Below, in pieces: positions 1-64,000 of a stretch of 64,000 nt of DNA. A model generated the notes under the pieces. The model was given only the letters and a program-made list of their open reading frames with translations, had not been told where the DNA came from and searched no databases. A program made the translations under genes and the position numbers. The stretch's first letter is position 1; each line of letters begins with the position of its first letter. The stretch is taken from positions 372,001 through 436,000 of the forward strand of contig NZ_JADQDB010000001.1 of the NCBI RefSeq assembly GCF_015694405.1, in the 5' to 3' direction. The DNA is from Pelagibacterium limicola (GTDB lineage Bacteria > Pseudomonadota > Alphaproteobacteria > Rhizobiales > Devosiaceae).

Positions 1-1013
1 CACCGGACGCGCTGCATGCCATTCCTCATCACGAGGAACTGCTCAAAGATCTTGTGACCTACGACCTTGTGGGGTTCCAGGCGCAGCGTGACGTCGCGGC
101 CTTCAATGAATTCATCGCTCACGAGCAGATGTACAAGGAAGCGGGCGGCATCCCCGTGGTCATCGATCTCGGCAATACTGTGCTCGACGCGTTCCCGATT
201 GGCTCGGACCCTGACGCCTTTGCCAGGCTGGCGACCAGCCCTAATGCGCAGAAAATGCATAAGCGCGTTGCCCGCGCCATGAATGGCCGCGCGGTTCTTC
301 TCGGCGTGGACCGGCTCGATTATTCCAAAGGGCTTCCGCAGCGCGTCCAGTCCTATGAAAAGCTGCTCGAGAATAATGCCAACCTGCGCCGCACGGTGCA
401 CATGATCCAGATCGCCCCGCCTTCACGCGACACGATCAAGGAATACCAGGTCATTTCCGACGAGTTGGACGCCGCCGTCGGACGCTTGACCGGACGATTT
501 GCTGAGCCGGACTGGCTGCCCATCACCTATGTCAAGCGCGCCTATTCGCAAGCCTCACTCGCCGGTCTCTACCGCCTGGCACGTGTGGGCCTCGTCACGC
601 CGCTGAGGGATGGCATGAACCTTGTCGCCCATGAATATATCGGCGCCCAGGACCCCGAGGATCCCGGCGTTCTCGTGCTCTCGCGATTTGCGGGAGCCGC
701 AGAACTCTTCCATGAAGCCTTGCTTATCAATCCCTTCGACACTGACGAAACCGCCGAGGCCATGCGCCAAGCGATCGCCATGCCCCTCGATGAGCGCAAG
801 GCCCGTTGGAAGCGCCTCATGGAAACCGCCCGCGCGCACAATGTCGATCATTGGGCCGCTAACTATCTTGATGCGCTCGCAGGAACGCGGGCCGCTGAGG
901 CAAGCCATGAACCCCAGGAGCGCGCCATGCTGGCGGCAGGGAGCCTAGCCTCAGGACACGCGACCGCGCGCGCGCCGCTTCTGCCCCCCTGGCTCCGCTC
1001 GGTTTTCGGCTAA
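1..1013 (+). CDS. otsA: trehalose-6-phosphate synthase, 3' part (5' end outside window)
   Basis: Glycosyltransferase family 20 enzyme that joins UDP-glucose and glucose-6-phosphate into trehalose-6-phosphate in the cytoplasm, for osmoprotection. The reading frame is open from base 3 at the window edge, so the true start lies upstream. About 336 C-terminal residues of a protein usually around 460-480 long are present. Diagnostic stretches are DLVGFQAQRD near the edge, the nucleotide-sugar and phosphate-binding segment VDRLDYSKGLPQR, and LRDGMNLVAHEY in the C-terminal Rossmann lobe. The last ~35 residues are Ala/Arg/Pro-rich and look like a lineage-specific tail. The gene converges on the ABC transporter operon and shares the bidirectional terminator at 1043-1066 with it. 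No otsB is visible, so it may lie upstream of the window. Confidence 0.95.
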   Translation, partial: PDALHAIPHHEELLKDLVTYDLVGFQAQRDVAAFNEFIAHEQMYKEAGGIPVVIDLGNTVLDAFPIGSDPDAFARLATSPNAQKMHKRVARAMNGRAVLLGVDRLDYSKGLPQRVQSYEKLLENNANLRRTVHMIQIAPPSRDTIKEYQVISDELDAAVGRLTGRFAEPDWLPITYVKRAYSQASLAGLYRLARVGLVTPLRDGMNLVAHEYIGAQDPEDPGVLVLSRFAGAAELFHEALLINPFDTDETAEAMRQAIAMPLDERKARWKRLMETARAHNVDHWAANYLDALAGTRAAEASHEPQERAMLAAGSLASGHATARAPLLPPWLRSVFG

Positions 1014-1042
1014 GGGGCGACTTCGGTTGTCCACCCACAAAA

Positions 1043-1066
1043 AAAGGCGGCCTTCCGGCCGCCTTT
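1043..1066. terminator. bidirectional intrinsic terminator
   Basis: A 10-bp perfect stem (AAAGGCGGCC paired with GGCCGCCTTT) encloses a TTCC loop. An A-run lies on its left and T-rich sequence on its right, so it can terminate otsA on the plus strand and the ABC transporter operon on the minus strand. Confidence 0.85.
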
Positions 1067-1093
1067 CGCGTTTTGGTACATGCTTACCGGAGA

Positions 1094-2047
1094 TCAGAAA
1101 GGAGAATCCGGGAAGTAATACTGCTCTGCATTCTCGGGCGTGATCAGCGGAGCTCCAAGGATATACTCGCCCGTCACGGGACCGTTCGAGGTGAAGTGTG
1201 CCACCGTGACGTCCATCGCCGTTGCAATCATGGCTGGCGGATAGAGGACGTTGACCGGGATCAGTTCCGAACCCTGCATCACCATCTGGATGACCTCCTT
1301 CATGCCCGCCCCGCCGACGACGAACATTTCGTCAGTACGGCCGGCCTGCCGGACAGCTTCGATCACGCCCAGCGCGATGTCGTCATCCTGTGCCCATACG
1401 CCGTCGATGTCGGGGAAGCGCGAGAGGAAGTCCTGCATGACTTCGAACCCGTCGTCGCGGTTCCAGTTGGCGTGCTTGTGGTCGAGAACGTTGATGCCGG
1501 ACCCTTCGATCGTTTCCATGAAGGCGTTGAAGCGCTCATCATCGATCACAGTCGGAATCCCGCGCAGGATCACGATATTGTCGCCATCGCCAAGCCGGGT
1601 GAGGAAGTATTCGCCCGAAATCCGGCCCAGTTCGGGGTTGTTACCGGCAACGTAAACATCCTGGATGCCGTCCTGCGACAGTCCACGATCCACCACTGTA
1701 ACGAACGCCCCCGATTCCTTGACGCGCCGAACGGGATCGGTCAGCGGCTCGGATTCGAACGGCAGCACGACCAGCGCATCAATATTGTGGATCGAAACGA
1801 GGTCCTCGAGATCGTTTGCCTGCTGCGCCGGGCCGTCCGCGGTCACCAACACGATGTTGATGTGGGGATGGGCCGCCTGAAGGCGGGCCTGCGCCTGAGC
1901 GGCGTGCCAGTTGAGACCGCCAGTCCAGCCGTGCGTGGCAGCCGGAATGGAAACGCCTATGGTGATGTTGTCCTGCGCCATCGCCGGTGCGGAGAGCGCC
2001 ATCGCGCTCCCGACCGCCAGCGCGGCTATCTTCTTGAGAAGCTGCAT
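1094..2047 (-). CDS. sugar ABC transporter substrate-binding protein (ribose/galactose type)
   Basis: Periplasmic binding protein of the RbsB-like family (317 aa). It begins with a Sec signal peptide (MQLLKKIAALAVGSAMAL, cleavage near APAMAQ/DN), followed by the two-lobed fold (ITIGVSIPAATHGWTGG; VVLPFESEP; VVDRGL; GVWAQDDDIALGVIEA). The ATG at 2047 was chosen over a longer frame because GGAGG lies about 8 bases upstream and the signal peptide then begins at residue 1. It is the last gene of an ATPase-permease-binding protein operon, an uncommon order, and is separated from the permease by a strong hairpin at 2098-2126. The ligand is probably a monosaccharide but cannot be named from sequence. 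Confidence 0.9.
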   Translation of the reverse strand: MQLLKKIAALAVGSAMALSAPAMAQDNITIGVSIPAATHGWTGGLNWHAAQAQARLQAAHPHINIVLVTADGPAQQANDLEDLVSIHNIDALVVLPFESEPLTDPVRRVKESGAFVTVVDRGLSQDGIQDVYVAGNNPELGRISGEYFLTRLGDGDNIVILRGIPTVIDDERFNAFMETIEGSGINVLDHKHANWNRDDGFEVMQDFLSRFPDIDGVWAQDDDIALGVIEAVRQAGRTDEMFVVGGAGMKEVIQMVMQGSELIPVNVLYPPAMIATAMDVTVAHFTSNGPVTGEYILGAPLITPENAEQYYFPDSPF

Positions 2048-2097
2048 TCTATAGTCCTCCGTTGTTATACACCCGGGTTGTCCAATGGGTGTTTGCA

Positions 2098-2126
2098 CCG
2101 CCCACGGGCTCCAATCCCGTGGGCGG
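2098..2126 (-). other. intercistronic hairpin upstream of binding-protein gene
   Basis: A perfect 11-bp inverted repeat (CCGCCCACGGG / CCCGTGGGCGG) with a 7-base loop lies between the permease stop and the binding-protein start. It has no U-tract on the minus strand, so an RNA-stability or processing element fits better than a full terminator. Confidence 0.7.
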
Positions 2127-2140
2127 AATTCCTTATAGGG

Positions 2141-3178
2141 CTAGCTCGCTCGCTTGCGCCGGAACGGGCTCAGCGTGGTGAGATTGCCGCGTTGCAGCCA
2201 GACAGCTGCAATGATGATGACCCCCTGCACCGCGCCGTTGAGGTAGTTCGAGATGATGTCGGTGAGGTTGAGGATATTGCCAATGGTGGTGAGCATGATG
2301 GCGCCAACCACGGTGCCGCCGATGCGCCCGTAACCGCCCTTCAGCATCGTACCGCCGATAATGACCGCCGCGATGGCCTCGAGTTCCCACAGCACGCCGG
2401 TCGAAGATGAGGCCGAACCGAGACGGGGCACATAGATGATCGTGGCGATCGAGACGCAAAAGCCCTGGATGACATAGGTCAGCGTCCGCACCCGGTCGAC
2501 CTTGATGGCCGAATAGCGTGCAACGGTCTCGTTGGAGCCGATTGCCATGCAATAGCGCCCGTAGGCCGTGCGGTTGAGCAGCACCCAGCCCAGGATCGCA
2601 ACCACTGCAAAGGCCAGCACCGGAATGGGGATGCCCAGGATATTGCCGTAATAGACCGGGCGGTAGACGTCGCGGACATCGAACGCAAGCGAGAGCGTCC
2701 CGCCATCGGCAAAATAGGTGACCAGCGAGCGATAAATGCCCATCGTGCCGAGCGTCACGATGAATGCCTCGATCTTGCCCTTGGTTGTCATGAAGCCGTT
2801 GAGGAACCCGGCGGCCAGACCAAGGGCAATGGAGGCAACGCAGCCGATCAGAACGATATGAACGCCAACGCCCATTGTTCCGATGGCGTTGTTCATGACG
2901 ATAATCATGACGCCGGAAATCACCGCGGCCATGGACCCGACCGAAAGGTCGATCCCGCCGGCGGTGATAACGAACGTCGCACCCACCGCGATAATGCCGA
3001 TAAATGCCGAACGGGTCAGCAGATTGGTGATGTTACCTTCCGAGACGAAGGCGGGGTTCAGCAAGAACCCGAAAATGCAGAGCGCGATCAGCGCCAACAA
3101 TGGCCCTAGCGTATGAAAGTCCAGCGTCATGAACTTCTTGCGGGCAGGCTTGACGCCCTCATGCGCTTGCACGGTCAT
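2141..3178 (-). CDS. sugar ABC transporter permease (RbsC-like)
   Basis: Integral membrane permease (345 aa) of the ribose-type sugar importers. The central [13 protein letters not shown] segment is the typical BPD_transp_2 signature. About 8-10 hydrophobic segments follow from [15 protein letters not shown] onward, and the EAA-like loop [21 protein letters not shown], with the GxN region characteristic of the family, is split here by length limits. The ATG at 3178 has AAGGGGG about 8 bases upstream and overlaps the end of the ATPase gene by 20 bases, which indicates translational coupling. A later Met at 3130 is an alternative. It works with the ATPase (3159-4700) and the binding protein (1094-2047). 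Confidence 0.9.
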
Positions 3179-4700
3179 CTTCCCTGTCCCCCTTGAGCCC
3201 TGCGGCATATCGCATGATTTCTCCTTCGGTGATTTCGGCGCCCTCGAGCGTGCCGGTCCTGCGCCCTTCGCGCATGACTACGACGCGATGGGCCAGCCCG
3301 ATGACCTCCTGCATCTCGGAGGACACCACGATGATCGACTTGCCCTCTTTGGCGAGGGCCGCGATGATGTGATAGATTTGCTGCTTGGTCCCCACATCGA
3401 TGCCGCGCGTGGGCTCGTCGATGATGATGATCTCGGGATCGGACTCCATTGCCTTGCCCAGCATCAGCTTTTGCTGGTTGCCGCCCGAGAGCTGCCCGAC
3501 GCGGACAGAAGCATCGCGCGCCCTGATGTCAAAGCGCCGCGTTGCGCGCTCCATCGCCTCGACCTCGCTCGATTCCACAAGGAACCCGGCGCGCATATGC
3601 CGGAAGAGGGTCAGAAGTGTCAGGTTCGGTTGCAGCCCGATATTGAGCAGCAAGCCTTTACCCTTCCGGTCCTTGGTCATGTAGACGAGCCCCGCCCGTA
3701 GGGCTTCAGCCACCGTCTTGAACTCGACCGGCTGCCCCCTGACTGAAACGCTGCCGCCACTGCGCCCCTGCAGCCCGACGATCGCTTCCATAACCGCGGT
3801 CCGCCCCGACCCGATCAGACCTGCAAAGCCCAGAATTTCGCCCTTGCGCAGCGAAAAGCTGACATTACGCACACCGGGTGCCGTCAGCTTTTCCACCTCG
3901 AGCACGATAGGTGCATCGAAATCGGGCTCCTGCTTGGGCGGATAGAGATTGGAAAGCTCGCGCCCCACCATCATTTCGGCGATGGAATCGGGCGTGAGGT
4001 CGCCCGTTTCGACCGTCGCGATCAGCTGACCGTCGCGCAACACCGTGATGCGGTCGGAAAGCTTCATCACCTCGTCGAGCTTGTGCGAGATGAAGACGAT
4101 GGCCACGCCCTTGGATTTGAGCCGCTGGACCTGCGCAAAGAAATACTCCGTCTCGGCAGGCGTGAGCACTGCTGTCGGCTCGTCCATGATCAGAACGCGC
4201 GCGTCGCGGCTGATCGCCTTGGCGATCTCGACCATCTGCTTGTCGGCGACTGAAAGCGTATTGATCCGTGCGTCGGGGTCGATCGAAACATGAAGCCCAT
4301 CGAGGATGCGCTTGGCCTCCTCGCGCATGTCGGTCCGCCGCACGAAACCCCACCGCGTCCACTCGCGGCCAAGAAAAATGCTCTCGGCCACCGTCAGATG
4401 TTCGGCAAGATTGAGTTCCTGGTGGATGACGACGATACCCAGCGCCTCGGCCTCGCCGTTACGCGGCAAATCTGTCGCTTGCCCGTCAAGCAGGATGGTG
4501 CCGGAGGTCGGCGCTTCGAGGCCTGAGAGAATTTTGATGAGCGTAGATTTGCCGGCGCCGTTTTCCCCGATCAGCGCATGAACCTCACCCGCGCGGACAT
4601 CGAAATCCACGCTGAAGAGGACAGGCACCTCTCCAAAGCTCTTTGAAATCCTGCTGGCTGCAAGGATAGGCTCCTCGGCCGACGGCACGGCTTCACCCAC
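3159..4700 (-). CDS. sugar ABC transporter ATP-binding protein, two ABC domains (RbsA/MglA-like)
   Basis: Cytoplasmic ATPase (513 aa from this start) with two tandem nucleotide-binding domains. The first carries Walker [10 protein letters not shown], a Walker B ending MDEPTAVL and a degenerate signature (LSVADKQ). The second has a degenerate Walker A (GLIGSGRT), the signature LSGGNQQ and Walker [12 protein letters not shown]. This pairing of one active and one degenerate site is normal for RbsA/MglA. The start is taken at GTG 4700, where GGGAGG lies about 10 bases upstream. An ATG at 4784 would add 28 residues with no family similarity and would run into the promoter/operator region. First gene of the operon, divergent from the LacI regulator. 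Confidence 0.9.
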
Positions 4701-4760
4701 TACCCAATATCCTCCCTCAAGACCGGGCGTTTGTCCGCCGCGTGCCCCGTAACGGAAATT

Positions 4761-4797
4761 TATGTAAACCTTTTCATACGGCATGTAAAGGTTTACA
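4761..4797 (-). promoter_or_regulatory. sugar-operon promoter overlapped by two LacI-type operators
   Basis: On the minus strand a -35 TTTACA and a -10 TACATA are separated by 17 bases. Two palindromic sites cover them: TGTAAACCTTTTCA at 4763-4776 (imperfect) and TGTAAAGGTTTACA at 4784-4797 (perfect arms). Their centres are 21 bp apart, two helical turns, so two repressor dimers could bind the same DNA face. The adjacent LacI-family gene is the obvious ligand. Confidence 0.7.
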
Positions 4798-4896
4798 CAA
4801 CACAGGAACTGTATAACTTTGCCGCCAAACCCGGCGGTCGGTTACAGAGCCGCCCAAGAAGGGCATGCCGGGGAAATCGGCGGGGGTGAGGGAAGC

Positions 4897-5919
4897 TTGA
4901 GCGCGACAAAGCCGGCGACGATCGAGGATGTCGCCTTGATAGCCGGCGTATCGATAGCGACCGTCAGCCGGGCGCTGAACGAACCAGGCAAGGTTGCCGA
5001 TTCGACACGGCGCAAGATTCTCGATGCGGTTGCGCAGACGGGATATACCACCAACGCGATGGCGCGCAGCCTGCGGATGCGGCGCGCAAACATGATCCTG
5101 ATCCTCGCACCAGACGTGGGCGATCCCAACTTCTCCAACATTCTCGTCGGCCTCGAAACCGAGGCTTCCAAGCGCGGTTACGGCATCCTGATCGGCAACA
5201 CCCAGAACGATCCCGAGCGCGAAACCAACTATCTGCGGTTCATCAGTTCCAACCAGGCGGACGGCATTATCCTGCTTACGGGCCACCTGCCCTACGGACT
5301 CGAAGCTGCCGGCCCGGTCACGCGCATGCCGCCCATGGTCGCCGTCAACGAGCCCGTGCCCTATGCGGCGATCCCTTTCGTGGGGGTGGACAATTTCGAG
5401 GGTGCGCGCGTCGCGACCGATCACCTCATCAGTCAGGGCCACACACGCATCGCCTTCATCGGAAAATCCACGAACCGCGCCGTCGCGATGCTACGCGAAC
5501 GCGGCTACCGGACTGCGCTGGCAAGCGCGGGCGTGGCGATCGATGAGAGGTTCGTGCTCGAAGCGGACGGGACGACCGAGAGCGGACGCGGCGCCGCCGA
5601 GCGGATGTTCGTGCGGGACCAGTTGCCCACGGCCTTCTTCTGCGTCAACGATGCCACTGCCCTCGGCGTGATCATCGCCTTGAGCGCCCGCGGATATGAC
5701 CTGCCGCACGATTTCTCCGTGATGGGGTTCGATGACATCTCCTACGCGAGCTTCGTCACCCCCTCGCTAACCACCATGAAACAGCCCCGGCTACAGATCG
5801 GGGAGGCAAGCATGGACCTGCTCCTCGCCATGCTCGAAGGCGAGGACGTTCAGAAGCGCGAGATTCTGCTTCGATCCGAGCTGATCTTGAGAAATTCTGT
5901 CGCGCTACGCCGCGATTAG
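4897..5919 (+). CDS. LacI-family transcriptional regulator
   Basis: Repressor of 340 aa. The N-terminal helix-turn-helix is TIEDVALIAGVSIATVSRAL, followed by the hinge (ARSLRMRRANMILIL) and a periplasmic-binding-protein-like effector domain (DQLPTAFFCVNDATALGV; DDISYASFVTPSLTTM). The start is set at TTG 4897: GAGGGA lies just upstream and the HTH then begins at about residue 7, as in the family. The in-frame ATG at 4819 would add 26 atypical residues. It is divergent from the sugar ABC transporter and most likely represses it through the operators at 4763-4797, with the transported sugar as inducer (inference). Confidence 0.9.
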   Translation: MSATKPATIEDVALIAGVSIATVSRALNEPGKVADSTRRKILDAVAQTGYTTNAMARSLRMRRANMILILAPDVGDPNFSNILVGLETEASKRGYGILIGNTQNDPERETNYLRFISSNQADGIILLTGHLPYGLEAAGPVTRMPPMVAVNEPVPYAAIPFVGVDNFEGARVATDHLISQGHTRIAFIGKSTNRAVAMLRERGYRTALASAGVAIDERFVLEADGTTESGRGAAERMFVRDQLPTAFFCVNDATALGVIIALSARGYDLPHDFSVMGFDDISYASFVTPSLTTMKQPRLQIGEASMDLLLAMLEGEDVQKREILLRSELILRNSVALRRD

Positions 5920-5925
5920 CCGTTT

Positions 5926-6177
5926 CTACTGACCGGGGGAAACAGGGGCCGGGGTAGGCAGTTCTTCAAGCGTTTCGCCCGGCATTGTTTCCTCGAGCGT
6001 CTCGCCAGCCCCGGTCGTCGTGACGGTGCCCGGGCTCATGGCCGTATTGTACCACAACGCCAACGCAAAACCGATGACGACCAGCGCAATGCCGATCACA
6101 AGGACGCGCAGGTTCATCCGTCGCCGGTTTCCCTGGCGCATTTCGGTCGTGGTTAGGTCGGGCTTGGAATCGTTCAT
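5926..6177 (-). CDS. small single-pass membrane protein, unknown function
   Basis: An 83-aa protein not recognised as a named family. A polar N-terminus ends in a basic stretch (RQGNRRRMNLR), followed by one hydrophobic helix (VLVIGIALVVIGFALALWY) and an acidic, Thr/Pro/Glu-rich tail (TLEETMPGETLEELPTPAP). By the positive-inside rule the tail should be periplasmic. The ATG at 6177 has GAGGGA at a good distance. A longer frame to 6288 lacks support. It ends 6 bases from the lacI stop (convergent) and is divergent from adenine deaminase. Confidence 0.65.
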   Translation of the reverse strand: MNDSKPDLTTTEMRQGNRRRMNLRVLVIGIALVVIGFALALWYNTAMSPGTVTTTGAGETLEETMPGETLEELPTPAPVSPGQ

Positions 6178-6302
6178 GGGTCCCTCGCTTCTTCGTTCAG
6201 ATGATTCAACGCACCGTATGCCGGGGGCGTTCCCCGCTACGCGCAAAATCTCTTGACCATTCCCGGGCTTGAGCCGACCCTGAAGCAAAAAAGAGGTGGT
6301 CG

Positions 6303-8012
6303 ATGACCAACGCAGAAAATCTCGCCCGCATGATCCGTGCGGGGCGCGGCATCGAACCTGCCGACATCGTGATCAGCAATGTCCGGCTGCTCGACGTCAT
6401 TACCGGAGCGGTCACCCCAACCGAGATTGCCATTGTCGGCGACAGGATCGTGGGCACCCACGCCCACTACAAGGGCCGCACCGTGATCGATGGCGGCGGA
6501 CGTTTTGCCGTATCCGGCTTCATCGATACCCACCTCCATATTGAATCCTCGCTCGTCACGCCCCACGAATTCGATCGCTGCGTGCTGCCCCACGGCGTTA
6601 CGACCGCCATCTGCGATCCCCATGAGATTGCCAATGTGCTGGGCACTGAGGGCATTCGCTATTTCCTCGATTGCGCCGACGAGACGATCATGGATGTGCG
6701 GATAAACCTCTCGTCCTGTGTGCCGGCAACGCCCTTCGAAACATCCGGAGCACGACTTGAAATCGAGGACCTGCGGCCCTTCCGTGGCCATCCCAAGGTC
6801 ATCGGCCTGGCCGAGATGATGAATTTCCCCGGCGTGCTCAATTGCGATCCCGACATTCTGAAAAAGCTCGAGGACTTTCAGGATGGGCATATGGACGGCC
6901 ATGCGCCGCTGCTCTCGGGCACCGATCTTAACGGCTATCTCGCCGCCGGTATCCGCACCGACCATGAGGCGACGAGCGCCGCCGAAGCCCGCGAGAAGCT
7001 GGCCAAGGGCATGGCCATTCTGATCCGGGAGGGTTCAGTCTCCAAGGACCTCAACGCCCTTGCCGAAGTGCTCGATGAAAACACCTCCACAATGATGGCG
7101 CTCTGCTCGGATGACCGGAACCCTCTCGACATCGCAGAGGAAGGCCATCTTGACAGTTCCATCCGGCGCCTCATCGCCAAGGGCCGCCCGCTCCATCACG
7201 TTTATCGCGCGGCCTCGTACTCTGCAGCCCGCATATTCGGCTTGCGCGACCGCGGCCTCATCGCCCCCGGCTGGCGCGCCGATATCGCGCTGGTCGACAG
7301 TCTTGATGACTGCCGCGTGTCCGATGTGATCGCCGGCGGCCGGCTGGTGACGCCCGAAATCTGGTCTACCCGAGCACCTGTCGAACCGGTGGGGATGGAC
7401 TCCGTCAAGGCAAAGCCCCTTGAAGCTGCCGCCTTCATCACCGAGCCGCCGATGGGTAAGAACGAAATCCCGGTGATCGGCGTCAAGCCCGGCCTGATCC
7501 TCACATTCCGCGAATCCGCAAGTCTTGCCTCGGACGAATTCGGGCTCAAGCCCGATACCGAGGCCGATGTCATAAAGGTCGCCGTGGTCGAACGTCACGG
7601 CATCAACGGCAATATCGGACGCGGCTTCGTCAAGGGGTTCGGACTCAAGCGCGGGGCCATCGCCTCATCGGTCGGGCACGACAGCCACAATATCACCGTC
7701 ATCGGCGCTACCGACGAAGACATGGCGCTCGCCGTCAATCGGCTCATCGAGATCGGTGGCGGATTTGCCGTCGCCGACGAAGGCGAAATCACCGCCGACC
7801 TCGCCCTGCCCATCGCGGGCCTGATGAGCACCGAGCCCTTCGAGATCGTTACCGAGCACCTTGAACACCTGCGCCGCGCGGCAAAGGCCATAGGCTGCAC
7901 TCTGCCTGAGCCCTTCCTGCAAGTTGCCTTCCTCGCCCTGCCCGTCATCCCGCACCTCAAGATGACCGACAGGGGCATGTTCGATGTCGACAAGTTCGAC
8001 TTTGTAACGTGA
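6303..8012 (+). CDS. ade: adenine deaminase
   Basis: Amidohydrolase-superfamily adenine deaminase (569 aa) that converts adenine to hypoxanthine plus ammonia. Metal-binding motifs are visible: HLHIESS after the SGFIDT strand, DPHEIANVLG, and the later CSDDRNPLDI segment. The C-terminal AdeC-type domain follows, with VERHGINGNIGRGFVKGFGL and HDSHNITVIGAT. Length and motif order match the Ade/YicP family. AGAGGTGG precedes the ATG. It supplies hypoxanthine to the xanthine dehydrogenase encoded at 15285-19893. It lies outside that cluster and has its own promoter region (6178-6302), in which no recognisable operator was seen. Confidence 0.95.
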   Translation: MTNAENLARMIRAGRGIEPADIVISNVRLLDVITGAVTPTEIAIVGDRIVGTHAHYKGRTVIDGGGRFAVSGFIDTHLHIESSLVTPHEFDRCVLPHGVTTAICDPHEIANVLGTEGIRYFLDCADETIMDVRINLSSCVPATPFETSGARLEIEDLRPFRGHPKVIGLAEMMNFPGVLNCDPDILKKLEDFQDGHMDGHAPLLSGTDLNGYLAAGIRTDHEATSAAEAREKLAKGMAILIREGSVSKDLNALAEVLDENTSTMMALCSDDRNPLDIAEEGHLDSSIRRLIAKGRPLHHVYRAASYSAARIFGLRDRGLIAPGWRADIALVDSLDDCRVSDVIAGGRLVTPEIWSTRAPVEPVGMDSVKAKPLEAAAFITEPPMGKNEIPVIGVKPGLILTFRESASLASDEFGLKPDTEADVIKVAVVERHGINGNIGRGFVKGFGLKRGAIASSVGHDSHNITVIGATDEDMALAVNRLIEIGGGFAVADEGEITADLALPIAGLMSTEPFEIVTEHLEHLRRAAKAIGCTLPEPFLQVAFLALPVIPHLKMTDRGMFDVDKFDFVT

Positions 8013-8023
8013 CCATCCACCTT

Positions 8024-8047
8024 GATAAGCCTGCGGTCGGGCTTATC
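8024..8047 (+). terminator. hairpin after ade
   Basis: GATAAGCC pairs with GGCTTATC around an 8-base loop, followed by TTCT. It sits in the 44-bp gap between ade and the next gene. The weak T-tract suggests partial termination only. Confidence 0.5.
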
Positions 8048-8056
8048 TTCTAAGGC

Positions 8057-8389
8057 ATGGACAAAGAACGTTCCCGTCTCGAGCGCATGTTCCTCCGGTT
8101 GGAGGAGCGGTTTCCCCGCTTTGCAATGGTGCTTTACGTCTTGCGCCAGCCCTGGGCGATGCTGATCCGGATTCCCCTGGGCATATTGCTGGTCATCGGC
8201 GGCCTGCTCGCCTTTCTGCCGATCCTCGGCATCTGGATGCTCCCACTGGGCCTCCTCCTGCTGGCCATCGACCTGCCCTTCCTGCAGAGACCCATGAGTG
8301 CCACCCTGTTGCGGGGCGAGCGCCAATGGAAGCTCTGGCGCCGCTCTCGTCGTGACAAGAGGGGTCGAGAAGCCCCGCCGCCAACCTGA
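8057..8389 (+). CDS. small two-helix membrane protein of unknown function
   Basis: A 110-aa protein with a basic N-terminus, a central hydrophobic region that forms two helices (IRIPLGILLVIGGLLAFL and LGIWMLPLGLLLLAIDLPF) and a highly basic C-terminal tail (RQWKLWRRSRRDKRGRE). It resembles the conserved alphaproteobacterial hypothetical proteins often found as single genes near housekeeping loci. I cannot assign a function. TAAGG lies directly upstream of the ATG. It follows ade on the same strand after a hairpin, so the two may be partly cotranscribed. Confidence 0.75.
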   Translation: MDKERSRLERMFLRLEERFPRFAMVLYVLRQPWAMLIRIPLGILLVIGGLLAFLPILGIWMLPLGLLLLAIDLPFLQRPMSATLLRGERQWKLWRRSRRDKRGREAPPPT

Positions 8390-8448
8390 AGCCAGATGGT
8401 TTTTCAGGCCGCCCTTCCCCGTTGAGAACGGCTAAATCGTTCAAGCTT

Positions 8449-8467
8449 GCCAATAAGGTTATTTGGC
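8449..8467. promoter_or_regulatory. imperfect palindrome in putative promoter of the esterase gene
   Basis: GCCAATAA-GG-TTATTTGGC is an inverted repeat with one extra base. It sits between a possible -35 TTGCCA and a possible -10 AACAAT, 42 bases upstream of the esterase start, and could be an operator. No cognate regulator is adjacent. Confidence 0.35.
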
Positions 8468-8508
8468 ATAACAATAGACGGGCACGGAATGTGCAAGAGG
8501 AGGAAGCC

Positions 8509-10173
8509 ATGAGATTGCAAGTCAGGAGCGCCGTAGCGCTCTGTGCATTGCTGTCGGCAGGAATCGCTGCGGCACCCGCACACGCCCAGGAACTCGAATG
8601 CACCGATATCACGGCGCATGATTTCGGTATCGCCGATCTTGTCGTAACAGAAGCGCAAGCAATGCCGGCGGGTGAAGATTCGCCGCTCGATCATTGCCTT
8701 GTCCGCGGGCATGTCGCCGAACGCACCGGCATCGACGGCAACCGCTACGCGGTATCGTTCGAATTGCGCCTGCCCGACGACTGGAACGGGCGGTTCGTCC
8801 ACCAGTTCAATGGCGGTAACGACGGTGCCGTGGTTCCCGCCCTGGGCGGCCTGATGACGGGCGACCCATCCGACACCGCACTGTCACGCGGTTATGCTGT
8901 GGTTTCCAGCGATGCCGGTCATGACGGCTCGGCCCACCCCGAAGCCGGGCTCATCGGCGGTTCGCTATTCGGCTTCGATCCAGAAGCTCGCGCCGATTAT
9001 GGCTATGGCGCCGTTGCAAAGCTCAATCCCGCAGCGGTCGTCATGGTCGAAACCTATTACGGCGAGGAAATCGCCTTTAGCTATGGCGTTGGCGGCTCGA
9101 ACGGCGGGCGCCACGCCATGGTCCAGGCAACAAGACTCCCCGACGCTTTCGATGGCATCCTCGCCGGCTATCCCGGCTTCAACCTGCCGAAAGCCGCAGT
9201 CCAGCACGCCTGGGACGTGCAAGCGTTCCACGCCATCAACGGCGACGTACGGACCGCCTTTGCTCCCGGCGAGCTCGACGTTGTCGCCGATGCCGTTCTT
9301 GCTGCCTGTGACGGGCTCGACGGCCTCGAAGATGGCATCATAAACGACATGCACGCCTGCCAAGCGGCGTTCGATCCATCAACACTCGTCTGCGAGCCGG
9401 GCAGCACAAATCAGTGCCTAAGCGCAGCCCAGGTTGAGGCGCTGGTTCAAATCCATGCGGGCCCCACCAATTCCGCGGGCGAACAGCTCTATACCAATTG
9501 GGCGTGGGATCGTGGGATCGCCACTGGCGATTGGCGCTTCTGGAAACTCGAAAGCCCGATCCCGCCCTGGGACCACCTGCCGTTGATCGCAACGATGGGC
9601 TCGGCCTCGCTTTCGACGATCTTTTCCACACCGCCCTTCGAAATCGGCGGTGACCCGGACTCTCTCCTGCAATTCCTGCTCGACTATGATTTCGACACCG
9701 ACCCCCAACGCATTTCCGCTTCGGATGGCGACTTTGCCTCCCCGATGGAAGTTATGACGCCGCTCGATGCCCACAATCCCGTGATGGCCGATTTTCGCGA
9801 CGCCGGAGGCAGGATGATCGTGTTCCACGGCGTCTCCGATCCCGTGTTTTCGGTGATGGACACCATCGACTGGTATGAAATGCTTGACGAAAACAACGGC
9901 GGTAATGCTGGCAGTTTCGCAAAGCTCTACACCGTCCCCGGCATGGGCCACGGCTCGGGCAGCCCCGCTACAGACAAGTTCGACGCCTTCAGCGCGCTGG
10001 TCGATTGGGTCGAGAACGGGAATGAACCCGATTATCTCGTCGCCACCGCGACGCCGGACAACCAGTACGTCCCCGAACTCGTCGGCGTCACGCGCAAGCT
10101 CTGTGTCTACCCCGCTGTTGCGCGCTACACCGGCGCAGACGAGGACAGCCACGAAAGCTTCACCTGCGAGTGA
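8509..10173 (+). CDS. secreted tannase/feruloyl esterase family hydrolase lacking the CS-D-HC cysteines
   Basis: A 554-aa alpha/beta hydrolase with a Sec signal peptide (hydrophobic LCALLSAGIAAAPAHA, cleavage near AHAQ). The nucleophile elbow is GVGGSNGGR, the acid region is FHGVSDPVFS, and the base region is VPGMGHGSG, which matches the tannase/feruloyl esterase family in order and length. The family normally carries a cysteine before the catalytic Ser and one after the catalytic His, forming a disulfide. Here both positions are glycine. AGGAGG lies upstream of the ATG at 8509. It probably hydrolyses an ester in the periplasm or medium, but the substrate is not predictable. It converges on glcB with a terminator between. 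Confidence 0.85.
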   Translation: MRLQVRSAVALCALLSAGIAAAPAHAQELECTDITAHDFGIADLVVTEAQAMPAGEDSPLDHCLVRGHVAERTGIDGNRYAVSFELRLPDDWNGRFVHQFNGGNDGAVVPALGGLMTGDPSDTALSRGYAVVSSDAGHDGSAHPEAGLIGGSLFGFDPEARADYGYGAVAKLNPAAVVMVETYYGEEIAFSYGVGGSNGGRHAMVQATRLPDAFDGILAGYPGFNLPKAAVQHAWDVQAFHAINGDVRTAFAPGELDVVADAVLAACDGLDGLEDGIINDMHACQAAFDPSTLVCEPGSTNQCLSAAQVEALVQIHAGPTNSAGEQLYTNWAWDRGIATGDWRFWKLESPIPPWDHLPLIATMGSASLSTIFSTPPFEIGGDPDSLLQFLLDYDFDTDPQRISASDGDFASPMEVMTPLDAHNPVMADFRDAGGRMIVFHGVSDPVFSVMDTIDWYEMLDENNGGNAGSFAKLYTVPGMGHGSGSPATDKFDAFSALVDWVENGNEPDYLVATATPDNQYVPELVGVTRKLCVYPAVARYTGADEDSHESFTCE

Positions 10174-10192
10174 TCGTCGAACAGAAACAAGG

Positions 10193-10211
10193 GCCCGCCA
10201 ATCCGGCGGGC
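10193..10211. terminator. terminator between convergent esterase and glcB genes
   Basis: GCCCGCC and GGCGGGC form a 7-bp stem with a 5-base loop, followed on the plus strand by TCTTTCT. It lies in the 43-bp gap between two convergent stop codons. Confidence 0.7.
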
Positions 10212-10216
10212 TCTTT

Positions 10217-12373
10217 CTATGCTCCGGCCTTCTTTTGCCGCCGCCTGGCGTGGAGAATCGGCTCGGTATAGCCCGAGGGCTGGCTGGTGCCTTCAAGCGC
10301 CAGCGCCAGCGCCGCCTGGAAAGCGACCGAGTTTTCCGGATCGGACTCCATCGGCTCATAGAGGGGATCGCCCGCGTTCTGCTCGTCGACCACCTTTGCC
10401 ATGCGCGTGAAGGTGGCGACCACCTCGTCCTGCGTCACCACCCCATGCCAGAGCCAGTTGGCAATGGCCTGAGAGGAAATCCGGCAGGTGGCGCGATCCT
10501 CCATCAACCCTACATTGTTGATGTCGGGCACCTTCGAGCACCCGACCCCCTGATCGATCCAGCGCACGACGTAGCCAAGAATGCCTTGCGCATTGTTCTC
10601 AAGCTCGCGCTGGATTTGCGCCGCCGAAAGGCCCGCTGCGTCGAGCACCGGCATCGAGAAAAGGTCGGTGAGCGGCGGGATCGGCTCGTTATGACGACGC
10701 TTCTGCGCCTCGGACACATCGACCTCGTGATAGTGCAGCGCATGCAGTGTCGCCGCCGTGGGTGACGGCACCCACGCGCAATTGGCGCCCGATTTGGGAT
10801 GCCCGATTTTCTGCTTCATCATCTCGGCCATGTCGTCTGGCCGGGCCCACATGCCCTTGCCGATCTGCGCCTTGCCCGGCAGTCCGCAGGCGATCCCAAT
10901 GGTCACATTGCGGTCCTCATACGACTGGATCCATCGCTCGGCCTTGATCTGGTCCTTGAGCAGCACCGGGCCCGCTTCCATTGAGGTATGGATTTCATCG
11001 CCCGTGCGGTCGAGGAAGCCCGTATTGATGAAGAACACCCGCTCGCGCGCTGCATAAATGCACGCCTTGAGGTTGGCCGATGTCCGGCGCTCCTCATCCA
11101 TGATGCCGATCTTGATGGTATTGGCCGGTAAGCCGAGAATCTTTTCGACCTCGCCGAACACATTGCAGGCGAACAGCACCTCGGTCGGCCCGTGCATCTT
11201 GGGCTTCACGATGTAGATCGAACCGGTCTTCGAGTTTGCCCGGCGCGCCAGATCGTGCATGGCGCAAAGCGTCGTCACCATCGCATCCATGATCCCCTCG
11301 CCGATGGGCTCGCCCTCGGCATCGAGAATGGCGTCGGTCGCCATCAGGTGTCCGACGTTGCGCACCAGCAGCAGCGCCCGACCCTTGAGCGTCAATTCCG
11401 CGCCGTCCGGCGCAGTATAGACGCGTTCGGGATTGAGTCGGCGCGTCATCGACTTGCCGCCCTTCTCGAACGTGTCTTCGAGATCGCCTTTCATCAGGCC
11501 CAGCCAGTTGCGATAGACCACGACCTTGTCCTCGGCGTCGACCGCCGCCACCGAATCCTCGCAGTCCTGGATGGTGCTGATTGCGCTCTCCACGATGACA
11601 TCGGCCAGATGCGCAGGCTGGGTCGCACCGATCGGATGGCCCGCATCGATGACCAGTTCGACATGCAATCCGTTGTGGACCAGCAGAATGCGGAGCTTGC
11701 CGTCATCCTCGGCATAGCCCGCATAGCTCTCGGGATAGGCCAGTTTGACCGGCCCGTCCTGGCTTTCGATCACCAGCTTTCCTTCGGCAATGCCGTAGCG
11801 CGTCACTGCGCTGTGCTTGACGCCCAAGAGTGGAAAGGCCTCGTCGAGAAACGCAGCCGCCTTGGCAATCACAGCAGCCCCGCGCTCGGGATTGTAGCCC
11901 TTGCCGACGGCCAGATTGCCGTCCTGCGAAATTGCATCGGTACCGTAAAGAGCATCGTAAAGGCTGCCCCAGCGGGCATTCGCCGCGTTGAGCGCATAGC
12001 GCGCGTTCGACACCGGAACCACAAGCTGCGGGCCTGAGATCGAGGCAATCTCGGGATCGAGATTCTCGGTCGTGACGCGAAAATCGTCCGGCTCCTCCTC
12101 GAGGTAGCCAATCTCCTTGAGGAACGCGATATATCGCTCGGGGTCTGAAGCCACAGGCCCGTTCTGCTTGTGCCAATCATCGATACTGGCCTGCATCCGG
12201 TCGCGAATATCGAGCAGTTCCCGGTTCCCCGGCATATAGGCAGCGACCAGCCCTGCAAATCCGCTCCAGAAGGCATCCGCATCGAGGGCCAGCCCCGCCA
12301 TCGCCTCGCCTTCGATAAAGTCGGCAAGCCGGCCATCGACCTGCAGCCCGGCGCGATTGACGTATGTGCTCAT
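10217..12373 (-). CDS. glcB: malate synthase G
   Basis: Cytoplasmic enzyme (718 aa, family usually ~720) that condenses glyoxylate with acetyl-CoA to malate. Recognisable stretches are [62 protein letters not shown] and the C-terminal [27 protein letters not shown] lies 7 bases before the ATG. It is on the same strand as, and directly downstream of, guaD and the purine cluster. Purine breakdown through AllA ends in glyoxylate, so the location suggests that GlcB links purine carbon to the TCA cycle, besides its usual role in glycolate metabolism. The 105-bp repeat at 12409-12513 separates it from guaD. Confidence 0.96.
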
Positions 12374-12408
12374 TACCCTGCCTCCTTGGTTGTCTCCGCT
12401 GCCCCATC

Positions 12409-12513
12409 CCTAGCCCTTCCCCCTCAAGGGGAAAGGGACCGTTTCGAGCTCGCGGCAGTACCTGCCAAAAGCACCGGGAGGATTCTCCTCCTCCTTGGGA
12501 GGGAGGGGCTAGG
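12409..12513. repeat. 105-bp palindromic intergenic repeat, copy 1
   Basis: The element starts CCTAGCCCTTCCCCCTCAAG and ends GGGAGGGAGGGGCTAGG, so its ends are inverted repeats. An internal core contains GCCAAAA-CAC. It is the same length and same orientation as copy 2 at 15164-15268 and clearly homologous by eye. It lies between guaD and glcB and is read through as spurious peptide in several frames. Confidence 0.85.
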
Positions 12514-12574
12514 TTATGCGATGCCAGCCCTACACATCGGCACCGGCCGAGCCAACGTACCACGCAAATTCCTT

Positions 12575-13882
12575 TCACGATGCGGAAACGCGCTTGGCTG
12601 CCTCGCCGGCGACATAGGTCTCGGCCACCACCCGGTCGTCTCCGCAAGTCTGGAGCAGAAACAGCTCCTCGGGAAGCGTTTCAACGCATTCCATCTTGAG
12701 CGCCATGTGCGGCACGGCCCGCGCATCGAGCACCACGATATCGGCATCGGCGCCGGGTTCGAGCGTGCCGATGGTGTGTTCGAGCGAAAGCGCCCGCGCA
12801 TTGCCGAGCGTCATCATGTAGAAACTCTCGATGGGCGAAAGCCGCTGGCCCCTGAGCTGCAAGACCTTGTAGCCTTCGTCGAGCGTGCGCAGCATCGAAT
12901 AGCTCGTGCCACCCCCGATATCGGTGGCCACTGCAATCCGCACATTGCCAGCCCGCATCCGCTCGCGGTCGAATAGCCCCGAGCCGATGAAAAGGTTCGA
13001 GGTCGGGCAGAAAACGGCCACCGAGCCGGTTTCGTACATGATCGCGATTTCCCGGTCCGTCATATGGATGCAATGGCCGAGCAGCGTTCTGGGCCCGAGC
13101 AGTCCGTAATGCTCGTAAACCCCCACATAGTCTGGCAGGTTGGGAAACAGTTCCCTGGCAAAGGCGATCTCGCCAAGACTCTCGTTCACATGCGTCTGGA
13201 TGTAGGCGTCCGGATACTCGCGCGCCAGATCCTGGCACATCTCGAGTTGTTCCGGCGTCGAGGTCAACGCAAAGCGCGGCGTGATGGCATAATGCAGCCG
13301 CCCCAACCCGTCCCACTTGTGCAGGAGCCGCTTGCTCTCGTCATAGCCCTTCTGCGGCGTATCGAGCAGCGCATCCGGCGCGTTGCGGTCCATCATCACC
13401 TTGCCCGCGATCATGCGCATATTGCGCTTGTTGGCTTCGGTGAAAAACGCATCCACAGATTGCGGATGCACCGTGCAATACGCCGCGGCGGTCGTCGTCC
13501 CGTAGCGGATCAGTTCATCGAAAAAGAGCGCGGCTATTCGCGCGGCATGTCCTTCATCGGCAAAGCGCTGCTCCTCGATGAACGTATAGGTGTGGAGCCA
13601 TTCGAGCAGATCCCTGGCATAGGACCCCACGACCTGCATCTGCGGGTAGTGAATATGGGTGTCGATGAACCCCGGCATGATGAGGTGGGGCCTGTGGTCG
13701 ATCACTTCGGCATGGGGCATGGCCAGCTTAAGCGCCTCGGACCATTCGCCGACGGAAACAATCTTCCCGCCGGCAATCGCGACCGCTCCATCCTCGAAAT
13801 ACCGATAGGAGGCGTGATCGTCCGCGCCCTGCGGCTCATCGAGAAACGTTAGCACACGCCCGCGCAGGATTTTGCCCTTCAT
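12575..13882 (-). CDS. guaD: guanine deaminase
   Basis: Amidohydrolase (435 aa) converting guanine to xanthine and ammonia in the cytoplasm. Motifs are PGFIDTHIHYPQMQVV with the HxH zinc ligands, HVNESLGEIAF, GHCIHMTDREI, and CPTSNLFIGSGLF followed by VATDIGGGTSYSML with the metal-binding Asp, as in GuaD. The ATG at 13882 overlaps the puuD stop in an ATGA arrangement, so the two are translationally coupled. A longer frame upstream lies inside puuD and is not coding. The product xanthine goes to the XDH encoded upstream in the same strand cluster. Confidence 0.95.
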   Translation of the reverse strand: MKGKILRGRVLTFLDEPQGADDHASYRYFEDGAVAIAGGKIVSVGEWSEALKLAMPHAEVIDHRPHLIMPGFIDTHIHYPQMQVVGSYARDLLEWLHTYTFIEEQRFADEGHAARIAALFFDELIRYGTTTAAAYCTVHPQSVDAFFTEANKRNMRMIAGKVMMDRNAPDALLDTPQKGYDESKRLLHKWDGLGRLHYAITPRFALTSTPEQLEMCQDLAREYPDAYIQTHVNESLGEIAFARELFPNLPDYVGVYEHYGLLGPRTLLGHCIHMTDREIAIMYETGSVAVFCPTSNLFIGSGLFDRERMRAGNVRIAVATDIGGGTSYSMLRTLDEGYKVLQLRGQRLSPIESFYMMTLGNARALSLEHTIGTLEPGADADIVVLDARAVPHMALKMECVETLPEELFLLQTCGDDRVVAETYVAGEAAKRVSAS

Positions 13883-15108
13883 AGGCGCGATTCCCCAGTC
13901 ACCGATTGGTACCAGACGACGATCAACTCCCGTTCCTCGGGCGTCATCAATGAAACATTGCCTGGCGGCATGGCGTGGCTCCGCCCGGACTGGATGTAGA
14001 TTTCGCGCGCGTGCTCGGCAATCTCGATGGGCGTGTCGAACCTCACATTCCTTGGCGCCATATGCACGCCCTCCCAGAACGGCTCGGCGGTGTGGCACAT
14101 GCCACACCTGCCCTGAACCGTATCCGAAACGGCTTCGAAATGCGCATCGCTCATGAAGCGCTGCGCCGTGGCGCTGGGCTGCGCCTCACCGGTGAGAACC
14201 CTGGGCGCGGAAGACAGCCACATGATCCCCACAAACAGGATCGCCGCCAGCGCCCACGTCCAATAAGGCCGGTGGCCGGTTGCGTGCATGGTGTTGAAGA
14301 AATGCCGGATCAGGACGCCGATTAGGAAAATCAGCCCCGCGATAATCCACGAAAATTCGGTCGCATAGGCCAGCGGGTAATGCCCCGAGAGCATGAAGAA
14401 CAGCACGGGTAAGGTGAGGTAGTTATTATGAACCGACCGCTGTTTGGACTGCGCGCCCAGCGCCGGATCGGGCGCTTCGCCGGCTTTCAACGCAGCGACG
14501 ATCTTCTTCTGGTTAGGTATGATGATGAAAAAGACGTTGGCCGACATGATGGTCGCCGTGAAAGCGCCCATATGCAGGAACGCCGCCCGCCCCGAAAAGA
14601 CCTGCAGATATCCCCAGCCCATCGCGACCAGAACCACGAAAAGCATGACCATCAATCCGGTCTGGTATTTCCCGATCGGCGAGCGGCAGAGAAGATCGTA
14701 AAGAACCCAACCCAGCGCAAGCGATGCCATCGAGAGCAGGATAGCCCCGCCAACCGGCAGGTCTATCACTGTCCGGTCGATCAGAAACAGGTCGGCCCCG
14801 GCATAATAGACGATGGCCAGCATCGCAAAGCCTGTGAGCCAGGTGGTGTAGCTCTCCCATTTGAACCAGACGAGGTGCTCGGGAAGATCGGGCGGCGCGA
14901 CCACATATTTGTTGATGTGATAGAACCCGCCCCCGTGCACTTGCCATTCCTCGCCCAGCACGCCCTGGGGCAGGTTCCCGTGCTTGCGCAACCCCAGATC
15001 GAGCGCGATGAAATAAAACGACGAGCCGATCCAGGCGATCCCCACGATCACATGCGTCCACCGTACGGCAAACGCCAGCCATTCCCAAAAAATCGTGAAG
15101 TCGGTCAT
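13879..15108 (-). CDS. puuD: urate hydroxylase, membrane type with cytochrome c domain
   Basis: A 409-aa PuuD-type urate oxidase that converts urate to 5-hydroxyisourate and passes electrons to the respiratory chain. The N-terminus has about eight transmembrane helices (RWTHVIVGIAWIGSSFYFIA; GGFYHINKYVVAPPDLPEHL). A C-terminal cytochrome c domain carries the heme motif CGMCH and a later Met in SHAMPPGNVS as the likely axial ligand. The start at 15108 gives the family N-terminus MTDFTIFWEW. An ATG at 15150 is possible but its purine-rich stretch is too close. It lies between xdhC and guaD, flanked on both sides by copies of the 105-bp repeat. Confidence 0.93.
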   Translation of the reverse strand: MTDFTIFWEWLAFAVRWTHVIVGIAWIGSSFYFIALDLGLRKHGNLPQGVLGEEWQVHGGGFYHINKYVVAPPDLPEHLVWFKWESYTTWLTGFAMLAIVYYAGADLFLIDRTVIDLPVGGAILLSMASLALGWVLYDLLCRSPIGKYQTGLMVMLFVVLVAMGWGYLQVFSGRAAFLHMGAFTATIMSANVFFIIIPNQKKIVAALKAGEAPDPALGAQSKQRSVHNNYLTLPVLFFMLSGHYPLAYATEFSWIIAGLIFLIGVLIRHFFNTMHATGHRPYWTWALAAILFVGIMWLSSAPRVLTGEAQPSATAQRFMSDAHFEAVSDTVQGRCGMCHTAEPFWEGVHMAPRNVRFDTPIEIAEHAREIYIQSGRSHAMPPGNVSLMTPEERELIVVWYQSVTGESRL

Positions 15109-15163
15109 ATCGTTATCGCCCCAGTTTAGCTCCGCGGGAATCGCAAGCATCGCTCCCCCCGCC

Positions 15164-15268
15164 CCTAGCCCCTCCCCTCAGGGGGGAGGGGGACTGACCT
15201 TCGTATTTCGCAAGTATCAGCCAAAAACACTGAGAGGATTCCCCTCCCCCTTGTGGGGAGGGGCTAGG
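15164..15268. repeat. 105-bp palindromic intergenic repeat, copy 2
   Basis: Same length, orientation and end structure as the copy at 12409-12513: CCTAGCCCCTCCCCTCAGG at one end, TGGGGAGGGGCTAGG at the other, and a conserved inner segment around CAGCCAAAAACACTGAGAGG. It lies in the 176-bp gap between xdhC and puuD. The G/C-rich ends can pair to form a long stem. Confidence 0.85.
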
Positions 15269-15284
15269 GGTGGGGGTAAGCGAT

Positions 15285-16106
15285 CTATCCACGCGCGCCA
15301 CCACATGCCGCCACCGCCCGCACGATCTCCGCCGCCGTCAGCGCCGCGATCACTTCCGGCCGCTTGTCGTCAACGTCCGCGCCGCCGATGGGCATGGTGA
15401 GCCCGTCCATCAGCGCAACGTCGTACCCCATATCCGAAAGCCAGTTCTTGAAGGTCGCCCTTTTTGTCTTCGACCCGATCATCCCCACATAGGCGGCGTC
15501 GCCACGCGAGAGCGCCTCGTGCGCGATGAGGAAATCCAGCCCGTGATCGTGCGTCAGAACGACGAAGACCGATCCGCGCGCCGCATCGCGCACTACGGCC
15601 TCCTGCACCGCGACATGCCTCGCTTCGATCCCCTCGGGAACCTTGGCGATTTCTTGCGCCCGGTTATCGACCAGCAGCGTCCTGAACGGGAGCAGGGCAA
15701 ACGCCTGCCCCAGCGCATTGCCCACATGGCCCGCCCCGAAGATGTAAACCGCCGTCCGCGCCGCATATTCGCGCACCGCGCGCTCGCGCAGCATTTTTGC
15801 CGTCTCGGCATCGTTACGGGTCAGGCTCACCGACACGCGCCCGCCGCAGCATTGGCCGATCTCCGGCCCGAGCGGAATGTCGAGCGCAGCCACGCCCTCA
15901 CCTGCAACCAGCGCCTCACGCGCCCGCTCAATGCACAGGAACTCCAACTGCCCCCCGCCGATCGTGCCAAGCGTATCGTGGGCCGAAACCACCATCCAAG
16001 CCCCCGCCTCCCGCGGGGTCGAACCCAGCGCCTCGACCACCTCGACCAGGACGGCATCGCCTGCCCCTTCGAGAAAGTCGCGCAACCTTTGGGCGGTGAC
16101 GCTCAT
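15285..16106 (-). CDS. xdhC: xanthine dehydrogenase accessory protein XdhC
   Basis: A 273-aa XdhC/CoxI-family protein. It binds molybdenum cofactor, helps sulfurate it, and inserts it into XdhB. Visible signatures are GSTPREAGAWMVV near the N-terminus, the conserved QCCGGRVSVSL motif, and a Rossmann-type segment IFGAGHVGNALGQAFALLPF, followed by VLTHDHGLDFL and YVGMIGSKTKRATF. The ATG at 16106 overlaps the xdhB stop (ATGA), giving strict coupling. The longer upstream frame lies within xdhB. It is the third gene of the xdhA-xdhB-xdhC unit. Confidence 0.94.
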   Translation of the reverse strand: MSVTAQRLRDFLEGAGDAVLVEVVEALGSTPREAGAWMVVSAHDTLGTIGGGQLEFLCIERAREALVAGEGVAALDIPLGPEIGQCCGGRVSVSLTRNDAETAKMLRERAVREYAARTAVYIFGAGHVGNALGQAFALLPFRTLLVDNRAQEIAKVPEGIEARHVAVQEAVVRDAARGSVFVVLTHDHGLDFLIAHEALSRGDAAYVGMIGSKTKRATFKNWLSDMGYDVALMDGLTMPIGGADVDDKRPEVIAALTAAEIVRAVAACGGARG

Positions 16107-18439
16107 AGGCTCGCCGCCTCGCGTTTGAGTCTCTCGATGGTCATCAGAACGCGCTCGGGCGTTGCTGGCGCGTCCATGCGCGGGGGGATCTTGTAATCGA
16201 CGACACTGGCCGCCGCCATCGACAGCGCTTCGGGTACCGAAAGCGCGAGCATGAACGGCGGCTCGCCGACGGCCTTCGAGCGTCTGATGGTGGGCGCCCG
16301 ATTTTCCGACCATTCGGCCAGCCGGACGTTGAAGACCTTCGGCACGTCCGATGCCAGCGGGATTTTATAGGTCGAGGGCGCGTGCGTCCGCAGCTGCCCT
16401 TTGGCGTCCCACCACAATTCCTCTGTCGTCAGCCATCCCATGCCCTGAATGAACCCACCTTCGATCTGCCCGATATCGATGGCCGGGTTGAGCGACTTGC
16501 CGACGTCATGAAGAATATCGACCCGCTCGACCATATATTCCCCGGTCAGCGTATCGACGATCACCTCCGTGCACGCCGCGCCATAGGCGAAATAGAAAAA
16601 CGGCTGTCCCTTGCCCGCTGCGCGATCCCAGTGGATGTCCGGTGTCTTGTAGAACCCCGCTGCGGAAAGCTGCACGCGCCCGAAATAGGCCTGATCGATG
16701 AAATCCCCCCAATCAAACCTCTGGTTGCCAATCAGGACGCAATTGGGTTCGAAAACCACGGCGCTTTCCGAAACGCCGTATTTCGCTGCGGCAAAGGCAA
16801 CGAGCCTCGATTTGATCTGCTCGGCCGCATTGGCCGCCGCCATGCCGTTGAGATCCGATCCCGATGACGCCGCCGTCGCCGAGGTGTTGGGTACCTTGCC
16901 TGTCGTTGTCGCGGTGATCTTCACCTTGTCGAGGTCGACCTGGAACGTGTCGGCGAGCACCTGCGCCACCTTGACGTAAAGCCCCTGCCCCATCTCGGTG
17001 CCGCCATGGCTGAGATGGATCGATCCGTCCCGATAGATGTGAACCAGCGCCCCGGCCTGATTAAATGCCGTGAGGGTGAAGCTGATGCCGAACTTGACCG
17101 GTGTCAGCGCAATGCCGCGCTTGAGGACTGGCGAAGTCCGGTTGAACGCCACGATCGCCGCGCGCCGCGCACGATAGTCCGAGGAGGCTTCAAGCTCGTC
17201 GACGATCCTCGCCACGATATTGTCGGTTATGGTCTGGTGATAGGGCGTGACGTTACGCTCGCTCTGCCCGTAGAAATTGGCCTTGCGAATATCCAGCGGG
17301 TCCTTGCCCAGCGTGTACGCGATCTCCTCGATCCAGCGTTCGCACGCCACCATTCCCTGCGGCCCGCCAAATCCCCTGAAGGCGGTGTTGGAGACCGTAT
17401 TGGTCTTGAGCGGCTCCGATTTCAGCCGCACCGCAGGATAGAAATAGGCGTTGTCCGCATGGAACAGCGCCCGGTCGGTCACGGGCCCCGAAAGATCGGA
17501 GGAAAATCCGCAGCGCGCCGCATAGACGGCATCGACCGCGGTGATCTTGCCCTCGTCATCGAACCCGACATCGTAATCGACCACGAAATCGTGCCGCTTG
17601 CCGGTGGCAACCATGTCGTCGTCCCGGTCCGGCCTGATCTTGACCGCCCGCCCGAACGTCTTGGCCGCGATGGCTGCGACGACAGCAAAGAGATTGCCCT
17701 GGGTTTCCTTACCGCCGAATCCTCCGCCCATCCGCCGAACGATCACATTGACCGCGTTGGACGGCACCCCGAGCGCATGGCCCACCATGTGCTGGATTTC
17801 GCTCGGATGCTGGGTCGAGGAATGGACAGTGATCTCGTCGTCCTCACCGGGCACCGCCATCGCGATCTGGCCTTCGAGGTAGAAATGGTCCTGCCCGCCC
17901 ATCGTGACGGTGCCCCTGATCCGGTGCGGCGACGAGACAAGCCCTGCCGCGATGTCGCCCCGTTCAAGCGTCATTCCCTCGGTCACAAGCACGCCACCCG
18001 CAGCCCGCGCTGCAGCGATATCGGCCGCAAACGGCAACTCCCGATATTCCACCTTCGCCAGATGCGCCGCGCGGCGGGCCTGCTCGCGGGTTTCCGCCAC
18101 GACCGCAAACATCGGCTGGCCCCAGAACTCAACCTTGCCGGGCGCGAAGACCGGTTCGTCATGTTTGCCCGATGGGCTGATATTGTTGTGCCCGGGAATA
18201 TCCGCCGCCGTCAGCACGCCGACGACCCCCGGCGCCGCCCGTACAGCATCGAGGTCCATCGAAACGATTTCCCCGTGCGCGCAGGACGAAAGCCCCAGAT
18301 AGGCATGAAGCGTCCCCGTCGGCTCGACCATGTCGTCGATATATTCCGCCAACCCCGCCACATGCTTATGGGCCGAGTCATGCCGCTGGGGCACGTGAAC
18401 GCCGCCGCTGATTGGCTTGCGGGGATCGAGCGCCGTCAT
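16103..18439 (-). CDS. xdhB: xanthine dehydrogenase molybdopterin-binding subunit
   Basis: A 778-aa large subunit that binds molybdopterin and hydroxylates hypoxanthine and xanthine to urate. Motifs include YIDDM, the cofactor-binding MGGGFGGKETQGN and FRGFGGPQG segments, QDHFYLEGQIA, and the C-terminal SKAVGEPPFML with the catalytic glutamate. The ATG at 18439 touches the xdhA stop; a GTG at 18442 immediately before it would overlap as GTGA and is equally possible. It acts as a heterotetramer with XdhA and is matured by XdhC, whose gene overlaps its 3' end. Confidence 0.96.
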   Translation of the reverse strand: MTALDPRKPISGGVHVPQRHDSAHKHVAGLAEYIDDMVEPTGTLHAYLGLSSCAHGEIVSMDLDAVRAAPGVVGVLTAADIPGHNNISPSGKHDEPVFAPGKVEFWGQPMFAVVAETREQARRAAHLAKVEYRELPFAADIAAARAAGGVLVTEGMTLERGDIAAGLVSSPHRIRGTVTMGGQDHFYLEGQIAMAVPGEDDEITVHSSTQHPSEIQHMVGHALGVPSNAVNVIVRRMGGGFGGKETQGNLFAVVAAIAAKTFGRAVKIRPDRDDDMVATGKRHDFVVDYDVGFDDEGKITAVDAVYAARCGFSSDLSGPVTDRALFHADNAYFYPAVRLKSEPLKTNTVSNTAFRGFGGPQGMVACERWIEEIAYTLGKDPLDIRKANFYGQSERNVTPYHQTITDNIVARIVDELEASSDYRARRAAIVAFNRTSPVLKRGIALTPVKFGISFTLTAFNQAGALVHIYRDGSIHLSHGGTEMGQGLYVKVAQVLADTFQVDLDKVKITATTTGKVPNTSATAASSGSDLNGMAAANAAEQIKSRLVAFAAAKYGVSESAVVFEPNCVLIGNQRFDWGDFIDQAYFGRVQLSAAGFYKTPDIHWDRAAGKGQPFFYFAYGAACTEVIVDTLTGEYMVERVDILHDVGKSLNPAIDIGQIEGGFIQGMGWLTTEELWWDAKGQLRTHAPSTYKIPLASDVPKVFNVRLAEWSENRAPTIRRSKAVGEPPFMLALSVPEALSMAAASVVDYKIPPRMDAPATPERVLMTIERLKREAASL

Positions 18440-19893
18440 CACGCCACCTCGTGCCGGATGATACGCGCCGCTTCCCCGCCGCTCTCGATGAAGAAGCGCC
18501 GCAACAGGTTCTTTGCCGCCAGCATCCGGTATTCAGCCGATGCGCGCCAATCGGTCAGCGGCTGATAATCGGCTTCGAACGCCGGAAGGGCTGCGTCGAT
18601 CGTTTCCATCGACCAGGGTTTGCCGATGAGCGCCGCCTCGACGGCCCTGGCCCTTTTAGGTGTCCCGGCCATTCCGCCATAGGCAATAACCGCCTCGGAT
18701 ACCATTCCGCCCCCGATTTTCACCCGGAACGCGCCGAGGACGGCAGTAATATCCTCCTCGCGCCGCTTGGAGACCTTATAGACGGCAAAACGCCCATCGG
18801 ACCGGGGTAGCGGCACCGTCACCGTCTCGACGAATTCGCCCGCGATGCGGTCCTGCTTGCCATAGGCGATGAAAAAATCCTCGAGCTGCACGACCCGCCG
18901 CGCATTGCCCATACGCAGCGTAATGCTTGCCCCGAGCGCGATAAGCGGCGGCGGGATGTCCCCGATGGGCGATCCGTTGGCGATATTGCCCCCGACGGTG
19001 CCCATATTGCGCACCTGCGCCCCACCGATCCTGTCCCAAAGCTCGCCCATCTGCGGAATATGCCGGGCGATGACCTCAAAAGCCTGCGTGTAACTCACCC
19101 CGGCCCCGAATACGATCCTCTCCTCGGAAACCGAAATCCCCCGCATCAGGTGGCCGATATACACAACCGGAGAGATATCGCGCATGAACTTGGTGACCCA
19201 CAGCCCGACATCGGTGGCGCCGGCAACGATCGTCGCATGCGGATGCTCACCCAGTGCCACGGCAAGATCGTCTTCATCCGCCGGCACGATCAGCAACCCC
19301 CTGGCGCCGTGCACCTCAACCCGCTGCCCGTCCCGCAATGCTTCAAGTCGCGTCCGTATCGCCGCCCGATCGGCATTGAGCGCGTCTTCCGCCGCCTGAC
19401 CGTAGGTGGAGATCGACTGCGCCGCCCGGACGATGGGGGCATAGCCCGTGCACCGGCAGAGATTACCCTGCAAGGCCCGTTCGATCTCGGGCACGGAGGG
19501 GTTGGGGTTGGTGAGCCAAAGCCCATAAAGCGACATCACGAATCCCGGCGTGCAGAACCCGCACTGGCTGCCGTGGAAATCGACCATCGCCTGTTGTACC
19601 GGATGCAGCCGACCATCCTTGCCCGCCAGGTGCTCGACCGTCACCACATGCGTTCCATCGAGCGAGCCTACGAAACGGATGCACGCGTTGACCGCCTCGT
19701 AGACCAGTCCATCACCGTCGAGCCGTCCGACCAGCACCGTACATGCCCCGCAATCCCCTTCCGCGCACCCTTCCTTGGTGCCGCGCAGCATCCGCTCTAG
19801 CCGGAGAAAGTCGAGAAGAGTCCGATCCGGCGAAATGTCGGCAAGCTCGACCAGATCATCATTGAGATAAAGCCGGATGCTGTTGCGGGCCAT
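18439..19893 (-). CDS. xdhA: xanthine dehydrogenase FAD and iron-sulfur subunit
   Basis: A 484-aa small subunit carrying the electron-transfer centres. The N-terminal plant-type 2Fe-2S cluster uses C43, C48, C51 and C71 (GCAEGDCGACTVL). The second 2Fe-2S cluster uses C111, C114, C146 and C148 (QCGFCTPGF, NLCRCTGYAP). The FAD-binding domain follows (TIVAGATDVGLWV; GTVGGNIANGSPIGD), then the CO-dehydrogenase flavoprotein C-terminal domain. Electrons pass from XdhB to NAD+. It lies 3 bases after uraH on the same strand, so a uraH-xdhABC transcript is likely. Confidence 0.96.
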   Translation of the reverse strand: MARNSIRLYLNDDLVELADISPDRTLLDFLRLERMLRGTKEGCAEGDCGACTVLVGRLDGDGLVYEAVNACIRFVGSLDGTHVVTVEHLAGKDGRLHPVQQAMVDFHGSQCGFCTPGFVMSLYGLWLTNPNPSVPEIERALQGNLCRCTGYAPIVRAAQSISTYGQAAEDALNADRAAIRTRLEALRDGQRVEVHGARGLLIVPADEDDLAVALGEHPHATIVAGATDVGLWVTKFMRDISPVVYIGHLMRGISVSEERIVFGAGVSYTQAFEVIARHIPQMGELWDRIGGAQVRNMGTVGGNIANGSPIGDIPPPLIALGASITLRMGNARRVVQLEDFFIAYGKQDRIAGEFVETVTVPLPRSDGRFAVYKVSKRREEDITAVLGAFRVKIGGGMVSEAVIAYGGMAGTPKRARAVEAALIGKPWSMETIDAALPAFEADYQPLTDWRASAEYRMLAAKNLLRRFFIESGGEAARIIRHEVA

Positions 19894-19896
19894 CGC

Positions 19897-20253
19897 TCAG
19901 CTCCCGCGATAGGTGGAGTAGCCGAACGGCGAGACCAGAAGCGGCACGTGGTAATGGGCATCCGGATCGGAAATCACGAACCGTACGGGCACCACGTCGA
20001 GAAACGTCGCCGCCGTCCCATGCAACTCGCGGAAATAGTCGCCGACATGAAATTGCAACTCGAACGCGCCCACGCCCATATCCACGCCCTCAAGCAGAGG
20101 CACGTCGACCCGGCCGTCATCGTTGGTCGCCACCCGCTTCAAATGCGTCAGCACACCGTCGATCATGCGGAACAGATCGATAGCAAGGCCACGGGCGGGA
20201 TGACCGTTCGCGGTATCCAGCACATGCGTCGTCAGTCGCCCGCTTCCGCTCAT
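19897..20253 (-). CDS. uraH: 5-hydroxyisourate hydrolase (transthyretin-like)
   Basis: A 118-aa transthyretin-related protein that hydrolyses 5-hydroxyisourate to OHCU, the step after urate oxidation. It starts with the typical [17 protein letters not shown] and ends with the signature [19 protein letters not shown] catalytic His and Arg are retained in these regions. GAGGAAAA precedes the ATG at 20253. First gene of a minus-strand unit followed by xdhA, and divergent from the puuE-uraD fusion. The shared upstream region carries a RutR-like box. Confidence 0.95.
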
Positions 20254-20331
20254 CGTTTTTCCTCGCTGCTGGCCAAACCTTTCGACTATCAACCCAAAAA
20301 AACCGAAACGAAAGAGGGTCGATCGCAATTT

Positions 20332-20347
20332 TTTACCACATGGTCTA
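20332..20347. promoter_or_regulatory. RutR-like operator between uraH and puuE-uraD
   Basis: TTTACCACATGGTCTA matches 12 of the 14 defined positions of the E. coli RutR consensus TTGACCAnnTGGTCAA. It lies 50 bases upstream of the fusion gene ATG and 79 bases upstream of the uraH ATG. A -10-like TACAAT lies downstream on the plus strand. Binding by the RutR homologue at 42077-42715 is inference. Confidence 0.6.
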
Positions 20348-20396
20348 AAAATTTGCGGCTAATCTCCCCCTCTACAATACCCACAGGCGAAGAACG

Positions 20397-21818
20397 ATGC
20401 GCTACCCCCGCGATCTCCGAGGTTACGGCTCCACCCCCCCGCACGCGGATTGGCCTCGTGGCGCCAACATCGCCGTTCAGTTCGTCCTCAACTACGAGGA
20501 AGGCGGCGAGAACAACGTCCTGCATGGCGATGGCGCATCCGAGGCCTTCCTTGCAGACGTGGTCGGCGCCGTTCCCTGGCCCGGGTTGCGACACTGGAAC
20601 ATCGAGTCGATGTACGAATATGGCGCCCGCGCCGGCTTCTGGCGGCTCCATCGCCTGTTCACGGAGCGAAACCTGCCCGTCACCGTCTATGGCGTTGCCA
20701 CCGCGTTGATGCGCGCACCCGAGCAGGTGCAGGCCATGCTCGACGCCGATTGGGAAATCGCTTCGCACGGGCTCAAATGGGTCGAACACAAGGACATGCC
20801 GCGCGAGGAAGAGGCCGCGCAGATCGCCGAAGCGATCCGGCTCCATACCGTCGCTACCGGTTCCCGGCCTCTGGGCTGGTACACCGGGCGCTGCTCGATC
20901 AATACCGTCGATCTCGTCTCGGAAGCGGGCGGATTTGCCTATATTTCCGACACCTACGATGACGACCTGCCCTATTGGCTCGTCCACAACGCCGCCCCGC
21001 AGCTCATCATCCCTTATACGCTCGCAAACAACGACATGCGCTTTGTGACCGCCTCCGGCTTTGCCAATGGCGAGGAATTTTATCAGGTGTTGAAGGACAG
21101 CTTCGATTGTCTTTATCGCGAGGGCGAAAACGGCAGCCCGAAAATGATGAGCGTGGGCCTCCACTGTCGTCTGGTAGGTCAGCCGGGACGCTTCGAGGGC
21201 CTTAAAAGATTCGTTGACTATATTTCGGGATTTGAGAAGGTCTGGGTTCCCCGCCGCATCGACATCGCGCGCCATTGGGCCGAACGACACCCCTATCGAG
21301 CCCCTCGCCTTCTGCCCTCGCAGATGGATGCCACGACCTTCATGCAGACCTTCGGTGGCATTTACGAGCACTCACCTTTCATCGCCCAGCGGACGTGGGA
21401 GGCCGAGCTCGGCCCGGCCAACGACTCCGCTTTCGGCATCCATTTCGCCATGCGCCACCAGTTCCGCATGGCGGGCGAGGACGAACGGTTCGGCGTGCTC
21501 AAGGCCCACCCCGACCTCGCTGGAAAGCTCGCCGCCGCCAAGCGGCTTACCGCCGAGTCGACCGCCGAGCAGGCTTCCGCGGGGCTCGACGCCTTGACCG
21601 ACGAGGAGCGCGAGGCCTTCACTAGCCTCAACACGCGCTATACGGAAAGGTTCGGCTTTCCCTTCATTATCGCGGTGCGTGATAACACCAAAGCCTCGAT
21701 TCTCGACGCCTTCAGGAAGCGGCTCGAGAACGATCAGAACACCGAATTCCGCACCGCCTGCGCCCAGGTCGAGCGCATTGCGCAACTGCGGATCGAGGCG
21801 CTGTTTGCCGAAGCCTGA
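20397..21818 (+). CDS. puuE: bifunctional allantoinase (PuuE) - OHCU decarboxylase (UraD) fusion
   Basis: A 473-aa fusion. Residues 1 to ~300 are a polysaccharide-deacetylase-fold allantoinase of the PuuE type (RYPRDLRGYGSTPPHADWP; FVLNYEEGGENN; WEIASHGLKWVEH; SVGLHCRLVGQPGR), which opens allantoin to allantoate. Residues ~303-473 are UraD (MDATTFMQTFGGIYEHSPF with likely catalytic His325; KAHPDLAGK; FGFPFIIAVR), which decarboxylates OHCU to S-allantoin. The protein thus covers two successive steps. No stop or frameshift separates the parts. The upstream RutR-like box suggests pyrimidine-sensing control. Confidence 0.93.
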   Translation: MRYPRDLRGYGSTPPHADWPRGANIAVQFVLNYEEGGENNVLHGDGASEAFLADVVGAVPWPGLRHWNIESMYEYGARAGFWRLHRLFTERNLPVTVYGVATALMRAPEQVQAMLDADWEIASHGLKWVEHKDMPREEEAAQIAEAIRLHTVATGSRPLGWYTGRCSINTVDLVSEAGGFAYISDTYDDDLPYWLVHNAAPQLIIPYTLANNDMRFVTASGFANGEEFYQVLKDSFDCLYREGENGSPKMMSVGLHCRLVGQPGRFEGLKRFVDYISGFEKVWVPRRIDIARHWAERHPYRAPRLLPSQMDATTFMQTFGGIYEHSPFIAQRTWEAELGPANDSAFGIHFAMRHQFRMAGEDERFGVLKAHPDLAGKLAAAKRLTAESTAEQASAGLDALTDEEREAFTSLNTRYTERFGFPFIIAVRDNTKASILDAFRKRLENDQNTEFRTACAQVERIAQLRIEALFAEA

Positions 21819-21820
21819 GG

Positions 21821-23197
21821 TCAATCCGCTCTCGGCGCTGGCATCTCTGAACCGAACTGATACAGCGTCAGCCCACTGGCGTTGCCCTCGTCGTCCACAT
21901 CGAACGTGATCTGGGCATCCACGACGCGGTAGAAATACGCAGTCTCGCTGGCGGGATAAATCTCGAAAGCCTCCTGCTCGGTCAGTTGGGCAAACAGGCG
22001 TTCGTTCTCGGTAAAGATCGTAAGCACAACGCCGGGAGCCAATTCGTAATCGCCCGTCAGGCCCTCAAACACGGCCGGATCGACCTCCACCTGCTGCGGG
22101 GGCACGATCAACGGCACTTCCGGATTGAGCAGATGCGGCGCGAGATCGTCCACCCCGTGCGGCGTCGCGACATTCGACAGCGCGACCACGCCGATACCAC
22201 CCTCGCGCAGATAGCCGATAAAGGCCCGCGCACCGGATGTTCCGCCATTGTGCCAGACCATCGCGTCGTCGCCGAGCGGCGTCATGTGCCAGCCCAGCCC
22301 GATCGAGCTGACGCCATCGCCGATTTCGGCCTGCGGCTCGGTGGCAAGCGCGAATGCCCGCGCAAGCCCGGTTTCGGTATGGCCCATCATGGCCGCAAGA
22401 AGCTTGTTGAGATCGTTCGCCGTCGAACGCAGCGCGCCAGCGCCTTCGAGCACGTCCCATTGCCAAGCCGCGACGGGCTGCAGTTGCGCGTCATGCCCCA
22501 CGGCAAAACGCTCCTCCATCGCCTCTGGAACGACCACAACCGTATCGTTCATTCCCAGGGGCTCCAGAATGCGCTCGCGCAGGAGCGTTTCGTAATCGGT
22601 CCCCGCATTCAACGCCAGAACATGCCCGAGCAGACCCGCGCCGACATTGGAATATTCGTAAGCCTCCCCGATACCGCGGGCGAGTTCGTAGCTCGAAAGA
22701 AAACCGTGGAGATTGTCGGCCGTATAATCGGCGTAAGGATCGGCAGGATCCGCAGGATCGATATTGTCCGGCAGACGCGGCAATCCGGAGCTGTATGTCG
22801 CAAGATCGAACAGCGTGATCTGCTGCCCGTCGCGCTCGGGCATCGTCACGCCCTCGGGCAAGAAGTCCGCCACCGGCTGGTCCAGCGTCACCTCGCCACG
22901 CTCCACCGCGTCGGCGAGCAGGAGCGTGGTGAACACCTTGGTCACCGAGCCAATCTCGAACAGAGTGTCGCCATCAACCGGCACCGGATTCTCGACGCTC
23001 AGCGTGCCATAGGAAATAACGCGCGCGCCCTCCGGCTCGACAATGCCGACGACGAGACCGACGCCCTGCCTTTCATCCTCGACCCGCCGCTCGAGGATCG
23101 CCTCGATCTCCTCGTCGGACGGAACGGGCGATTGAGCAAGCGCCGGAACGGCCAGCAGCAGCCCCGCGGCAAGAACGGCAAGAACGGCAATACGCAT
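21821..23197 (-). CDS. secreted serine hydrolase, class C beta-lactamase/D-alanyl-D-alanine carboxypeptidase family
   Basis: A 458-aa periplasmic hydrolase of the PBP4*/AmpC fold. After a signal peptide (AVLAVLAAGLLLAVPALAQ) come the SxxK motif in IGSVTKVFTTLLL, the YxN motif in YEYSNVGAGLLG, and an HxG-type third motif in HNGGTSGAR. The C-terminal ~100 residues form a lipocalin-like domain (GLTGDYELAPGVVLTIF). The start at 23197 has GGAG about 8 bases upstream; in-frame starts at 23221 and 23239 would lengthen the signal peptide. It converges on the puuE-uraD gene with a 2-base gap. The substrate (peptide, ester or lactam) is unknown. Confidence 0.88.
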   Translation of the reverse strand: MRIAVLAVLAAGLLLAVPALAQSPVPSDEEIEAILERRVEDERQGVGLVVGIVEPEGARVISYGTLSVENPVPVDGDTLFEIGSVTKVFTTLLLADAVERGEVTLDQPVADFLPEGVTMPERDGQQITLFDLATYSSGLPRLPDNIDPADPADPYADYTADNLHGFLSSYELARGIGEAYEYSNVGAGLLGHVLALNAGTDYETLLRERILEPLGMNDTVVVVPEAMEERFAVGHDAQLQPVAAWQWDVLEGAGALRSTANDLNKLLAAMMGHTETGLARAFALATEPQAEIGDGVSSIGLGWHMTPLGDDAMVWHNGGTSGARAFIGYLREGGIGVVALSNVATPHGVDDLAPHLLNPEVPLIVPPQQVEVDPAVFEGLTGDYELAPGVVLTIFTENERLFAQLTEQEAFEIYPASETAYFYRVVDAQITFDVDDEGNASGLTLYQFGSEMPAPRAD

Positions 23198-23286
23198 GAT
23201 GATTCTCCGGATAGCCTTCATTGACCGGTTACCTCGCAAACGAATGCGGCCGGTTTTGGCTCCCGGGAAATATATCGAGCAGGTGT

Positions 23287-23739
23287 TCAGGCCGTCCGTT
23301 CAATAGCGCGAAGCATGCCCTGCCATGCCTCCGCCGTTTGATCGGTATAGTCGGCCCACTCGCCACTCATTTCATGGCTGATCGTGGCGACGCACCCACC
23401 GTCGGTCGGCACGATTTCGAGGGTAACAGTCGAGTTGCCCTCCGCTTCCTCTTCCGACGTCACGAACCACGTGAAAACGATCCGGCGGGGCTGCTCCAGC
23501 GCGCGATAATAACCCCAGGCCTCTGATTCCTCGCCGCCTCGCCTGTCGGCGAAAAGAAACCGGCCGCCCACGACCGGATCGATCTCGATTCGCGTCACTT
23601 CTGCCGAAGGATCGCGTTCCTTGAGGTTATACTCTCCCCAGGCACGCGCCCTCGCCGGATCGAGCCAGGCGTCGTACACCTGCTGGGGCGCCAACGCGGC
23701 AAACTCGAACCGAGCAACGGCTGTGACGGTATCCGTCAT
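23287..23739 (-). CDS. SRPBCC (AHSA1-like) domain protein
   Basis: A 150-aa START/AHSA1-fold protein (FEFAALAPQQVYDAWLDPARARAW at the start, divided by ARAWGEYN, and the C-terminal VATISHEMSGEWADYTDQTAEAW stretch, characteristic of the family). The fold binds hydrophobic ligands; no specific function is known. Its ATG overlaps the stop of the upstream SRPBCC gene as ATGA. The pair is controlled by the divergent ArsR gene, an arrangement common in bacteria. Confidence 0.82.
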   Translation of the reverse strand: MTDTVTAVARFEFAALAPQQVYDAWLDPARARAWGEYNLKERDPSAEVTRIEIDPVVGGRFLFADRRGGEESEAWGYYRALEQPRRIVFTWFVTSEEEAEGNSTVTLEIVPTDGGCVATISHEMSGEWADYTDQTAEAWQGMLRAIERTA

Positions 23740-24197
23740 TTATAAAAACCTTCGCGCAGGTTGATCCCGTGCTCGAGATAGACCTTCATCGCACACAGCA
23801 TCCCGGTCCAGCCTTCGCAATTGCCATAGGACGATTTCAGCGCGGTCGCCGTCTGCTTCCAGCCCTCCTCGGTGATGGTCATCAGGGTGCGCGTATTGTC
23901 GTCGATGGGCTCGAACGTCATGGTGACGGTCGTGTCGTAGTTGCCAGTCTCATCGTCTTCCGGCGCCGCTCCCCATGTGAGGACGATCTTTTCGTCGGGC
24001 ACCACCTCAACCACGTTCACCGGAAATGCACCGGGGAAGTCGTGGAAATCCCAGGTTACGACCGCTCCGGTCTCAAGCCGACCCTTTGCACCCCCGGTCG
24101 TGAAATAGCCCGAGAGCTTTTGCGGATCTGCGACTGCTTCGAACACCTCATGGACGGGCTTAGAAAGCCGGCCCGAGACAGTGAATTTGAATTCCAT
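23736..24197 (-). CDS. SRPBCC (AHSA1-like) domain protein
   Basis: A 153-aa protein of the same fold as its downstream partner (VSGRLSKPVHEVFEAVADPQKL; DFHDFPGAFPVNVVEVVPDEKIVLTW, shortened here; a Trp-rich C-terminal EGWTGMLCAMKVYLEHG). It probably arose by duplication with the next gene. CCTCC complement (GGAGG) precedes the ATG at 24197. It shares a 45-bp divergent promoter region with the ArsR regulator and likely forms a two-gene operon with the 23287-23739 gene. Confidence 0.82.
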   Translation of the reverse strand: MEFKFTVSGRLSKPVHEVFEAVADPQKLSGYFTTGGAKGRLETGAVVTWDFHDFPGAFPVNVVEVVPDEKIVLTWGAAPEDDETGNYDTTVTMTFEPIDDNTRTLMTITEEGWKQTATALKSSYGNCEGWTGMLCAMKVYLEHGINLREGFYK

Positions 24198-24224
24198 CTA
24201 AACCTCCTTGCGTATGCCTTCATT

Positions 24225-24244
24225 ATGTTATAAAAACATAACAT
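24225..24244. promoter_or_regulatory. ArsR operator overlapping the regulator's start codon
   Basis: ATGTTAT and ATAACAT form perfect 7-bp arms around a 6-base AT-rich spacer. The right arm contains the first bases of the arsR-type start codon (24243). A TTATAA at 24229-24234 could serve as the -10 of a leaderless transcript. Confidence 0.55.
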
Positions 24245-24566
24245 GTCAAGCGAAGATGATTCGGACAGGATTTTCAAGGCGTTGGCGGATCACCGCCGCC
24301 GCGCCATTCTCGATGCCATCAAGGATGAGCCCAAAACGACCGGGCAACTCGTCGCCATGTTCCCCGAGATCGACCGCTGCACGGTGATGCTGCACATTCG
24401 CGTCCTCGCCGACGCCGGGCTGATTGTTCCCCGCCGCGAAGGCCGCGAGCGCTGGAACCATCTCAACGCCCTGCCTATCAAGGAAATCCACGACCGTTGG
24501 ATTGGCGACTATGCCCGCAATGCCGTGAGCATGATGTCCCGCCTCAAGGACGCCCTCGAGGCCTGA
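24243..24566 (+). CDS. ArsR-family transcriptional regulator
   Basis: A 107-aa winged-helix regulator (RIFKALADHRRRAILDAIKD; TTGQLVAMFPEIDRCTVMLH; VLADAGLIVPRREGRERW). It lacks the metal-binding CxC motif of metal sensors, so it is likely of the ArsR type that accompanies SRPBCC genes and senses another signal. There is no purine-rich ribosome-binding sequence before the ATG, and the operator overlaps it, so leaderless translation is plausible. Divergent from the two SRPBCC genes, which it probably autoregulates together with itself. Confidence 0.88.
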   Translation: MSSEDDSDRIFKALADHRRRAILDAIKDEPKTTGQLVAMFPEIDRCTVMLHIRVLADAGLIVPRREGRERWNHLNALPIKEIHDRWIGDYARNAVSMMSRLKDALEA

Positions 24567-24606
24567 GGAGCGCCTTCGCCCGATAGCCCCTGGCCTTTTT
24601 CTGCGC

Positions 24607-24616
24607 TATCAATCGG
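24607..24616. promoter_or_regulatory. short motif shared with the preT promoter box
   Basis: TATCAATCGG occurs 30 bases upstream of the ureidoglycine aminohydrolase start and is identical to the core of the preT upstream box (46434-46449). It matches the RutR consensus only in part, so it may be a weak site or chance. Confidence 0.25.
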
Positions 24617-24645
24617 AAAATGCGAAAACCCGGAACGGTTGCCAG

Positions 24646-25473
24646 ATGCCAGACCTCACTTACGCCACCCCGCCGGGTGGCCTGCCGCCCCAATCCCAGC
24701 TTCTCACCGGGCGCGCCGTCTTCACCACGGCTTATGCGGTCATCCCAAAGGGGGTGATGAGCGATATCGTCACGAGCTATCTGCCGCACTGGACCGATAC
24801 GCGCCTCTGGATTCTGTCCCGCCCGCTTTCGGGCTTTGCCGAAACCTTCTCCCAATATGTGATGGACGTCGCGCCGGGTGGCGGCAGCGACAGGCCGGAG
24901 GCAGATCCCGCAGCCGAGGGCGTCCTGTTCGTGACAGCGGGCGAATTCACGCTCACCATTGCCGGGACGGAGCATTCCATGGTGCCCGGAAGCTACGCCT
25001 ATCTCCCGCCCGCCACTGATTGGCGCGTCAAGAACAGTGGGCGCGTCAACGCCCGCTTCCACTGGATCCGCAAGGCCTATGAAAAGATCGAAGGTCTCGA
25101 AACGCCCCCCGCTTTCGTAACCACCGAAGCCAAAGCCGGTCGCATTTCCATGCCGGATACGGACGGCAAATGGGCAACGACCCGGTTCGTCGATCCCACC
25201 GATCTTCGCCACGACATGCACGTCAACATAGTGACACTCGAACCCGGCGCCGTGATTCCTTTCGCCGAGACCCACGTCATGGAGCACGGCCTTTACGTGC
25301 TCGAAGGCAAGGCCGTTTACCGGCTCAATCAGGATTGGGTCGAGGTCGAAGCCGGCGACTACATGTGGCTGCGCGCCTTCTGCCCGCAGGCTTGTTATGC
25401 AGGCGGCCCTGGCCCATTCCGCTACCTGCTCTACAAGGACGTCAACCGCCACGCAAAGCTCGCCTACCGATGA
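24646..25473 (+). CDS. allE: (S)-ureidoglycine aminohydrolase (double cupin)
   Basis: A 275-aa bicupin (AllE/YlbA) that hydrolyses S-ureidoglycine to S-ureidoglycolate and ammonia, with Mn2+. The N-terminal cupin includes GVLFVTAGEFTLTIAG and GSYAYLPPATDWRVKN. The C-terminal cupin has VTLEPGAVIPFAETHVMEH with the metal-binding Glu/His set, then GLYVLEGKAVYRLNQDWVEV and GDYMWLRAFCPQACYAGG. Its stop overlaps the allA start (ATGA). The enzyme needs ureidoglycine from an allantoate amidohydrolase, for which no dedicated gene is visible in the window; the pydC-like gene at 37782-39032 is a relative. Confidence 0.92.
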   Translation: MPDLTYATPPGGLPPQSQLLTGRAVFTTAYAVIPKGVMSDIVTSYLPHWTDTRLWILSRPLSGFAETFSQYVMDVAPGGGSDRPEADPAAEGVLFVTAGEFTLTIAGTEHSMVPGSYAYLPPATDWRVKNSGRVNARFHWIRKAYEKIEGLETPPAFVTTEAKAGRISMPDTDGKWATTRFVDPTDLRHDMHVNIVTLEPGAVIPFAETHVMEHGLYVLEGKAVYRLNQDWVEVEAGDYMWLRAFCPQACYAGGPGPFRYLLYKDVNRHAKLAYR

Positions 25474-25964
25474 GCCGGACGATCCTCGTCGAATCGCTGA
25501 CCCGGGAAGCCTTCGCTCCCTTCGGGCAGGTGCTGACCACTGAAGGCGCGCACCACTTCTCCATCAACGACGGCATGACCGAGCGTTTCCACGACCTTGC
25601 CGATGTCGAAATCGGCGGAGAGAAGGCGCGCACGCTCATTTCGATCTTCCGCGGCCAGCCCTACGCTTTGCCCCTGACGCTCAGAATGGTCGAGCGGCAC
25701 CCTTTAGGTTCGCAGGCCTTCATGCCGCTCCACCAAAACCCGTTCCTCGTGACCGTCTGCCCCGACGAGAACGGTAGACCAGGCATCCCCCGCGCCTTCC
25801 TCACCCAGCCGGGCATGGGCGTGAACATCGCCCGCAACACCTGGCACGGCGTCCTCACCGCACTCGAAAACGAAGGCGATTTTCTCGTGGTCGACCGTGG
25901 CGGCGACGGGATTAATCTCGAAGAGCACGTCTTCGATGAGCCCTATACGATCAGGGTTCCCTAG
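25470..25964 (+). CDS. allA: ureidoglycolate lyase
   Basis: A 164-aa AllA-family enzyme that cleaves S-ureidoglycolate to glyoxylate and urea, the last step of this purine route. It begins LVESLTREAFAPFGQVL, and contains FRGQPYALPLTLRMVERHPLG, split here by length, and SQAFMPL, then PGMGVNIARNTWHGVLTAL. The ATG at 25470 overlaps the stop of allE (ATGA), so the two are coupled. Its TAG stop and the stop of the convergent molybdoenzyme gene share the same CTAG at 25961-25964. The glyoxylate can be used by malate synthase G at 10217-12373. Confidence 0.93.
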   Translation: MSRTILVESLTREAFAPFGQVLTTEGAHHFSINDGMTERFHDLADVEIGGEKARTLISIFRGQPYALPLTLRMVERHPLGSQAFMPLHQNPFLVTVCPDENGRPGIPRAFLTQPGMGVNIARNTWHGVLTALENEGDFLVVDRGGDGINLEEHVFDEPYTIRVP

Positions 25965-26749
25965 ATCCCCGCATACCAGTCATAGCCGTGGTCTTCCCAG
26001 TACCCGCCCTTGCCGCCGTGCAAGTGGCTGAAACTCTCGACCAGTTCGATGCGTGAGATATATTTGGCCATCTTGTAACCTAGCTGGCGCTCGACCCTCA
26101 GGCGCAACGGAGCCCCGTTCTCGACCGGCAGCGTGGCATCATTCATGCCGTAGGCGAGGATCGTCTGAGGATGGTAGGCATCGATCATGTCGATGCTCTC
26201 ATAGTAGGGCCGGCCCGAAGCCCCGCTCGCATAAATGTCAAAGCAATGAAACACCGCATAGCGCGCCGTCGCCTGAGGTCTCACCTCGGCCAGGACGTGC
26301 GCCAGCGGCACCCCGGTCCATTTGGCGATGCAGCTCCATCCCTCGACGCAGTCATGGCGCGTGATCTGAGTGCGCGAAGGCATGTTCCGCAGTTCATCGA
26401 GCGACCAGCTTTGCGGCGCTTCGCATAGCCCGCCGACTTCCAGCTTATAAAGAGCGAAATCGCTCTGGCGCAGGAACATGTATTCCATTGAATTGGGATC
26501 GGTGGAGCCGTTGGGCCGCATCCCCTGCCGGATTTCGCTTTCCGCAAATTCCCGCGCCAGAGCCGCCCGCCCGAGTACCATGCGCTGTGCCCGAAAAGTC
26601 AGCTCATTGGCTCCGGCCATGAACCCGCGCACCGGACTGGCCGGCGCAACAGCCGCGTCGAACACATCGCATCCTGCCAGCGGAGCACTCGCCAGCCCCG
26701 CAGCCGACACAGTGAGGAATTTGCGGCGGTCGAGAACGAATTTCGTCAT
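25961..26749 (-). CDS. Tat-exported molybdopterin-dependent oxidoreductase (YedY/sulfite oxidase fold)
   Basis: A 262-aa protein with a twin-arginine signal (LDRRKFLTVSAAG, then SAPLAGC, possibly also lipidated) and an oxidoreductase molybdopterin domain. The likely Mo-ligand cysteine is in HDCVEGWSC, followed by KWTGVPLAHVL. Later segments (GMNDATLPVENGAPLRLRVE; GYKMAKYISRIELV) match the MsrP/YedY-like family. Its ATG overlaps the stop of the cytochrome b gene (ATGA), so the two form one redox unit: substrate reduction or oxidation in the periplasm with electrons exchanged through the cytochrome. Substrate unknown. MsrP itself repairs methionine sulfoxide, but identity is not established here. 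Confidence 0.85.
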   Translation of the reverse strand: MTKFVLDRRKFLTVSAAGLASAPLAGCDVFDAAVAPASPVRGFMAGANELTFRAQRMVLGRAALAREFAESEIRQGMRPNGSTDPNSMEYMFLRQSDFALYKLEVGGLCEAPQSWSLDELRNMPSRTQITRHDCVEGWSCIAKWTGVPLAHVLAEVRPQATARYAVFHCFDIYASGASGRPYYESIDMIDAYHPQTILAYGMNDATLPVENGAPLRLRVERQLGYKMAKYISRIELVESFSHLHGGKGGYWEDHGYDWYAGI

Positions 26750-27606
26750 TTGCCGCCCTCCCGGGCGTCTATCCGGTATTTGCCGGTAATCATCGAACGC
26801 ATCGTGTTGATCGGTCCCGCAAGCAACACCATGACGACATGGAGGACGAAAAAGCCGACCAGCAAAACCATGACGGCGAAATGAATCGTCCGCGCCGTTT
26901 GTCGCCCTCCAAATATGTCAATGAGCCACGGCCAGGCCGCATTGATTCCCGGCGACATCGCAAGCCCGGTGAGGACGATGAGCGGAAACAGCACCAGCAG
27001 AACGACAGCATAAGCCAGCTTTTGAAGCGGGGAATAAGCGCGTTTGCGTGGAAACCGGAAGCGCGCATGTGAAGCAACGTCTCCGGGCAACCCTCTGATA
27101 TCGGCTCCAAGCGGAACGATATCGCGCCGCAGGTGCCCGTTGATCAGGCTCGCGATGAACCAGACAAGCATGGTGCCCACCAAAACCCAACCGAAGAAGA
27201 AATGGACCACCCTCCCCGTCGCGAGATCCTGATAAGATGGTATCGTTACCGATGCGGGGAACGCTCGCACCCGCCGTCCCAGCGGCTCATCCTCGCTGCC
27301 GCTGAACCCGAGAACGCCGGTGGTATCGAATGTCCGCCCCCAGATCGTCGTGATCCCGGCAATCCCGCCATCAGGGCGGCGCTCGGCGCGGATCGAGAGC
27401 ACCGAATTGTTATATTCGAACCCCGACTCCTGTCCGATGTAGAGGCTCGGATGGGCATTGAAAATCTGCAGCCCGCTCAACAGCAGGAAAAACAGGCACG
27501 CCGCCCATATCCAATGGGTGACGCGAGTCCATGCCGACTGGCGCCGTACAAGCTCGCCCCTAGGGTGCAATGCCCCGGGCGTCCCGCTCTCATCTGCGGC
27601 AGTCAT
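26746..27606 (-). CDS. membrane cytochrome b (b561/HupC-like) partner of the molybdoenzyme
   Basis: A 286-aa integral membrane protein with four or five hydrophobic helices and conserved histidines suitable for b-heme ligation (RVTHWIWAACLFF; GRVVHFFFGWVLVG; ARTIHFAVMVLLVGFFVLHV). An extra periplasmic loop lies between helices 1 and 2 (residues ~50-125), as in thiosulfate reductase-type cytochromes. It probably connects quinol to the Tat-exported molybdoenzyme encoded next (ATGA overlap). Its start lies 86 bases from a perfect RutR-box sequence. Confidence 0.86.
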   Translation of the reverse strand: MTAADESGTPGALHPRGELVRRQSAWTRVTHWIWAACLFFLLLSGLQIFNAHPSLYIGQESGFEYNNSVLSIRAERRPDGGIAGITTIWGRTFDTTGVLGFSGSEDEPLGRRVRAFPASVTIPSYQDLATGRVVHFFFGWVLVGTMLVWFIASLINGHLRRDIVPLGADIRGLPGDVASHARFRFPRKRAYSPLQKLAYAVVLLVLFPLIVLTGLAMSPGINAAWPWLIDIFGGRQTARTIHFAVMVLLVGFFVLHVVMVLLAGPINTMRSMITGKYRIDAREGGK

Positions 27607-27691
27607 ACGCGTTCCTCCGATCCGTGCCGATCATCACGCATTTCATCGGGTTTTCTACACTCTTCACGCAGAATTGCCCCGTTGTCACAAA

Positions 27692-27707
27692 TTGACCACA
27701 TGGTCAA
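27692..27707. promoter_or_regulatory. perfect RutR consensus box between redox operon and 5'-nucleotidase
   Basis: TTGACCACATGGTCAA matches all 14 defined bases of TTGACCAnnTGGTCAA. It is 86 bases upstream of the cytochrome b ATG (minus) and 186 bases upstream of the 5'-nucleotidase ATG (plus), in a 286-bp divergent region in which nothing else was recognised. Confidence 0.7.
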
Positions 27708-27892
27708 AATTTTGTCTTTCCACCTTCGCCGTTCTGCTGTTTACTTCTCCGGTCTTTAAAGAGCGAACCGACAGTGGGCGGAACCGATCGGCCCTGTCAA
27801 AAAACTGACGCCGCAAACGGGACAGTATGGCGCCGGCCTTGCCGACGAGTCGCAGGCTGCGGGACGGGCCAGAATCAATCAAGGAGAACATC

Positions 27893-29569
27893 ATGCTCAT
27901 CAAACATAAGGCAGGGTTGCTGGATTCAAGCGCGCTGAACATGGATCGGCGTCGCTTCATCCAGGTAGCCGGCGCATCGATGGCCGTCGCGGGGGCCGGC
28001 GTTTTCACCATGACGTCCGCGCAGGCGAATGGCGGCAATTTCCGCCTCAATATCCTGCACATCAATGATATGCACAGCCGCATCCAGGAAATCAGCGGCT
28101 CGGACGCCACCTGCTCGCCCACAGCCTCGGAAGAGGGGAACTGCTTTGGCGGCGCCGCGCGTCTCGCCACCGCCATCCGCGACCGCCGCGCCGAATTGGA
28201 GGCGGAAGGCGCACCCGTCCTGACGCTCGATGCCGGCGACCAGTCGCAGGGCACGCTGTTCTACACGACCTATCGCGGCAAGGCCGAAATCGAAATGATG
28301 AACATGATCGGTTTCGATGGCATGACGCTGGGCAACCACGAGTTCAATCACGGTCCCGATGAACTGGCAGCAATGCTGGCGGAAGCCGATTTCCCGATTG
28401 TCGCCGGCAATGTCCGCGCACCCGCCGACCATCCGCTGGCCGATCTCGTCAAGGATCATCTTATCCTCGAAGTTGGCGGCGAACGCGTCGGCATCCTCGG
28501 CGTTACGACGCCCGATACCGCTTTCCTGTCCTCTCCCGGCCCCGTCACCTTCGATGACGAGATCGCACACCTGAACGAAGCCGTCGGCCGCTTACAGGCG
28601 GAAGGCGTCAACAAGATCGTGTTGTTGAGCCATGTGGGCTTTGTGCGCGATCAGGAAATCGCCGCCGAGGTCGATGGCCTTTCGGTCATCATCGGCGGGC
28701 ATAGTCACACGCTGCTCTCCAACACCGTCGAGGGCACCCCCGACTACGCGACGCTCATCGAAAGCCCCTCGGGCCGCGCCGTACCTATCGTTCAGGCATA
28801 CGCCTTCTCGCGTTATCTCGGAGATCTTGAACTGAACTTCGACGCCGACGGCGCCGTGGTTTCGGCAACGGGCGACACCGTCCTGCTCGATGCCTCTTTC
28901 GAGCCCGCCGCCGACGTCGAAGTGCGGATCGCTGCGCTGGCTGGCCCGATCGAGGAGCTCATTCGTACCCCGGTTGCAGACATCTCTGCGCCCATCGACG
29001 GCAGCCGCGAAAGCTGCCGCACGATGGAATGCGAGATGGGCAACACGGTAACCGATGCCATGCTCGCCGAAGTCGCCAACCAGGACATCACGATTGCCCT
29101 GACCAATGGCGGCGGCCTACGCGCGTCGCTTGAAGAAGGCACCGTTACGCTGGGCGATGTACTGACCGTCCTGCCCTTCCAGAACACACTCTATACGCTC
29201 CGTGTGCCGGGCTCGGCGATCATCGCAGCGCTTGAGCATGGCGTGAACGGTATCGAGGAAGGCGCCGGTCGCTTCCCGCAGGTCGCCGGTCTGCGCTTCA
29301 ACCTCGATCCCTCCGCTGCCCCCAACGGTGGCCGCGTTTCGGATGTCGAGATCCGCTCGGGCGACGAATGGATGCCTATCGATCCCGACGCGACGTACGG
29401 CCTCGTCACCAACAACTTCATGGCCGCAGGCGGCGATGGCTACAGCATGCTCTCCAGCGAGGGCACCGATGGTTACGACACCGCCATCGATCTCGCAGAA
29501 GTGCTGGCCCGTTACATCACCGACAACGAGCCCTTCGCTCCGGTCATCGACGGACGCATCAATCAGTAG
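27893..29569 (+). CDS. Tat-exported 5'-nucleotidase / 2',3'-cyclic nucleotide phosphodiesterase family
   Basis: A 558-aa periplasmic metallophosphoesterase. The twin-arginine signal is NMDRRRFIQVAGASMAVAG. Metal-binding motifs are LHINDMHSR, LDAGDQSQGT, TLGNHEFNHG and GGHSHTLL, and the C-terminal 5'-nucleotidase domain contains NGGGLRASLEEG and VLPFQNTLYTLRVPGS. It releases phosphate and nucleosides from external nucleotides. Start at ATG 27893 with AAGGAGA upstream; the longer frame from 27827 lacks this. Placed among purine and pyrimidine catabolic genes and next to a RutR-type box, it could be the scavenging entry point. A terminator follows. Confidence 0.92.
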   Translation: MLIKHKAGLLDSSALNMDRRRFIQVAGASMAVAGAGVFTMTSAQANGGNFRLNILHINDMHSRIQEISGSDATCSPTASEEGNCFGGAARLATAIRDRRAELEAEGAPVLTLDAGDQSQGTLFYTTYRGKAEIEMMNMIGFDGMTLGNHEFNHGPDELAAMLAEADFPIVAGNVRAPADHPLADLVKDHLILEVGGERVGILGVTTPDTAFLSSPGPVTFDDEIAHLNEAVGRLQAEGVNKIVLLSHVGFVRDQEIAAEVDGLSVIIGGHSHTLLSNTVEGTPDYATLIESPSGRAVPIVQAYAFSRYLGDLELNFDADGAVVSATGDTVLLDASFEPAADVEVRIAALAGPIEELIRTPVADISAPIDGSRESCRTMECEMGNTVTDAMLAEVANQDITIALTNGGGLRASLEEGTVTLGDVLTVLPFQNTLYTLRVPGSAIIAALEHGVNGIEEGAGRFPQVAGLRFNLDPSAAPNGGRVSDVEIRSGDEWMPIDPDATYGLVTNNFMAAGGDGYSMLSSEGTDGYDTAIDLAEVLARYITDNEPFAPVIDGRINQ

Positions 29570-29581
29570 GAAACGGGGAAC

Positions 29582-29602
29582 GGGCGCGCCAAGTGCGCGC
29601 CC
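29582..29602. terminator. terminator after the 5'-nucleotidase gene
   Basis: GGGCGCGC pairs with GCGCGCCC around a 5-base loop, followed by TTCTTATTTT on the plus strand. It lies between the convergent 5'-nucleotidase and thuB genes. Confidence 0.8.
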
Positions 29603-29605
29603 TTC

Positions 29606-30652
29606 TTATTTTACGCTGACTTCCGCACGTTTCTCGTCGGACACGAAGCCCAGATCGAGCACCTTCTGCAAATTCGCCGCGTGCCGGAAATCCGGATCGC
29701 CCGTCACCCCTGTGCGCACCGCTTCTGCAAAACGGTGGTAGTTGGTCGGCACCGGCTCGACCCACACATCGCGCCACACCTGGGTCTCGATATCCTCGCC
29801 CGCGCACATCCGCAGGCTCGATCCGTCCATGCCGTGCTGGATCTCGATCCCGCCCATTTCGCCATAGGCGCGCAGGCGAAGCGTATTGAGATAGCCCGTG
29901 GCCCATCGCGTTGCATGCACAACACCGAGGGCACCCGAGGCGAATTCGAGCGACATGGTGAAGCTGTCATTGGCATCGAGCACGTATTCCCCGATCCGCC
30001 CCTCTGGCGCCTTCTCGAAGGTCTTGAGGCGGCAGAAGGCGCGATCGATCTCCGATCCGATGCCGAAAACCGCAAAATCGAGGATGTGGATGCCGATATC
30101 GCCCAGCGTCCCGTTGGAGCCGTGGTCGCGCGAAAGGCGCCACAGCCATGTCTTGTCGGTGCGCCAATCACCCCAGGCCTTCGAGACCAGCCAGCTCTGT
30201 AGATAGCTCGCCTCGACATGCCGGATCGTGCCAAGCTCACCCGCCTCGATGATGGCGCGGAAACGCTGTAGCTCGGCCACATTGCGGTAGGTGAGGTTGA
30301 CCATGCAGATCAGCCCTGCGGCATCGGCGGCATCGGCCATTTCTTCGGCGTGCGCATGGTTGGTCGCCAATGGTTTCTCGCAGAAGACATGCTTGCCGGC
30401 GGCCATGGCCTTCATTGTCGTCTCGTAGTGAAACCGGTCCGGCGTGACGTTTGCAATCGCATCGAACTTGCCCCAAGCGAGCGCGTCTTCGAGCGAGCCG
30501 AACGTCTTGCGGATTCCGTGGGCCTTGGCAAAGGCCTTTGCACGGGCGAAATCCACATCCGCCGCCGCCACCACATCCACGCCCTCGATGGATGCGAAAT
30601 GCGCGGCATGCGCGGCGGCCATATTGCCGGTTCCCAGGATCACAAGTCGCAT
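29606..30652 (-). CDS. thuB: Gfo/Idh/MocA-family oxidoreductase (ThuB-like)
   Basis: A 348-aa NAD(P)-dependent sugar dehydrogenase. The N-terminal Rossmann fold is LVILGTGNMAAAHAAHF; the catalytic EKP motif is in KHVFCEKPLATNHAH; the C-terminal domain includes DHGSNGTLGDIGIHILDFAVF. ThuA and ThuB in rhizobia oxidise trehalose and related disaccharides to 3-keto derivatives. The start at 30652 has GGAGA upstream. It follows thuA by 31 bases on the same strand, forming a thuA-thuB unit. The substrate here is inferred only from the pairing with thuA. Confidence 0.88.
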   Translation of the reverse strand: MRLVILGTGNMAAAHAAHFASIEGVDVVAAADVDFARAKAFAKAHGIRKTFGSLEDALAWGKFDAIANVTPDRFHYETTMKAMAAGKHVFCEKPLATNHAHAEEMADAADAAGLICMVNLTYRNVAELQRFRAIIEAGELGTIRHVEASYLQSWLVSKAWGDWRTDKTWLWRLSRDHGSNGTLGDIGIHILDFAVFGIGSEIDRAFCRLKTFEKAPEGRIGEYVLDANDSFTMSLEFASGALGVVHATRWATGYLNTLRLRAYGEMGGIEIQHGMDGSSLRMCAGEDIETQVWRDVWVEPVPTNYHRFAEAVRTGVTGDPDFRHAANLQKVLDLGFVSDEKRAEVSVK

Positions 30653-30683
30653 GGGGATCTCCGTCCAGACAGAGAATGAAATA

Positions 30684-31469
30684 TCAGCGGAAGCCTTCTT
30701 CGCCGGACTTATGCAGCTTGCCGCCGCGTTCCTCGATCGCTTCGAGCGCTTTCTCCACAGGCACGTTTGGCGCTTCATGCACGCCGGGGTAGCGGCCCTG
30801 CCGGTTGTGCGCCCAGTGGACCGCGTTGCGCAGCACCTTGCCCACCGTGGCGTCGTGATAGGTGGGATAGGTCTCGTGCCCCGGCCGGAAATAGAAGATG
30901 TTCCCGGCGCCGCGGCGATAGGTCAGCCCGGACCGGAAAACTTCCCCGCCCTGGAACCACGATATGAAGACCGTTTCCAGAGGTTCGGGAACCGAGAACG
31001 GCTCACCATACATTTCCTCGTTTTCGAGCTCGAAAAACTCCGGCAACCCCTCGGCAATGGGGTGCCGCGGATTGACCACCCATATGCGCTCACGCTCGCC
31101 CGCCTCGCGCCATTTGAGCGCGCAGGGGGTCCCCATGAGCCGCTTGAAGATCTTCGAGAAATGCGCCGAATGGAGCAGGATGAGCCCCATTCCTTCCCAT
31201 ACGTGGCGCGCCACACGCTCGACGACGACATCGTCCACCGCTGCGTGATCGGCATGGCCCCACCACAAAAGCACGTCCGTCCGGGCCAATACGTCCTCGG
31301 TCAGTCCATGCTCGGGGTCCTGGAGCACCGCCGTCGACGCCTCGATCCCCGCATCCTCGCGCAGCAGCCGGGCGACAGCCTCATGCATCCCGTCGGGATA
31401 GATCGAAGCGACGACCTCGCTCTTGTGTTCGTGGATATTCTCGCCCCAGACCAGCGCCTTGATGGTCAT
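30684..31469 (-). CDS. thuA: ThuA family protein (trehalose utilisation)
   Basis: A 261-aa ThuA-domain protein (type-1 glutamine-amidotransferase-like fold) with [12 protein letters not shown] at the N-terminus, [40 protein letters not shown] and the C-terminal [20 protein letters not shown]. Family members act with ThuB on trehalose, maltitol or similar disaccharides. AGAGGGGAAG precedes the ATG. A palindrome CCAAAACGTTTTGG lies 17 bases upstream of the start and is likely a LacI-type operator. The sugar ABC genes that usually accompany thuAB are not adjacent. Confidence 0.9.
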
Positions 31470-31485
31470 GTCTTCCCCTCTTCAA

Positions 31486-31499
31486 CCAAAACGTTTTGG
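31486..31499. promoter_or_regulatory. LacI-type operator upstream of thuA
   Basis: CCAAAACGTTTTGG is a perfect 14-bp palindrome with the CG centre typical of LacI-family operators. It differs from the operators at 4763-4797, so a different repressor, encoded outside the window, is expected. Confidence 0.6.
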
Positions 31500-31573
31500 A
31501 GTCCCGTTCCAGTTGCTCTATCGCGTTTCCGGTCCGGTTTCGAGATGCAAGATTCACCTCGCCAACAAAAAAA

Positions 31574-31593
31574 GAGGCGGAAGGTTCCGCCTC
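31574..31593 (-). terminator. terminator of the pyrimidine operon
   Basis: GAGGCGGAA and TTCCGCCTC form a 9-bp stem. On the minus strand it is followed by a run of T, so it ends the long operon just after the binding-protein gene at 31617. Confidence 0.85.
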
Positions 31594-31616
31594 GCTTGTC
31601 GCTTGCCGTGTGGCGC

Positions 31617-32603
31617 TCAGTCGAGCGCGTCGGTGATCACCGTCGTATACGCGCCCTCCGGCTCCCGCGTGATCGCCGGATTATCGGGCGATACCGCCGA
31701 AAGCAGGGTTGCGACGGTTTGCTCATACGCTCCGACATCGAGCGCAGGCCCACCGATCATCTCGCCGACTACGCCGACCTGATAAACCTGGCTTTCCAGC
31801 GTCAGTGCGCCCGACATGTCATTGTCGATCACCACCTGGGCAGCTTCCTCGGGATTGTCGATGACATACTGCCAACCCCGCATCGAAGCCTCGACAAAGC
31901 GGGTCATCATGTCCACGAAGGCAGGGTCTTCCAGGCGATCCTCGAGCACGTAAAGCCCGTCCTCGAGCATGCCCACGCCTTCATCGGCGAAGTTGAACTT
32001 GGTCAGGCTGTCCTCGGGAATACCCGCATCGAGCACCTGCTTGTACTCGTTGTAGCGCATGACCGAGATACAGTCCGCCTGGCCCTGAAGCAGCGGGTCG
32101 GCCGAGAAAGCCTGCCGCAGGACTTCCACGCCCCCCTCGCTGCCGTCAGTGGCAAGCCCGAGCTTGGCCATCCAGGCGTAGAAGGGATATTCGTTGCCAA
32201 AGAACCAGACGCCCAGCGTCTTACCCGGGAAATCGTCGGTCGAGGTGACCCCACTTTCCTCCGAGCAGACGAATTCGAGCGCCGTCCCCGCGAAAGGCTG
32301 GGCGATATTGACGAGCGGCACCCCGCGCTCGCGCGCCGCCAGCGCCGCTGCCATCCAGGTGGTGATGACGTCGGCACCGCCACCGGCAATCACCTGCTCA
32401 GGGGCAATGTCCGGCCCGCCGGGATTGATCGTCACGTTGAGACCCGCCTCGTCATAAAAGCCCATGTCCTTGGCCACGAGATAGCCCGCGAACTGACCCT
32501 GGTTGACCCATTTGAGTTGCAGGGTCAGCGCGTCCTGCGCGAAGGCCGGAGCGGCCGACGCCAATAGTGCGCCCGCAAGCGTTGCAGTGATGAGTTTTTT
32601 CAT
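31617..32603 (-). CDS. NMT1/THI5-type ABC transporter substrate-binding protein (candidate pyrimidine importer)
   Basis: A 328-aa periplasmic protein with a signal peptide (MKKLITATLAGALLASAAPA, cleavage near AFAQ). The NMT1/THI5-like domain shows LKWVNQGQFAGYLVAKDMGFY, GLNVTINPGGPD, VITTWMAAALAARERGVPLV and the DDFPGKTLGVWFFGN segment. Family members bind pyrimidine-like thiamine precursors, riboflavin or related compounds. As the last gene of a pyrimidine-degradation operon, it probably binds a pyrimidine base or its ureido product (inference). A strong hairpin (32661-32697) precedes it and a terminator follows. Confidence 0.9.
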   Translation of the reverse strand: MKKLITATLAGALLASAAPAFAQDALTLQLKWVNQGQFAGYLVAKDMGFYDEAGLNVTINPGGPDIAPEQVIAGGGADVITTWMAAALAARERGVPLVNIAQPFAGTALEFVCSEESGVTSTDDFPGKTLGVWFFGNEYPFYAWMAKLGLATDGSEGGVEVLRQAFSADPLLQGQADCISVMRYNEYKQVLDAGIPEDSLTKFNFADEGVGMLEDGLYVLEDRLEDPAFVDMMTRFVEASMRGWQYVIDNPEEAAQVVIDNDMSGALTLESQVYQVGVVGEMIGGPALDVGAYEQTVATLLSAVSPDNPAITREPEGAYTTVITDALD

Positions 32604-32660
32604 ATGCCGTTTCCCCTTTGAGATGTGGCCCTGACACCTGTCAGACGCCTTGGTTGATCC

Positions 32661-32697
32661 GCTAGGATGAACGGTTTGCCGATCCGTTCAGCCTAGC
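32661..32697 (-). other. intercistronic hairpin between permease and binding-protein gene
   Basis: GCTAGGATGAACGG and CCGTTCAGCCTAGC form 14-base arms with one mismatch around a 9-base loop. It includes the permease stop codon. A second small palindrome, CTGACACCTGTCAG, lies at 32631-32644. No U-tract is present, so RNA stabilisation or processing is the likelier role. Confidence 0.7.
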
Positions 32698-33565
32698 GCG
32701 CCCGTCCTCCCCGGACGGACGGATGCCAAAAGGTGACGGCCCTCTCGATGAGCGCCACCACCCCATAGAACAACGAACCGGCGAGCGCGGCGACCGCGAT
32801 CTCGGCCCAGACCATATCGACTTGAAGCCGTCCGATGGCCGCGGATATCCGGAACCCCATGCCCACAACAGGCGTACCGAAAAACTCTGCAACGATCGCG
32901 CCGATCAGCGCGAGCGTCGAATTGATCTTGAGTGCATTGAAGATGAAGGGCCATGCCATGGGCAAGCGCAATTTGAGGAGGGTCTGCCAGTACCCGGCCG
33001 CATAGGTGCGCATCAGATCCTTTTCCATCGCACCGGTGGCATTGAGCCCCGCAACCGTGTTCACCAGCATCGGAAAGAACGTCATCACGACGACGACCGC
33101 AGCTTTCGATTGCCAGTCGAACCCGAACCACATCACCATGATCGGCGCGATCCCGACGAGAGGTAACGCGGAAACGAAATTGCCCACCGGCAGCAGCCCG
33201 CGCTTGAGGAAGGGCGAGCGGTCGATGGCGATCGCAACGATGAAGGCCGATCCGCAGCCAATGGCGTAGCCGACCAGCACCGACTTGAGGAAAGTCTGCT
33301 GGAAGTCGGGCCAGATAGGATTGGGGATCGACAAAAGGATGCGCTCCCAGATCACCGACGGCGGCGGCAGCAGCACCGGCGGAACATTGAACCCGCGCAC
33401 CAACCCTTCCCAACCAACCAGCAGCGTTATGCCGAAGATTACTGGCACAGCGAGATTGATGGCCGTTTCCGCCGTACGGTCCCGCGTACGGATGCGTACG
33501 AGAAATTCATTTAGCCCCCAGGCGGCCAGCCAGAAGAGGACCGCAAAGATCACCCACCCGCTCAT
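32693..33565 (-). CDS. ABC transporter permease (pyrimidine operon)
   Basis: A 290-aa BPD_transp_1 permease (SsuC/ThiX type) with about six helices: LFWLAAWGLNEFLV, LAVPVIFGITLLVGWEGLV, VLVGYAIGCGSAFIVAIA. The EAA-like cytoplasmic loop (TYAAGYWQTLLKLRLPMAWP) contacts the ATPase. It pairs with the second permease gene upstream, whose stop overlaps its ATG (ATGA), so the transporter is a heterodimer. Confidence 0.9.
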   Translation of the reverse strand: MSGWVIFAVLFWLAAWGLNEFLVRIRTRDRTAETAINLAVPVIFGITLLVGWEGLVRGFNVPPVLLPPPSVIWERILLSIPNPIWPDFQQTFLKSVLVGYAIGCGSAFIVAIAIDRSPFLKRGLLPVGNFVSALPLVGIAPIMVMWFGFDWQSKAAVVVVMTFFPMLVNTVAGLNATGAMEKDLMRTYAAGYWQTLLKLRLPMAWPFIFNALKINSTLALIGAIVAEFFGTPVVGMGFRISAAIGRLQVDMVWAEIAVAALAGSLFYGVVALIERAVTFWHPSVRGGRAR

Positions 33566-34443
33566 GCCCGTGCCCCCATCAGCCGCCCGGTCAGCCTTTC
33601 AACCGCCGCGATGGCGAAAATGAGCGTCGCTGAAAGCGCCGCGGCCATCAAAAGAGCGGCCCATATCTGTGTCGTCTGCCCGTAATAGGACCCCGCAAGC
33701 AGCCGCGATCCCAATCCGCCCGCCGCCCCGGTCGGCAACTCGCCCACAATGGCCCCGACCAGTGAGGCCGCCACGCCCACCTTCATCGAGGCAAAGAGAT
33801 ACGGCACTGCCGAAGGCCACCGGAGCTTCCAGAACACCTGTGCCCCGCTGGCGTTATAGGTGTGCATCAGGTCGAGATGGATGGCCTCGGGGCTGCGGAA
33901 GCCCTTGACCATCCCCACGACCACCGGGAAGAACGAGAGATATGTCGAGATCAGCGCCTTGGGGATCAGCCCGGTGAGCCCCACCGAATTGAGCACGACC
34001 ACGATCATCGGCGCGATGGCCAGGATGGGAATGGTCTGGCTTGCGATCACCCACGGCATCAGCGAGCGGTCCATCGCCCGGTTATGGACGATCAGCACAG
34101 CGAGCACGATCCCCAACACCGTGCCGAACAGAAAGCCCAGCCCCGTGGCCGAAAGCGTGATCCACGCATGGAAGATGAGACTGCGCGGCGTGGACGGATT
34201 GGCGTTGACAACCGAGTTCCAGAACTCCACCGCCACCTGATGCGGCGCGGGCAGGACCGGTCGCTGCTGGGAGAAAAGATCGTCGAGCAGTTGCCAGAAC
34301 GGCACGTTCTCTTCCCCGGCCCTCGCATAAACGCTCTGCTGCCAGGGCATGTTGAGCTGAATCGTAAACCAGTACCAGATCGCGATGATCGCCAGGACGA
34401 CGACCGAGACGGCAAACCACCTGCTCTCTGCCACCCGGACCAT
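33562..34443 (-). CDS. ABC transporter permease (pyrimidine operon)
   Basis: A 293-aa permease of the same family as the following gene. Helices include WFAVSVVVLAIIAIWYWF and ATGLGFLFGTVLGIVLAVLIV. The EAA-like loop lies around TYNASGAQVFWKLRWPSAVP. An extra periplasmic segment after helix 1 (residues ~30-75) is a recurring feature of one of the two permeases in thiamine/riboflavin precursor importers. It sits 3 bases after the ATPase gene. Confidence 0.9.
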   Translation of the reverse strand: MVRVAESRWFAVSVVVLAIIAIWYWFTIQLNMPWQQSVYARAGEENVPFWQLLDDLFSQQRPVLPAPHQVAVEFWNSVVNANPSTPRSLIFHAWITLSATGLGFLFGTVLGIVLAVLIVHNRAMDRSLMPWVIASQTIPILAIAPMIVVVLNSVGLTGLIPKALISTYLSFFPVVVGMVKGFRSPEAIHLDLMHTYNASGAQVFWKLRWPSAVPYLFASMKVGVAASLVGAIVGELPTGAAGGLGSRLLAGSYYGQTTQIWAALLMAAALSATLIFAIAAVERLTGRLMGARA

Positions 34444-34446
34444 CGC

Positions 34447-35262
34447 CTACTCCTCGTAGGAATGCCCGGCCCGCAATCCGTCACGGACGCGGGCGGCGAT
34501 TTCGAGGAACTCGGGTGTTTCGCGGATATCGAGCGGACGTTCCCGCGGCAGGGTCGAGTCGATCACATCCGTCACCCGCCCCGGGCGCGGGCTCATCACG
34601 ACGATCTTGGTTGAAAGATAAACCGCCTCCGGGATCGAATGCGTCACGAAGCATATAGTCTTGTTGGTCTTCTCCCAAAGCTGCAAAAGCTGCTCATTGA
34701 GATGGTCGCGCACGATCTCGTCCAGCGCCCCGAATGGCTCGTCCATGAGCAAGAGATCGGCATCGAACGCCAGCGCCCGCGCGATCGAAGCGCGCTGCTG
34801 CATGCCACCCGAGAGCTGCCAGGGATATTTCTTCTCGAACCCTGAAAGATTTACGAGCTCTAGCGTGCGCGCAATCCGTTCCTTTTGTTGGGCCTTGCTA
34901 TGCCCCATGATTTCGAGCGGCAGCGCGACATTCCGCTCGATTGTGCGCCAGGGATAGAGCGCCGGCGCCTGAAACACATAGCCATAGGACCGGTCCTTGC
35001 GCGCCTTATCCGGCGTCGTGCCATTGACCGTGATCGCCCCGGCTGTCGGTTGTTCGAGATCGGCAATAACACGCAGAAACGTCGTCTTCCCGCACCCCGA
35101 AGGCCCGATGAACGAGACGAACTCCCCCTTGCCAATGGACAAATTCACGTCCGACAGCGCATGCACCGGCCCGTCGTTGGTTTCAAACGTCAGACCAAGC
35201 CCGCGCGCCTCGACAACCGCCGTGCTGATATCGACTCCGTTGTCTGCTTCGGGCATCGTCAT
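34447..35262 (-). CDS. ABC transporter ATP-binding protein (pyrimidine operon)
   Basis: A 271-aa ATPase of the SsuB/TauB/ThiZ type. Walker A is GPSGCGKTT, the signature is LSGGMQQR, Walker B is LLLMDEPFGALD and the switch His is in CFVTHSIPEA. The ATG at 35262 shares one base with the stop of the preceding small secreted protein gene (TGATG). A longer frame from 35286 would overlap more and lacks support. It energises import by the two permeases and the binding protein. Confidence 0.92.
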   Translation of the reverse strand: MTMPEADNGVDISTAVVEARGLGLTFETNDGPVHALSDVNLSIGKGEFVSFIGPSGCGKTTFLRVIADLEQPTAGAITVNGTTPDKARKDRSYGYVFQAPALYPWRTIERNVALPLEIMGHSKAQQKERIARTLELVNLSGFEKKYPWQLSGGMQQRASIARALAFDADLLLMDEPFGALDEIVRDHLNEQLLQLWEKTNKTICFVTHSIPEAVYLSTKIVVMSPRPGRVTDVIDSTLPRERPLDIRETPEFLEIAARVRDGLRAGHSYEE

Positions 35263-35642
35263 CAGCACCTGTCCACCGCGCCCCATTGCAGCCCATCGGC
35301 GTCATAAACATCATAACCGTCGGCACGCTCGTGGCTTTTGACAACCCTCATCAGCGAAACCGTCAGTTCCACTTCACCCTCGTGAGCACAGATTGCAGTT
35401 ATGGCATGTCCCATATTTGTAAGCGGCGACACGGACGCAAATTCGCAATAGGTCGCGTAGGTCTCATAAGCCTGCGGCGTCAGCAACTTCACATCGTCCG
35501 CCTCGGCAATGCCTTCGACTGCAAAGCTGCACCCGGCCGCATTCCCGTAATCGACCTCTATCCAATCCGTCTGCGCGAATGCGGGTGATGTCGCAGCAAT
35601 TGCCGCCACCGCCAAACCCCATGCCCATCGCCCCACCTTCAT
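35262..35642 (-). CDS. small secreted cysteine-containing protein embedded in the pyrimidine operon
   Basis: A 126-aa protein not recognised as a known family. The signal peptide (MKVGRWAWGLAVAAIAATSP, cleavage near AFAQ) leaves a mature domain of ~103 residues with four cysteines (AGCSF, TYCEF, AICAH and the C-terminal DRC), which could form two disulfides in the periplasm. It is locked into the operon on both sides: its ATG overlaps the dihydropyrimidinase stop (ATGA) and its stop overlaps the ATPase start (TGATG). That implies a role linked to pyrimidine use or to the transporter, but none is known. Confidence 0.8.
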   Translation of the reverse strand: MKVGRWAWGLAVAAIAATSPAFAQTDWIEVDYGNAAGCSFAVEGIAEADDVKLLTPQAYETYATYCEFASVSPLTNMGHAITAICAHEGEVELTVSLMRVVKSHERADGYDVYDADGLQWGAVDRC

Positions 35643-37090
35643 ACCCCCGTCGCCGGAATCCCCATCCGCTGGACCTTACGCGGGGCGGTGATCTCCTTCC
35701 ATTGCGACAAAGCGCGATTCACAGGCATGTTGGGCTCACGCGCCACGAATTTCCCGTGACCCGGCTCATGCTTCATCGTGGATTCCTCCACCGACACCTT
35801 GCCGCGCGCCATAACGAAGCGCGGAAGGCCTTCGACCTCGACACCTTCAAAAACATTGTAGTCGATTGCCGATTGCTGCGCGCTGGCCGAGATCGTCTTT
35901 TTCCGCTTGGGATCCCACACGACGATATCGGCATCGGCGCCCTCAAGGATCGCCCCTTTCCTGGGGTAGCAATTGAGAATCTTGGCGATGTTGGTCGAGG
36001 TTACGGCAACGAACTCGTTCATCGTCAGACGGCCGGTATTGACCCCCTTGGTCCACAACACTGGCATCCGGTCCTCGAGCCCGCCTGTCCCGTTCGGGAT
36101 TTTGGCGAAATTGCCGACCCCGAACCGCTTCTGTTCCGTCGTGAAGGCGCAATGGTCTGTCGCCACCACCTGCAAGGAGCCCGATGCCAGCCCGGCCCAG
36201 AGCGAATCCTGATGGAGCTTGTTGCGGAAGGGTGGGCTCATCACGCGCCGTGCGGCATGGTCCCAGTCAGGATGTGCATATTCGCTCTCGTCGAGCACGA
36301 GGTGCTGGATCAGCGGCTCGCCGTAAACCCGCATCCCCTTGGCCCGCGCGCGCCGGATCGCCTCATGCGCCTGCTCACAGGATGTGTGCACCACATAAAG
36401 CGGCACCCCCGCCATATCGGCAATCATGATCGCCCGATTGGTCGCCTCGCCCTCGACTTCCGGGGGGCGCGAATAGGCGTGGGCTTCCGGCCCGTTATTG
36501 CCAGCATCGAGCAGCTTCTGCGTCAATTGCGCGACAACGTCGCCATTCTCGGCATGGACGAGCGGCAGCGCACCCAACTCGGCGCAGCGCTGGAACGACG
36601 AATACATCTCGTCGTCATCCACCATCAGCGCCCCCTTATAGGCCATGAAGTGCTTGAAACTCGTGATCCCGCGCTTGACGGTCTCCTCCATCTCCCGCCA
36701 CACCTGCTCGCCCCACCAGGTGATCGCCATGTGGTAGGAATAATCGCAGGAGGCCTTGCCGACCTTGTTGTCCCACATCGAGAGAGCTTCGAGGAGCGAC
36801 TGGCCGGGGCTGGGCAGGCAGAAATCCACCACCATCGTCGTCCCACCCGAAAGCGCGGCCCGCGTCCCGCTCTCGAAATCGTCGGACGAATAGGTGCCCA
36901 TGAACGGCATCTCGAGATGCGTATGCGGATCGATCCCGCCGGGCATGACATAGCAGCCGGAGGCATCGAGGGTCGTATCGCCCGAGAGCTTCTGGCCGAT
37001 CTCTACAATCGTCTCGCCCTCGACTTTGACATCGGCCTTGTAGGTCAGGTCGGCGGTTACGATGGTGCCGCCCTTTATGACTGTACTCAT
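35639..37090 (-). CDS. pydB: dihydropyrimidinase (D-hydantoinase)
   Basis: A 483-aa amidohydrolase that opens dihydrouracil or dihydrothymine to the N-carbamoyl-beta-amino acid. Motifs are PGGIDPHTHLEMPF (HxH), TSFKHFMAYKGALMV with the lysine that is carbamylated to bridge the metals, LVHAENGDVVA, YVVHTSCEQAHEAI, and VATDHCAFTTEQK with the catalytic Asp. The ATG at 37090 has AGAGGGG upstream. It is the second enzyme of the reductive pathway, between the LysE-type gene and the small secreted protein gene. Confidence 0.95.
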   Translation of the reverse strand: MSTVIKGGTIVTADLTYKADVKVEGETIVEIGQKLSGDTTLDASGCYVMPGGIDPHTHLEMPFMGTYSSDDFESGTRAALSGGTTMVVDFCLPSPGQSLLEALSMWDNKVGKASCDYSYHMAITWWGEQVWREMEETVKRGITSFKHFMAYKGALMVDDDEMYSSFQRCAELGALPLVHAENGDVVAQLTQKLLDAGNNGPEAHAYSRPPEVEGEATNRAIMIADMAGVPLYVVHTSCEQAHEAIRRARAKGMRVYGEPLIQHLVLDESEYAHPDWDHAARRVMSPPFRNKLHQDSLWAGLASGSLQVVATDHCAFTTEQKRFGVGNFAKIPNGTGGLEDRMPVLWTKGVNTGRLTMNEFVAVTSTNIAKILNCYPRKGAILEGADADIVVWDPKRKKTISASAQQSAIDYNVFEGVEVEGLPRFVMARGKVSVEESTMKHEPGHGKFVAREPNMPVNRALSQWKEITAPRKVQRMGIPATGV

Positions 37091-37149
37091 GGTCAATCCC
37101 CTCTCGATTTCGCCCGGCTGAAATCACCGCCGCGGCGCGACAAATCCAT

Positions 37150-37785
37150 TCAGCGCTGCAACGTTGCCAGCTTGGCCCCGAACCCGATCAGCACCACGCC
37201 CGTCACCCCCTTGAGCCAACGCCGCACTGCCCCGCTTCGCACGATCGTTCCCACGCGCGCGATAACGGCGATCATGATGCCGAACCAGACCAGATTGATG
37301 AGCGAATGGACCAGCACCAGAACGAAGGTATGCTGCGCATCGAACGCTCCTACCGGGACAAATTGAGGGAACGCAGCGAGGTAGAACATCGAGACCTTCG
37401 GGTTCAGCAGGTTGGTCAGCATCCCCTCGCCGAAGGCGATGGTAAGCCCCCGCTTGCGCCGTGCAGGCGTCACCGCTTCCACCTTCCCACCTCGCCACGC
37501 CTCGCGCAGCGACTTGAAACCGAGCCAGCACAGATATGCCGCCCCGGCCAGCTTGAATGCGGTGAAAAGGTCTGCCGACGTCGCCAAAATAAGCGAGCCA
37601 CCCAGCAGCGCGAAAACCCAGTGGCAATAGAAAGCAACCATGAACCCGGCGATATTGGCGAACCCCGCCAACGCTCCCGATGTCGGCACTGTCTTCGCGA
37701 TCAAAACCCCGTTCGGCCCTGGCGAGATCACCAGTAGTCCGGCCACGATGGCAAAGGACAGAACCTGTGACACGTCGAAAGTCAC
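37150..37785 (-). CDS. LysE/RhtB-family amino acid exporter
   Basis: A 211-aa membrane protein with six predicted helices and the LysE signature VISPGPNGVLIAKTV near the N-terminus, then FKLAGAAYLCWLGFKSLREA and NLLNPKVSMFYLAAFPQFV. It starts with GTG at 37785, which overlaps the pydC stop as GTGA, so a Met start need not be sought. Within an operon producing beta-alanine and beta-aminoisobutyrate, it may export an excess of these amino acids (inference). Confidence 0.9.
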   Translation of the reverse strand: MTFDVSQVLSFAIVAGLLVISPGPNGVLIAKTVPTSGALAGFANIAGFMVAFYCHWVFALLGGSLILATSADLFTAFKLAGAAYLCWLGFKSLREAWRGGKVEAVTPARRKRGLTIAFGEGMLTNLLNPKVSMFYLAAFPQFVPVGAFDAQHTFVLVLVHSLINLVWFGIMIAVIARVGTIVRSGAVRRWLKGVTGVVLIGFGAKLATLQR

Positions 37786-39032
37786 CCTACGATCTCCGCC
37801 GTCTCCAGCACCGCGTGCAGCAGCACGTCGGCGCCAGCCGTTGCCCAGGCCTTTGTGATCTCTTCGGCCTCGTTGTGCGAAAGCCCATCGACACAGGGAC
37901 ACATGACCATCGCCGTCGGTGCGACCCGGTTGATCCAGCACGCATCGTGCCCCGCCCCCGAAACGATATCGCGGTGCGAGTAGCCCAGCCGCTCCGCCGC
38001 ATTGCGCACCGCGGCCACACAATCGGGGTCGAACGCAGGAGGGTCGAATTGCCCGACGATCTGGCTGGAAAATTCCACGCCCAGCGCCTCGCAGAGCTTG
38101 GGTGCCTTCTCCTCGAGCTCGGCGACCATTGCATTGAGTGTATCGATGATGTGCGAGCGGAAATCGATGGTGAACACCACCTTGCCCGGGATGATGTTGC
38201 GGGAATTGGGATAAACGTCGACATGCCCGATGGCGCCCACCGCATTGGGCTGATGCTTCATGGCAATCTCGTGGACAAGCTCGGTCACCTGCGCCAGCCC
38301 GCGCCCGGCATTCCTGCGCATGGGCATCGGGGTGGAGCCGGTGTGGCTTTCCTTGCCGGTGACCGTGCATTCGATCCAGCGCAGCCCCTGCCCGTGCGTG
38401 ACAACACCGATATCCTTGCCTTCGGCCTCAAGGATCGGTCCCTGCTCGATATGAAGCTCGAAGAACGCCTTCATCTTTCGCGCGCCGACCTCTTCATCGC
38501 CCAGCCAGCCGATGCGCTTCAACTCATCCCCGAATTTCAGCCCCTTGGCATCCACCCGGTCATAGGCCCAGTCGAGTTCATGCACGCCCGCAAACACTCC
38601 CGACGCCAACATGGCCGGAGCAAAGCGCGTGCCTTCCTCATTGGTCCAGTTGGTGACAACGATAGGGTGTTTTGTCTTTATGCCAAGGTCATTGAGCGTG
38701 CGGACCAGTTCCAGCCCACCCAGCACACCGAGCACGCCATCGTATTTCCCGCCCGTCGGCTGCGTATCGAGATGGCTCCCGACATAGACAGGCAGGGCGT
38801 CCGGATCAGTCCCTTCGCGACGGGCAAACATGGTGCCCATCTTGTCGACACCCATCGTCAGGCCAGCCTCGTCGCACCAGCGTTTGAACAGGTGGCGCCC
38901 CTCGCTGTCCGCATCGGTCACCGTCTGGCGATTATTGCCACCGGCAACGCCCGGACCAACCTGCGCCATCTCCATGAGGGCATCCCATAGCCGGTCCCCG
39001 TTGATCCTGAGATTGTCACCGAGTTTGGCCAT
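37782..39032 (-). CDS. pydC: beta-ureidopropionase / allantoate amidohydrolase family (M20) hydrolase
   Basis: A 416-aa Zn-dependent amidase (hydantoinase/carbamoylase family) that hydrolyses N-carbamoyl-beta-alanine to beta-alanine, CO2 and ammonia. Metal ligands lie in VGSHLDTQPTGGKYDG, NEEGTRFAP, ELHIEQGP and the C-terminal GLSHNEAEEI; the dimerisation domain includes GKESHTGSTPMPMRRNAG. The same family contains allantoate amidohydrolase (AllC), a step missing from the purine set in this window, so it might serve both. It lies between mmsA and the LysE gene in the pyrimidine operon, which favours PydC as the main role. Confidence 0.9.
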   Translation of the reverse strand: MAKLGDNLRINGDRLWDALMEMAQVGPGVAGGNNRQTVTDADSEGRHLFKRWCDEAGLTMGVDKMGTMFARREGTDPDALPVYVGSHLDTQPTGGKYDGVLGVLGGLELVRTLNDLGIKTKHPIVVTNWTNEEGTRFAPAMLASGVFAGVHELDWAYDRVDAKGLKFGDELKRIGWLGDEEVGARKMKAFFELHIEQGPILEAEGKDIGVVTHGQGLRWIECTVTGKESHTGSTPMPMRRNAGRGLAQVTELVHEIAMKHQPNAVGAIGHVDVYPNSRNIIPGKVVFTIDFRSHIIDTLNAMVAELEEKAPKLCEALGVEFSSQIVGQFDPPAFDPDCVAAVRNAAERLGYSHRDIVSGAGHDACWINRVAPTAMVMCPCVDGLSHNEAEEITKAWATAGADVLLHAVLETAEIVG

Positions 39033-39044
39033 GCGTCCTGCCCC

Positions 39045-40538
39045 CTACAACGTCGGAAATGTGAACTGCGCGCCCGATTTTATGCCTGCCGGCCAGCGCG
39101 TGGTCACCGTCTTGAGCCGCGTATAGAAATGCACGCCTTCAGGTCCATAGATCGAATGATCACCGAAGAGCGAGCGCTTCCACCCACCGAAAGAATGATA
39201 GGCCACCGGCACCGGGATCGGCACGTTGACGCCCACCATGCCCACCTCGATCTTGTCGGCAAAATCGCGCGCCGCGTCGCCATCGCGGGTGAAAATCGCA
39301 ACGCCGTTGCCATATTCGTGCGCGTTGATCAACTTGACCGCGTCGGCATAGTCGGGCGCCCGGACTACGGAAAGCACCGGACCGAAGATTTCCTCGCGGT
39401 AGATGGTCATGTCGGTCGTCACGCGATCGAAAAGCGTACCGCCGACATAATAGCCGTCCTCGTAGCCCTGGAGCGAGAAACCCCTCCCATCGACCACAAG
39501 TTCGGCCCCTTCCTCGACGCCCTTGTCAATATAGCCCACCACCTTGTCGCGGTGCATCGCGGTCACCAGCGGCCCCATCTCGGCATCCTTGTCAGTCGCA
39601 GGGCCGATCTTGAGGCTTTCAACGCGCGGCTTGAGCTTTGCGATCAGTGCGTCGGCGGTCCTTTCGCCCACCGGCACCGCGACCGAAATCGCCATGCAGC
39701 GCTCCCCAGCCGATCCGTACCCGGCCCCCATGAGAGCGTCGGCGGCCTGGTCCAGATCGGCATCGGGGAGGATCACCATGTGGTTCTTGGCGCCGCCAAG
39801 CGCCTGCACGCGCTTTCCGGCCCTCGTCCCACGTTGATAGACATATTCGGCAATCGGGGTCGACCCGACAAAGCTCACAGCCATGATGTCGGGATGGTCG
39901 AGAATGTGATCGACCGCTTCCTTGTCCCCATGAACCACATTGAGCACCCCTTCCGGGCACCCTGCTTCCATCAGCAAATCCCACGCCAGCATCGGCGCTG
40001 ACGGATCGCGCTCGGAGGGTTTTAAAATGAACGCGTTCCCGCAGGCTATCGCGGCGGGATACATCCACATCGGCACCATGGCCGGGAAGTTGAACGGGGT
40101 AATCCCCGCAACGACGCCCAGCGGCTGCCGGTCGGCGTAGCTGTCGATGGCCGGACCGACATTACGCGAGAACGTACCCTTCAAAAGCTCGGGAATTCCG
40201 CAGGCATATTCGACGCATTCGATCCCCCGCTGCACCTCGCCCAGCGCATCGTCATGGGTCTTGCCATGCTCGCGCGAAATCTCGCGCGCCAGATCGGCGG
40301 CATGCCTATCCAGCAGTTCCTTGAATTTGAACATCACCCGCGCCCGCTTCAATGGCGGGGTGTTCCCCCAAGCCGGTTGTGCGGCCTTGGCGCTCGCGAC
40401 GGCCGCATCGATTTCGGCAGTGGTCGACAGCGGCAATTCGGCGATCTGCTCACCGGTTGCCGGGTTGAATACGGGCGCGCGCCGCCCGGAGGACGAAACG
40501 GCGCGCTTGCCCGCAACTGCATTCTCGATCACCTGCAT
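39045..40538 (-). CDS. mmsA: CoA-acylating methylmalonate-semialdehyde dehydrogenase
   Basis: A 497-aa aldehyde dehydrogenase that converts malonate or methylmalonate semialdehyde to acetyl- or propionyl-CoA. NAD-binding segments are ILKPSERDPSAPM and VSFVGSTPIAEYVYQRG. The catalytic Cys is in GSAGERCMAIS, and ALGGAKNHMVILPDADLDQA is the typical MmsA stretch. Its ATG overlaps the aminotransferase stop by one base (TGATG). It finishes the pyrimidine pathway by using the semialdehyde formed by the aminotransferase. Confidence 0.94.
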   Translation of the reverse strand: MQVIENAVAGKRAVSSSGRRAPVFNPATGEQIAELPLSTTAEIDAAVASAKAAQPAWGNTPPLKRARVMFKFKELLDRHAADLAREISREHGKTHDDALGEVQRGIECVEYACGIPELLKGTFSRNVGPAIDSYADRQPLGVVAGITPFNFPAMVPMWMYPAAIACGNAFILKPSERDPSAPMLAWDLLMEAGCPEGVLNVVHGDKEAVDHILDHPDIMAVSFVGSTPIAEYVYQRGTRAGKRVQALGGAKNHMVILPDADLDQAADALMGAGYGSAGERCMAISVAVPVGERTADALIAKLKPRVESLKIGPATDKDAEMGPLVTAMHRDKVVGYIDKGVEEGAELVVDGRGFSLQGYEDGYYVGGTLFDRVTTDMTIYREEIFGPVLSVVRAPDYADAVKLINAHEYGNGVAIFTRDGDAARDFADKIEVGMVGVNVPIPVPVAYHSFGGWKRSLFGDHSIYGPEGVHFYTRLKTVTTRWPAGIKSGAQFTFPTL

Positions 40539-41866
40539 CAGTCGATCTCCCCGAGCACTGTACGGATCGTATCGACAATCTGGTCGATGTGGCTCTTTTC
40601 AACAATCAGCGGTGGCGACAGGGCGATGATGTCGCCTGTCGTGCGGATCAGCACGCCCTTCTCGAACGCCTTGACGAACGCCGCAAATGCCCGCTTGGTC
40701 GACTCGCCCGCAATCGGCTCGAGCTCGATGGCACCCACCAGCCCGATATTGCGGATATCGATCACATGGGGTGCGCCCTTCAAGGAATGCAACGCATTTT
40801 CCCAGTACCCTCCAAGCTCTTGTCCGCGTGTCAGCAAGCCCTCCTGCTTGTAGGTCTCTAGCGTCGCAAGCGCCGCCGCCGAGGCAATCGGATTGCCCGA
40901 ATAGGTATAACCGTGGAAAAACTCGATGAGATGCTCGGGGCCCGTCATGAAGGCGTCGTGAATCTTGCTTGAGGTGAGCACCGCGCCCATCGGGATTACC
41001 CCGTTGGTCAGCCCCTTGGCGGTAATCATGATGTCCGGCACGACCCCGAAATAGTCGGCCCCGAACGGCGTCCCGAGGCGTCCGTAGCCGGTGATGACCT
41101 CATCGAAAATCAACAAAATGCCGTACTTGTCGCAAATCTCGCGCAGGCGCTTGAGATACCCCGGCGGCGGAATGAGCACGCCCGTCGAACCCGCCACCGG
41201 CTCAACGATCAGCGCCGCAATCGTCGAGGCATCGTGCAGCGTTATGATCCGCTCGAATTCGTCCGCCAGCTCGACCCCGTGCCGCGGCTCGCCGCGCGAA
41301 AAAGCGTTCTTGGAGAGCAGATGCGTATGCGGAAGATGATCCACGCCAGCGAGCAGGGTCCCAAACATCTTGCGGTTGGCGACGATCCCGCCCACCGAAA
41401 TGCCGCCGAAATTGACCCCGTGATAGCCTCTCTCGCGCCCGATCAGCCGCGTCCGCGAGCCCTGCCCGATCGCTTTCTGATAGGCCAGCGCCACCTTGAG
41501 CGCTGTTTCGACCGATTCCGAGCCCGAATTGGTGTAGAGCACATGATCGAGCCCGTCGGGAGCCAGATCCACCAGGCGGTTGGCCAACTCGAACGCCTTG
41601 GGATGCCCCATCTGGAAAGCGGGCGCATAGTCAAGTTCGGCGGCTTGCCTCTGGATCGCTTCGGTGATCAGCGGCCGGCAGTGCCCGGCATTGACGCACC
41701 ACAACCCTGCTGTTCCGTCCAGCACTTGTCTTCCGTCGGCTGCGGTGTAGTGCATGTCTTTGGCCGCGACGAACATGCGCGGCGCTTTCTTGAACTGCCG
41801 GTTTGCCGTAAACGGCATCCAGAACGCATCAAGATTATTGGGTATTGTCGCACTTCCCTCGGTCAT
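40538..41866 (-). CDS. class III aminotransferase, omega-amino acid (beta-alanine) : pyruvate type
   Basis: A 442-aa PLP enzyme. Motifs are NSGSESVETALKVALAYQ, GRERGYHGVNFGGISVGG, the LIFDEVITGYGRLG segment with the PLP-contacting Asp, and the Schiff-base lysine in MITAKGLTNGVIPMG. Length and the N-terminus (LDAFWMPFTANRQFK) match omega-amino acid:pyruvate aminotransferases. In the operon it removes the amino group of beta-alanine or beta-aminoisobutyrate. First gene of the ten-gene unit; the promoter and RutR-like box are immediately upstream, and rutR is divergent. Confidence 0.94.
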   Translation of the reverse strand: MTEGSATIPNNLDAFWMPFTANRQFKKAPRMFVAAKDMHYTAADGRQVLDGTAGLWCVNAGHCRPLITEAIQRQAAELDYAPAFQMGHPKAFELANRLVDLAPDGLDHVLYTNSGSESVETALKVALAYQKAIGQGSRTRLIGRERGYHGVNFGGISVGGIVANRKMFGTLLAGVDHLPHTHLLSKNAFSRGEPRHGVELADEFERIITLHDASTIAALIVEPVAGSTGVLIPPPGYLKRLREICDKYGILLIFDEVITGYGRLGTPFGADYFGVVPDIMITAKGLTNGVIPMGAVLTSSKIHDAFMTGPEHLIEFFHGYTYSGNPIASAAALATLETYKQEGLLTRGQELGGYWENALHSLKGAPHVIDIRNIGLVGAIELEPIAGESTKRAFAAFVKAFEKGVLIRTTGDIIALSPPLIVEKSHIDQIVDTIRTVLGEID

Positions 41867-41933
41867 CCGCCCCTCGTGTCGCTATCGGCTGCTGTGCAAA
41901 TCGCAGGAAAGTGCAGCCGCCGGTCGAAATTTT

Positions 41934-41977
41934 TTGACCGATTGGAAAAATTCTAGCACTCTGGATGCAAGGTTCAA
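41934..41977 (-). promoter_or_regulatory. promoter of the pyrimidine operon with RutR-like box
   Basis: On the minus strand, TTGAAC (41972-41977) and TAGAAT (41950-41955) are separated by 16 bases. Directly downstream is a RutR-like box at 41934-41949, TTGACCGATTGGAAAA on the plus strand, which matches 11 of 14 consensus positions. A repressor there would block transcription start. The box is 68 bases from the aminotransferase ATG. Confidence 0.65.
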
Positions 41978-42076
41978 GGCAATAATTTTGCCGCTGCGCT
42001 TCAAAATCTGAAAAGCCTCACGCGCGGCCCGACATGACCATTGACGGCGCACAGCTGAGGAGGCACTTGCAGTTCC

Positions 42077-42715
42077 ATGGGCACAGATACCGACACCGCA
42101 AAGCCGGCCACCCGCATCCAGCGCGAAAAGCAGGAAGCGATCCTGGAAGCCGCGCTCGATGTGTTTTCCCAATACGGTTTTCGCGGGTCGACCATCGATC
42201 AGATTGCCGAGGCGGCGGGGATGTCCAAGCCCAATCTCCTCTATTATTTCAAGTCCAAGGAAGATATCCACGCGCCTCTCCTGGCGCGGATTCTCGATAC
42301 ATGGCTCCAGCCCTTGCGCGAGCTTGACGCCCATGGCGACCCCCTGCCTGAAATACAGTCCTATATCCGCCGCAAGCTCGAGATGAGCCGCGATTTCCCC
42401 CGCGAAAGCCGCCTCTTTGCCAACGAAATGCTGCGTGGCGCACCGGGCTTTCACGGAGTGCTGCATACCGATCTCAAGAAACTGGTGGACGAGAAGGCCG
42501 AAGTCATCAGAAGCTGGATGGCCCAGGGCAAGATCGTCAAATGCGATCCCTATCACCTGATTTTCTCGATCTGGGCCACCACCCAGCACTACGCCGATTT
42601 CGACATCCAGGTGCGCGCCGTGTTGGGCAAGGAACGGGGCGGCGAAGGCCGTTTCGAGGATGCCGCCCGCTTCCTCGACCAGCTTTTCCTGCATGGGCTC
42701 AAGCCCAAGAACTAG
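42077..42715 (+). CDS. rutR: TetR-family pyrimidine-responsive regulator RutR
   Basis: A 212-aa TetR regulator closely resembling RutR. The HTH region is EAILEAALDVFSQYGFRGST followed by IDQIAEAAGMSKPNLLYYFK. The ligand domain retains RutR-like stretches (YIRRKLEMSRDFPRESRLFA, split from NEMLRGAP; DPYHLIFSIWATTQHYADF). E. coli RutR is released from DNA by uracil or thymine. It is divergent from the pyrimidine operon and likely represses it and itself. GAGGAGG lies about 13 bases before the ATG. The gene abuts the convergent EamA gene at TAGCTA with no gap. Confidence 0.92.
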   Translation: MGTDTDTAKPATRIQREKQEAILEAALDVFSQYGFRGSTIDQIAEAAGMSKPNLLYYFKSKEDIHAPLLARILDTWLQPLRELDAHGDPLPEIQSYIRRKLEMSRDFPRESRLFANEMLRGAPGFHGVLHTDLKKLVDEKAEVIRSWMAQGKIVKCDPYHLIFSIWATTQHYADFDIQVRAVLGKERGGEGRFEDAARFLDQLFLHGLKPKN

Positions 42716-43636
42716 CTATTTATCCGGCGAAAAATAGAGAACGATCAGTCCAAGTCCGGTGGCGATTGCCCCGGCGGCTACACTCGCCGTCACCCAGCCA
42801 TGCCCCGAAAAGCCCTCATAGACGATGACAAAACTTGGTACGAGATAGCTGTAGGACATGACCTTCGATGCTGGCAGCCGCATTGAGGCGTACTGCATCA
42901 GCGCGAAGGTCACTATCCCGGTAAAGATCGACAGATACCCGACCACCACCCAGACGACCGGGGGCAGCGCAAGCCAATCCGTCGCAATAATTTGCGGTAA
43001 TCCATAGAGCGTCAGGCAGAATGCCGTGCCCACCAGAATATAGAACGTCGCGAGCGATTGCGGGTCGCCGCGATTGAGTCGGCGCAACAATGGCGCAAAC
43101 AGCGCATGCGCAACGCATCCGGCAAAAAAGATCGCCTCCCCCTGCCCGACGCGGAAGTTGAGCAAGGCGTCAACGCTGCCGCCGAAAATGACCCAGATCG
43201 ACCCGCAAGCCGCAACCAGCAGGCTGACGAACAGGGTCGGCCCGAAAGTCTGCCCGGCAAGAAGCAGTCCAAACCCAACCGTCATCAGCGGCGTCAGCGT
43301 GAACACAGCGCTCGTCGAAACCGGGGATGTCATGGTGAGCGCGATGAACATAGTGACGAAATAAAACGCCATCAGCCCGCCAAGCACCACATAGCGCCAC
43401 GGCGCTTTCGGCCAGACGAATTTCTGCCGTCCAAGCCCGAACACCACCCCCGCCATTGCCGCCACCGCAACGACATAGCGCACCACATTGAGCGAAACCG
43501 GATCGATATGAGGAAGCGCACGCGGCGCCATCGTAAACGAGCCTGCAATCAGCGAAGCGAATACGACCATAGCCAGATGGCCGCGCAGTTTTTCTGTGCC
43601 AGTGGCATGCAAAACGAATGAGGTAACCTTAGTCAT
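42716..43636 (-). CDS. EamA/DMT-superfamily transporter
   Basis: A 306-aa membrane protein with two EamA domains and about ten helices (HLAMVVFASLIAGSFTMAPR; VVLGGLMAFYFVTMFIALTM; TFGPTLFVSLLVAACGSIWV; VVWVVVGYLSIFTGIVTFAL). DMT proteins export metabolites or amino acids. Its substrate is unknown, but it lies between rutR and preAT. Its stop directly abuts the rutR stop. A palindrome in its upstream region (43657-43674) could be an operator. Confidence 0.85.
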   Translation of the reverse strand: MTKVTSFVLHATGTEKLRGHLAMVVFASLIAGSFTMAPRALPHIDPVSLNVVRYVVAVAAMAGVVFGLGRQKFVWPKAPWRYVVLGGLMAFYFVTMFIALTMTSPVSTSAVFTLTPLMTVGFGLLLAGQTFGPTLFVSLLVAACGSIWVIFGGSVDALLNFRVGQGEAIFFAGCVAHALFAPLLRRLNRGDPQSLATFYILVGTAFCLTLYGLPQIIATDWLALPPVVWVVVGYLSIFTGIVTFALMQYASMRLPASKVMSYSYLVPSFVIVYEGFSGHGWVTASVAAGAIATGLGLIVLYFSPDK

Positions 43637-43656
43637 GCCACTTCGCTAGCACGAAA

Positions 43657-43674
43657 TCAGAATGTATACATCTG
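43657..43674. promoter_or_regulatory. palindrome upstream of the EamA gene
   Basis: ATGTATACAT at 43662-43671 is a perfect palindrome extended on both sides by CAG/CTG. It lies 21-38 bases upstream of the EamA ATG in the 66-bp gap to preA. TGTATACA is typical of GntR-type operators, but no such regulator is adjacent. Confidence 0.35.
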
Positions 43675-43702
43675 CGATTTTATCGCTCGCCTACACCAGT
43701 TT

Positions 43703-45022
43703 TTATTCCGCAGGCTCCTTCGCCTTGGCCATCGGATTGTTCGGATGCGTTGTCCAGTTGGCGTAGTGATCGGGCACGCGGTGGCCCGTCCGTTCGTCCA
43801 TCATGCCGCCTGGAATCTGCTCCATCGTTATGCAGTCTTCAACGGGGCAGACATTGACGCACAGATTGCATCCGACGCACTCCTCGTCCTTGACGACAAA
43901 CATGCGCTTGCCATCGATCATATTGGTGATCGCCTGGTGCGAGGTATCCTCGCAAGCGATGTGACAGCGCCCGCACGAGATGCAGAGTTCCTGGTTGATT
44001 CGCGCCTTGGTGACATAGTTGAGGTTGAGATATTGCCAGTCGGTGACATTGGGCACCGCCCGCCCAACGACCTCGTCAACCGATGAAAAGCCTTTCTCAT
44101 CCAAATAGTTCGAGAGGCCTGTAATCATCTCTTCGACGATCTTGAACCCATAGGTCATCGCAGCGGTGCAGACCTGCACGTTCCCCGCCCCAAGCGCCAT
44201 GAACTCAACCGCATCGCGCCAGGTGGTAACGCCACCGATGCCCGAAATCGGCATTCCACGGGTCTGCGCGTCGCGCGCGATCTCGGCCACCATATTGAGG
44301 GCGATGGGCTTCACCGCCGGCCCGCAATAGCCGCCATGCGTGCCCCTGCCATCGATCGAGGGCTCAGGCGAGAACGTATCGAGATTGACCGCCGTAATCG
44401 AATTGATGGTGTTGATGAGACTTACGGCATCGGTCCCGCCCGCATGGGCGGCGCGGGCCGGCTTACGGATATCGGCGATATTGGGGGTCAATTTGGTGAT
44501 GACCGGCATCCGCGTGTACTGCTTGCACCAGCGCACGACCATTTCGACATATTCGGGCACCTGCCCGACGGCGGACCCCATGCCGCGCTCGCTCATCCCG
44601 TGCGGACAGCCGAAATTAAGCTCGATCCCGTCCGCCCCGGTTTCTTCGACCAGCGGCAGGATAGCCTTCCAACTTTCTTCGTCGCACGGAACCATGATCG
44701 AAACGACGACGGCACGATCCGGCCAGTCGCGCTTGACCTGCTTGATTTCTGCCAGGTTGACGAAGAGATCCCGATCGGTGATCAGCTCGATATTGTTGAG
44801 CCCCAAAAGCCGCCGATCCGCGCCCCAGATCGCGCCATAGCGCGGGCCGTTGACATTAACGACCGGCGGACCTTCCTCGCCCAGCGTCTTCCAGACGACA
44901 CCGCCCCACCCCGCCTTGAAGGCGCGCACGACATTGTAGGCCTTGTCGGTCGGCGGCGCCGAGGCCAGCCAGAATGGGTTGGGAGACTTTATACCGACGA
45001 AGTTTGAACGCAGGTCAGCCAT
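43703..45022 (-). CDS. preA: NAD-dependent dihydropyrimidine dehydrogenase, catalytic subunit
   Basis: A 439-aa PreA/PydA-type enzyme that reduces uracil and thymine to the dihydro forms. An FMN-binding TIM barrel carries LASAPPTDKAYNVVRAFKAG, ELNFGCPHGMSERGMGSAVG and PISGIGGVTTWRDAVEFM. Two C-terminal [4Fe-4S] sites are CISCGRCHIACED and CVGCNLCVNVCPVEDC. It overlaps the 3' end of preT by 8 bases and acts with PreT as a heterotetramer. First reaction of the pathway completed by the operon at 35639-41866. Confidence 0.95.
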   Translation of the reverse strand: MADLRSNFVGIKSPNPFWLASAPPTDKAYNVVRAFKAGWGGVVWKTLGEEGPPVVNVNGPRYGAIWGADRRLLGLNNIELITDRDLFVNLAEIKQVKRDWPDRAVVVSIMVPCDEESWKAILPLVEETGADGIELNFGCPHGMSERGMGSAVGQVPEYVEMVVRWCKQYTRMPVITKLTPNIADIRKPARAAHAGGTDAVSLINTINSITAVNLDTFSPEPSIDGRGTHGGYCGPAVKPIALNMVAEIARDAQTRGMPISGIGGVTTWRDAVEFMALGAGNVQVCTAAMTYGFKIVEEMITGLSNYLDEKGFSSVDEVVGRAVPNVTDWQYLNLNYVTKARINQELCISCGRCHIACEDTSHQAITNMIDGKRMFVVKDEECVGCNLCVNVCPVEDCITMEQIPGGMMDERTGHRVPDHYANWTTHPNNPMAKAKEPAE

Positions 45023-46376
45023 TTGCTCCTCCCATCAAAGCCCGGTTGATGCTCTCGGCCGCATCGCGCCCGGCTGCGACGGCGGCAACTGTCAAATCCT
45101 CCCGCGCATCGGCGACGCAATCGCCTCCAGCCCACACGCCAGGCATCGAGGTCCTCCCCTCGCCATCCACACGGATACGCCCGCCTTCCATTTCGATTGC
45201 GGCCCCGCTGCCATTGAGGGCAGCCGCAAGGAATGTCTGCCCGATGGCCTTGAAAACCTGATCCGCCGGCAGGGTCAGGCTCTCGCCCGTCCCCGCAAGC
45301 ACGCCGTTCTCGAGCCTTGTGTATTCAAGCTCGATACCCGTCACCTTGCCGTCCGCGGTCAAAACGGCCTTGGGACTTAACCAATGCCGGATGGCTACGC
45401 CGGCCGCCGCCGCGAGGTCCTGCTCATAGAGCGAGGCATTCATATACTCCTTACCGCGCCGGTAGCAGATCGTAACCTCCTCGGCCCCGAGGAGTTTGGC
45501 CTGCACAGCCATATCGACGGCCGTCATTCCCCCGCCGATCACTACGACCCGTCGCCCTATGGGTAGCGCCGACAAATCCCGCGCCTGCCGCAGCTCTGCG
45601 ATATAGTCCACGGCATTTGAAGCTGCGGTCTCGCCCTCCGACCGCAGCGCATTGACGCCCCCCAGCCCCATGCCAAGGAATACGGCATCGAAATCCTCGG
45701 ACAGTTGGCCGATTGAAATATCGCGCCCCAACGCCTTGCCGGTCTCGATGGTAATCCCGCCAATGGCGGTCACATAATCGACTTCAGCCTGCGCGAAATC
45801 CTGAGTGCTTTTATAGGCCGCGATCCCGTATTCATTGAGCCCGCCGGCCTTCTCGCGCGCGTCGAATATCGTCACCTCATGCCCGTGCATCGCCAGCCGG
45901 TGCGCACAAGCCAGCCCCGCAGGCCCGGCGCCCACCACGGCAATCCGCTTGCCCGTGGGGGCGGCCCGCTCGTAGAACTGAACGCCTTCGGCAATTGCAA
46001 CATCGGTGGCGTAACGCTGCAAGCGCCCGATCTGCACCGGTTTACCCTCTGCGGCTTCGCGCACGCAGGCTTCCTCGCACAGCGTCTCGGTCGGACAAAC
46101 CCGTGCGCACATGCCACCCAGTATGTTCTGGTCGAAAATCGTCTTGGCCGATCCCACTGGATTGTCCGTCGCGATCTGGCGGATGAACATCGGAATGTCG
46201 ATCGCGGTCGGGCAGGCCGTCATGCACGGCGCGTCGTAACAGAAATAGCACCGGTCGGCCTCGACACGCGCCTCGTGCCCGGAAAAAGGCTCGTGAAGAT
46301 CGGAGAAATTCTCCGCATACTGATCGGCCGCGAGGCGGCCAGCAGCGATACCGGTGAGGAATTGGCCTTGCGCCAT
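45015..46376 (-). CDS. preT: NAD-dependent dihydropyrimidine dehydrogenase, flavoprotein subunit
   Basis: A 453-aa PreT-type, GltD-like subunit. N-terminal iron-sulfur ligands are in CYFCYDAPCMTACPTAID and CARVCPTETLCEEACVR. FAD and NAD(P) binding follow (IAVVGAGPAGLACAHRLAMH; VVVIGGGMTAVDMAVQAKLL; VWAGGDCVADAREDLTVAAV). It passes electrons from NADH to PreA. The ATG at 46376 is preceded by GAGGGGG; the frame extends to 46403 but without a suitable ribosome-binding sequence. A RutR-like box lies 58 bases upstream. Confidence 0.94.
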   Translation of the reverse strand: MAQGQFLTGIAAGRLAADQYAENFSDLHEPFSGHEARVEADRCYFCYDAPCMTACPTAIDIPMFIRQIATDNPVGSAKTIFDQNILGGMCARVCPTETLCEEACVREAAEGKPVQIGRLQRYATDVAIAEGVQFYERAAPTGKRIAVVGAGPAGLACAHRLAMHGHEVTIFDAREKAGGLNEYGIAAYKSTQDFAQAEVDYVTAIGGITIETGKALGRDISIGQLSEDFDAVFLGMGLGGVNALRSEGETAASNAVDYIAELRQARDLSALPIGRRVVVIGGGMTAVDMAVQAKLLGAEEVTICYRRGKEYMNASLYEQDLAAAAGVAIRHWLSPKAVLTADGKVTGIELEYTRLENGVLAGTGESLTLPADQVFKAIGQTFLAAALNGSGAAIEMEGGRIRVDGEGRTSMPGVWAGGDCVADAREDLTVAAVAAGRDAAESINRALMGGANG

Positions 46377-46433
46377 GACAGACACCCCCTCAGATGTTCC
46401 CATCAGAAGGTGACGCTAGCGCGGTTCCAATTT

Positions 46434-46449
46434 TTTATCAATCGGTAAA
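46434..46449. promoter_or_regulatory. RutR-like box upstream of preT-preA
   Basis: TTTATCAATCGGTAAA matches 10 of 14 RutR consensus positions and sits in a larger symmetric stretch, TTTTTTA...TAAAAAA. The core CAATCGGT is shared with the reverse strand of the pyrimidine-operon box at 41934-41949, which supports common recognition. Confidence 0.55.
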
Positions 46450-46488
46450 AAATCACTTTTTGCCGACCGGCAGGGCGAGGCAGAAAAA

Positions 46489-46526
46489 GGCCCTGTAGCC
46501 GGCTTTGGCGCTCCGGATACAGGGCC
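46489..46526 (-). terminator. terminator downstream of rirA
   Basis: GGCCCTGTAGCCGG and CCGGATACAGGGCC form 14-base arms with one mismatch around a 10-base loop. On the minus strand the stem is followed by TTTTTC. It lies in the 289-bp region between preT and rirA. Confidence 0.75.
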
Positions 46527-46665
46527 GAGGGGCAGGCCTCACTCCTGCAGGACTCTACTTAGCGCACATAAACATGACTGTAAAGATCATATTTATCTAT
46601 TCAGCAATTTTGCCCCGGCAGGGAAACTTTGTCCCTATGGGATTCGAGCAAGCGTTACGCCTAAA

Positions 46666-47121
46666 TCAGTTGAGTTCTATGCCCAGGATCTCGATGCCAA
46701 GACGCGTGCGCATGGCCCGCCGCTTATCGGTGAGATCGGCGATCGTATAGGAGCGCAGGACATTGAAGAACGCCTCGAGCGCCTCTGCCAGCGCCCCGTT
46801 GAGCTCGCATCCGCCCACCAGCGGACAAACCGTATCCCCGCCCTCGAAACATTCGGCCAGCGCAAAGTTCTCTTCCGTCAGCCTTACGACATCGAGCAGC
46901 GTGATTTCCGACGCTGCCTTGGCCAGCCTGATGCCCCCATGCCGCCCGCGCACGGTCTCGAGCAGATGGTTTTCGACCAGTGGCTTGATGAGCTTGAAGA
47001 GGAAGAGCTCAGATATGCCGTATGCCTTGGCGATATCGCTCACCCGCGATAGATCGGGCGCGTTGACAGCGCAATACATCAGCGTGCGGACGGCATAACT
47101 GGTCTGACGGGTTAACCGCAT
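46666..47121 (-). CDS. rirA: Rrf2-family iron-responsive regulator RirA
   Basis: A 151-aa Rrf2 protein whose cysteines fall exactly at C91, C99 and C105 (C-x7-C-x5-C), the RirA Fe-S cluster ligand pattern. The N-terminal winged helix is RLTRQTSYAVRTLMYCAVN, followed by IAKAYGISELFLFKLIKPL and TVRGRHGGIRLAKAASEITL. RirA represses iron uptake genes when iron is sufficient in rhizobia and relatives. The start at 47121 gives the family N-terminus; a frame to 47163 has no support. Upstream lies an Irr-type iron control element (47190-47204). Downstream is a terminator. Confidence 0.93.
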   Translation of the reverse strand: MRLTRQTSYAVRTLMYCAVNAPDLSRVSDIAKAYGISELFLFKLIKPLVENHLLETVRGRHGGIRLAKAASEITLLDVVRLTEENFALAECFEGGDTVCPLVGGCELNGALAEALEAFFNVLRSYTIADLTDKRRAMRTRLGIEILGIELN

Positions 47122-47189
47122 CTGGCGGGCCTTTTGCCATGAGAATCGAAAAATACCGTCCACAGGTGCATGCTTCAGGCCGCTTCAGA

Positions 47190-47214
47190 TTATAACAATT
47201 CTAAACTATGTCAA
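47190..47214 (-). promoter_or_regulatory. rirA promoter region with Irr-type iron control element
   Basis: The minus strand reads TTAGAATTGTTATAA at 47190-47204, one mismatch from the Irr consensus TTAGAAnnnTTCTAA. It overlaps a TATAAT (47189-47194). A perfect TTGACA lies at 47209-47214, but the spacing to that TATAAT is only 14 bases, so the exact -10 is uncertain. Confidence 0.6.
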
Positions 47215-47317
47215 CAAAAGCTGAACCAATATCTCATATTAAACGCCGCCATTTTCCCTTCCCTTTTTGCGCCCCCGTTCTAGGATTTCGACGGCAAATT
47301 CGATTCCTGGAGGCCTG

Positions 47318-48259
47318 ATGGCGCGCAAGATCATTATCGACACCGACCCCGGACAGGACGATGCCGTCGCCATCCTGCTTGCCCTGGCTTCCCCCGAAGA
47401 AATCCACGTGCTCGGTATCGTGGCCGTCGCGGGCAATGTCGGCCTCGCCCAGAACGCGAAGAACGCTCTCAAGGTCGTCGAGCTTTCGGGTCGCACCGAA
47501 GTCCCCGTTTATGCCGGCTGCCCGCGTCCATTGATGCGCAAGCTCGTCACCGCCGAACACGTTCACGGCCAGACCGGACTCGACGGCCCCGATCTTCCCG
47601 AACCGGCAAAGAAGCTGGAGACGCCTCACGGCGTGGACTTCATCATCGAGACCCTGATGCGCGAACCGGAGAATACGGTAACGCTCTGCGCGCTCGGCCC
47701 GCTCACCAATCTCGGCATGGCACTGGCCAAGGAGCCGCGGATCGCCCCGCGTATCCAGGAAATCGTCCTGATGGGCGGCGCCTATTTCGAGGTCGGCAAC
47801 ATTACGCCCGCTGCCGAATTCAATATCTATGTCGACCCCGAAGCCGCGGCTACCGTTTTCGCCTGTGCCGCGCCGATCGCCATGATGCCGCTCGACGTGA
47901 CGCACCGCATGCTCGCTACGCCTGCGCGCGTCGCCGCCTTCCGGGCCATCGGGAACCGAACGGGCGCCGCGGTCGCCGATATGCTCGGCTTTTCCGAACG
48001 CTTCGACCTTGAAAAATATGGCTGGCAAGGCGCGCCGCTCCACGACCCATGCGTCACCGCATACCTCCTTGCTCCTGAAATCTTTTCAGGCCGCAAATGC
48101 AATGTCGAGATCGAAACCAACAGCGAACTGACCCGAGGCATGACCGTCGCCGACTACTGGCACGTGACAGATCGCCCCCATAACGCCACCTTCATCCGCG
48201 AGGGCAATTCCGATGCGTTTTACGCACTTTTGACCGAACGCCTCGCCCGCCTGCCCTGA
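47318..48259 (+). CDS. inosine/uridine-preferring nucleoside hydrolase
   Basis: A 313-aa enzyme that splits nucleosides into base and ribose. The calcium-binding N-terminal motif is IIIDTDPGQDDAVAILLA, and further active-site segments are NVGLAQNAKNAL, LMGGAYFEVGNITPAAEFNI and the C-terminal LHDPCVTAYLLAPEIF. The ATG at 47318 has GGAGG upstream; a frame from 47267 has none. It could supply free bases to the purine and pyrimidine pathways in this window. It is divergent from rirA and followed 13 bases later by sseA on the same strand. Confidence 0.93.
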   Translation: MARKIIIDTDPGQDDAVAILLALASPEEIHVLGIVAVAGNVGLAQNAKNALKVVELSGRTEVPVYAGCPRPLMRKLVTAEHVHGQTGLDGPDLPEPAKKLETPHGVDFIIETLMREPENTVTLCALGPLTNLGMALAKEPRIAPRIQEIVLMGGAYFEVGNITPAAEFNIYVDPEAAATVFACAAPIAMMPLDVTHRMLATPARVAAFRAIGNRTGAAVADMLGFSERFDLEKYGWQGAPLHDPCVTAYLLAPEIFSGRKCNVEIETNSELTRGMTVADYWHVTDRPHNATFIREGNSDAFYALLTERLARLP

Positions 48260-48272
48260 TTTGGAGACCGGA

Positions 48273-49103
48273 ATGTCCCACTTCGTTTCCACCGACTGGC
48301 TCAACGCACATCTGAACGATCCCGATGTGACAATCGTCGACGGCACCTGGCACCTGCCCAATGCGGGCCGGAATGCCGCCGCTGAGTTCGAAGCCGGCCA
48401 TATCCCTGGCGCGGTGCAATTCGATATCGACAGGATCGCCGATACCTCTGCCGGCCTGCCGCATATGCTGCCCGACGCGGCGACGTTTGCGCTCTTGGCG
48501 GGCGCGCTCGGCCTCAGCGCGGAAAAGACTATCGTCGTCTACGACGAATACGGTCTCTTCTCAGCGCCCCGCGTGTGGTGGACCCTCAGGGTGATGGGTG
48601 CAGCGGACGTCAAAATCCTGGAAGGCGGCGGCCCGAAATGGCGCACCAAAAACCGCCCTCTCGAAACAGGCCCGGCAAACCCGACGCTGGCTACCTTCAA
48701 GGCGCATCGGAACGACGATGCCATTGCCAGCTTCGATACCGTCCTCTCCGCCATCCGCTCAGGCGGACAGATCCTCGACGCCCGCCCCGCCCCGCGATTT
48801 GCCGGCGCCGCCCCCGAACCGCGCCCGGGCCTCCGCGCCGGCCACATGCCCGACGCTCGCAATCTCCCGTTCTCCGACCTGATCGCCGACGGCAGGCTCA
48901 AAGCACCGCAAGATCTCCAGGCGATTATCAGGAATGCTGGAATCGACCCCTCCGAACCCGTCATCACCTCATGCGGCTCGGGCGTGACCGCCGCCGTTCT
49001 CGCCCTCGCGCTCGATACGATCGGCGCCAGCAGGGTCATGCTCTATGACGGCTCCTGGGCCGAATGGGGCGCCCGTGACGACGCTCCCGTCGAAACGGAC
49101 TAG
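48273..49103 (+). CDS. sseA: 3-mercaptopyruvate sulfurtransferase (two-domain rhodanese)
   Basis: A 276-aa tandem rhodanese protein. The N-terminal inactive domain includes FEAGHIPGAVQFDIDRIAD and VVYDEYGLFSAPRVWWTLR. The C-terminal domain has the catalytic loop CGSGVTA with the Cys that carries sulfur, typical of SseA rather than thiosulfate rhodaneses. It transfers sulfur from 3-mercaptopyruvate. TTGGAGA precedes the ATG at 48273. The TAG stop shares CTAG at 49100-49103 with the stop of the convergent GGDEF gene. Confidence 0.93.
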   Translation: MSHFVSTDWLNAHLNDPDVTIVDGTWHLPNAGRNAAAEFEAGHIPGAVQFDIDRIADTSAGLPHMLPDAATFALLAGALGLSAEKTIVVYDEYGLFSAPRVWWTLRVMGAADVKILEGGGPKWRTKNRPLETGPANPTLATFKAHRNDDAIASFDTVLSAIRSGGQILDARPAPRFAGAAPEPRPGLRAGHMPDARNLPFSDLIADGRLKAPQDLQAIIRNAGIDPSEPVITSCGSGVTAAVLALALDTIGASRVMLYDGSWAEWGARDDAPVETD

Positions 49104-50251
49104 GCTGCCTGGGAATCCGGCGCGGTAACACGGTTCCGGCCGTTCCGCTTGGACAGATAGAGCGCGTTATCCGCCTTGCGCAAAAGCGTATCAAGGCTCT
49201 TGCCGGCCTTCTCGGCAAATGAGACGCCCGCGCTCACCGTGCATGTGATCTGTTTGCCGTTGGCATCGTGAACCATGCGCGCAGCCGACGCCCGCACAAG
49301 CTCCGCCAGCGCCAGCGCCTCCATTGTCGATCGATCAGGCAAGATCAGTACGAACTCCTCGCCGCCCAGCCGGATCGCCATGTCGCGCGGCTCAACGAGT
49401 CCTTCGAGCAGCCCCGCGAAATTCCTCAGCACCATGTCTCCAACGGCATGGCCATACGTATCGTTAAGCACCTTGAACTCGTCGAGATCGAGCACAATGA
49501 TACCGGTATTTTGGGGCACTACTTCGCCCTCATAGAACTCGAACAGCGCGCGCCTGTTCCTGAGCCCGGTCAGGGCATCGGTCAGAGCGTTATGCTGGTG
49601 CCGCCGCGAAATGCGTTCCTGATGCACCGTGATGAGCAGCCCGCCGATCCCCGTGAGCGCAATAACCGATGCCACGAGATTGAGCACTTCCGCCCAATTC
49701 TGAGGAGAGCCGTTGACTAGATAGAGCGGGGCTTCCTGGATGCCAACGATTATGCACAACACGAAGGTTGCCGCCAGGAAATGGTGCAAGCAGGCGATGA
49801 TCGTGATCGAGGCCCGGGATTCCGAGCGCATTCGCCAATACCCTACTCCGCAATAAAAGACCAATGCCGCGCTGAAGCCATTGACGAGCCAAAAACCGAG
49901 TCCATCAAAGCCCAGAGCAAAGGCCGTCGCCAGCGGCAAGGCCCAGATAGCCGACAGCACAATAACCGTCCGTACCGGTAAACGGCCGTCCCGAAATTGC
50001 ACAAGGCCGCCATAATGTAGAGAAATCGCCGTCGTCAGCAGAATGCCGGCTGCTGCGCCGAGGAAAAGATTTCCGCTCGCATTGAAAAACGCAAACGCAG
50101 TTACCGACAACACGACAATGGCCATCGAGGCCGACCAGGTCATCAAGAACCCCGATCCGCGTTGACGCAACCAATTTGTAAAAAGTGTAAAACTGAGCGC
50201 AGCACCCGAGGCGCCGACCGCCAGTAAAACGGATCCGTAATCAAAATTCAT
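49100..50251 (-). CDS. membrane-anchored diguanylate cyclase (GGDEF domain)
   Basis: A 383-aa protein with about six or seven hydrophobic helices in residues 1-215 (VLLAVGASGAALSFTLFTNW; LFLGAAAGILLTTAISLHYG; VSAALVFYCG-like stretch) and a C-terminal GGDEF domain. The active-site loop is LGGEEF, so catalysis of c-di-GMP formation is expected. The start of the domain shows DALTGLRNRRALFEF. An RxxD inhibitory site was not seen in the expected place (the preceding residues are EPRDMAIR). The ligand sensed by the membrane part is unknown. Confidence 0.9.
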   Translation of the reverse strand: MNFDYGSVLLAVGASGAALSFTLFTNWLRQRGSGFLMTWSASMAIVVLSVTAFAFFNASGNLFLGAAAGILLTTAISLHYGGLVQFRDGRLPVRTVIVLSAIWALPLATAFALGFDGLGFWLVNGFSAALVFYCGVGYWRMRSESRASITIIACLHHFLAATFVLCIIVGIQEAPLYLVNGSPQNWAEVLNLVASVIALTGIGGLLITVHQERISRRHQHNALTDALTGLRNRRALFEFYEGEVVPQNTGIIVLDLDEFKVLNDTYGHAVGDMVLRNFAGLLEGLVEPRDMAIRLGGEEFVLILPDRSTMEALALAELVRASAARMVHDANGKQITCTVSAGVSFAEKAGKSLDTLLRKADNALYLSKRNGRNRVTAPDSQAA

Positions 50252-50550
50252 TTTAACAATCCACCGCGTCCCCAGCGGACGATATCCACCAAACCGTTGA
50301 CAAGCAGTTCATACAAACTTGAAGATTGCCGCAGGCCCGGCACCTCCCGCTAGGGTGAGGGATGCAGCTATCATACCAATCGGACCGCTTCCGAGCGCCT
50401 TAGCGCCTGCACAAAATTGCGGCGCAATCGCGCGGACGCGCCTTTTTTGCTTTTTAATTCGGCAAAGTTCTGGTTTTGTGTCTCAGCATGCCCGGCCAGT
50501 GGTCCCGGGCTGCGAGGCGTGAAAACAGAACAACAATAACGTAAGGCGTA
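50252..50550 (+). other. 299-bp leader/intergenic region before the amino-acid ABC operon
   Basis: No gene is supported here. A TTGACA at 50298 could be a -35. Several G/C-rich inverted repeats (ATTGCGGCGCAAT around 50417; GGCGC...GCGCC followed by TTTTTT around 50424-50449) could form a terminator-like structure about 100 bases before the ATPase start, which would suit attenuation. TAAGGCG precedes the ATG at 50551. Confidence 0.35.
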
Positions 50551-51318
50551 ATGGGGCCAATTCTCGCGATCAGGGACGTTCATAAATCGTTCGGAGACCT
50601 TGAAGTGCTCAAGGGCGTCACGCTCGAAGCCAACGCCGGGAACGTCGTCTCCCTTATCGGCTCATCGGGGTCCGGCAAGTCTACCTTGCTACGCTGCATC
50701 AACATGCTCGAAGTTCCCAATTCGGGCAGCGTCAGCATAGACGGTGAGGAAATCGCACTTTCTTCCGAAGGCCCGCACCGGCACCCCACCAACCACAATC
50801 AGCTCCGCCATATCCGGTCGGAACTGGGCATGGTCTTCCAGTCCTTCAATCTATGGTCGCACATGACGATTCTCGAAAACGTCATGGAAGCCCCGCTGCG
50901 GGTGCAGCGCCGCCCCACCGAAGAAGTGCGTGCGCAGGCGATGGATCTTCTCGACAAGGTCGGCATCGCTGCCAAGGCCGATGCCTTCCCCGCCCAGCTT
51001 TCCGGGGGCCAGCAGCAGCGCGCCGCCATTGCGCGCGCCCTCTGCATCAACCCCAAGATCATGCTGTTCGACGAGCCGACCTCCGCGCTCGATCCCGAAC
51101 TGGAAGTCGAGGTGCTGCGCGTCATCAAGATGTTGGCCGACGAAGGCCGCACGATGATACTCGTGACCCACGACATGAAATTTGCCCGCGACGTTTCGGA
51201 CAAGATCGTGTTTCTTCATCTCGGCCGGATCGAGGAGGAAGGCACGGTCGACGAAGTGTTCGGGAACACGAGATCGGACCGGTTGCGCCAGTTCCTGAGC
51301 GCCGCCGGCCATGCCTAA
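50551..51318 (+). CDS. ABC transporter ATP-binding protein, basic amino acid/opine type (HisP/OccP-like)
   Basis: A 255-aa ATPase. Walker A is GSSGSGKST, the Q-loop is [17 protein letters not shown], the signature is [15 protein letters not shown], Walker B is [18 protein letters not shown] and the switch His lies in [14 protein letters not shown]. The insertion around [18 protein letters not shown] is characteristic of the HisP/OccP group. First gene of an operon with binding protein, two permeases and an aspartoacylase-like enzyme. Confidence 0.94.
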
Positions 51319-51393
51319 CCGGGACATTTGACCATCATGCACGAAGGGCGTTCCGGTTCAATTCACAACCCAAGCTTTCCAGGAGCATAGAAA

Positions 51394-52143
51394 ATGAAAA
51401 AGGTGATTATCGCTGCTGCCGCATTGGCAGCCCTTTCCACCGCCGCACAGGCGCAGACCGTGCGTGTGGGCACCGAGGGCGCTTACGCCCCGTGGAATTT
51501 CGTCAACGACGCCGGTGAACTCGCGGGCTACGAGATCGATCTCGCCAACGCCATCTGTGAACATGTAGGCCTTGAATGCGAAATCGTCCAGAATGATTGG
51601 GACTCGATCATCCCCAACCTGCTTGCGGGTAACTACGATGTCATCATGGCCGGCATGTCGATTACAGAAGAGCGTATGCAGACCATCAACTTCACGCAGG
51701 ATTATTTCCCGCCCGATCCGTCCAAGTTCGTGGCAGCAGCGGGCGCCGATTTCGATTTCGACAACCTCTCGGGCGTACGCATCGCGGTGCAGAGCAATAC
51801 CATCCAGGCCGCCTATGCCCAGGAGAATTTCGGCGCCGATAACACGATCCTTTCCTTTGCAACCCCCGACCAGACCATTGCTGACCTTGCCGCAGGCAAT
51901 GTCGACCTGATTCTGGCCGACGGCAGCTTTCTTGATCCGGTTGTTACCAATTCCGGCGGCGCGATCGCCTTTGTGGGCCCCGATGTCCTGATCGGCGGCG
52001 GTGTCGGCGGCGGTGTCCGCAAGGAAGATACCGAACTGCTCGCTACACTTGACGCAGCCCTTGACGCGCTCAAGGCCGATGGCACCGTCGATGCGCTGCG
52101 CGCGCAGTGGTTCGATGGCGTAGAGCCCGCTTACACCGAATAA
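51394..52143 (+). CDS. amino acid/opine ABC transporter substrate-binding protein
   Basis: A 249-aa SBP_bac_3 protein. The signal peptide is MKKVIIAAAALAALSTAAQA, followed by VRVGTEGAYAPWNFVNDAGE and GYEIDLANAICEHVGLECE with the amino-acid-binding residues, then YDVIMAGMSITEERMQTINF. Length and motifs match the histidine/lysine/octopine-binding group. A 75-base gap to the ATPase gene contains a GGAG-like site before the ATG. The specific ligand cannot be named. Confidence 0.93.
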   Translation: MKKVIIAAAALAALSTAAQAQTVRVGTEGAYAPWNFVNDAGELAGYEIDLANAICEHVGLECEIVQNDWDSIIPNLLAGNYDVIMAGMSITEERMQTINFTQDYFPPDPSKFVAAAGADFDFDNLSGVRIAVQSNTIQAAYAQENFGADNTILSFATPDQTIADLAAGNVDLILADGSFLDPVVTNSGGAIAFVGPDVLIGGGVGGGVRKEDTELLATLDAALDALKADGTVDALRAQWFDGVEPAYTE

Positions 52144-52205
52144 CGACAACGACGTCGGGGGAGTGTCGACCACCCTCCCCCGACCTCCAGAGACGGGCTC
52201 ACCGC

Positions 52206-53039
52206 GTGGACGCAACCTGGCTAGCGCAATGGGTAGGAGAGGACATTGCCTTCTGGCTGGCCTACCTGACCAACGGCAAGCACCTGCAATGGTACGCAAG
52301 TTTCCGCTTCACCATTTTCGCCGCCGTGTTCGGAGCGTTGCTGGCGCTGGGTTTCGGTCTGCTCGGTGCGGTTCTCAAATCCTCGCGCTTTGCACCGCTC
52401 CGACTTATCGGCGACGCCTATACGGCGATGGTGCGCGGCATCCCTGATGTCCTGTTCTTCCTCTTTTTCCCCCTCGCCTTCGAGCAATCGGTCGAGTGGG
52501 TCTGGTCGCTGCACGTCTGCACCCCGGAATCCATCGCTGCCAGCCAGGCGCCCTGGCCGCCCTGCCGCGAAGCCAATTGGCTGCTTTCGACCAACGAATA
52601 CCTGATCCTTGCCTGCTTCTCGCTCGGCATAGTCTACGGCGCCTTCACGGCCAACGTCATCCACGGCGCCATGCGCGCGGTGCCAAAGGGCCAGCTTGAA
52701 GCCGCCCGCGCCTACGGCATGAGCAATTTGCAGGTGCTCCTGCGCATCCAGGTCCGCCAGATGTGGGTCTATGCCCTACCAGGCATTTCCAATGTCTGGA
52801 TGTTGCTTATCAAGGCAACGTCACTGCTTTCGCTGCTCCAGATCAGCGATATCGTCTGGTGGGCCGGTCAATTGGGTGCCCCCAATTTCCTGCCTCAGGC
52901 GGGCCTTGTGCATGGCGACTGGCGCTGGACCTATTACATCGCCCTTTTCGTCTTTTATATTCTCGTCACCCTCATCTCCGAACGCGTGTTCCGCCGCCTT
53001 ACCGTCTGGGCAAGGCGCGGTATGCCGGTGGAGGGTTAG
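52206..53039 (+). CDS. amino acid ABC transporter permease 1
   Basis: A 277-aa permease of the HisM/HisQ type, begun with GTG at 52206 (the longer frame from 52107 overlaps the binding-protein gene and is not similar to permeases). Helix 1 is FRFTIFAAVFGALLALGFGL. The EAA loop is GQLEAARAYGMSNLQVLLRI. An extra periplasmic stretch with two cysteines (VCTPESIAASQAPWPPCREA) is unusual for this family and could be linked by a disulfide. The stop is directly followed by the next ATG. Confidence 0.88.
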   Translation: MDATWLAQWVGEDIAFWLAYLTNGKHLQWYASFRFTIFAAVFGALLALGFGLLGAVLKSSRFAPLRLIGDAYTAMVRGIPDVLFFLFFPLAFEQSVEWVWSLHVCTPESIAASQAPWPPCREANWLLSTNEYLILACFSLGIVYGAFTANVIHGAMRAVPKGQLEAARAYGMSNLQVLLRIQVRQMWVYALPGISNVWMLLIKATSLLSLLQISDIVWWAGQLGAPNFLPQAGLVHGDWRWTYYIALFVFYILVTLISERVFRRLTVWARRGMPVEG

Positions 53040-53795
53040 ATGATGGAAATCCTCGCAAATTTCTGGGCAGAGTTCGGCGTCTTTGCCTATCCGGCGCTGT
53101 TCAACATCTACTTCACCGTCACTGCCTTGCCCGCAGGCTTCGTGCTCGCGCTACTGGTTGCCTTCGGCAAGAATTCACGAAATCCGGTCGTTTCAAAGCT
53201 TTGTGCCGGCTGCATTTATGCCTTCCGTGGGTCACCGCTTTTTATCCAGCTTTTCATGTTTTACTCGATCATGCTGGCGCTGAACCCCGTGTGGTGGCGG
53301 CCGATGGGCATATCGTGGCTGATGATGCATCCGCTCTTCATCGGGCCGCTTGTCGTCGTGCTCAACACCACGGCCTACACCGCTGAAATCTTCTATGGCG
53401 CGTTGCGCACCGTGCCGCGCGGTGAACTCGAGGCCGCACGGGCCTATGGCATGTCTTCCTGGCAGGTTTTCCGTACCGTCACATGGCCCAATACAATTCG
53501 TATTGCCTGGCCTGCCTATACCAATGAGGTGGTATTCGTCTTTCACTGCACGGCGCTGATTTACTTCACCCTGCCCGTCATTGGCGACCAGAAGGACATC
53601 ATGAGCAAGGCCAGGGAACTGTTCGAGCGCGACTATAATGCCGTCTTACACTTCTCTATGGCTGCCCTGTGGTTTCTCGCCATATCGCTGGTAATTTTCT
53701 TTGTCTTCGGACGTATCTATGAACGCCTCATGCGCCATACGTCGCTCGAAACAGCCAAGCCGAAACTTCGCTTCGGCCCGAAATATCTCCGGTAA
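53040..53795 (+). CDS. amino acid ABC transporter permease 2
   Basis: A 251-aa permease pairing with permease 1. Helices start at FNIYFTVTALPAGFVLALLV. The conserved FRGSPLFIQLFMFYS lies in the middle, and the EAA loop is GELEAARAYGMSSWQVFRTV. The start ATGATG directly follows the upstream TAG stop with no gap, which implies coupled translation. Confidence 0.92.
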   Translation: MMEILANFWAEFGVFAYPALFNIYFTVTALPAGFVLALLVAFGKNSRNPVVSKLCAGCIYAFRGSPLFIQLFMFYSIMLALNPVWWRPMGISWLMMHPLFIGPLVVVLNTTAYTAEIFYGALRTVPRGELEAARAYGMSSWQVFRTVTWPNTIRIAWPAYTNEVVFVFHCTALIYFTLPVIGDQKDIMSKARELFERDYNAVLHFSMAALWFLAISLVIFFVFGRIYERLMRHTSLETAKPKLRFGPKYLR

Positions 53796-53800
53796 ATCCT

Positions 53801-54940
53801 ATGACTCTCGAACGCATAACATCGCGCGTCGAAGCCGACGCTCCCGGATCGAGTGCCGAACTCACGCACTTCCGGGTCGGCCCCACCGACGCGTCGATTA
53901 AAATCTATATGCAAGCCGCGCTCCACGCCGACGAACAGCCCGGCATCATGGCCATCCATCACCTGCTGCCACTGCTAGAAAAGGCCGACAAGGACGGCAA
54001 GCTCCATGCCCGGTTCTCGATCTTCCCGATGGTCAACCCCCTCGGCATGAGCCGCATCGAGTCCGAAACCCATCTCGGTCGCTACGACGCCCGCTCGGGC
54101 ACCAACTTCAACCGCCGCTGGCCCGATCTCTTCGCGGCGGTGGGCGGAGGAGTTGGGCCCCAGCTCACCGACGACCCATCGGCCAACGTCCGCACGATCC
54201 GCAAGGCGGTCAAGAACTGGCTCGATGCGCAAACACCCCAAACAGCGATGCAGAAGCTCCGCCACCGCGTCATGTGCGAAGCCTATGACGCCGATTACGT
54301 GCTCGATCTCCATTGCGACGATGAAGCCCTGCCACACCTGTTCGTCACCCCCGATTCGATGAAGGAGTTGGCCGAACTCGCGGACTGGATGGGCTCGGTC
54401 GCCCAATTGACTGCCGAGGATTCCGGTGGCGGCTCGTTCGACGAAGTCTGGCCCTCGCTCTGGACCCGCCTCCGCGCCGCTTATCCAGGCAAACCCATCC
54501 CCTTCTCGGCCCGGGCCGCAACTCTTGAATATCGCGGCCAGCACGATGTGTTCGATATGCTGGGCAAAAGGGACGCCGAGAACCTTTTCGCCTTCTTCAT
54601 TGCCAAGGGCTTCATCGATCTGCCCTTGCCGCCAAGGCCCGAACCTGCCCCCGCGCCACTGCCGCTCTCGGCCACGCAAATGCTCCGCGTGTCGAAGCCC
54701 GGTCTTCTCGCCTATCGGGTCGAGCTCGGCGATTGGATCGAAAAAGGCCAGCCCGTCGCCGATCTCATCGCCCTCGACGGCCCGCAGGCCTTCATCGGGC
54801 GCACCCCGATTCTTGCCGGTACTTCGGGCCGCGTCATCTCGCGTTGCACCAAAAAATACGTTCTCCCGGGCACCTCGATCGCCAAGATCGTCGGCACCGA
54901 GCCGCTCCCCGAGCGGCAGGGCTACCTCCTCGAGGATTGA
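53801..54940 (+). CDS. succinylglutamate desuccinylase/aspartoacylase family hydrolase
   Basis: A 379-aa zinc-dependent M14-type hydrolase. The metal motif HxxE is in LHADEQPG (H42, E45), and a second ligand lies in DYVLDLHCDDEAL. The C-terminal ~80 residues resemble a biotinyl-lipoyl-type beta fold (PGLLAYRVELGDWIEKGQPV). It sits 5 bases after permease 2. With a basic amino acid/opine transporter, it probably removes an N-acyl group from an imported N-acylated amino acid or opine-like compound (inference). Confidence 0.88.
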   Translation: MTLERITSRVEADAPGSSAELTHFRVGPTDASIKIYMQAALHADEQPGIMAIHHLLPLLEKADKDGKLHARFSIFPMVNPLGMSRIESETHLGRYDARSGTNFNRRWPDLFAAVGGGVGPQLTDDPSANVRTIRKAVKNWLDAQTPQTAMQKLRHRVMCEAYDADYVLDLHCDDEALPHLFVTPDSMKELAELADWMGSVAQLTAEDSGGGSFDEVWPSLWTRLRAAYPGKPIPFSARAATLEYRGQHDVFDMLGKRDAENLFAFFIAKGFIDLPLPPRPEPAPAPLPLSATQMLRVSKPGLLAYRVELGDWIEKGQPVADLIALDGPQAFIGRTPILAGTSGRVISRCTKKYVLPGTSIAKIVGTEPLPERQGYLLED

Positions 54941-55554
54941 TCCCTGACCGGAGCATAGACAAAACGTGGCATCTCGATCTTGAAAACAATCGCCAGCACT
55001 CGCAGCGTGAACCCGATTGCGATAGCAGCGACTGTAATGACATCGGCCTGGATGCCCGCCTGCAAACCAAAGAAATAGATGCATGCGGTCACCGCCGAAA
55101 CGGTGGCATAGAGTTCACCGGAAAAGAGCAGCGGCACATCGTTGCATAGAACATCACGCAACACGCCGCCCACGCACCCGGTAATCATCCCCGCCACAAT
55201 GACGATCAGAACCGGCTGGCCCATCTCCATTGCCACCATGCAACCCGTCACGGTGAACACAACCAGCCCGAGTGCGTCGAGCAGCAGAAAGGCCATCTTC
55301 AGCCGCTCCATGAACCGCGCCACGGCAATGGTGAACAGCGCGGCTGCGACCGTCACCAGCAGAAGCGCAGGTTCTTGCACCCAGATAAGCGGGTAGTGCC
55401 CGAGCAGCACGTCGCGCGTGGTCCCCCCGCCCAGTGCGGTCACGCAGCCCAAGACGCACACCCCGAACCAGTCCATGTTGCGCCGCCCGGCAGCCAGCGC
55501 TGCCGTCATCGACTCTGCGGCCAGCGCGATCACGAAAACCGTATAAAGAAGCAT
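54922..55554 (-). CDS. TRIC/YadS-family membrane protein (UPF0126)
   Basis: A 210-aa protein with about seven helices and two repeated halves, each with a conserved GGxxRD motif: ALGGGTTRDVLLGHYPL and GCVGGVLRDVLCNDVPL. This is the UPF0126 family related to trimeric intracellular cation channels. The last 19 bases overlap the 3' end of the aspartoacylase-like gene on the other strand. Cation channel or glycine-related transport has been suggested for relatives; function here is not established. Confidence 0.9.
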   Translation of the reverse strand: MLLYTVFVIALAAESMTAALAAGRRNMDWFGVCVLGCVTALGGGTTRDVLLGHYPLIWVQEPALLLVTVAAALFTIAVARFMERLKMAFLLLDALGLVVFTVTGCMVAMEMGQPVLIVIVAGMITGCVGGVLRDVLCNDVPLLFSGELYATVSAVTACIYFFGLQAGIQADVITVAAIAIGFTLRVLAIVFKIEMPRFVYAPVRDQSSRR

Positions 55555-55689
55555 TCCACTATCCCCGGGTTGGTCTCGGCAGCACCAGAATGGTCGTCAC
55601 GCCGAGGGCGCTCAAGCGCGATTGCACAGCGACAGGCTTTACCGCTATCGTTGCTTTGCGAGTGTGGGAAGTCTCTGGAGCGATAGTCT

Positions 55690-58600
55690 ATGGCGATTAA
55701 AGCCGCGATCTACCATCTCACCCATTACAAATACGACCGCCCCGTCACCCTCGGCCCTCAGATCGTCCGACTCCAGCCCGCCCCGCACTCCCGCACCAAG
55801 GTCCTGAGCCATTCGCTCAAGGTCACGCCGTCCAACCACTTCGTGAACGTCCAGCAGGATCCTTACGGCAATTTCCTCGCCCGCTTCGTCTTTCCCGAAC
55901 CCGTGTCAGAACTGAAGATTGAGGTCGATCTGATCGCCGATTTGACGGTCTACAACCCGTTCGATTTCTTCGTCGAACCGGAAGCCGAAATCTGGCCGTT
56001 CAGTTATCCCCATCAGATCGCCCCCGATCTCGAAATCTATCGTCAGCCCGATCCGAACCTCGGAATCCTCTTCCGCCAGTTCCTCGAATCCATCGATCGC
56101 ACGCCCCGGAACACGGTCAACTTTATCGTCGATCTCAACGCCCGCCTGCAGCGCGAGATTGGCTATATCGTGCGCTTGGAGCCTGGCGTTCAGACGCCCG
56201 AGGAAACCTTGCAAAAGGCCAAGGGAAGCTGCCGCGACACCGGCTGGCTTTTAGTCCAGACCCTGCGCCATCTTGGACTCGCTGCCCGTTTCGTTTCCGG
56301 TTACCTCATCCAGCTAAAGCCCGACCTCAAGGCTCTCGACGGCCCTTCGGGGACCGATGTCGATTTCACCGACCTGCACGCCTGGTGTGAGGTCTATCTT
56401 CCCGGCGCTGGATGGGTAGGCCTCGATCCAACCTCCGGACTTCTAACCGGCGAAAGCCACATCCCGCTTTCGGCTACCCCGCACTATTCAAACGCTGCCC
56501 CGATCTCCGGTGTGGCGAGCTTTGCCAATGTCGATTTCGCCTTCGACATGCAGGTCACGCGCGTCGCCGAACACCCCCGTATCACCAAGCCTTTTTCGGA
56601 AGAGAGCTGGACCCAACTCGACGCCCTTGGCCACAGGGTCGATGCGGCTCTGCAAGAGATGGACGTCCGCCTCACAATGGGCGGCGAACCCACATTCGTC
56701 TCCATCGACGACTTCGAGAGCCCCGAATGGAACGCCGATGCCGTCGGCCCGACCAAACGCGAAAAGGCCGATATTCTCATCCGACGCCTGCAGCACAAAT
56801 TCGCGCCCGGCGGCTTCCTCCATTACGGGCAGGGCAAGTGGTATCCCGGCGAAACCCTGCCCCGCTGGACCTTCTCGCTCTATTGGCGCAAGGACGGTGA
56901 ACCAGTCTGGAAAAATCCTGAACTCATCGCGCGGGAAACCTCGGACGCATCGCCTACCGCGAACGAGGCAAAAGCCTATCTCACCGAATTTGCCAATGCG
57001 TTGGGCCTCGATGGCTCCGCCGTCCAGCCTGCCTATGAGGACCCCGCCGATTGGGTGCTCAAGGAAGGCAATCTCCCAGAGAACGTCGACCCCACCAATC
57101 CCAAACTCAAGGACCCCGAAGAGCGCCTGCGCATGACCCGCGTTTTTGAGCGCGGTCTGAACGAACCGACGGGCTATGTGCTCCCCGTCCAGAAATGGAA
57201 TGCGCCCGCGCAGGCTTCGCGATGGGTTACCGAGGTCTGGAAAACCCGCCGCGGCAAGCTGTTCCTTGTCGCTGGCGATTCCCCCGTTGGCTACCGCCTG
57301 CCCCTCGGCGCGCTTCCCTACGTTCCAGCAACCAGCTATCCCCATATTGTGCCTGAGGATCCATCGATCCCGCGCAAGGCGCTGCCCCCGCGCGATTCTG
57401 TGCTGCCCAGACCCGACGAAAAGGACCTACCAGAAGCCCGCTTCACCGCCGACGAGACCATTCAGCAGACGCGCATCGAGCAGCAGATTTCCGACATTGA
57501 AGGCGCCGTTCGCACGGCCCTTTCCGTCGAACCCCGCGATGGTCGCCTCACCGTGTTCATGCCGCCCACCGAGAGGCTCGAAGACTATCTCGAACTCGTC
57601 GCTGCTGCCGAAACTGCCGCCGAAAAGCTCGGGCTTCCCGTCCACATCGAAGGCTATGCCCCGCCATCGGACCCGCGCCTAAATGTCATCCGCGTCGCCC
57701 CTGATCCCGGCGTCATAGAGGTCAACATCCACCCATCGGTCAGCTGGGCCGAATGCGTCGCCACCACTGAGGCGGTCTATGAGGAGGCGCGGCAGTCGCG
57801 ACTTGGCGCCGACAAGTTCATGATCGACGGAAAGCACACCGGCACCGGTGGCGGCAATCACGTGGTCGTCGGCGGCGAGACGCCGAACGACAGCCCCTTC
57901 CTGCGCCGCCCCGACCTCCTCAAGTCGCTGGTCCTGCACTGGCAGCGGCACCCTTCGCTGTCCTACCTTTTCTCAGGCCTCTTCATCGGCCCGACCTCGC
58001 AGGCCCCGCGCATCGACGAGGCCCGCCATGATAGCCTTTACGAACTCGAAATCGCGCTCGCCCAAGTCCCCGCTCCTGGTGAGGGCGATGCCCCTGTGCC
58101 GTGGCTCGTCGACCGCCTCTTCCGCAATCTCCTCGTGGACGTTACCGGCAACACCCACCGCGCCGAAATCTGCATCGACAAGCTCTATTCCCCCGATGGT
58201 ACTACGGGCCGTCTCGGCCTTGTCGAGTTTCGTGGCTTCGAGATGCCGCCCAATGCCCGCATGAGCCTTGCCCAGCAACTCCTCATCCGCGCGCTCATCG
58301 CCCGCTTCTGGAAATCGCCGCTCCAGGGAAAGTTCATCCGTTGGGGTACGCGGCTGCATGATCAATACATGCTCCCCCATTTCGTCTGGACAGATTTCCT
58401 CGACGTGCTCGAGGATCTGCGCGCGCATGGCTTCGAACTCGCACCCGATTGGTTCGCCGCCCAACTCGAATTCCGCTTCCCGTTCTGTGGCGAAATCGAA
58501 GTTGCGGGGCACGTCCTCGAAATCCGCCAGGCGCTCGAACCCTGGCACGTCATGGGTGAAACCGGCGCCATTGGCGGCACCGTGCGATATGTCGACTCTT

Positions 58601-59028
58601 CAGTCGAACGGCTTCAGGTCAGACTCGACGGCGCTAGCCCCGAGCGCTACGCCGTTGCTTGCAACGGTCGCCCTGTTCCACTGCGAGGCACCGGGTCACC
58701 CGGAACCAGTGTGGCCGGTGTGCGTTACAAGGCCTGGCAACCGGCCTCGGGGCTTCATCCCGTGCTCCCGGTCGATACGCCGCTGACGTTCGATGTTTAC
58801 GACACCTGGACCCGCCGCGCGGTCGGAGGCTGCACCTACCATGTCGCCCACCCGGCAGGCCGTAACTACGAGACTTTTCCTGTGAATGCCAACGAGGCCG
58901 AGGCAAGGCGGCTTGCGCGCTTTGTGCCCGCCGGACATAGTGCGGGCAATTACGAACTTCCGACCGAAGTGCCTGCGCCCGAATTCCCTCTGACGCTGGA
59001 TCTGAGGCGACCTCAGCAGTGGTTCTAG
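55690..59028 (+). CDS. transglutaminase-like domain + DUF2126 protein
   Basis: An 1112-aa protein. The N-terminal part is a bacterial transglutaminase-like N-domain and cysteine-protease fold with the triad C181 ([11 protein letters not shown]), H230 ([11 protein letters not shown]) and D246 (GLDPTSGLL). The rest, from about residue 325, is the DUF2126 region, with [20 protein letters not shown] (catalytic-looking Asp/Glu residues) and [23 protein letters not shown]2126 is related to ATP-grasp/GCS2-like amidoligases. It is the first gene of a unit with an ATP-grasp/alpha-E protein and a second transglutaminase, a system thought to form and cut peptide or isopeptide bonds; its product is unknown. 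Confidence 0.9.
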
Positions 59029-59064
59029 ATGGAAAAACGCTCAGCCGGTACAGGGGCACGCAAG

Positions 59065-61431
59065 ATGCCTGATCTTATCGGTGCCTATCGCCCGATTTCC
59101 GGCATCCCAGACGAGATGGTGGCCCCGGACGGCTCGGTTCGGCCCGGATGGATCGCGCTCATGTCGGCGCTCGACGCGATGGGGGCCGAGGAGCGCATCT
59201 CCCGCTTCCAGCACGCCGATCAATACCTGCTCGACGCCGGCGTCTTTTACCGCATGTATGAAGGCAACGGCCAAGGCGAGCGCGACTGGCCGCTGGCCCA
59301 TATCCCGCTGCTGATCTCGGATACCGAATGGCAGCACATCGAAACGGGTCTCACCCAGCGGGCCGATCTGCTCGAACAGGTTATCGCCGATATCTACAGC
59401 GACAACACATTCATCCGCGAAGGCCTCTTGCCGCCTGAACTGGTCGCGGAGAACCCCGCCTTTCTTCGCCCGCTCGCCGGGGTGCGGCCCATGTCGGGCT
59501 ATCATCTCCATTTTTGCGCCTTCGAGTTGGGCCGAGGTCCGGATGGCCGCTGGTGGGTATTGGGCGACCGCACTCAGGCCCCCTCCGGTGCCGGCTTCGC
59601 GCTCGAAAACCGCGTGGCAACCACACGTGCCTTTTCCGATATTTATTCCTCGCTCCATGTGCATCGCCTGGCCAGTTTTTTCCGCGATTTCCGCGATAGC
59701 CTCACCGAAATGGGCGGCAGCGGTGGTGGACGTGTAGCGATCCTTACCCCCGGACCCCTCAACGAGACCTATTTCGAGCACGCCTACATCGCCCGATATC
59801 TGGGCTTCCTGCTGGTGCAGGGCGAAGATCTCGTTGTCGTCAATGGCGAAGTGATGGTGCGCACGGTGTCGGGCCTCAAGCCGATCTCTGTCCTCTGGCG
59901 CCGTCTCGATGGCGACTTCACCGATCCGCTCGAATTGCGGCAGGAGAGCCACATCGGCACCCCCGGCCTCGTGGAAGCAGTTCGCCGTGGCACTGTCGGC
60001 TTCGTCAATTCACTTGGCGCCGGGATACTCGAAACCCGGGCGTTGGGAGCCTTCCTCCCCGCCATTGCCCAGGCCCGCCTGGGCACCGATCTCCTTTTGC
60101 CCAATATCGCCACATGGTGGTGCGGCAGCCAACAGGCGCGCGATTACGTGTTCCAGAACATCGATACGATGCTCGTGGGCTCCGCCCTCTCCAATCTCCT
60201 CGCTATCGATGATTCGCAGGGCACTCTGGACGCAGGCCGCCTTTCCGAAGCCGATCGGGAGGATTTGCTCGCTCGTATCGAGGCCAATCCTGGCGCTTAC
60301 GTCGCGCAGGAAGCGGTAAGTCTCTCGACGGCTCCCGTCCACATGGATGGTGCGCTTGAACCGCGCCCGGTTACCCTGCGCGTCTATGCCGCCCGCACCC
60401 CACAGGGCTGGTCGATCATGCCCGGCGGTTTCGCACGCATTGGCCATTCGCTCGATACCTCCGCGATCGCCATGCAGCGCGGCGGATATGCTGCTGATGT
60501 GTGGGTGGTCAGCGACAAGCCCGTCGAGCAGGTTTCCCTGCTCTCGACCGGCAAGAAGACCATTGAACGCAACCCCTCAGGCAACCTGCCTAGCCGCGCC
60601 GGGGACAATCTCATCTGGCTCGGCCGTTATGCCGAGCGCTGCGAGGCCACCGTCCGCATCCTCCGGGCCTATCATCTGCGCCTCGCCGAACTCGGTCACA
60701 GCGACACGCCTCTTTTGGAGGCCACGCGAAAATACATCGAGCCAGCCGGCGTGGACACGAGTGAAGCCGTCCCCGACGGCCTTCTCGCGATCATCGACGG
60801 CGCTGTGCGCTCGGCGAGCGAAATCCGTGACCGTTTCTCGCCCGACGGTTGGTTGGCCTTGACCGATCTGCAAAAGACCGCGCGTCGGTTCAAGCGCACC
60901 ATCAAGCCGGGTGACGACGCCACCCGCGCCATGACCGTGTTGCTACGCAAGCTCGCGGGCTTTTCCGGCCTTGTCCACGAAAATATGTACCGTTTCGCCG
61001 GCTGGCGCTTCCTCGAGATCGGACGCCGCCTCGAGCGCGGCATACAGATCGCTGAAATCGCCACCTGGCTCTGCGATCCAGCCGCCCCCGACGGTGCGGT
61101 GGAAATGCTGCTTGAAATCGGCGACAGCGTCATGACTCACCGTCGCCGTTACGGCTACGGCCACGGCAAGTTCGGCGCCATCGAACTGCTCATTACCGAC
61201 CCACTCAATCCGCGATCGGTCATGTTCCAGCTCACTGAATTGCTCGAGCAGCTCAAGCAACTTCCACGCGGGTACACCGACGGACAACTCTCCTCCCCCG
61301 CCAAGGCCGCGCTCAGGCTCCAGACCGAACTCGCCGTCATTGAAGCCGAGTCCGTCACGATGTCGATGCTGGTCAACGCTGCTTCCGGTCTCGCCGGGAT
61401 TTCGGACCTCATCGCGGAAACCTATTTCTAA
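59065..61431 (+). CDS. circularly permuted ATP-grasp + alpha-E domain protein
   Basis: A 788-aa fusion. Residues ~40-480 are the circularly permuted ATP-grasp type 2 domain (GVRPMSGYHLHFCAFELGRG; RVAILTPGPLNETYFEHAYI; RYLGFLLVQGEDLVV; LLPNIATWWCG). From ~500 onward is the helical alpha-E domain (LIWLGRYAERCEATVRILRA; YGYGHGKFGAIELLITDPLN). The two are often separate genes, so this is a fusion. The ATG at 59065 has AGGGG upstream; an ATG at 59029 right after the preceding stop lacks one. Its stop overlaps the next ATG by one base (TAATG). Confidence 0.9.
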   Translation: MPDLIGAYRPISGIPDEMVAPDGSVRPGWIALMSALDAMGAEERISRFQHADQYLLDAGVFYRMYEGNGQGERDWPLAHIPLLISDTEWQHIETGLTQRADLLEQVIADIYSDNTFIREGLLPPELVAENPAFLRPLAGVRPMSGYHLHFCAFELGRGPDGRWWVLGDRTQAPSGAGFALENRVATTRAFSDIYSSLHVHRLASFFRDFRDSLTEMGGSGGGRVAILTPGPLNETYFEHAYIARYLGFLLVQGEDLVVVNGEVMVRTVSGLKPISVLWRRLDGDFTDPLELRQESHIGTPGLVEAVRRGTVGFVNSLGAGILETRALGAFLPAIAQARLGTDLLLPNIATWWCGSQQARDYVFQNIDTMLVGSALSNLLAIDDSQGTLDAGRLSEADREDLLARIEANPGAYVAQEAVSLSTAPVHMDGALEPRPVTLRVYAARTPQGWSIMPGGFARIGHSLDTSAIAMQRGGYAADVWVVSDKPVEQVSLLSTGKKTIERNPSGNLPSRAGDNLIWLGRYAERCEATVRILRAYHLRLAELGHSDTPLLEATRKYIEPAGVDTSEAVPDGLLAIIDGAVRSASEIRDRFSPDGWLALTDLQKTARRFKRTIKPGDDATRAMTVLLRKLAGFSGLVHENMYRFAGWRFLEIGRRLERGIQIAEIATWLCDPAAPDGAVEMLLEIGDSVMTHRRRYGYGHGKFGAIELLITDPLNPRSVMFQLTELLEQLKQLPRGYTDGQLSSPAKAALRLQTELAVIEAESVTMSMLVNAASGLAGISDLIAETYF

Positions 61432-62309
61432 TGCGGTACGATATTCGGCTCAAACTCGAATACGCCTATGACGCGCCGGTGTCGGGCGGCCGCCATCTCG
61501 TCCGCGTCTTCCCCATCACCTTGCCGGGAATACAGCGTGTCATTGCCTCGAGCCTCGATCTCGCGCCGCAACCCACCGAGCATTCCGAGTTCGCCGATTT
61601 CTTCGGCTCCCGCGTCGTCTCCCTCACCTATCGCCAGCCCCACGACAAGCTGGAAATCGCCATGGCCGCTCGCGTCGAGGTGACGCGCCGGGACGCGACG
61701 ATCGATTTTTCGCCCGATCTTGCCGGCCTTTCCGCCCAGCTCGCCGCCAATTGGGACATGAGTGCGACCGCACCCCATCATTACACCGGCCCGAGCCCAC
61801 GGATCTCGATCGATCCGGCTATTACCGAATACGCCCGCCAGAGCCTTTCAAATACCCGCACCGTCAAGGAAGCCGCCAACGATCTGTGCCTGCGCATCCA
61901 CGAGGACTTCGCTTATGACGGCGATGCGACGCTCGTCGATACCCCGGTTGCCGAAGCGTTTTCGCTCAGGCGCGGGGTTTGTCAGGATTTCGCGCACATC
62001 ATGATCGCCGGGCTGCGCGGACTTGGCATACCGGCCGGCTATGTCAGCGGCTTCCTGCGGACCATCCCGCCCGAGGGAAAGCCACGTCTCGAAGGGGCGG
62101 ATGCGATGCACGCCTGGGTCAAGGTCTGGTGCGGGGAGGAGGCCGGATGGATCGAATTCGATCCGACCAATGCCATCCGCGCGGGGCAGGACCACATCGT
62201 CATCGGTTACGGCCGCGACTATTCCGACGTCGCTCCCATCGTCGGTGTCCTGCGTAGCGCCGGCGGTCACGAAGCTTCGCAGGCCGTCGACGTCCTAGAA
62301 GTCGCCTAG
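61431..62309 (+). CDS. transglutaminase-like cysteine protease
   Basis: A 292-aa stand-alone transglutaminase family protein with the triad C184 (RRGVCQDFAHIMIAGL), H227 (DAMHAWVKVWC) and D244 (IEFDPTNAIR). The N-terminal beta domain (RLKLEYAYDAPVSGGRHLVR) is typical. It forms the third member of the alpha-E/ATP-grasp cluster and is translationally coupled to the preceding gene. Without a signal peptide it should act in the cytoplasm. The stop shares CTAG at 62306-62309 with the convergent gene. Confidence 0.92.
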   Translation: MRYDIRLKLEYAYDAPVSGGRHLVRVFPITLPGIQRVIASSLDLAPQPTEHSEFADFFGSRVVSLTYRQPHDKLEIAMAARVEVTRRDATIDFSPDLAGLSAQLAANWDMSATAPHHYTGPSPRISIDPAITEYARQSLSNTRTVKEAANDLCLRIHEDFAYDGDATLVDTPVAEAFSLRRGVCQDFAHIMIAGLRGLGIPAGYVSGFLRTIPPEGKPRLEGADAMHAWVKVWCGEEAGWIEFDPTNAIRAGQDHIVIGYGRDYSDVAPIVGVLRSAGGHEASQAVDVLEVA

Positions 62310-63013
62310 AGAAATCCGGCGATCATCAGCAGCGCCGTACAGATCGTTGCCCCGGCAATGAAGGGCAGATATCGCCCTTCTCCGCCGGCGGGGAGTTCCT
62401 GCTTCAAGACGTTGAGGATCATCCCGCCTGCCAGCAATGCGAACGCCATACCCGCAAAGACGTCCGGCACAATGGTGGCAACGCCGATTGCCCACCCTGC
62501 CAGTACGCTTCCGGCCATGACCCACCGTCCATAGCGGTCGTAGAGATCATGGTTTTGCTCGCGAAAGGCAATGTCGAGCGCAAAGGCGTGCAGACCCAGC
62601 ACCAGAAAGTAGATCAGCTCGCCGCCAACGCTCTGGTCCTCGCGCCGCAGCAGAAAATACCCGATCAGCGCGTAGTAGAGAGAAAATCCCGCCGTGTGCG
62701 CCCAAAAGCCCAGCCGTTGATAGGTTCGTCCTTCGGAATGGGACAGGAACACTTCGAGCCCGTAGTAAAAACACGTTCCGAGCAGCACGAGCGCGTAAAG
62801 CGAAGCCGAAGCGCGCTGGAACAATTGTTCCTCGATGGCCCTGTGATGCGCGCTGAGTTCGGGCAGGAGAAAGACGAACACGTAGGCGGTCGCCACGCCC
62901 CCGGCGAGACTGCGCCAGACGTTACGATCAAGTCGCCACACAAGGCTTAGCCGACCCGCAAAAATGCAGATCAGCGCAAACCCCACTGCCCCGGCCGCAC
63001 TAAGACCAATCAT
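62306..63013 (-). CDS. ZIP-like integral membrane protein
   Basis: A 235-aa protein with about seven hydrophobic helices: LSAAGAVGFALICIFAG, LAGGVATAYVFVFLLPELSA, YALVLLGTCFYYGLEVF, VMAGSVLAGWAIGVATIVPD and FALLAGGMILNVLKQELPAG. The LLPELSAHH stretch and the last two helices resemble ZIP-family metal transporters, but the full set of metal-binding His residues is not obvious. Function uncertain: a metal transporter or a related sensor. Convergent with the transglutaminase gene, sharing CTAG. Confidence 0.65.
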   Translation of the reverse strand: MIGLSAAGAVGFALICIFAGRLSLVWRLDRNVWRSLAGGVATAYVFVFLLPELSAHHRAIEEQLFQRASASLYALVLLGTCFYYGLEVFLSHSEGRTYQRLGFWAHTAGFSLYYALIGYFLLRREDQSVGGELIYFLVLGLHAFALDIAFREQNHDLYDRYGRWVMAGSVLAGWAIGVATIVPDVFAGMAFALLAGGMILNVLKQELPAGGEGRYLPFIAGATICTALLMIAGFL

Positions 63014-63062
63014 GGCTGGCTAACGCCCCGCCAGCGAGCCGGTTCACTGCTTGCGGGACCGA

Positions 63063-63485
63063 TCAGACGACGCGCCTCCCGTTTTCGTCGATCACCACCT
63101 CACCATCTTCCTTGATGAAGGGGCCGATATCGAGGTTGGGCAGGATATCGAGCACGAGTTCGGACGGGCGGCACTGGCGTACACCCTTGGGCGTCTCGAC
63201 GAAGGGGCGGTTGATGAGGATGGGGTGGGCCAGCATCGCGTCGATCAGTTGGTCGTCGGTGGACGTCGGATCGTCGAGGCCAAGCTCTCCATAGGGCGCT
63301 TCCTTGATCCGCATGGCTTCGCGAACCGTAAGCCCGGACCGCGCAATGAGATCGACCAGCCTTTCGCGAGACGGCGGGGCCTTTAGATATTCGATGATCA
63401 ATGGCTCCTCGCCCGATTGGCGGATCATCGCCAGCGTATTGCGGGAGGTGCCACATTCTGGGTTATGATAGATCGTAATGGTCAT
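63063..63485 (-). CDS. arsC: arsenate reductase, glutaredoxin-coupled
   Basis: A 140-aa ArsC of the E. coli plasmid R773 type: YHNPECGTSRNTLAMIRQSG with the catalytic Cys, and NRPFVETPKGVRQCRPSEL with the conserved Arg residues. It reduces arsenate to arsenite, which the Acr3 pump exports. The ATG overlaps the osmC-type gene stop (ATGA). Last gene of the arsenic operon. Confidence 0.95.
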   Translation of the reverse strand: MTITIYHNPECGTSRNTLAMIRQSGEEPLIIEYLKAPPSRERLVDLIARSGLTVREAMRIKEAPYGELGLDDPTSTDDQLIDAMLAHPILINRPFVETPKGVRQCRPSELVLDILPNLDIGPFIKEDGEVVIDENGRRVV

Positions 63486-63892
63486 GGATTTTCCTTGCGG
63501 CGGATGGCGCCGTTCAGCGCAACGGCGTCGGCCAGCGTATTGGAGATGGTCCCGTATTTGCGGACATTGGTATGCAGCAAGTCAAGCCGCCGATCCGGCT
63601 CATTGGTCTCCACGACGATCTCGTAATCGATCGAAATCAGCTTGGGCGGGGCGTCCTGCCTGACCGCGTGCAGCGAAACATCGACGCCGGAAAACTCGAA
63701 CTTCAACATGGGCGCCACCCGCTCGATGCCCTTCAGGATGCAAGCCGACAAAGACGCGAGCAGCAATTCCACAGGGTTGAAAGCGTCCTGGCGCCCCTCA
63801 AGATCTGTATCAAGCAAGACTTCAGCAGATTTCGTGGTCGCAACACTACCGTGATCGTCGACCCGCTTGGCGGAAACGCGGTATTCCAGCAT
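63482..63892 (-). CDS. OsmC-family protein in the arsenic operon
   Basis: A 136-aa OsmC/Ohr-fold protein (VLLDTDLEGRQDAFNPVELLLASLSAC, cut here as NPVELLLASLSACILKGIER; VETNEPDRRLDLLHTNVRKY). The Cys in LSACI corresponds to one of the two redox cysteines of the family. The second is not seen in this protein, so peroxidase activity is doubtful. GGAAGG precedes the ATG. Located between acr3 and arsC with overlapping codons, so it is likely involved in arsenic or thiol stress. Confidence 0.85.
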   Translation of the reverse strand: MLEYRVSAKRVDDHGSVATTKSAEVLLDTDLEGRQDAFNPVELLLASLSACILKGIERVAPMLKFEFSGVDVSLHAVRQDAPPKLISIDYEIVVETNEPDRRLDLLHTNVRKYGTISNTLADAVALNGAIRRKENP

Positions 63893-63895
63893 CGT

Positions 63896-64000
63896 TCAGC
63901 CTTCCACAAACCGATGACGGTTGGCGTTGGCAAATGCCACCAGCGAGAGCATGACGGGCACTTCGACCAGCACGCCGACGACAGTCGCCAGAGCCGCGCC
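63896..64000 (-). CDS. acr3: arsenite efflux protein Acr3, C-terminal end (partial)
   Basis: The last 34 codons run to a TGA stop at 63896-63898. They read [19 protein letters not shown] followed by [13 protein letters not shown], which is the typical final helix and tail of ACR3-family arsenite permeases. The rest lies beyond the window. It is the third visible gene of the arsenic operon. Confidence 0.85.

Follow-up and report, generated by a model that had tools for sequence, protein, structure and literature searches.

The comparison of related genomes indicates that a RutR-type box lying between two divergent transcription units belongs to the exported 5'-nucleotidase on one side of it, not to the molybdenum redox enzyme on the other. 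In the reading that we regard as quite probable, the box is the operator of the nucleotidase gene, a RutR homologue would repress from it, uracil would release the repressor so that nucleotidases are induced, and the redox pair would be a bystander. The features of the locus are given below, where the window is the whole stretch of DNA analysed, 64,000 nucleotides in length.

27692..27707, plus strand: candidate RutR-type operator TTGACCACATGGTCAA, an exact consensus match that is unique in the genome
27893..29569, plus strand: exported 5'-nucleotidase (NUC; Pfam 5_nucleotid_C and Metallophos), the gene that the box is thought to serve
27717..27745, plus strand: candidate NUC promoter, TTTCCA-17-TTTACT, which starts 9 nt past the box
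27794..27811, plus strand: Pho-box-like direct repeat CTGTCAAAAAACTGACGC, scoring 11 of 14
26746..27606, minus strand: cytochrome b561-like membrane subunit (CYB; PF01292), judged to be outside the regulon
25961..26749, minus strand: YedY-like molybdoenzyme (MO; PF00174) with a Tat signal and a lipobox-like LAGC, judged to be outside the regulon

Position and conservation of the box

The sequence TTGACCACATGGTCAA, placed between the start of CYB (26746-27606, minus strand) and the exported 5'-nucleotidase, had been described in the initial annotation as a perfect RutR box at 27692-27707, and this was confirmed: all 14 defined bases of the consensus match. The consensus applied there is the palindrome TTGACCANNTGGTCAA, which we take to be the E. 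coli RutR box; an E. coli RutR consensus sequence was not found in print. The exact consensus occurs a single time in the genome, which spans 3.47 Mb in 13 contigs and is 99.6% complete; from base composition, 0.0057 exact matches to the 14 bases are expected per genome. We rejected the exact match alone as proof, because counts of the looser palindrome TTGACCNNNNGGTCAA are close to those of a reversed control pattern. Exact matches to TTGACCNNNNGGTCAA were found at 22 places in 13 genomes of the genus, compared with 20 for the control, and at one mismatch the window's own genome gave 15 compared with 14. Genome-wide enrichment of the looser palindrome over the control was thus absent in the 13 genus genomes and, at one mismatch, in the own genome, so the significance of the box rests on its conserved position and not on motif counts. 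The 22 exact places in the genus comprise 11 before NUC, 2 before the gene of a second, CpdB-like nucleotidase and 9 before neither. A single terminator-like stem was called in 27560-27930, where shuffles lead to an expectation of 0.6, and this stem is the box.

Conservation was assessed in a family set of 101 genomes, 78 of which have MO and 83 NUC. Upstream regions of 450 nt each were available for NUC in 82 genomes and usable for CYB in 74, and a site was counted when it had at most one mismatch in the 12 half-site bases. Such a site precedes NUC in 39 of 82 genomes (shuffle mean 0.08) and CYB in 6 of 74 (shuffle mean 0.06). The NUC-side sites come from the own genus (12 of 12), the sister genus g16 (26 of 39) and g2 (1 of 1), and none was found before NUC in the other 29 genomes, which belong to 8 genera. 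The link between the box and the 5'-nucleotidase that the initial annotation had drawn therefore has comparative support, both across the family (39/82) and within the genus (12/12). Eleven of the boxes in the 12 genus genomes having NUC are exact in the half-sites and one has a single mismatch; in genus g6 a two-mismatch site precedes NUC in 5 of 5 genomes. Altogether 43 of 82 NUC genes have no site within one mismatch, including 13 of 39 in g16 and 12 of 12 in g12, and 6 of them have a site with two mismatches. A PF08362 protein is present in 97 of the 101 family genomes although many NUC genes lack the box, which counts against the operator reading.

All six CYB-side cases are in the own genus, and they are exactly the genomes in which CYB and NUC are directly divergent and share one intergenic region. 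The remaining 6 of the 12 genus genomes have CYB 0.8-1.8 kb away from the box, which remains by the nucleotidase; its distance to the start of the NUC match is 177-216 nt in all 12. Outside the genus, no box within one mismatch was found before CYB in any of the 62 readable family genomes. A further set of named loci, the best 80 of 591 relatives, 78 of which have CYB, consists partly of the same genomes, that of Pelagibacterium lentulum being counted both here and in the family set (as G035). The box was found in 1 of the 78 CYB upstream regions from these best 80 of 591 relatives, namely in P. lentulum, where NUC is directly divergent; NUC occurs in 12 of the 80 named loci, all of them Devosia or Pelagibacterium records. 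Because the box is conserved, in register with NUC, and apart from CYB in relatives, we read it as a putative NUC operator. Control of the redox pair was rejected as the main function: the operator was not kept with the pair when its neighbors change, and a CYB-side box is seen only where NUC abuts (6/74 in the family; 1/78 of the named loci). The initial annotation had also raised the possibility that RutR acts through the box on the YedY-like enzyme together with its cytochrome b, in which case the enzyme might have a place in nucleobase metabolism. This proposal is not supported, since box and pair lie apart in 6 of the 12 genomes of the genus and the box precedes CYB in 0 of 62 genomes outside the genus. 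A box serving only the 5'-nucleotidase had been named there as one outcome contradicting the proposal, and it is the outcome at which we arrive, by inference rather than experiment.

The redox pair was considered in its own right. Within the named loci (best 80 of 591), CYB stands beside MO in 78 of 80, the other two being short contigs, and the MO/cytochrome b561 pair is present in many Rhizobiales-type records. The DCVEGW motif of MO contains a Cys134 that is invariant in 12 aligned proteins. MO reached 101.8 of 207 bits on the NCBIfam MsrP model, below its cut-off, and passed none of the named sulfite-oxidase-family models (MsrP, SorA, SorT, SoxC) at cut-off. A ureidoglycolate lyase is encoded near MO in 5 of the best 80 of 591 named loci, all Devosia, Pelagibacterium or Cucumibacter; no tie of MO to nucleobases beyond the local neighborhood was seen in the window and the 80 named loci, and no literature joining YedY, cytochrome b561 and molybdenum was found. 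Alignment of the CYB-side upstream regions revealed little conservation. The stretch TAGGNTCCG, a pattern picked post hoc with the sequences already viewed, precedes CYB in 5 of 12 genus genomes at no more than one mismatch and is not present in the window; it lies 56-75 nt beyond the box in four boxed CYB upstream regions and occurs also in one that has no box. Control of the MO/CYB pair by the box is not supported, and the divergent pair is best explained as a bystander. There is no need to assign the molybdoenzyme to nucleobase metabolism because of this box, which removes a tempting but unsupported lead, and once the box is assigned to the nucleotidase little remains of what was surprising in the original reading.

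Promoter elements and the presumed regulator

The NUC reading frame opens at 27827, and the likelier start is the ATG at 27893, which is preceded by AAGGAG; a twin-arginine-type signal, DRRRF, is visible in the translation. Past the box, toward NUC, all 12 genus genomes have a hexamer TT[ATG]A[CG]T at 31-32 nt, and 19 of 26 boxed g16 genomes have it at 24 nt; letters beginning with TTTC or TTTT stand 17 nt before the hexamer in 9 of 12 and 19 of 19 cases, respectively. The hexamer pattern was picked post hoc, with the alignments already viewed, and a reversed-sequence control yielded 0 of 39. A consensus promoter scan of 27560-27930 returned one plus-strand site, TTGTCA-17-CAAAAT (27682-27710), whose hexamers bracket the box. 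Directly adjoining the box (27682-27697, L336-L354) is a GTCAYAAA-type element, found before NUC in the own genus and before CpdB in g16. The GTCAY element adjoins the box at 11 of 12 genus NUC sites and 12 of 16 g16 CpdB sites, with corresponding counts of 0 of 27 at g16 NUC sites and 3 of 11 at genus CpdB sites, and together with the box it could form a shared composite element. The NUC protein (27893-29569; compared with L037-L047) shares 84% identity with its P. lentulum counterpart and about 48-52% with those of the ten other genus members, which are encoded in the same place with the same box, as if the NUC gene had been replaced while the operator stayed.

The presumed regulator, further candidate sites and a nucleoside hydrolase are located elsewhere in the window as follows; no strand is given for the sites.

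42077..42715, plus strand: RutR homologue (TetR family; PF08362, E=2e-52), the presumed regulator
41934..41949: degenerate RutR-type site TTGACCGATTGGAAAA between aptA and rutR, a candidate for autoregulation
20332..20347: RutR-type site TTTACCACATGGTCTA upstream of puuE/OHCU decarboxylase, noted for its conservation in the genus
46434..46449: weak (three-mismatch) RutR-type site TTTATCAATCGGTAAA upstream of pydA, compared across four pydA upstream regions
47318..48259, plus strand: pyrimidine-type ribonucleoside hydrolase (RihA-like; NCBIfam RihA model, E=5e-98, below cut-off)

The RutR homologue is encoded in the same window, 14 kb from the box. It matched the NCBIfam RutR models with E=3e-73 and 1e-65, both below the cut-offs (246 of 368 bits for TIGR03613 and 221 of 230 bits for PRK15008), so its name is given by homology. 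A comparison with E. coli RutR structures gave E=3e-59, and in the alignment, read by eye, the DNA-contact residues K52 and K62 and the uracil-contact residues W77, Y97, W167, Q171 and Q179 are identical; the available portion of PMC10891134 describes these contacts for the E. coli protein. PF08362 has one match in each of the 13 genus genomes. The text available from PMC6245113 presents unliganded RutR as the DNA-binding form, its binding being abolished by uracil, and gives the contact region of the E. coli protein as 30 bp. With the box at its centre, a 30 bp footprint would extend to about 27714; it would cover the TTGTCA-17-CAAAAT site but fall short of the candidate -35 (27717) by 3 nt, which counts against the operator reading.

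We infer that RutR is the binding protein, that it represses, and that uracil is the signal. The RutR homologue would most likely bind the box beside the NUC promoter and repress when uracil is absent. As uracil derived from nucleotides accumulates, RutR would be released and the exported nucleotidase made; the enzyme would then dephosphorylate outside nucleotides to nucleosides, which would pass through uptake and RihA-like hydrolysis to breakdown by the Pyd pathway.

Further candidate sites and pathway genes

The site between rutR and aptA is present in 13 of 13 genus genomes, as TTGACCGATTGGAAAA in 12 and as TTGACCGAATGGAAAA in one. Upstream of pydA, TTTATCAATCGGTAAA was found in one or the other orientation in all four regions read, those of the window and of L155, L156 and L157. 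The site before the allantoinase gene puuE is present in each of the 12 genus genomes with puuE, at two mismatches in 11 and at three in one. The sequence TTTACCACATGGTCNA before puuE (20332-20347) is present with hardly any variation in all 12 genus genomes; it might connect purine breakdown with RutR, or another regulator might use it. A site upstream of a nucleoside ABC transporter, TTTACCRTTTGG (2-3 mismatches), was detected in 8 of 13 genus genomes and is absent from the own genome.

The second exact TTGACCNNNNGGTCAA of the own genome (L002/L314) lies 129 nt before the CpdB-like gene, whose product passes the cut-off of PRK09420 (2',3'-cyclic-nucleotide phosphodiesterase/3'-nucleotidase) but not that of TIGR01390. 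In the genus, the CpdB upstream region has TTGACCNNNN followed by GGTCAA (2) or GATAAA (9) in 11 of 11 genomes with the gene. Among the 30 best-matching CpdB loci, which come from 3 genera (the gene is present in 84 family genomes), a site with no more than two mismatches was found within 350 nt upstream in 28, compared with 0 of 30 in a control region.

Also encoded in the window are a xanthine-dehydrogenase-type subunit, an XdhC-type protein, urate oxidase, allantoinase/OHCU decarboxylase, ureidoglycine aminohydrolase, a ureidoglycolate lyase, PydA/PydB-like proteins, AptA, a methylmalonate-semialdehyde-type dehydrogenase, the RihA-like nucleoside hydrolase and the RutR homologue. Two long plus-strand ORFs (35579-37366 and 37680-38990) had no Pfam match and an overlapping minus-strand frame (37150-38370) matches LysE, so the gene calls at 35579-38990 need care.

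The CpdB-type nucleotidase, rutR/aptA, pydA and puuE probably belong to the same regulon as NUC. The likely RutR regulon of these alphaproteobacteria would thereby be extended to nucleotidases and towards purine breakdown, and this extension predicts that nucleotide scavenging is induced by uracil. A nucleotidase as a RutR target was not found in print among open-licence papers.

Alternative readings and known systems

Where the genes abut, one box in a shared divergent promoter might control both NUC and CYB/MO, the redox pair then being a RutR target there; we consider this very unlikely. Six of the 12 genus genomes do have the box 85-180 nt ahead of the start of the CYB match, and the shorter of the two distances in the window is that to the CYB start, 85 nt, the likely NUC start being 185 nt away. 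However, the box-CYB spacing varies, and the pair stands apart from the box in 6 of 12 genomes, whereas the NUC side is in register. The consensus scan of 27560-27930 detected no minus-strand promoter-like site, TAGGNTCCG occurs with or without the box, so that CYB may have its own promoter away from it, and a box before CYB was seen in none of the 62 family genomes from outside the genus and in 1 of 78 named loci (best 80 of 591). Another possibility concerns the protein that reads the box. The rutR and pydA sites are more degenerate than the nucleotidase site, TTGACCGATTGGAAAA differing from the nucleotidase sites in its second half and pydA having only a three-mismatch version, and it is thus possible that another TetR-type protein reads TTGACCNNNNGGTCAA, the likeness to the E. 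coli RutR consensus being convergent. We hold this to be rather unlikely, given that the sites have a TTGACC/GG core or a near form of it in common, that each genus genome has one PF08362 match, with DNA-contact residues as in E. coli RutR, and that the apparent targets make up one pathway.

It is also conceivable, though unlikely in our estimation, that NUC is mainly a phosphate-starvation (PhoB) gene and that the palindrome is minor or vestigial. UshA-type nucleotidases are described as Pi-starvation enzymes in the available text of PMC4415409. Scored with a Pho box criterion of two 11-nt direct repeats, Pho-box-like repeats before NUC reach 12-14 of 14 in 5 of 5 genomes of g6; in the own genus, 9 of 12 genomes score 11 of 14 or higher, compared with about 6% of shuffled upstream regions. 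A strict GTCAY-N6-GTCAY pattern, for which the reversed control gave 0, lies past the box at 13 of 16 g16 and 3 of 11 own-genus CpdB sites; the relaxed Pho pattern was picked after the sequences had been viewed. Against a PhoB gene, the window match scores 11 of 14, the best matches in the genus stand at differing places, one of them on the other strand, and the strict pattern was found past 0 of 12 genus and 1 of 27 g16 NUC boxes (3 of 5 in g6), whereas all 12 genus genomes have the palindrome, with one base changed at most. Considered as the main control of NUC, Pho boxes were strong only in g6. The Pho-box-like repeats suggest a phosphate input, and joint phosphate control is likely in some relatives. 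A wider proposal, which we offer tentatively and at somewhat less than even chances, is that the family has a compact two-input module for taking apart outside nucleotides, in which two distantly related nucleotidases would each carry a RutR-type uracil operator beside a Pho-box-like repeat, nucleotide scavenging would be set jointly by the supply of pyrimidines and the need for phosphate, and RutR would reach purine breakdown via puuE.

Taking the box as a probable nucleotidase operator, we compared the locus with known systems. MO resembles the MsrP (YedY)/sulfite-oxidase family in having the Oxidored_molyb domain and in its CVEGW, which aligned with the CVEAW of the E. coli YedY structure; the Cys of this motif is the Mo ligand in the family. 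It differs in being below the MsrP, SorA, SorT and SoxC cut-offs and in having a b561-type cytochrome as its partner. The UshA-type nucleotidases of the Pho regulon, as far as the available text of PMC4415409 describes them, are likewise nucleotide phosphohydrolases, and Pho-box-like repeats occur near NUC or CpdB in several relatives; here, in contrast, a candidate RutR-type operator stands beside the promoter. The accessible part of PMC5343134 reports predicted RutR regulons of Proteobacteria, covering 68 genomes in 13 groups with taxon-specific changes of the motif, and combines a TetR-family RutR with pyrimidine catabolism, as here. With the E. coli RutR regulon (rutABCDEFG and carAB, in the portions available of PMC6245113 and PMC10891134), the locus has in common a TetR-family regulator with identical DNA- and uracil-contact residues. 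Also in common are the palindrome, in the form of the consensus used in the initial annotation, and the presence of pyrimidine degradation genes among the apparent targets. Unlike in E. coli, a reductive Pyd-type gene set lies beside rutR here, and nucleotidases and the allantoinase gene are among the apparent targets.
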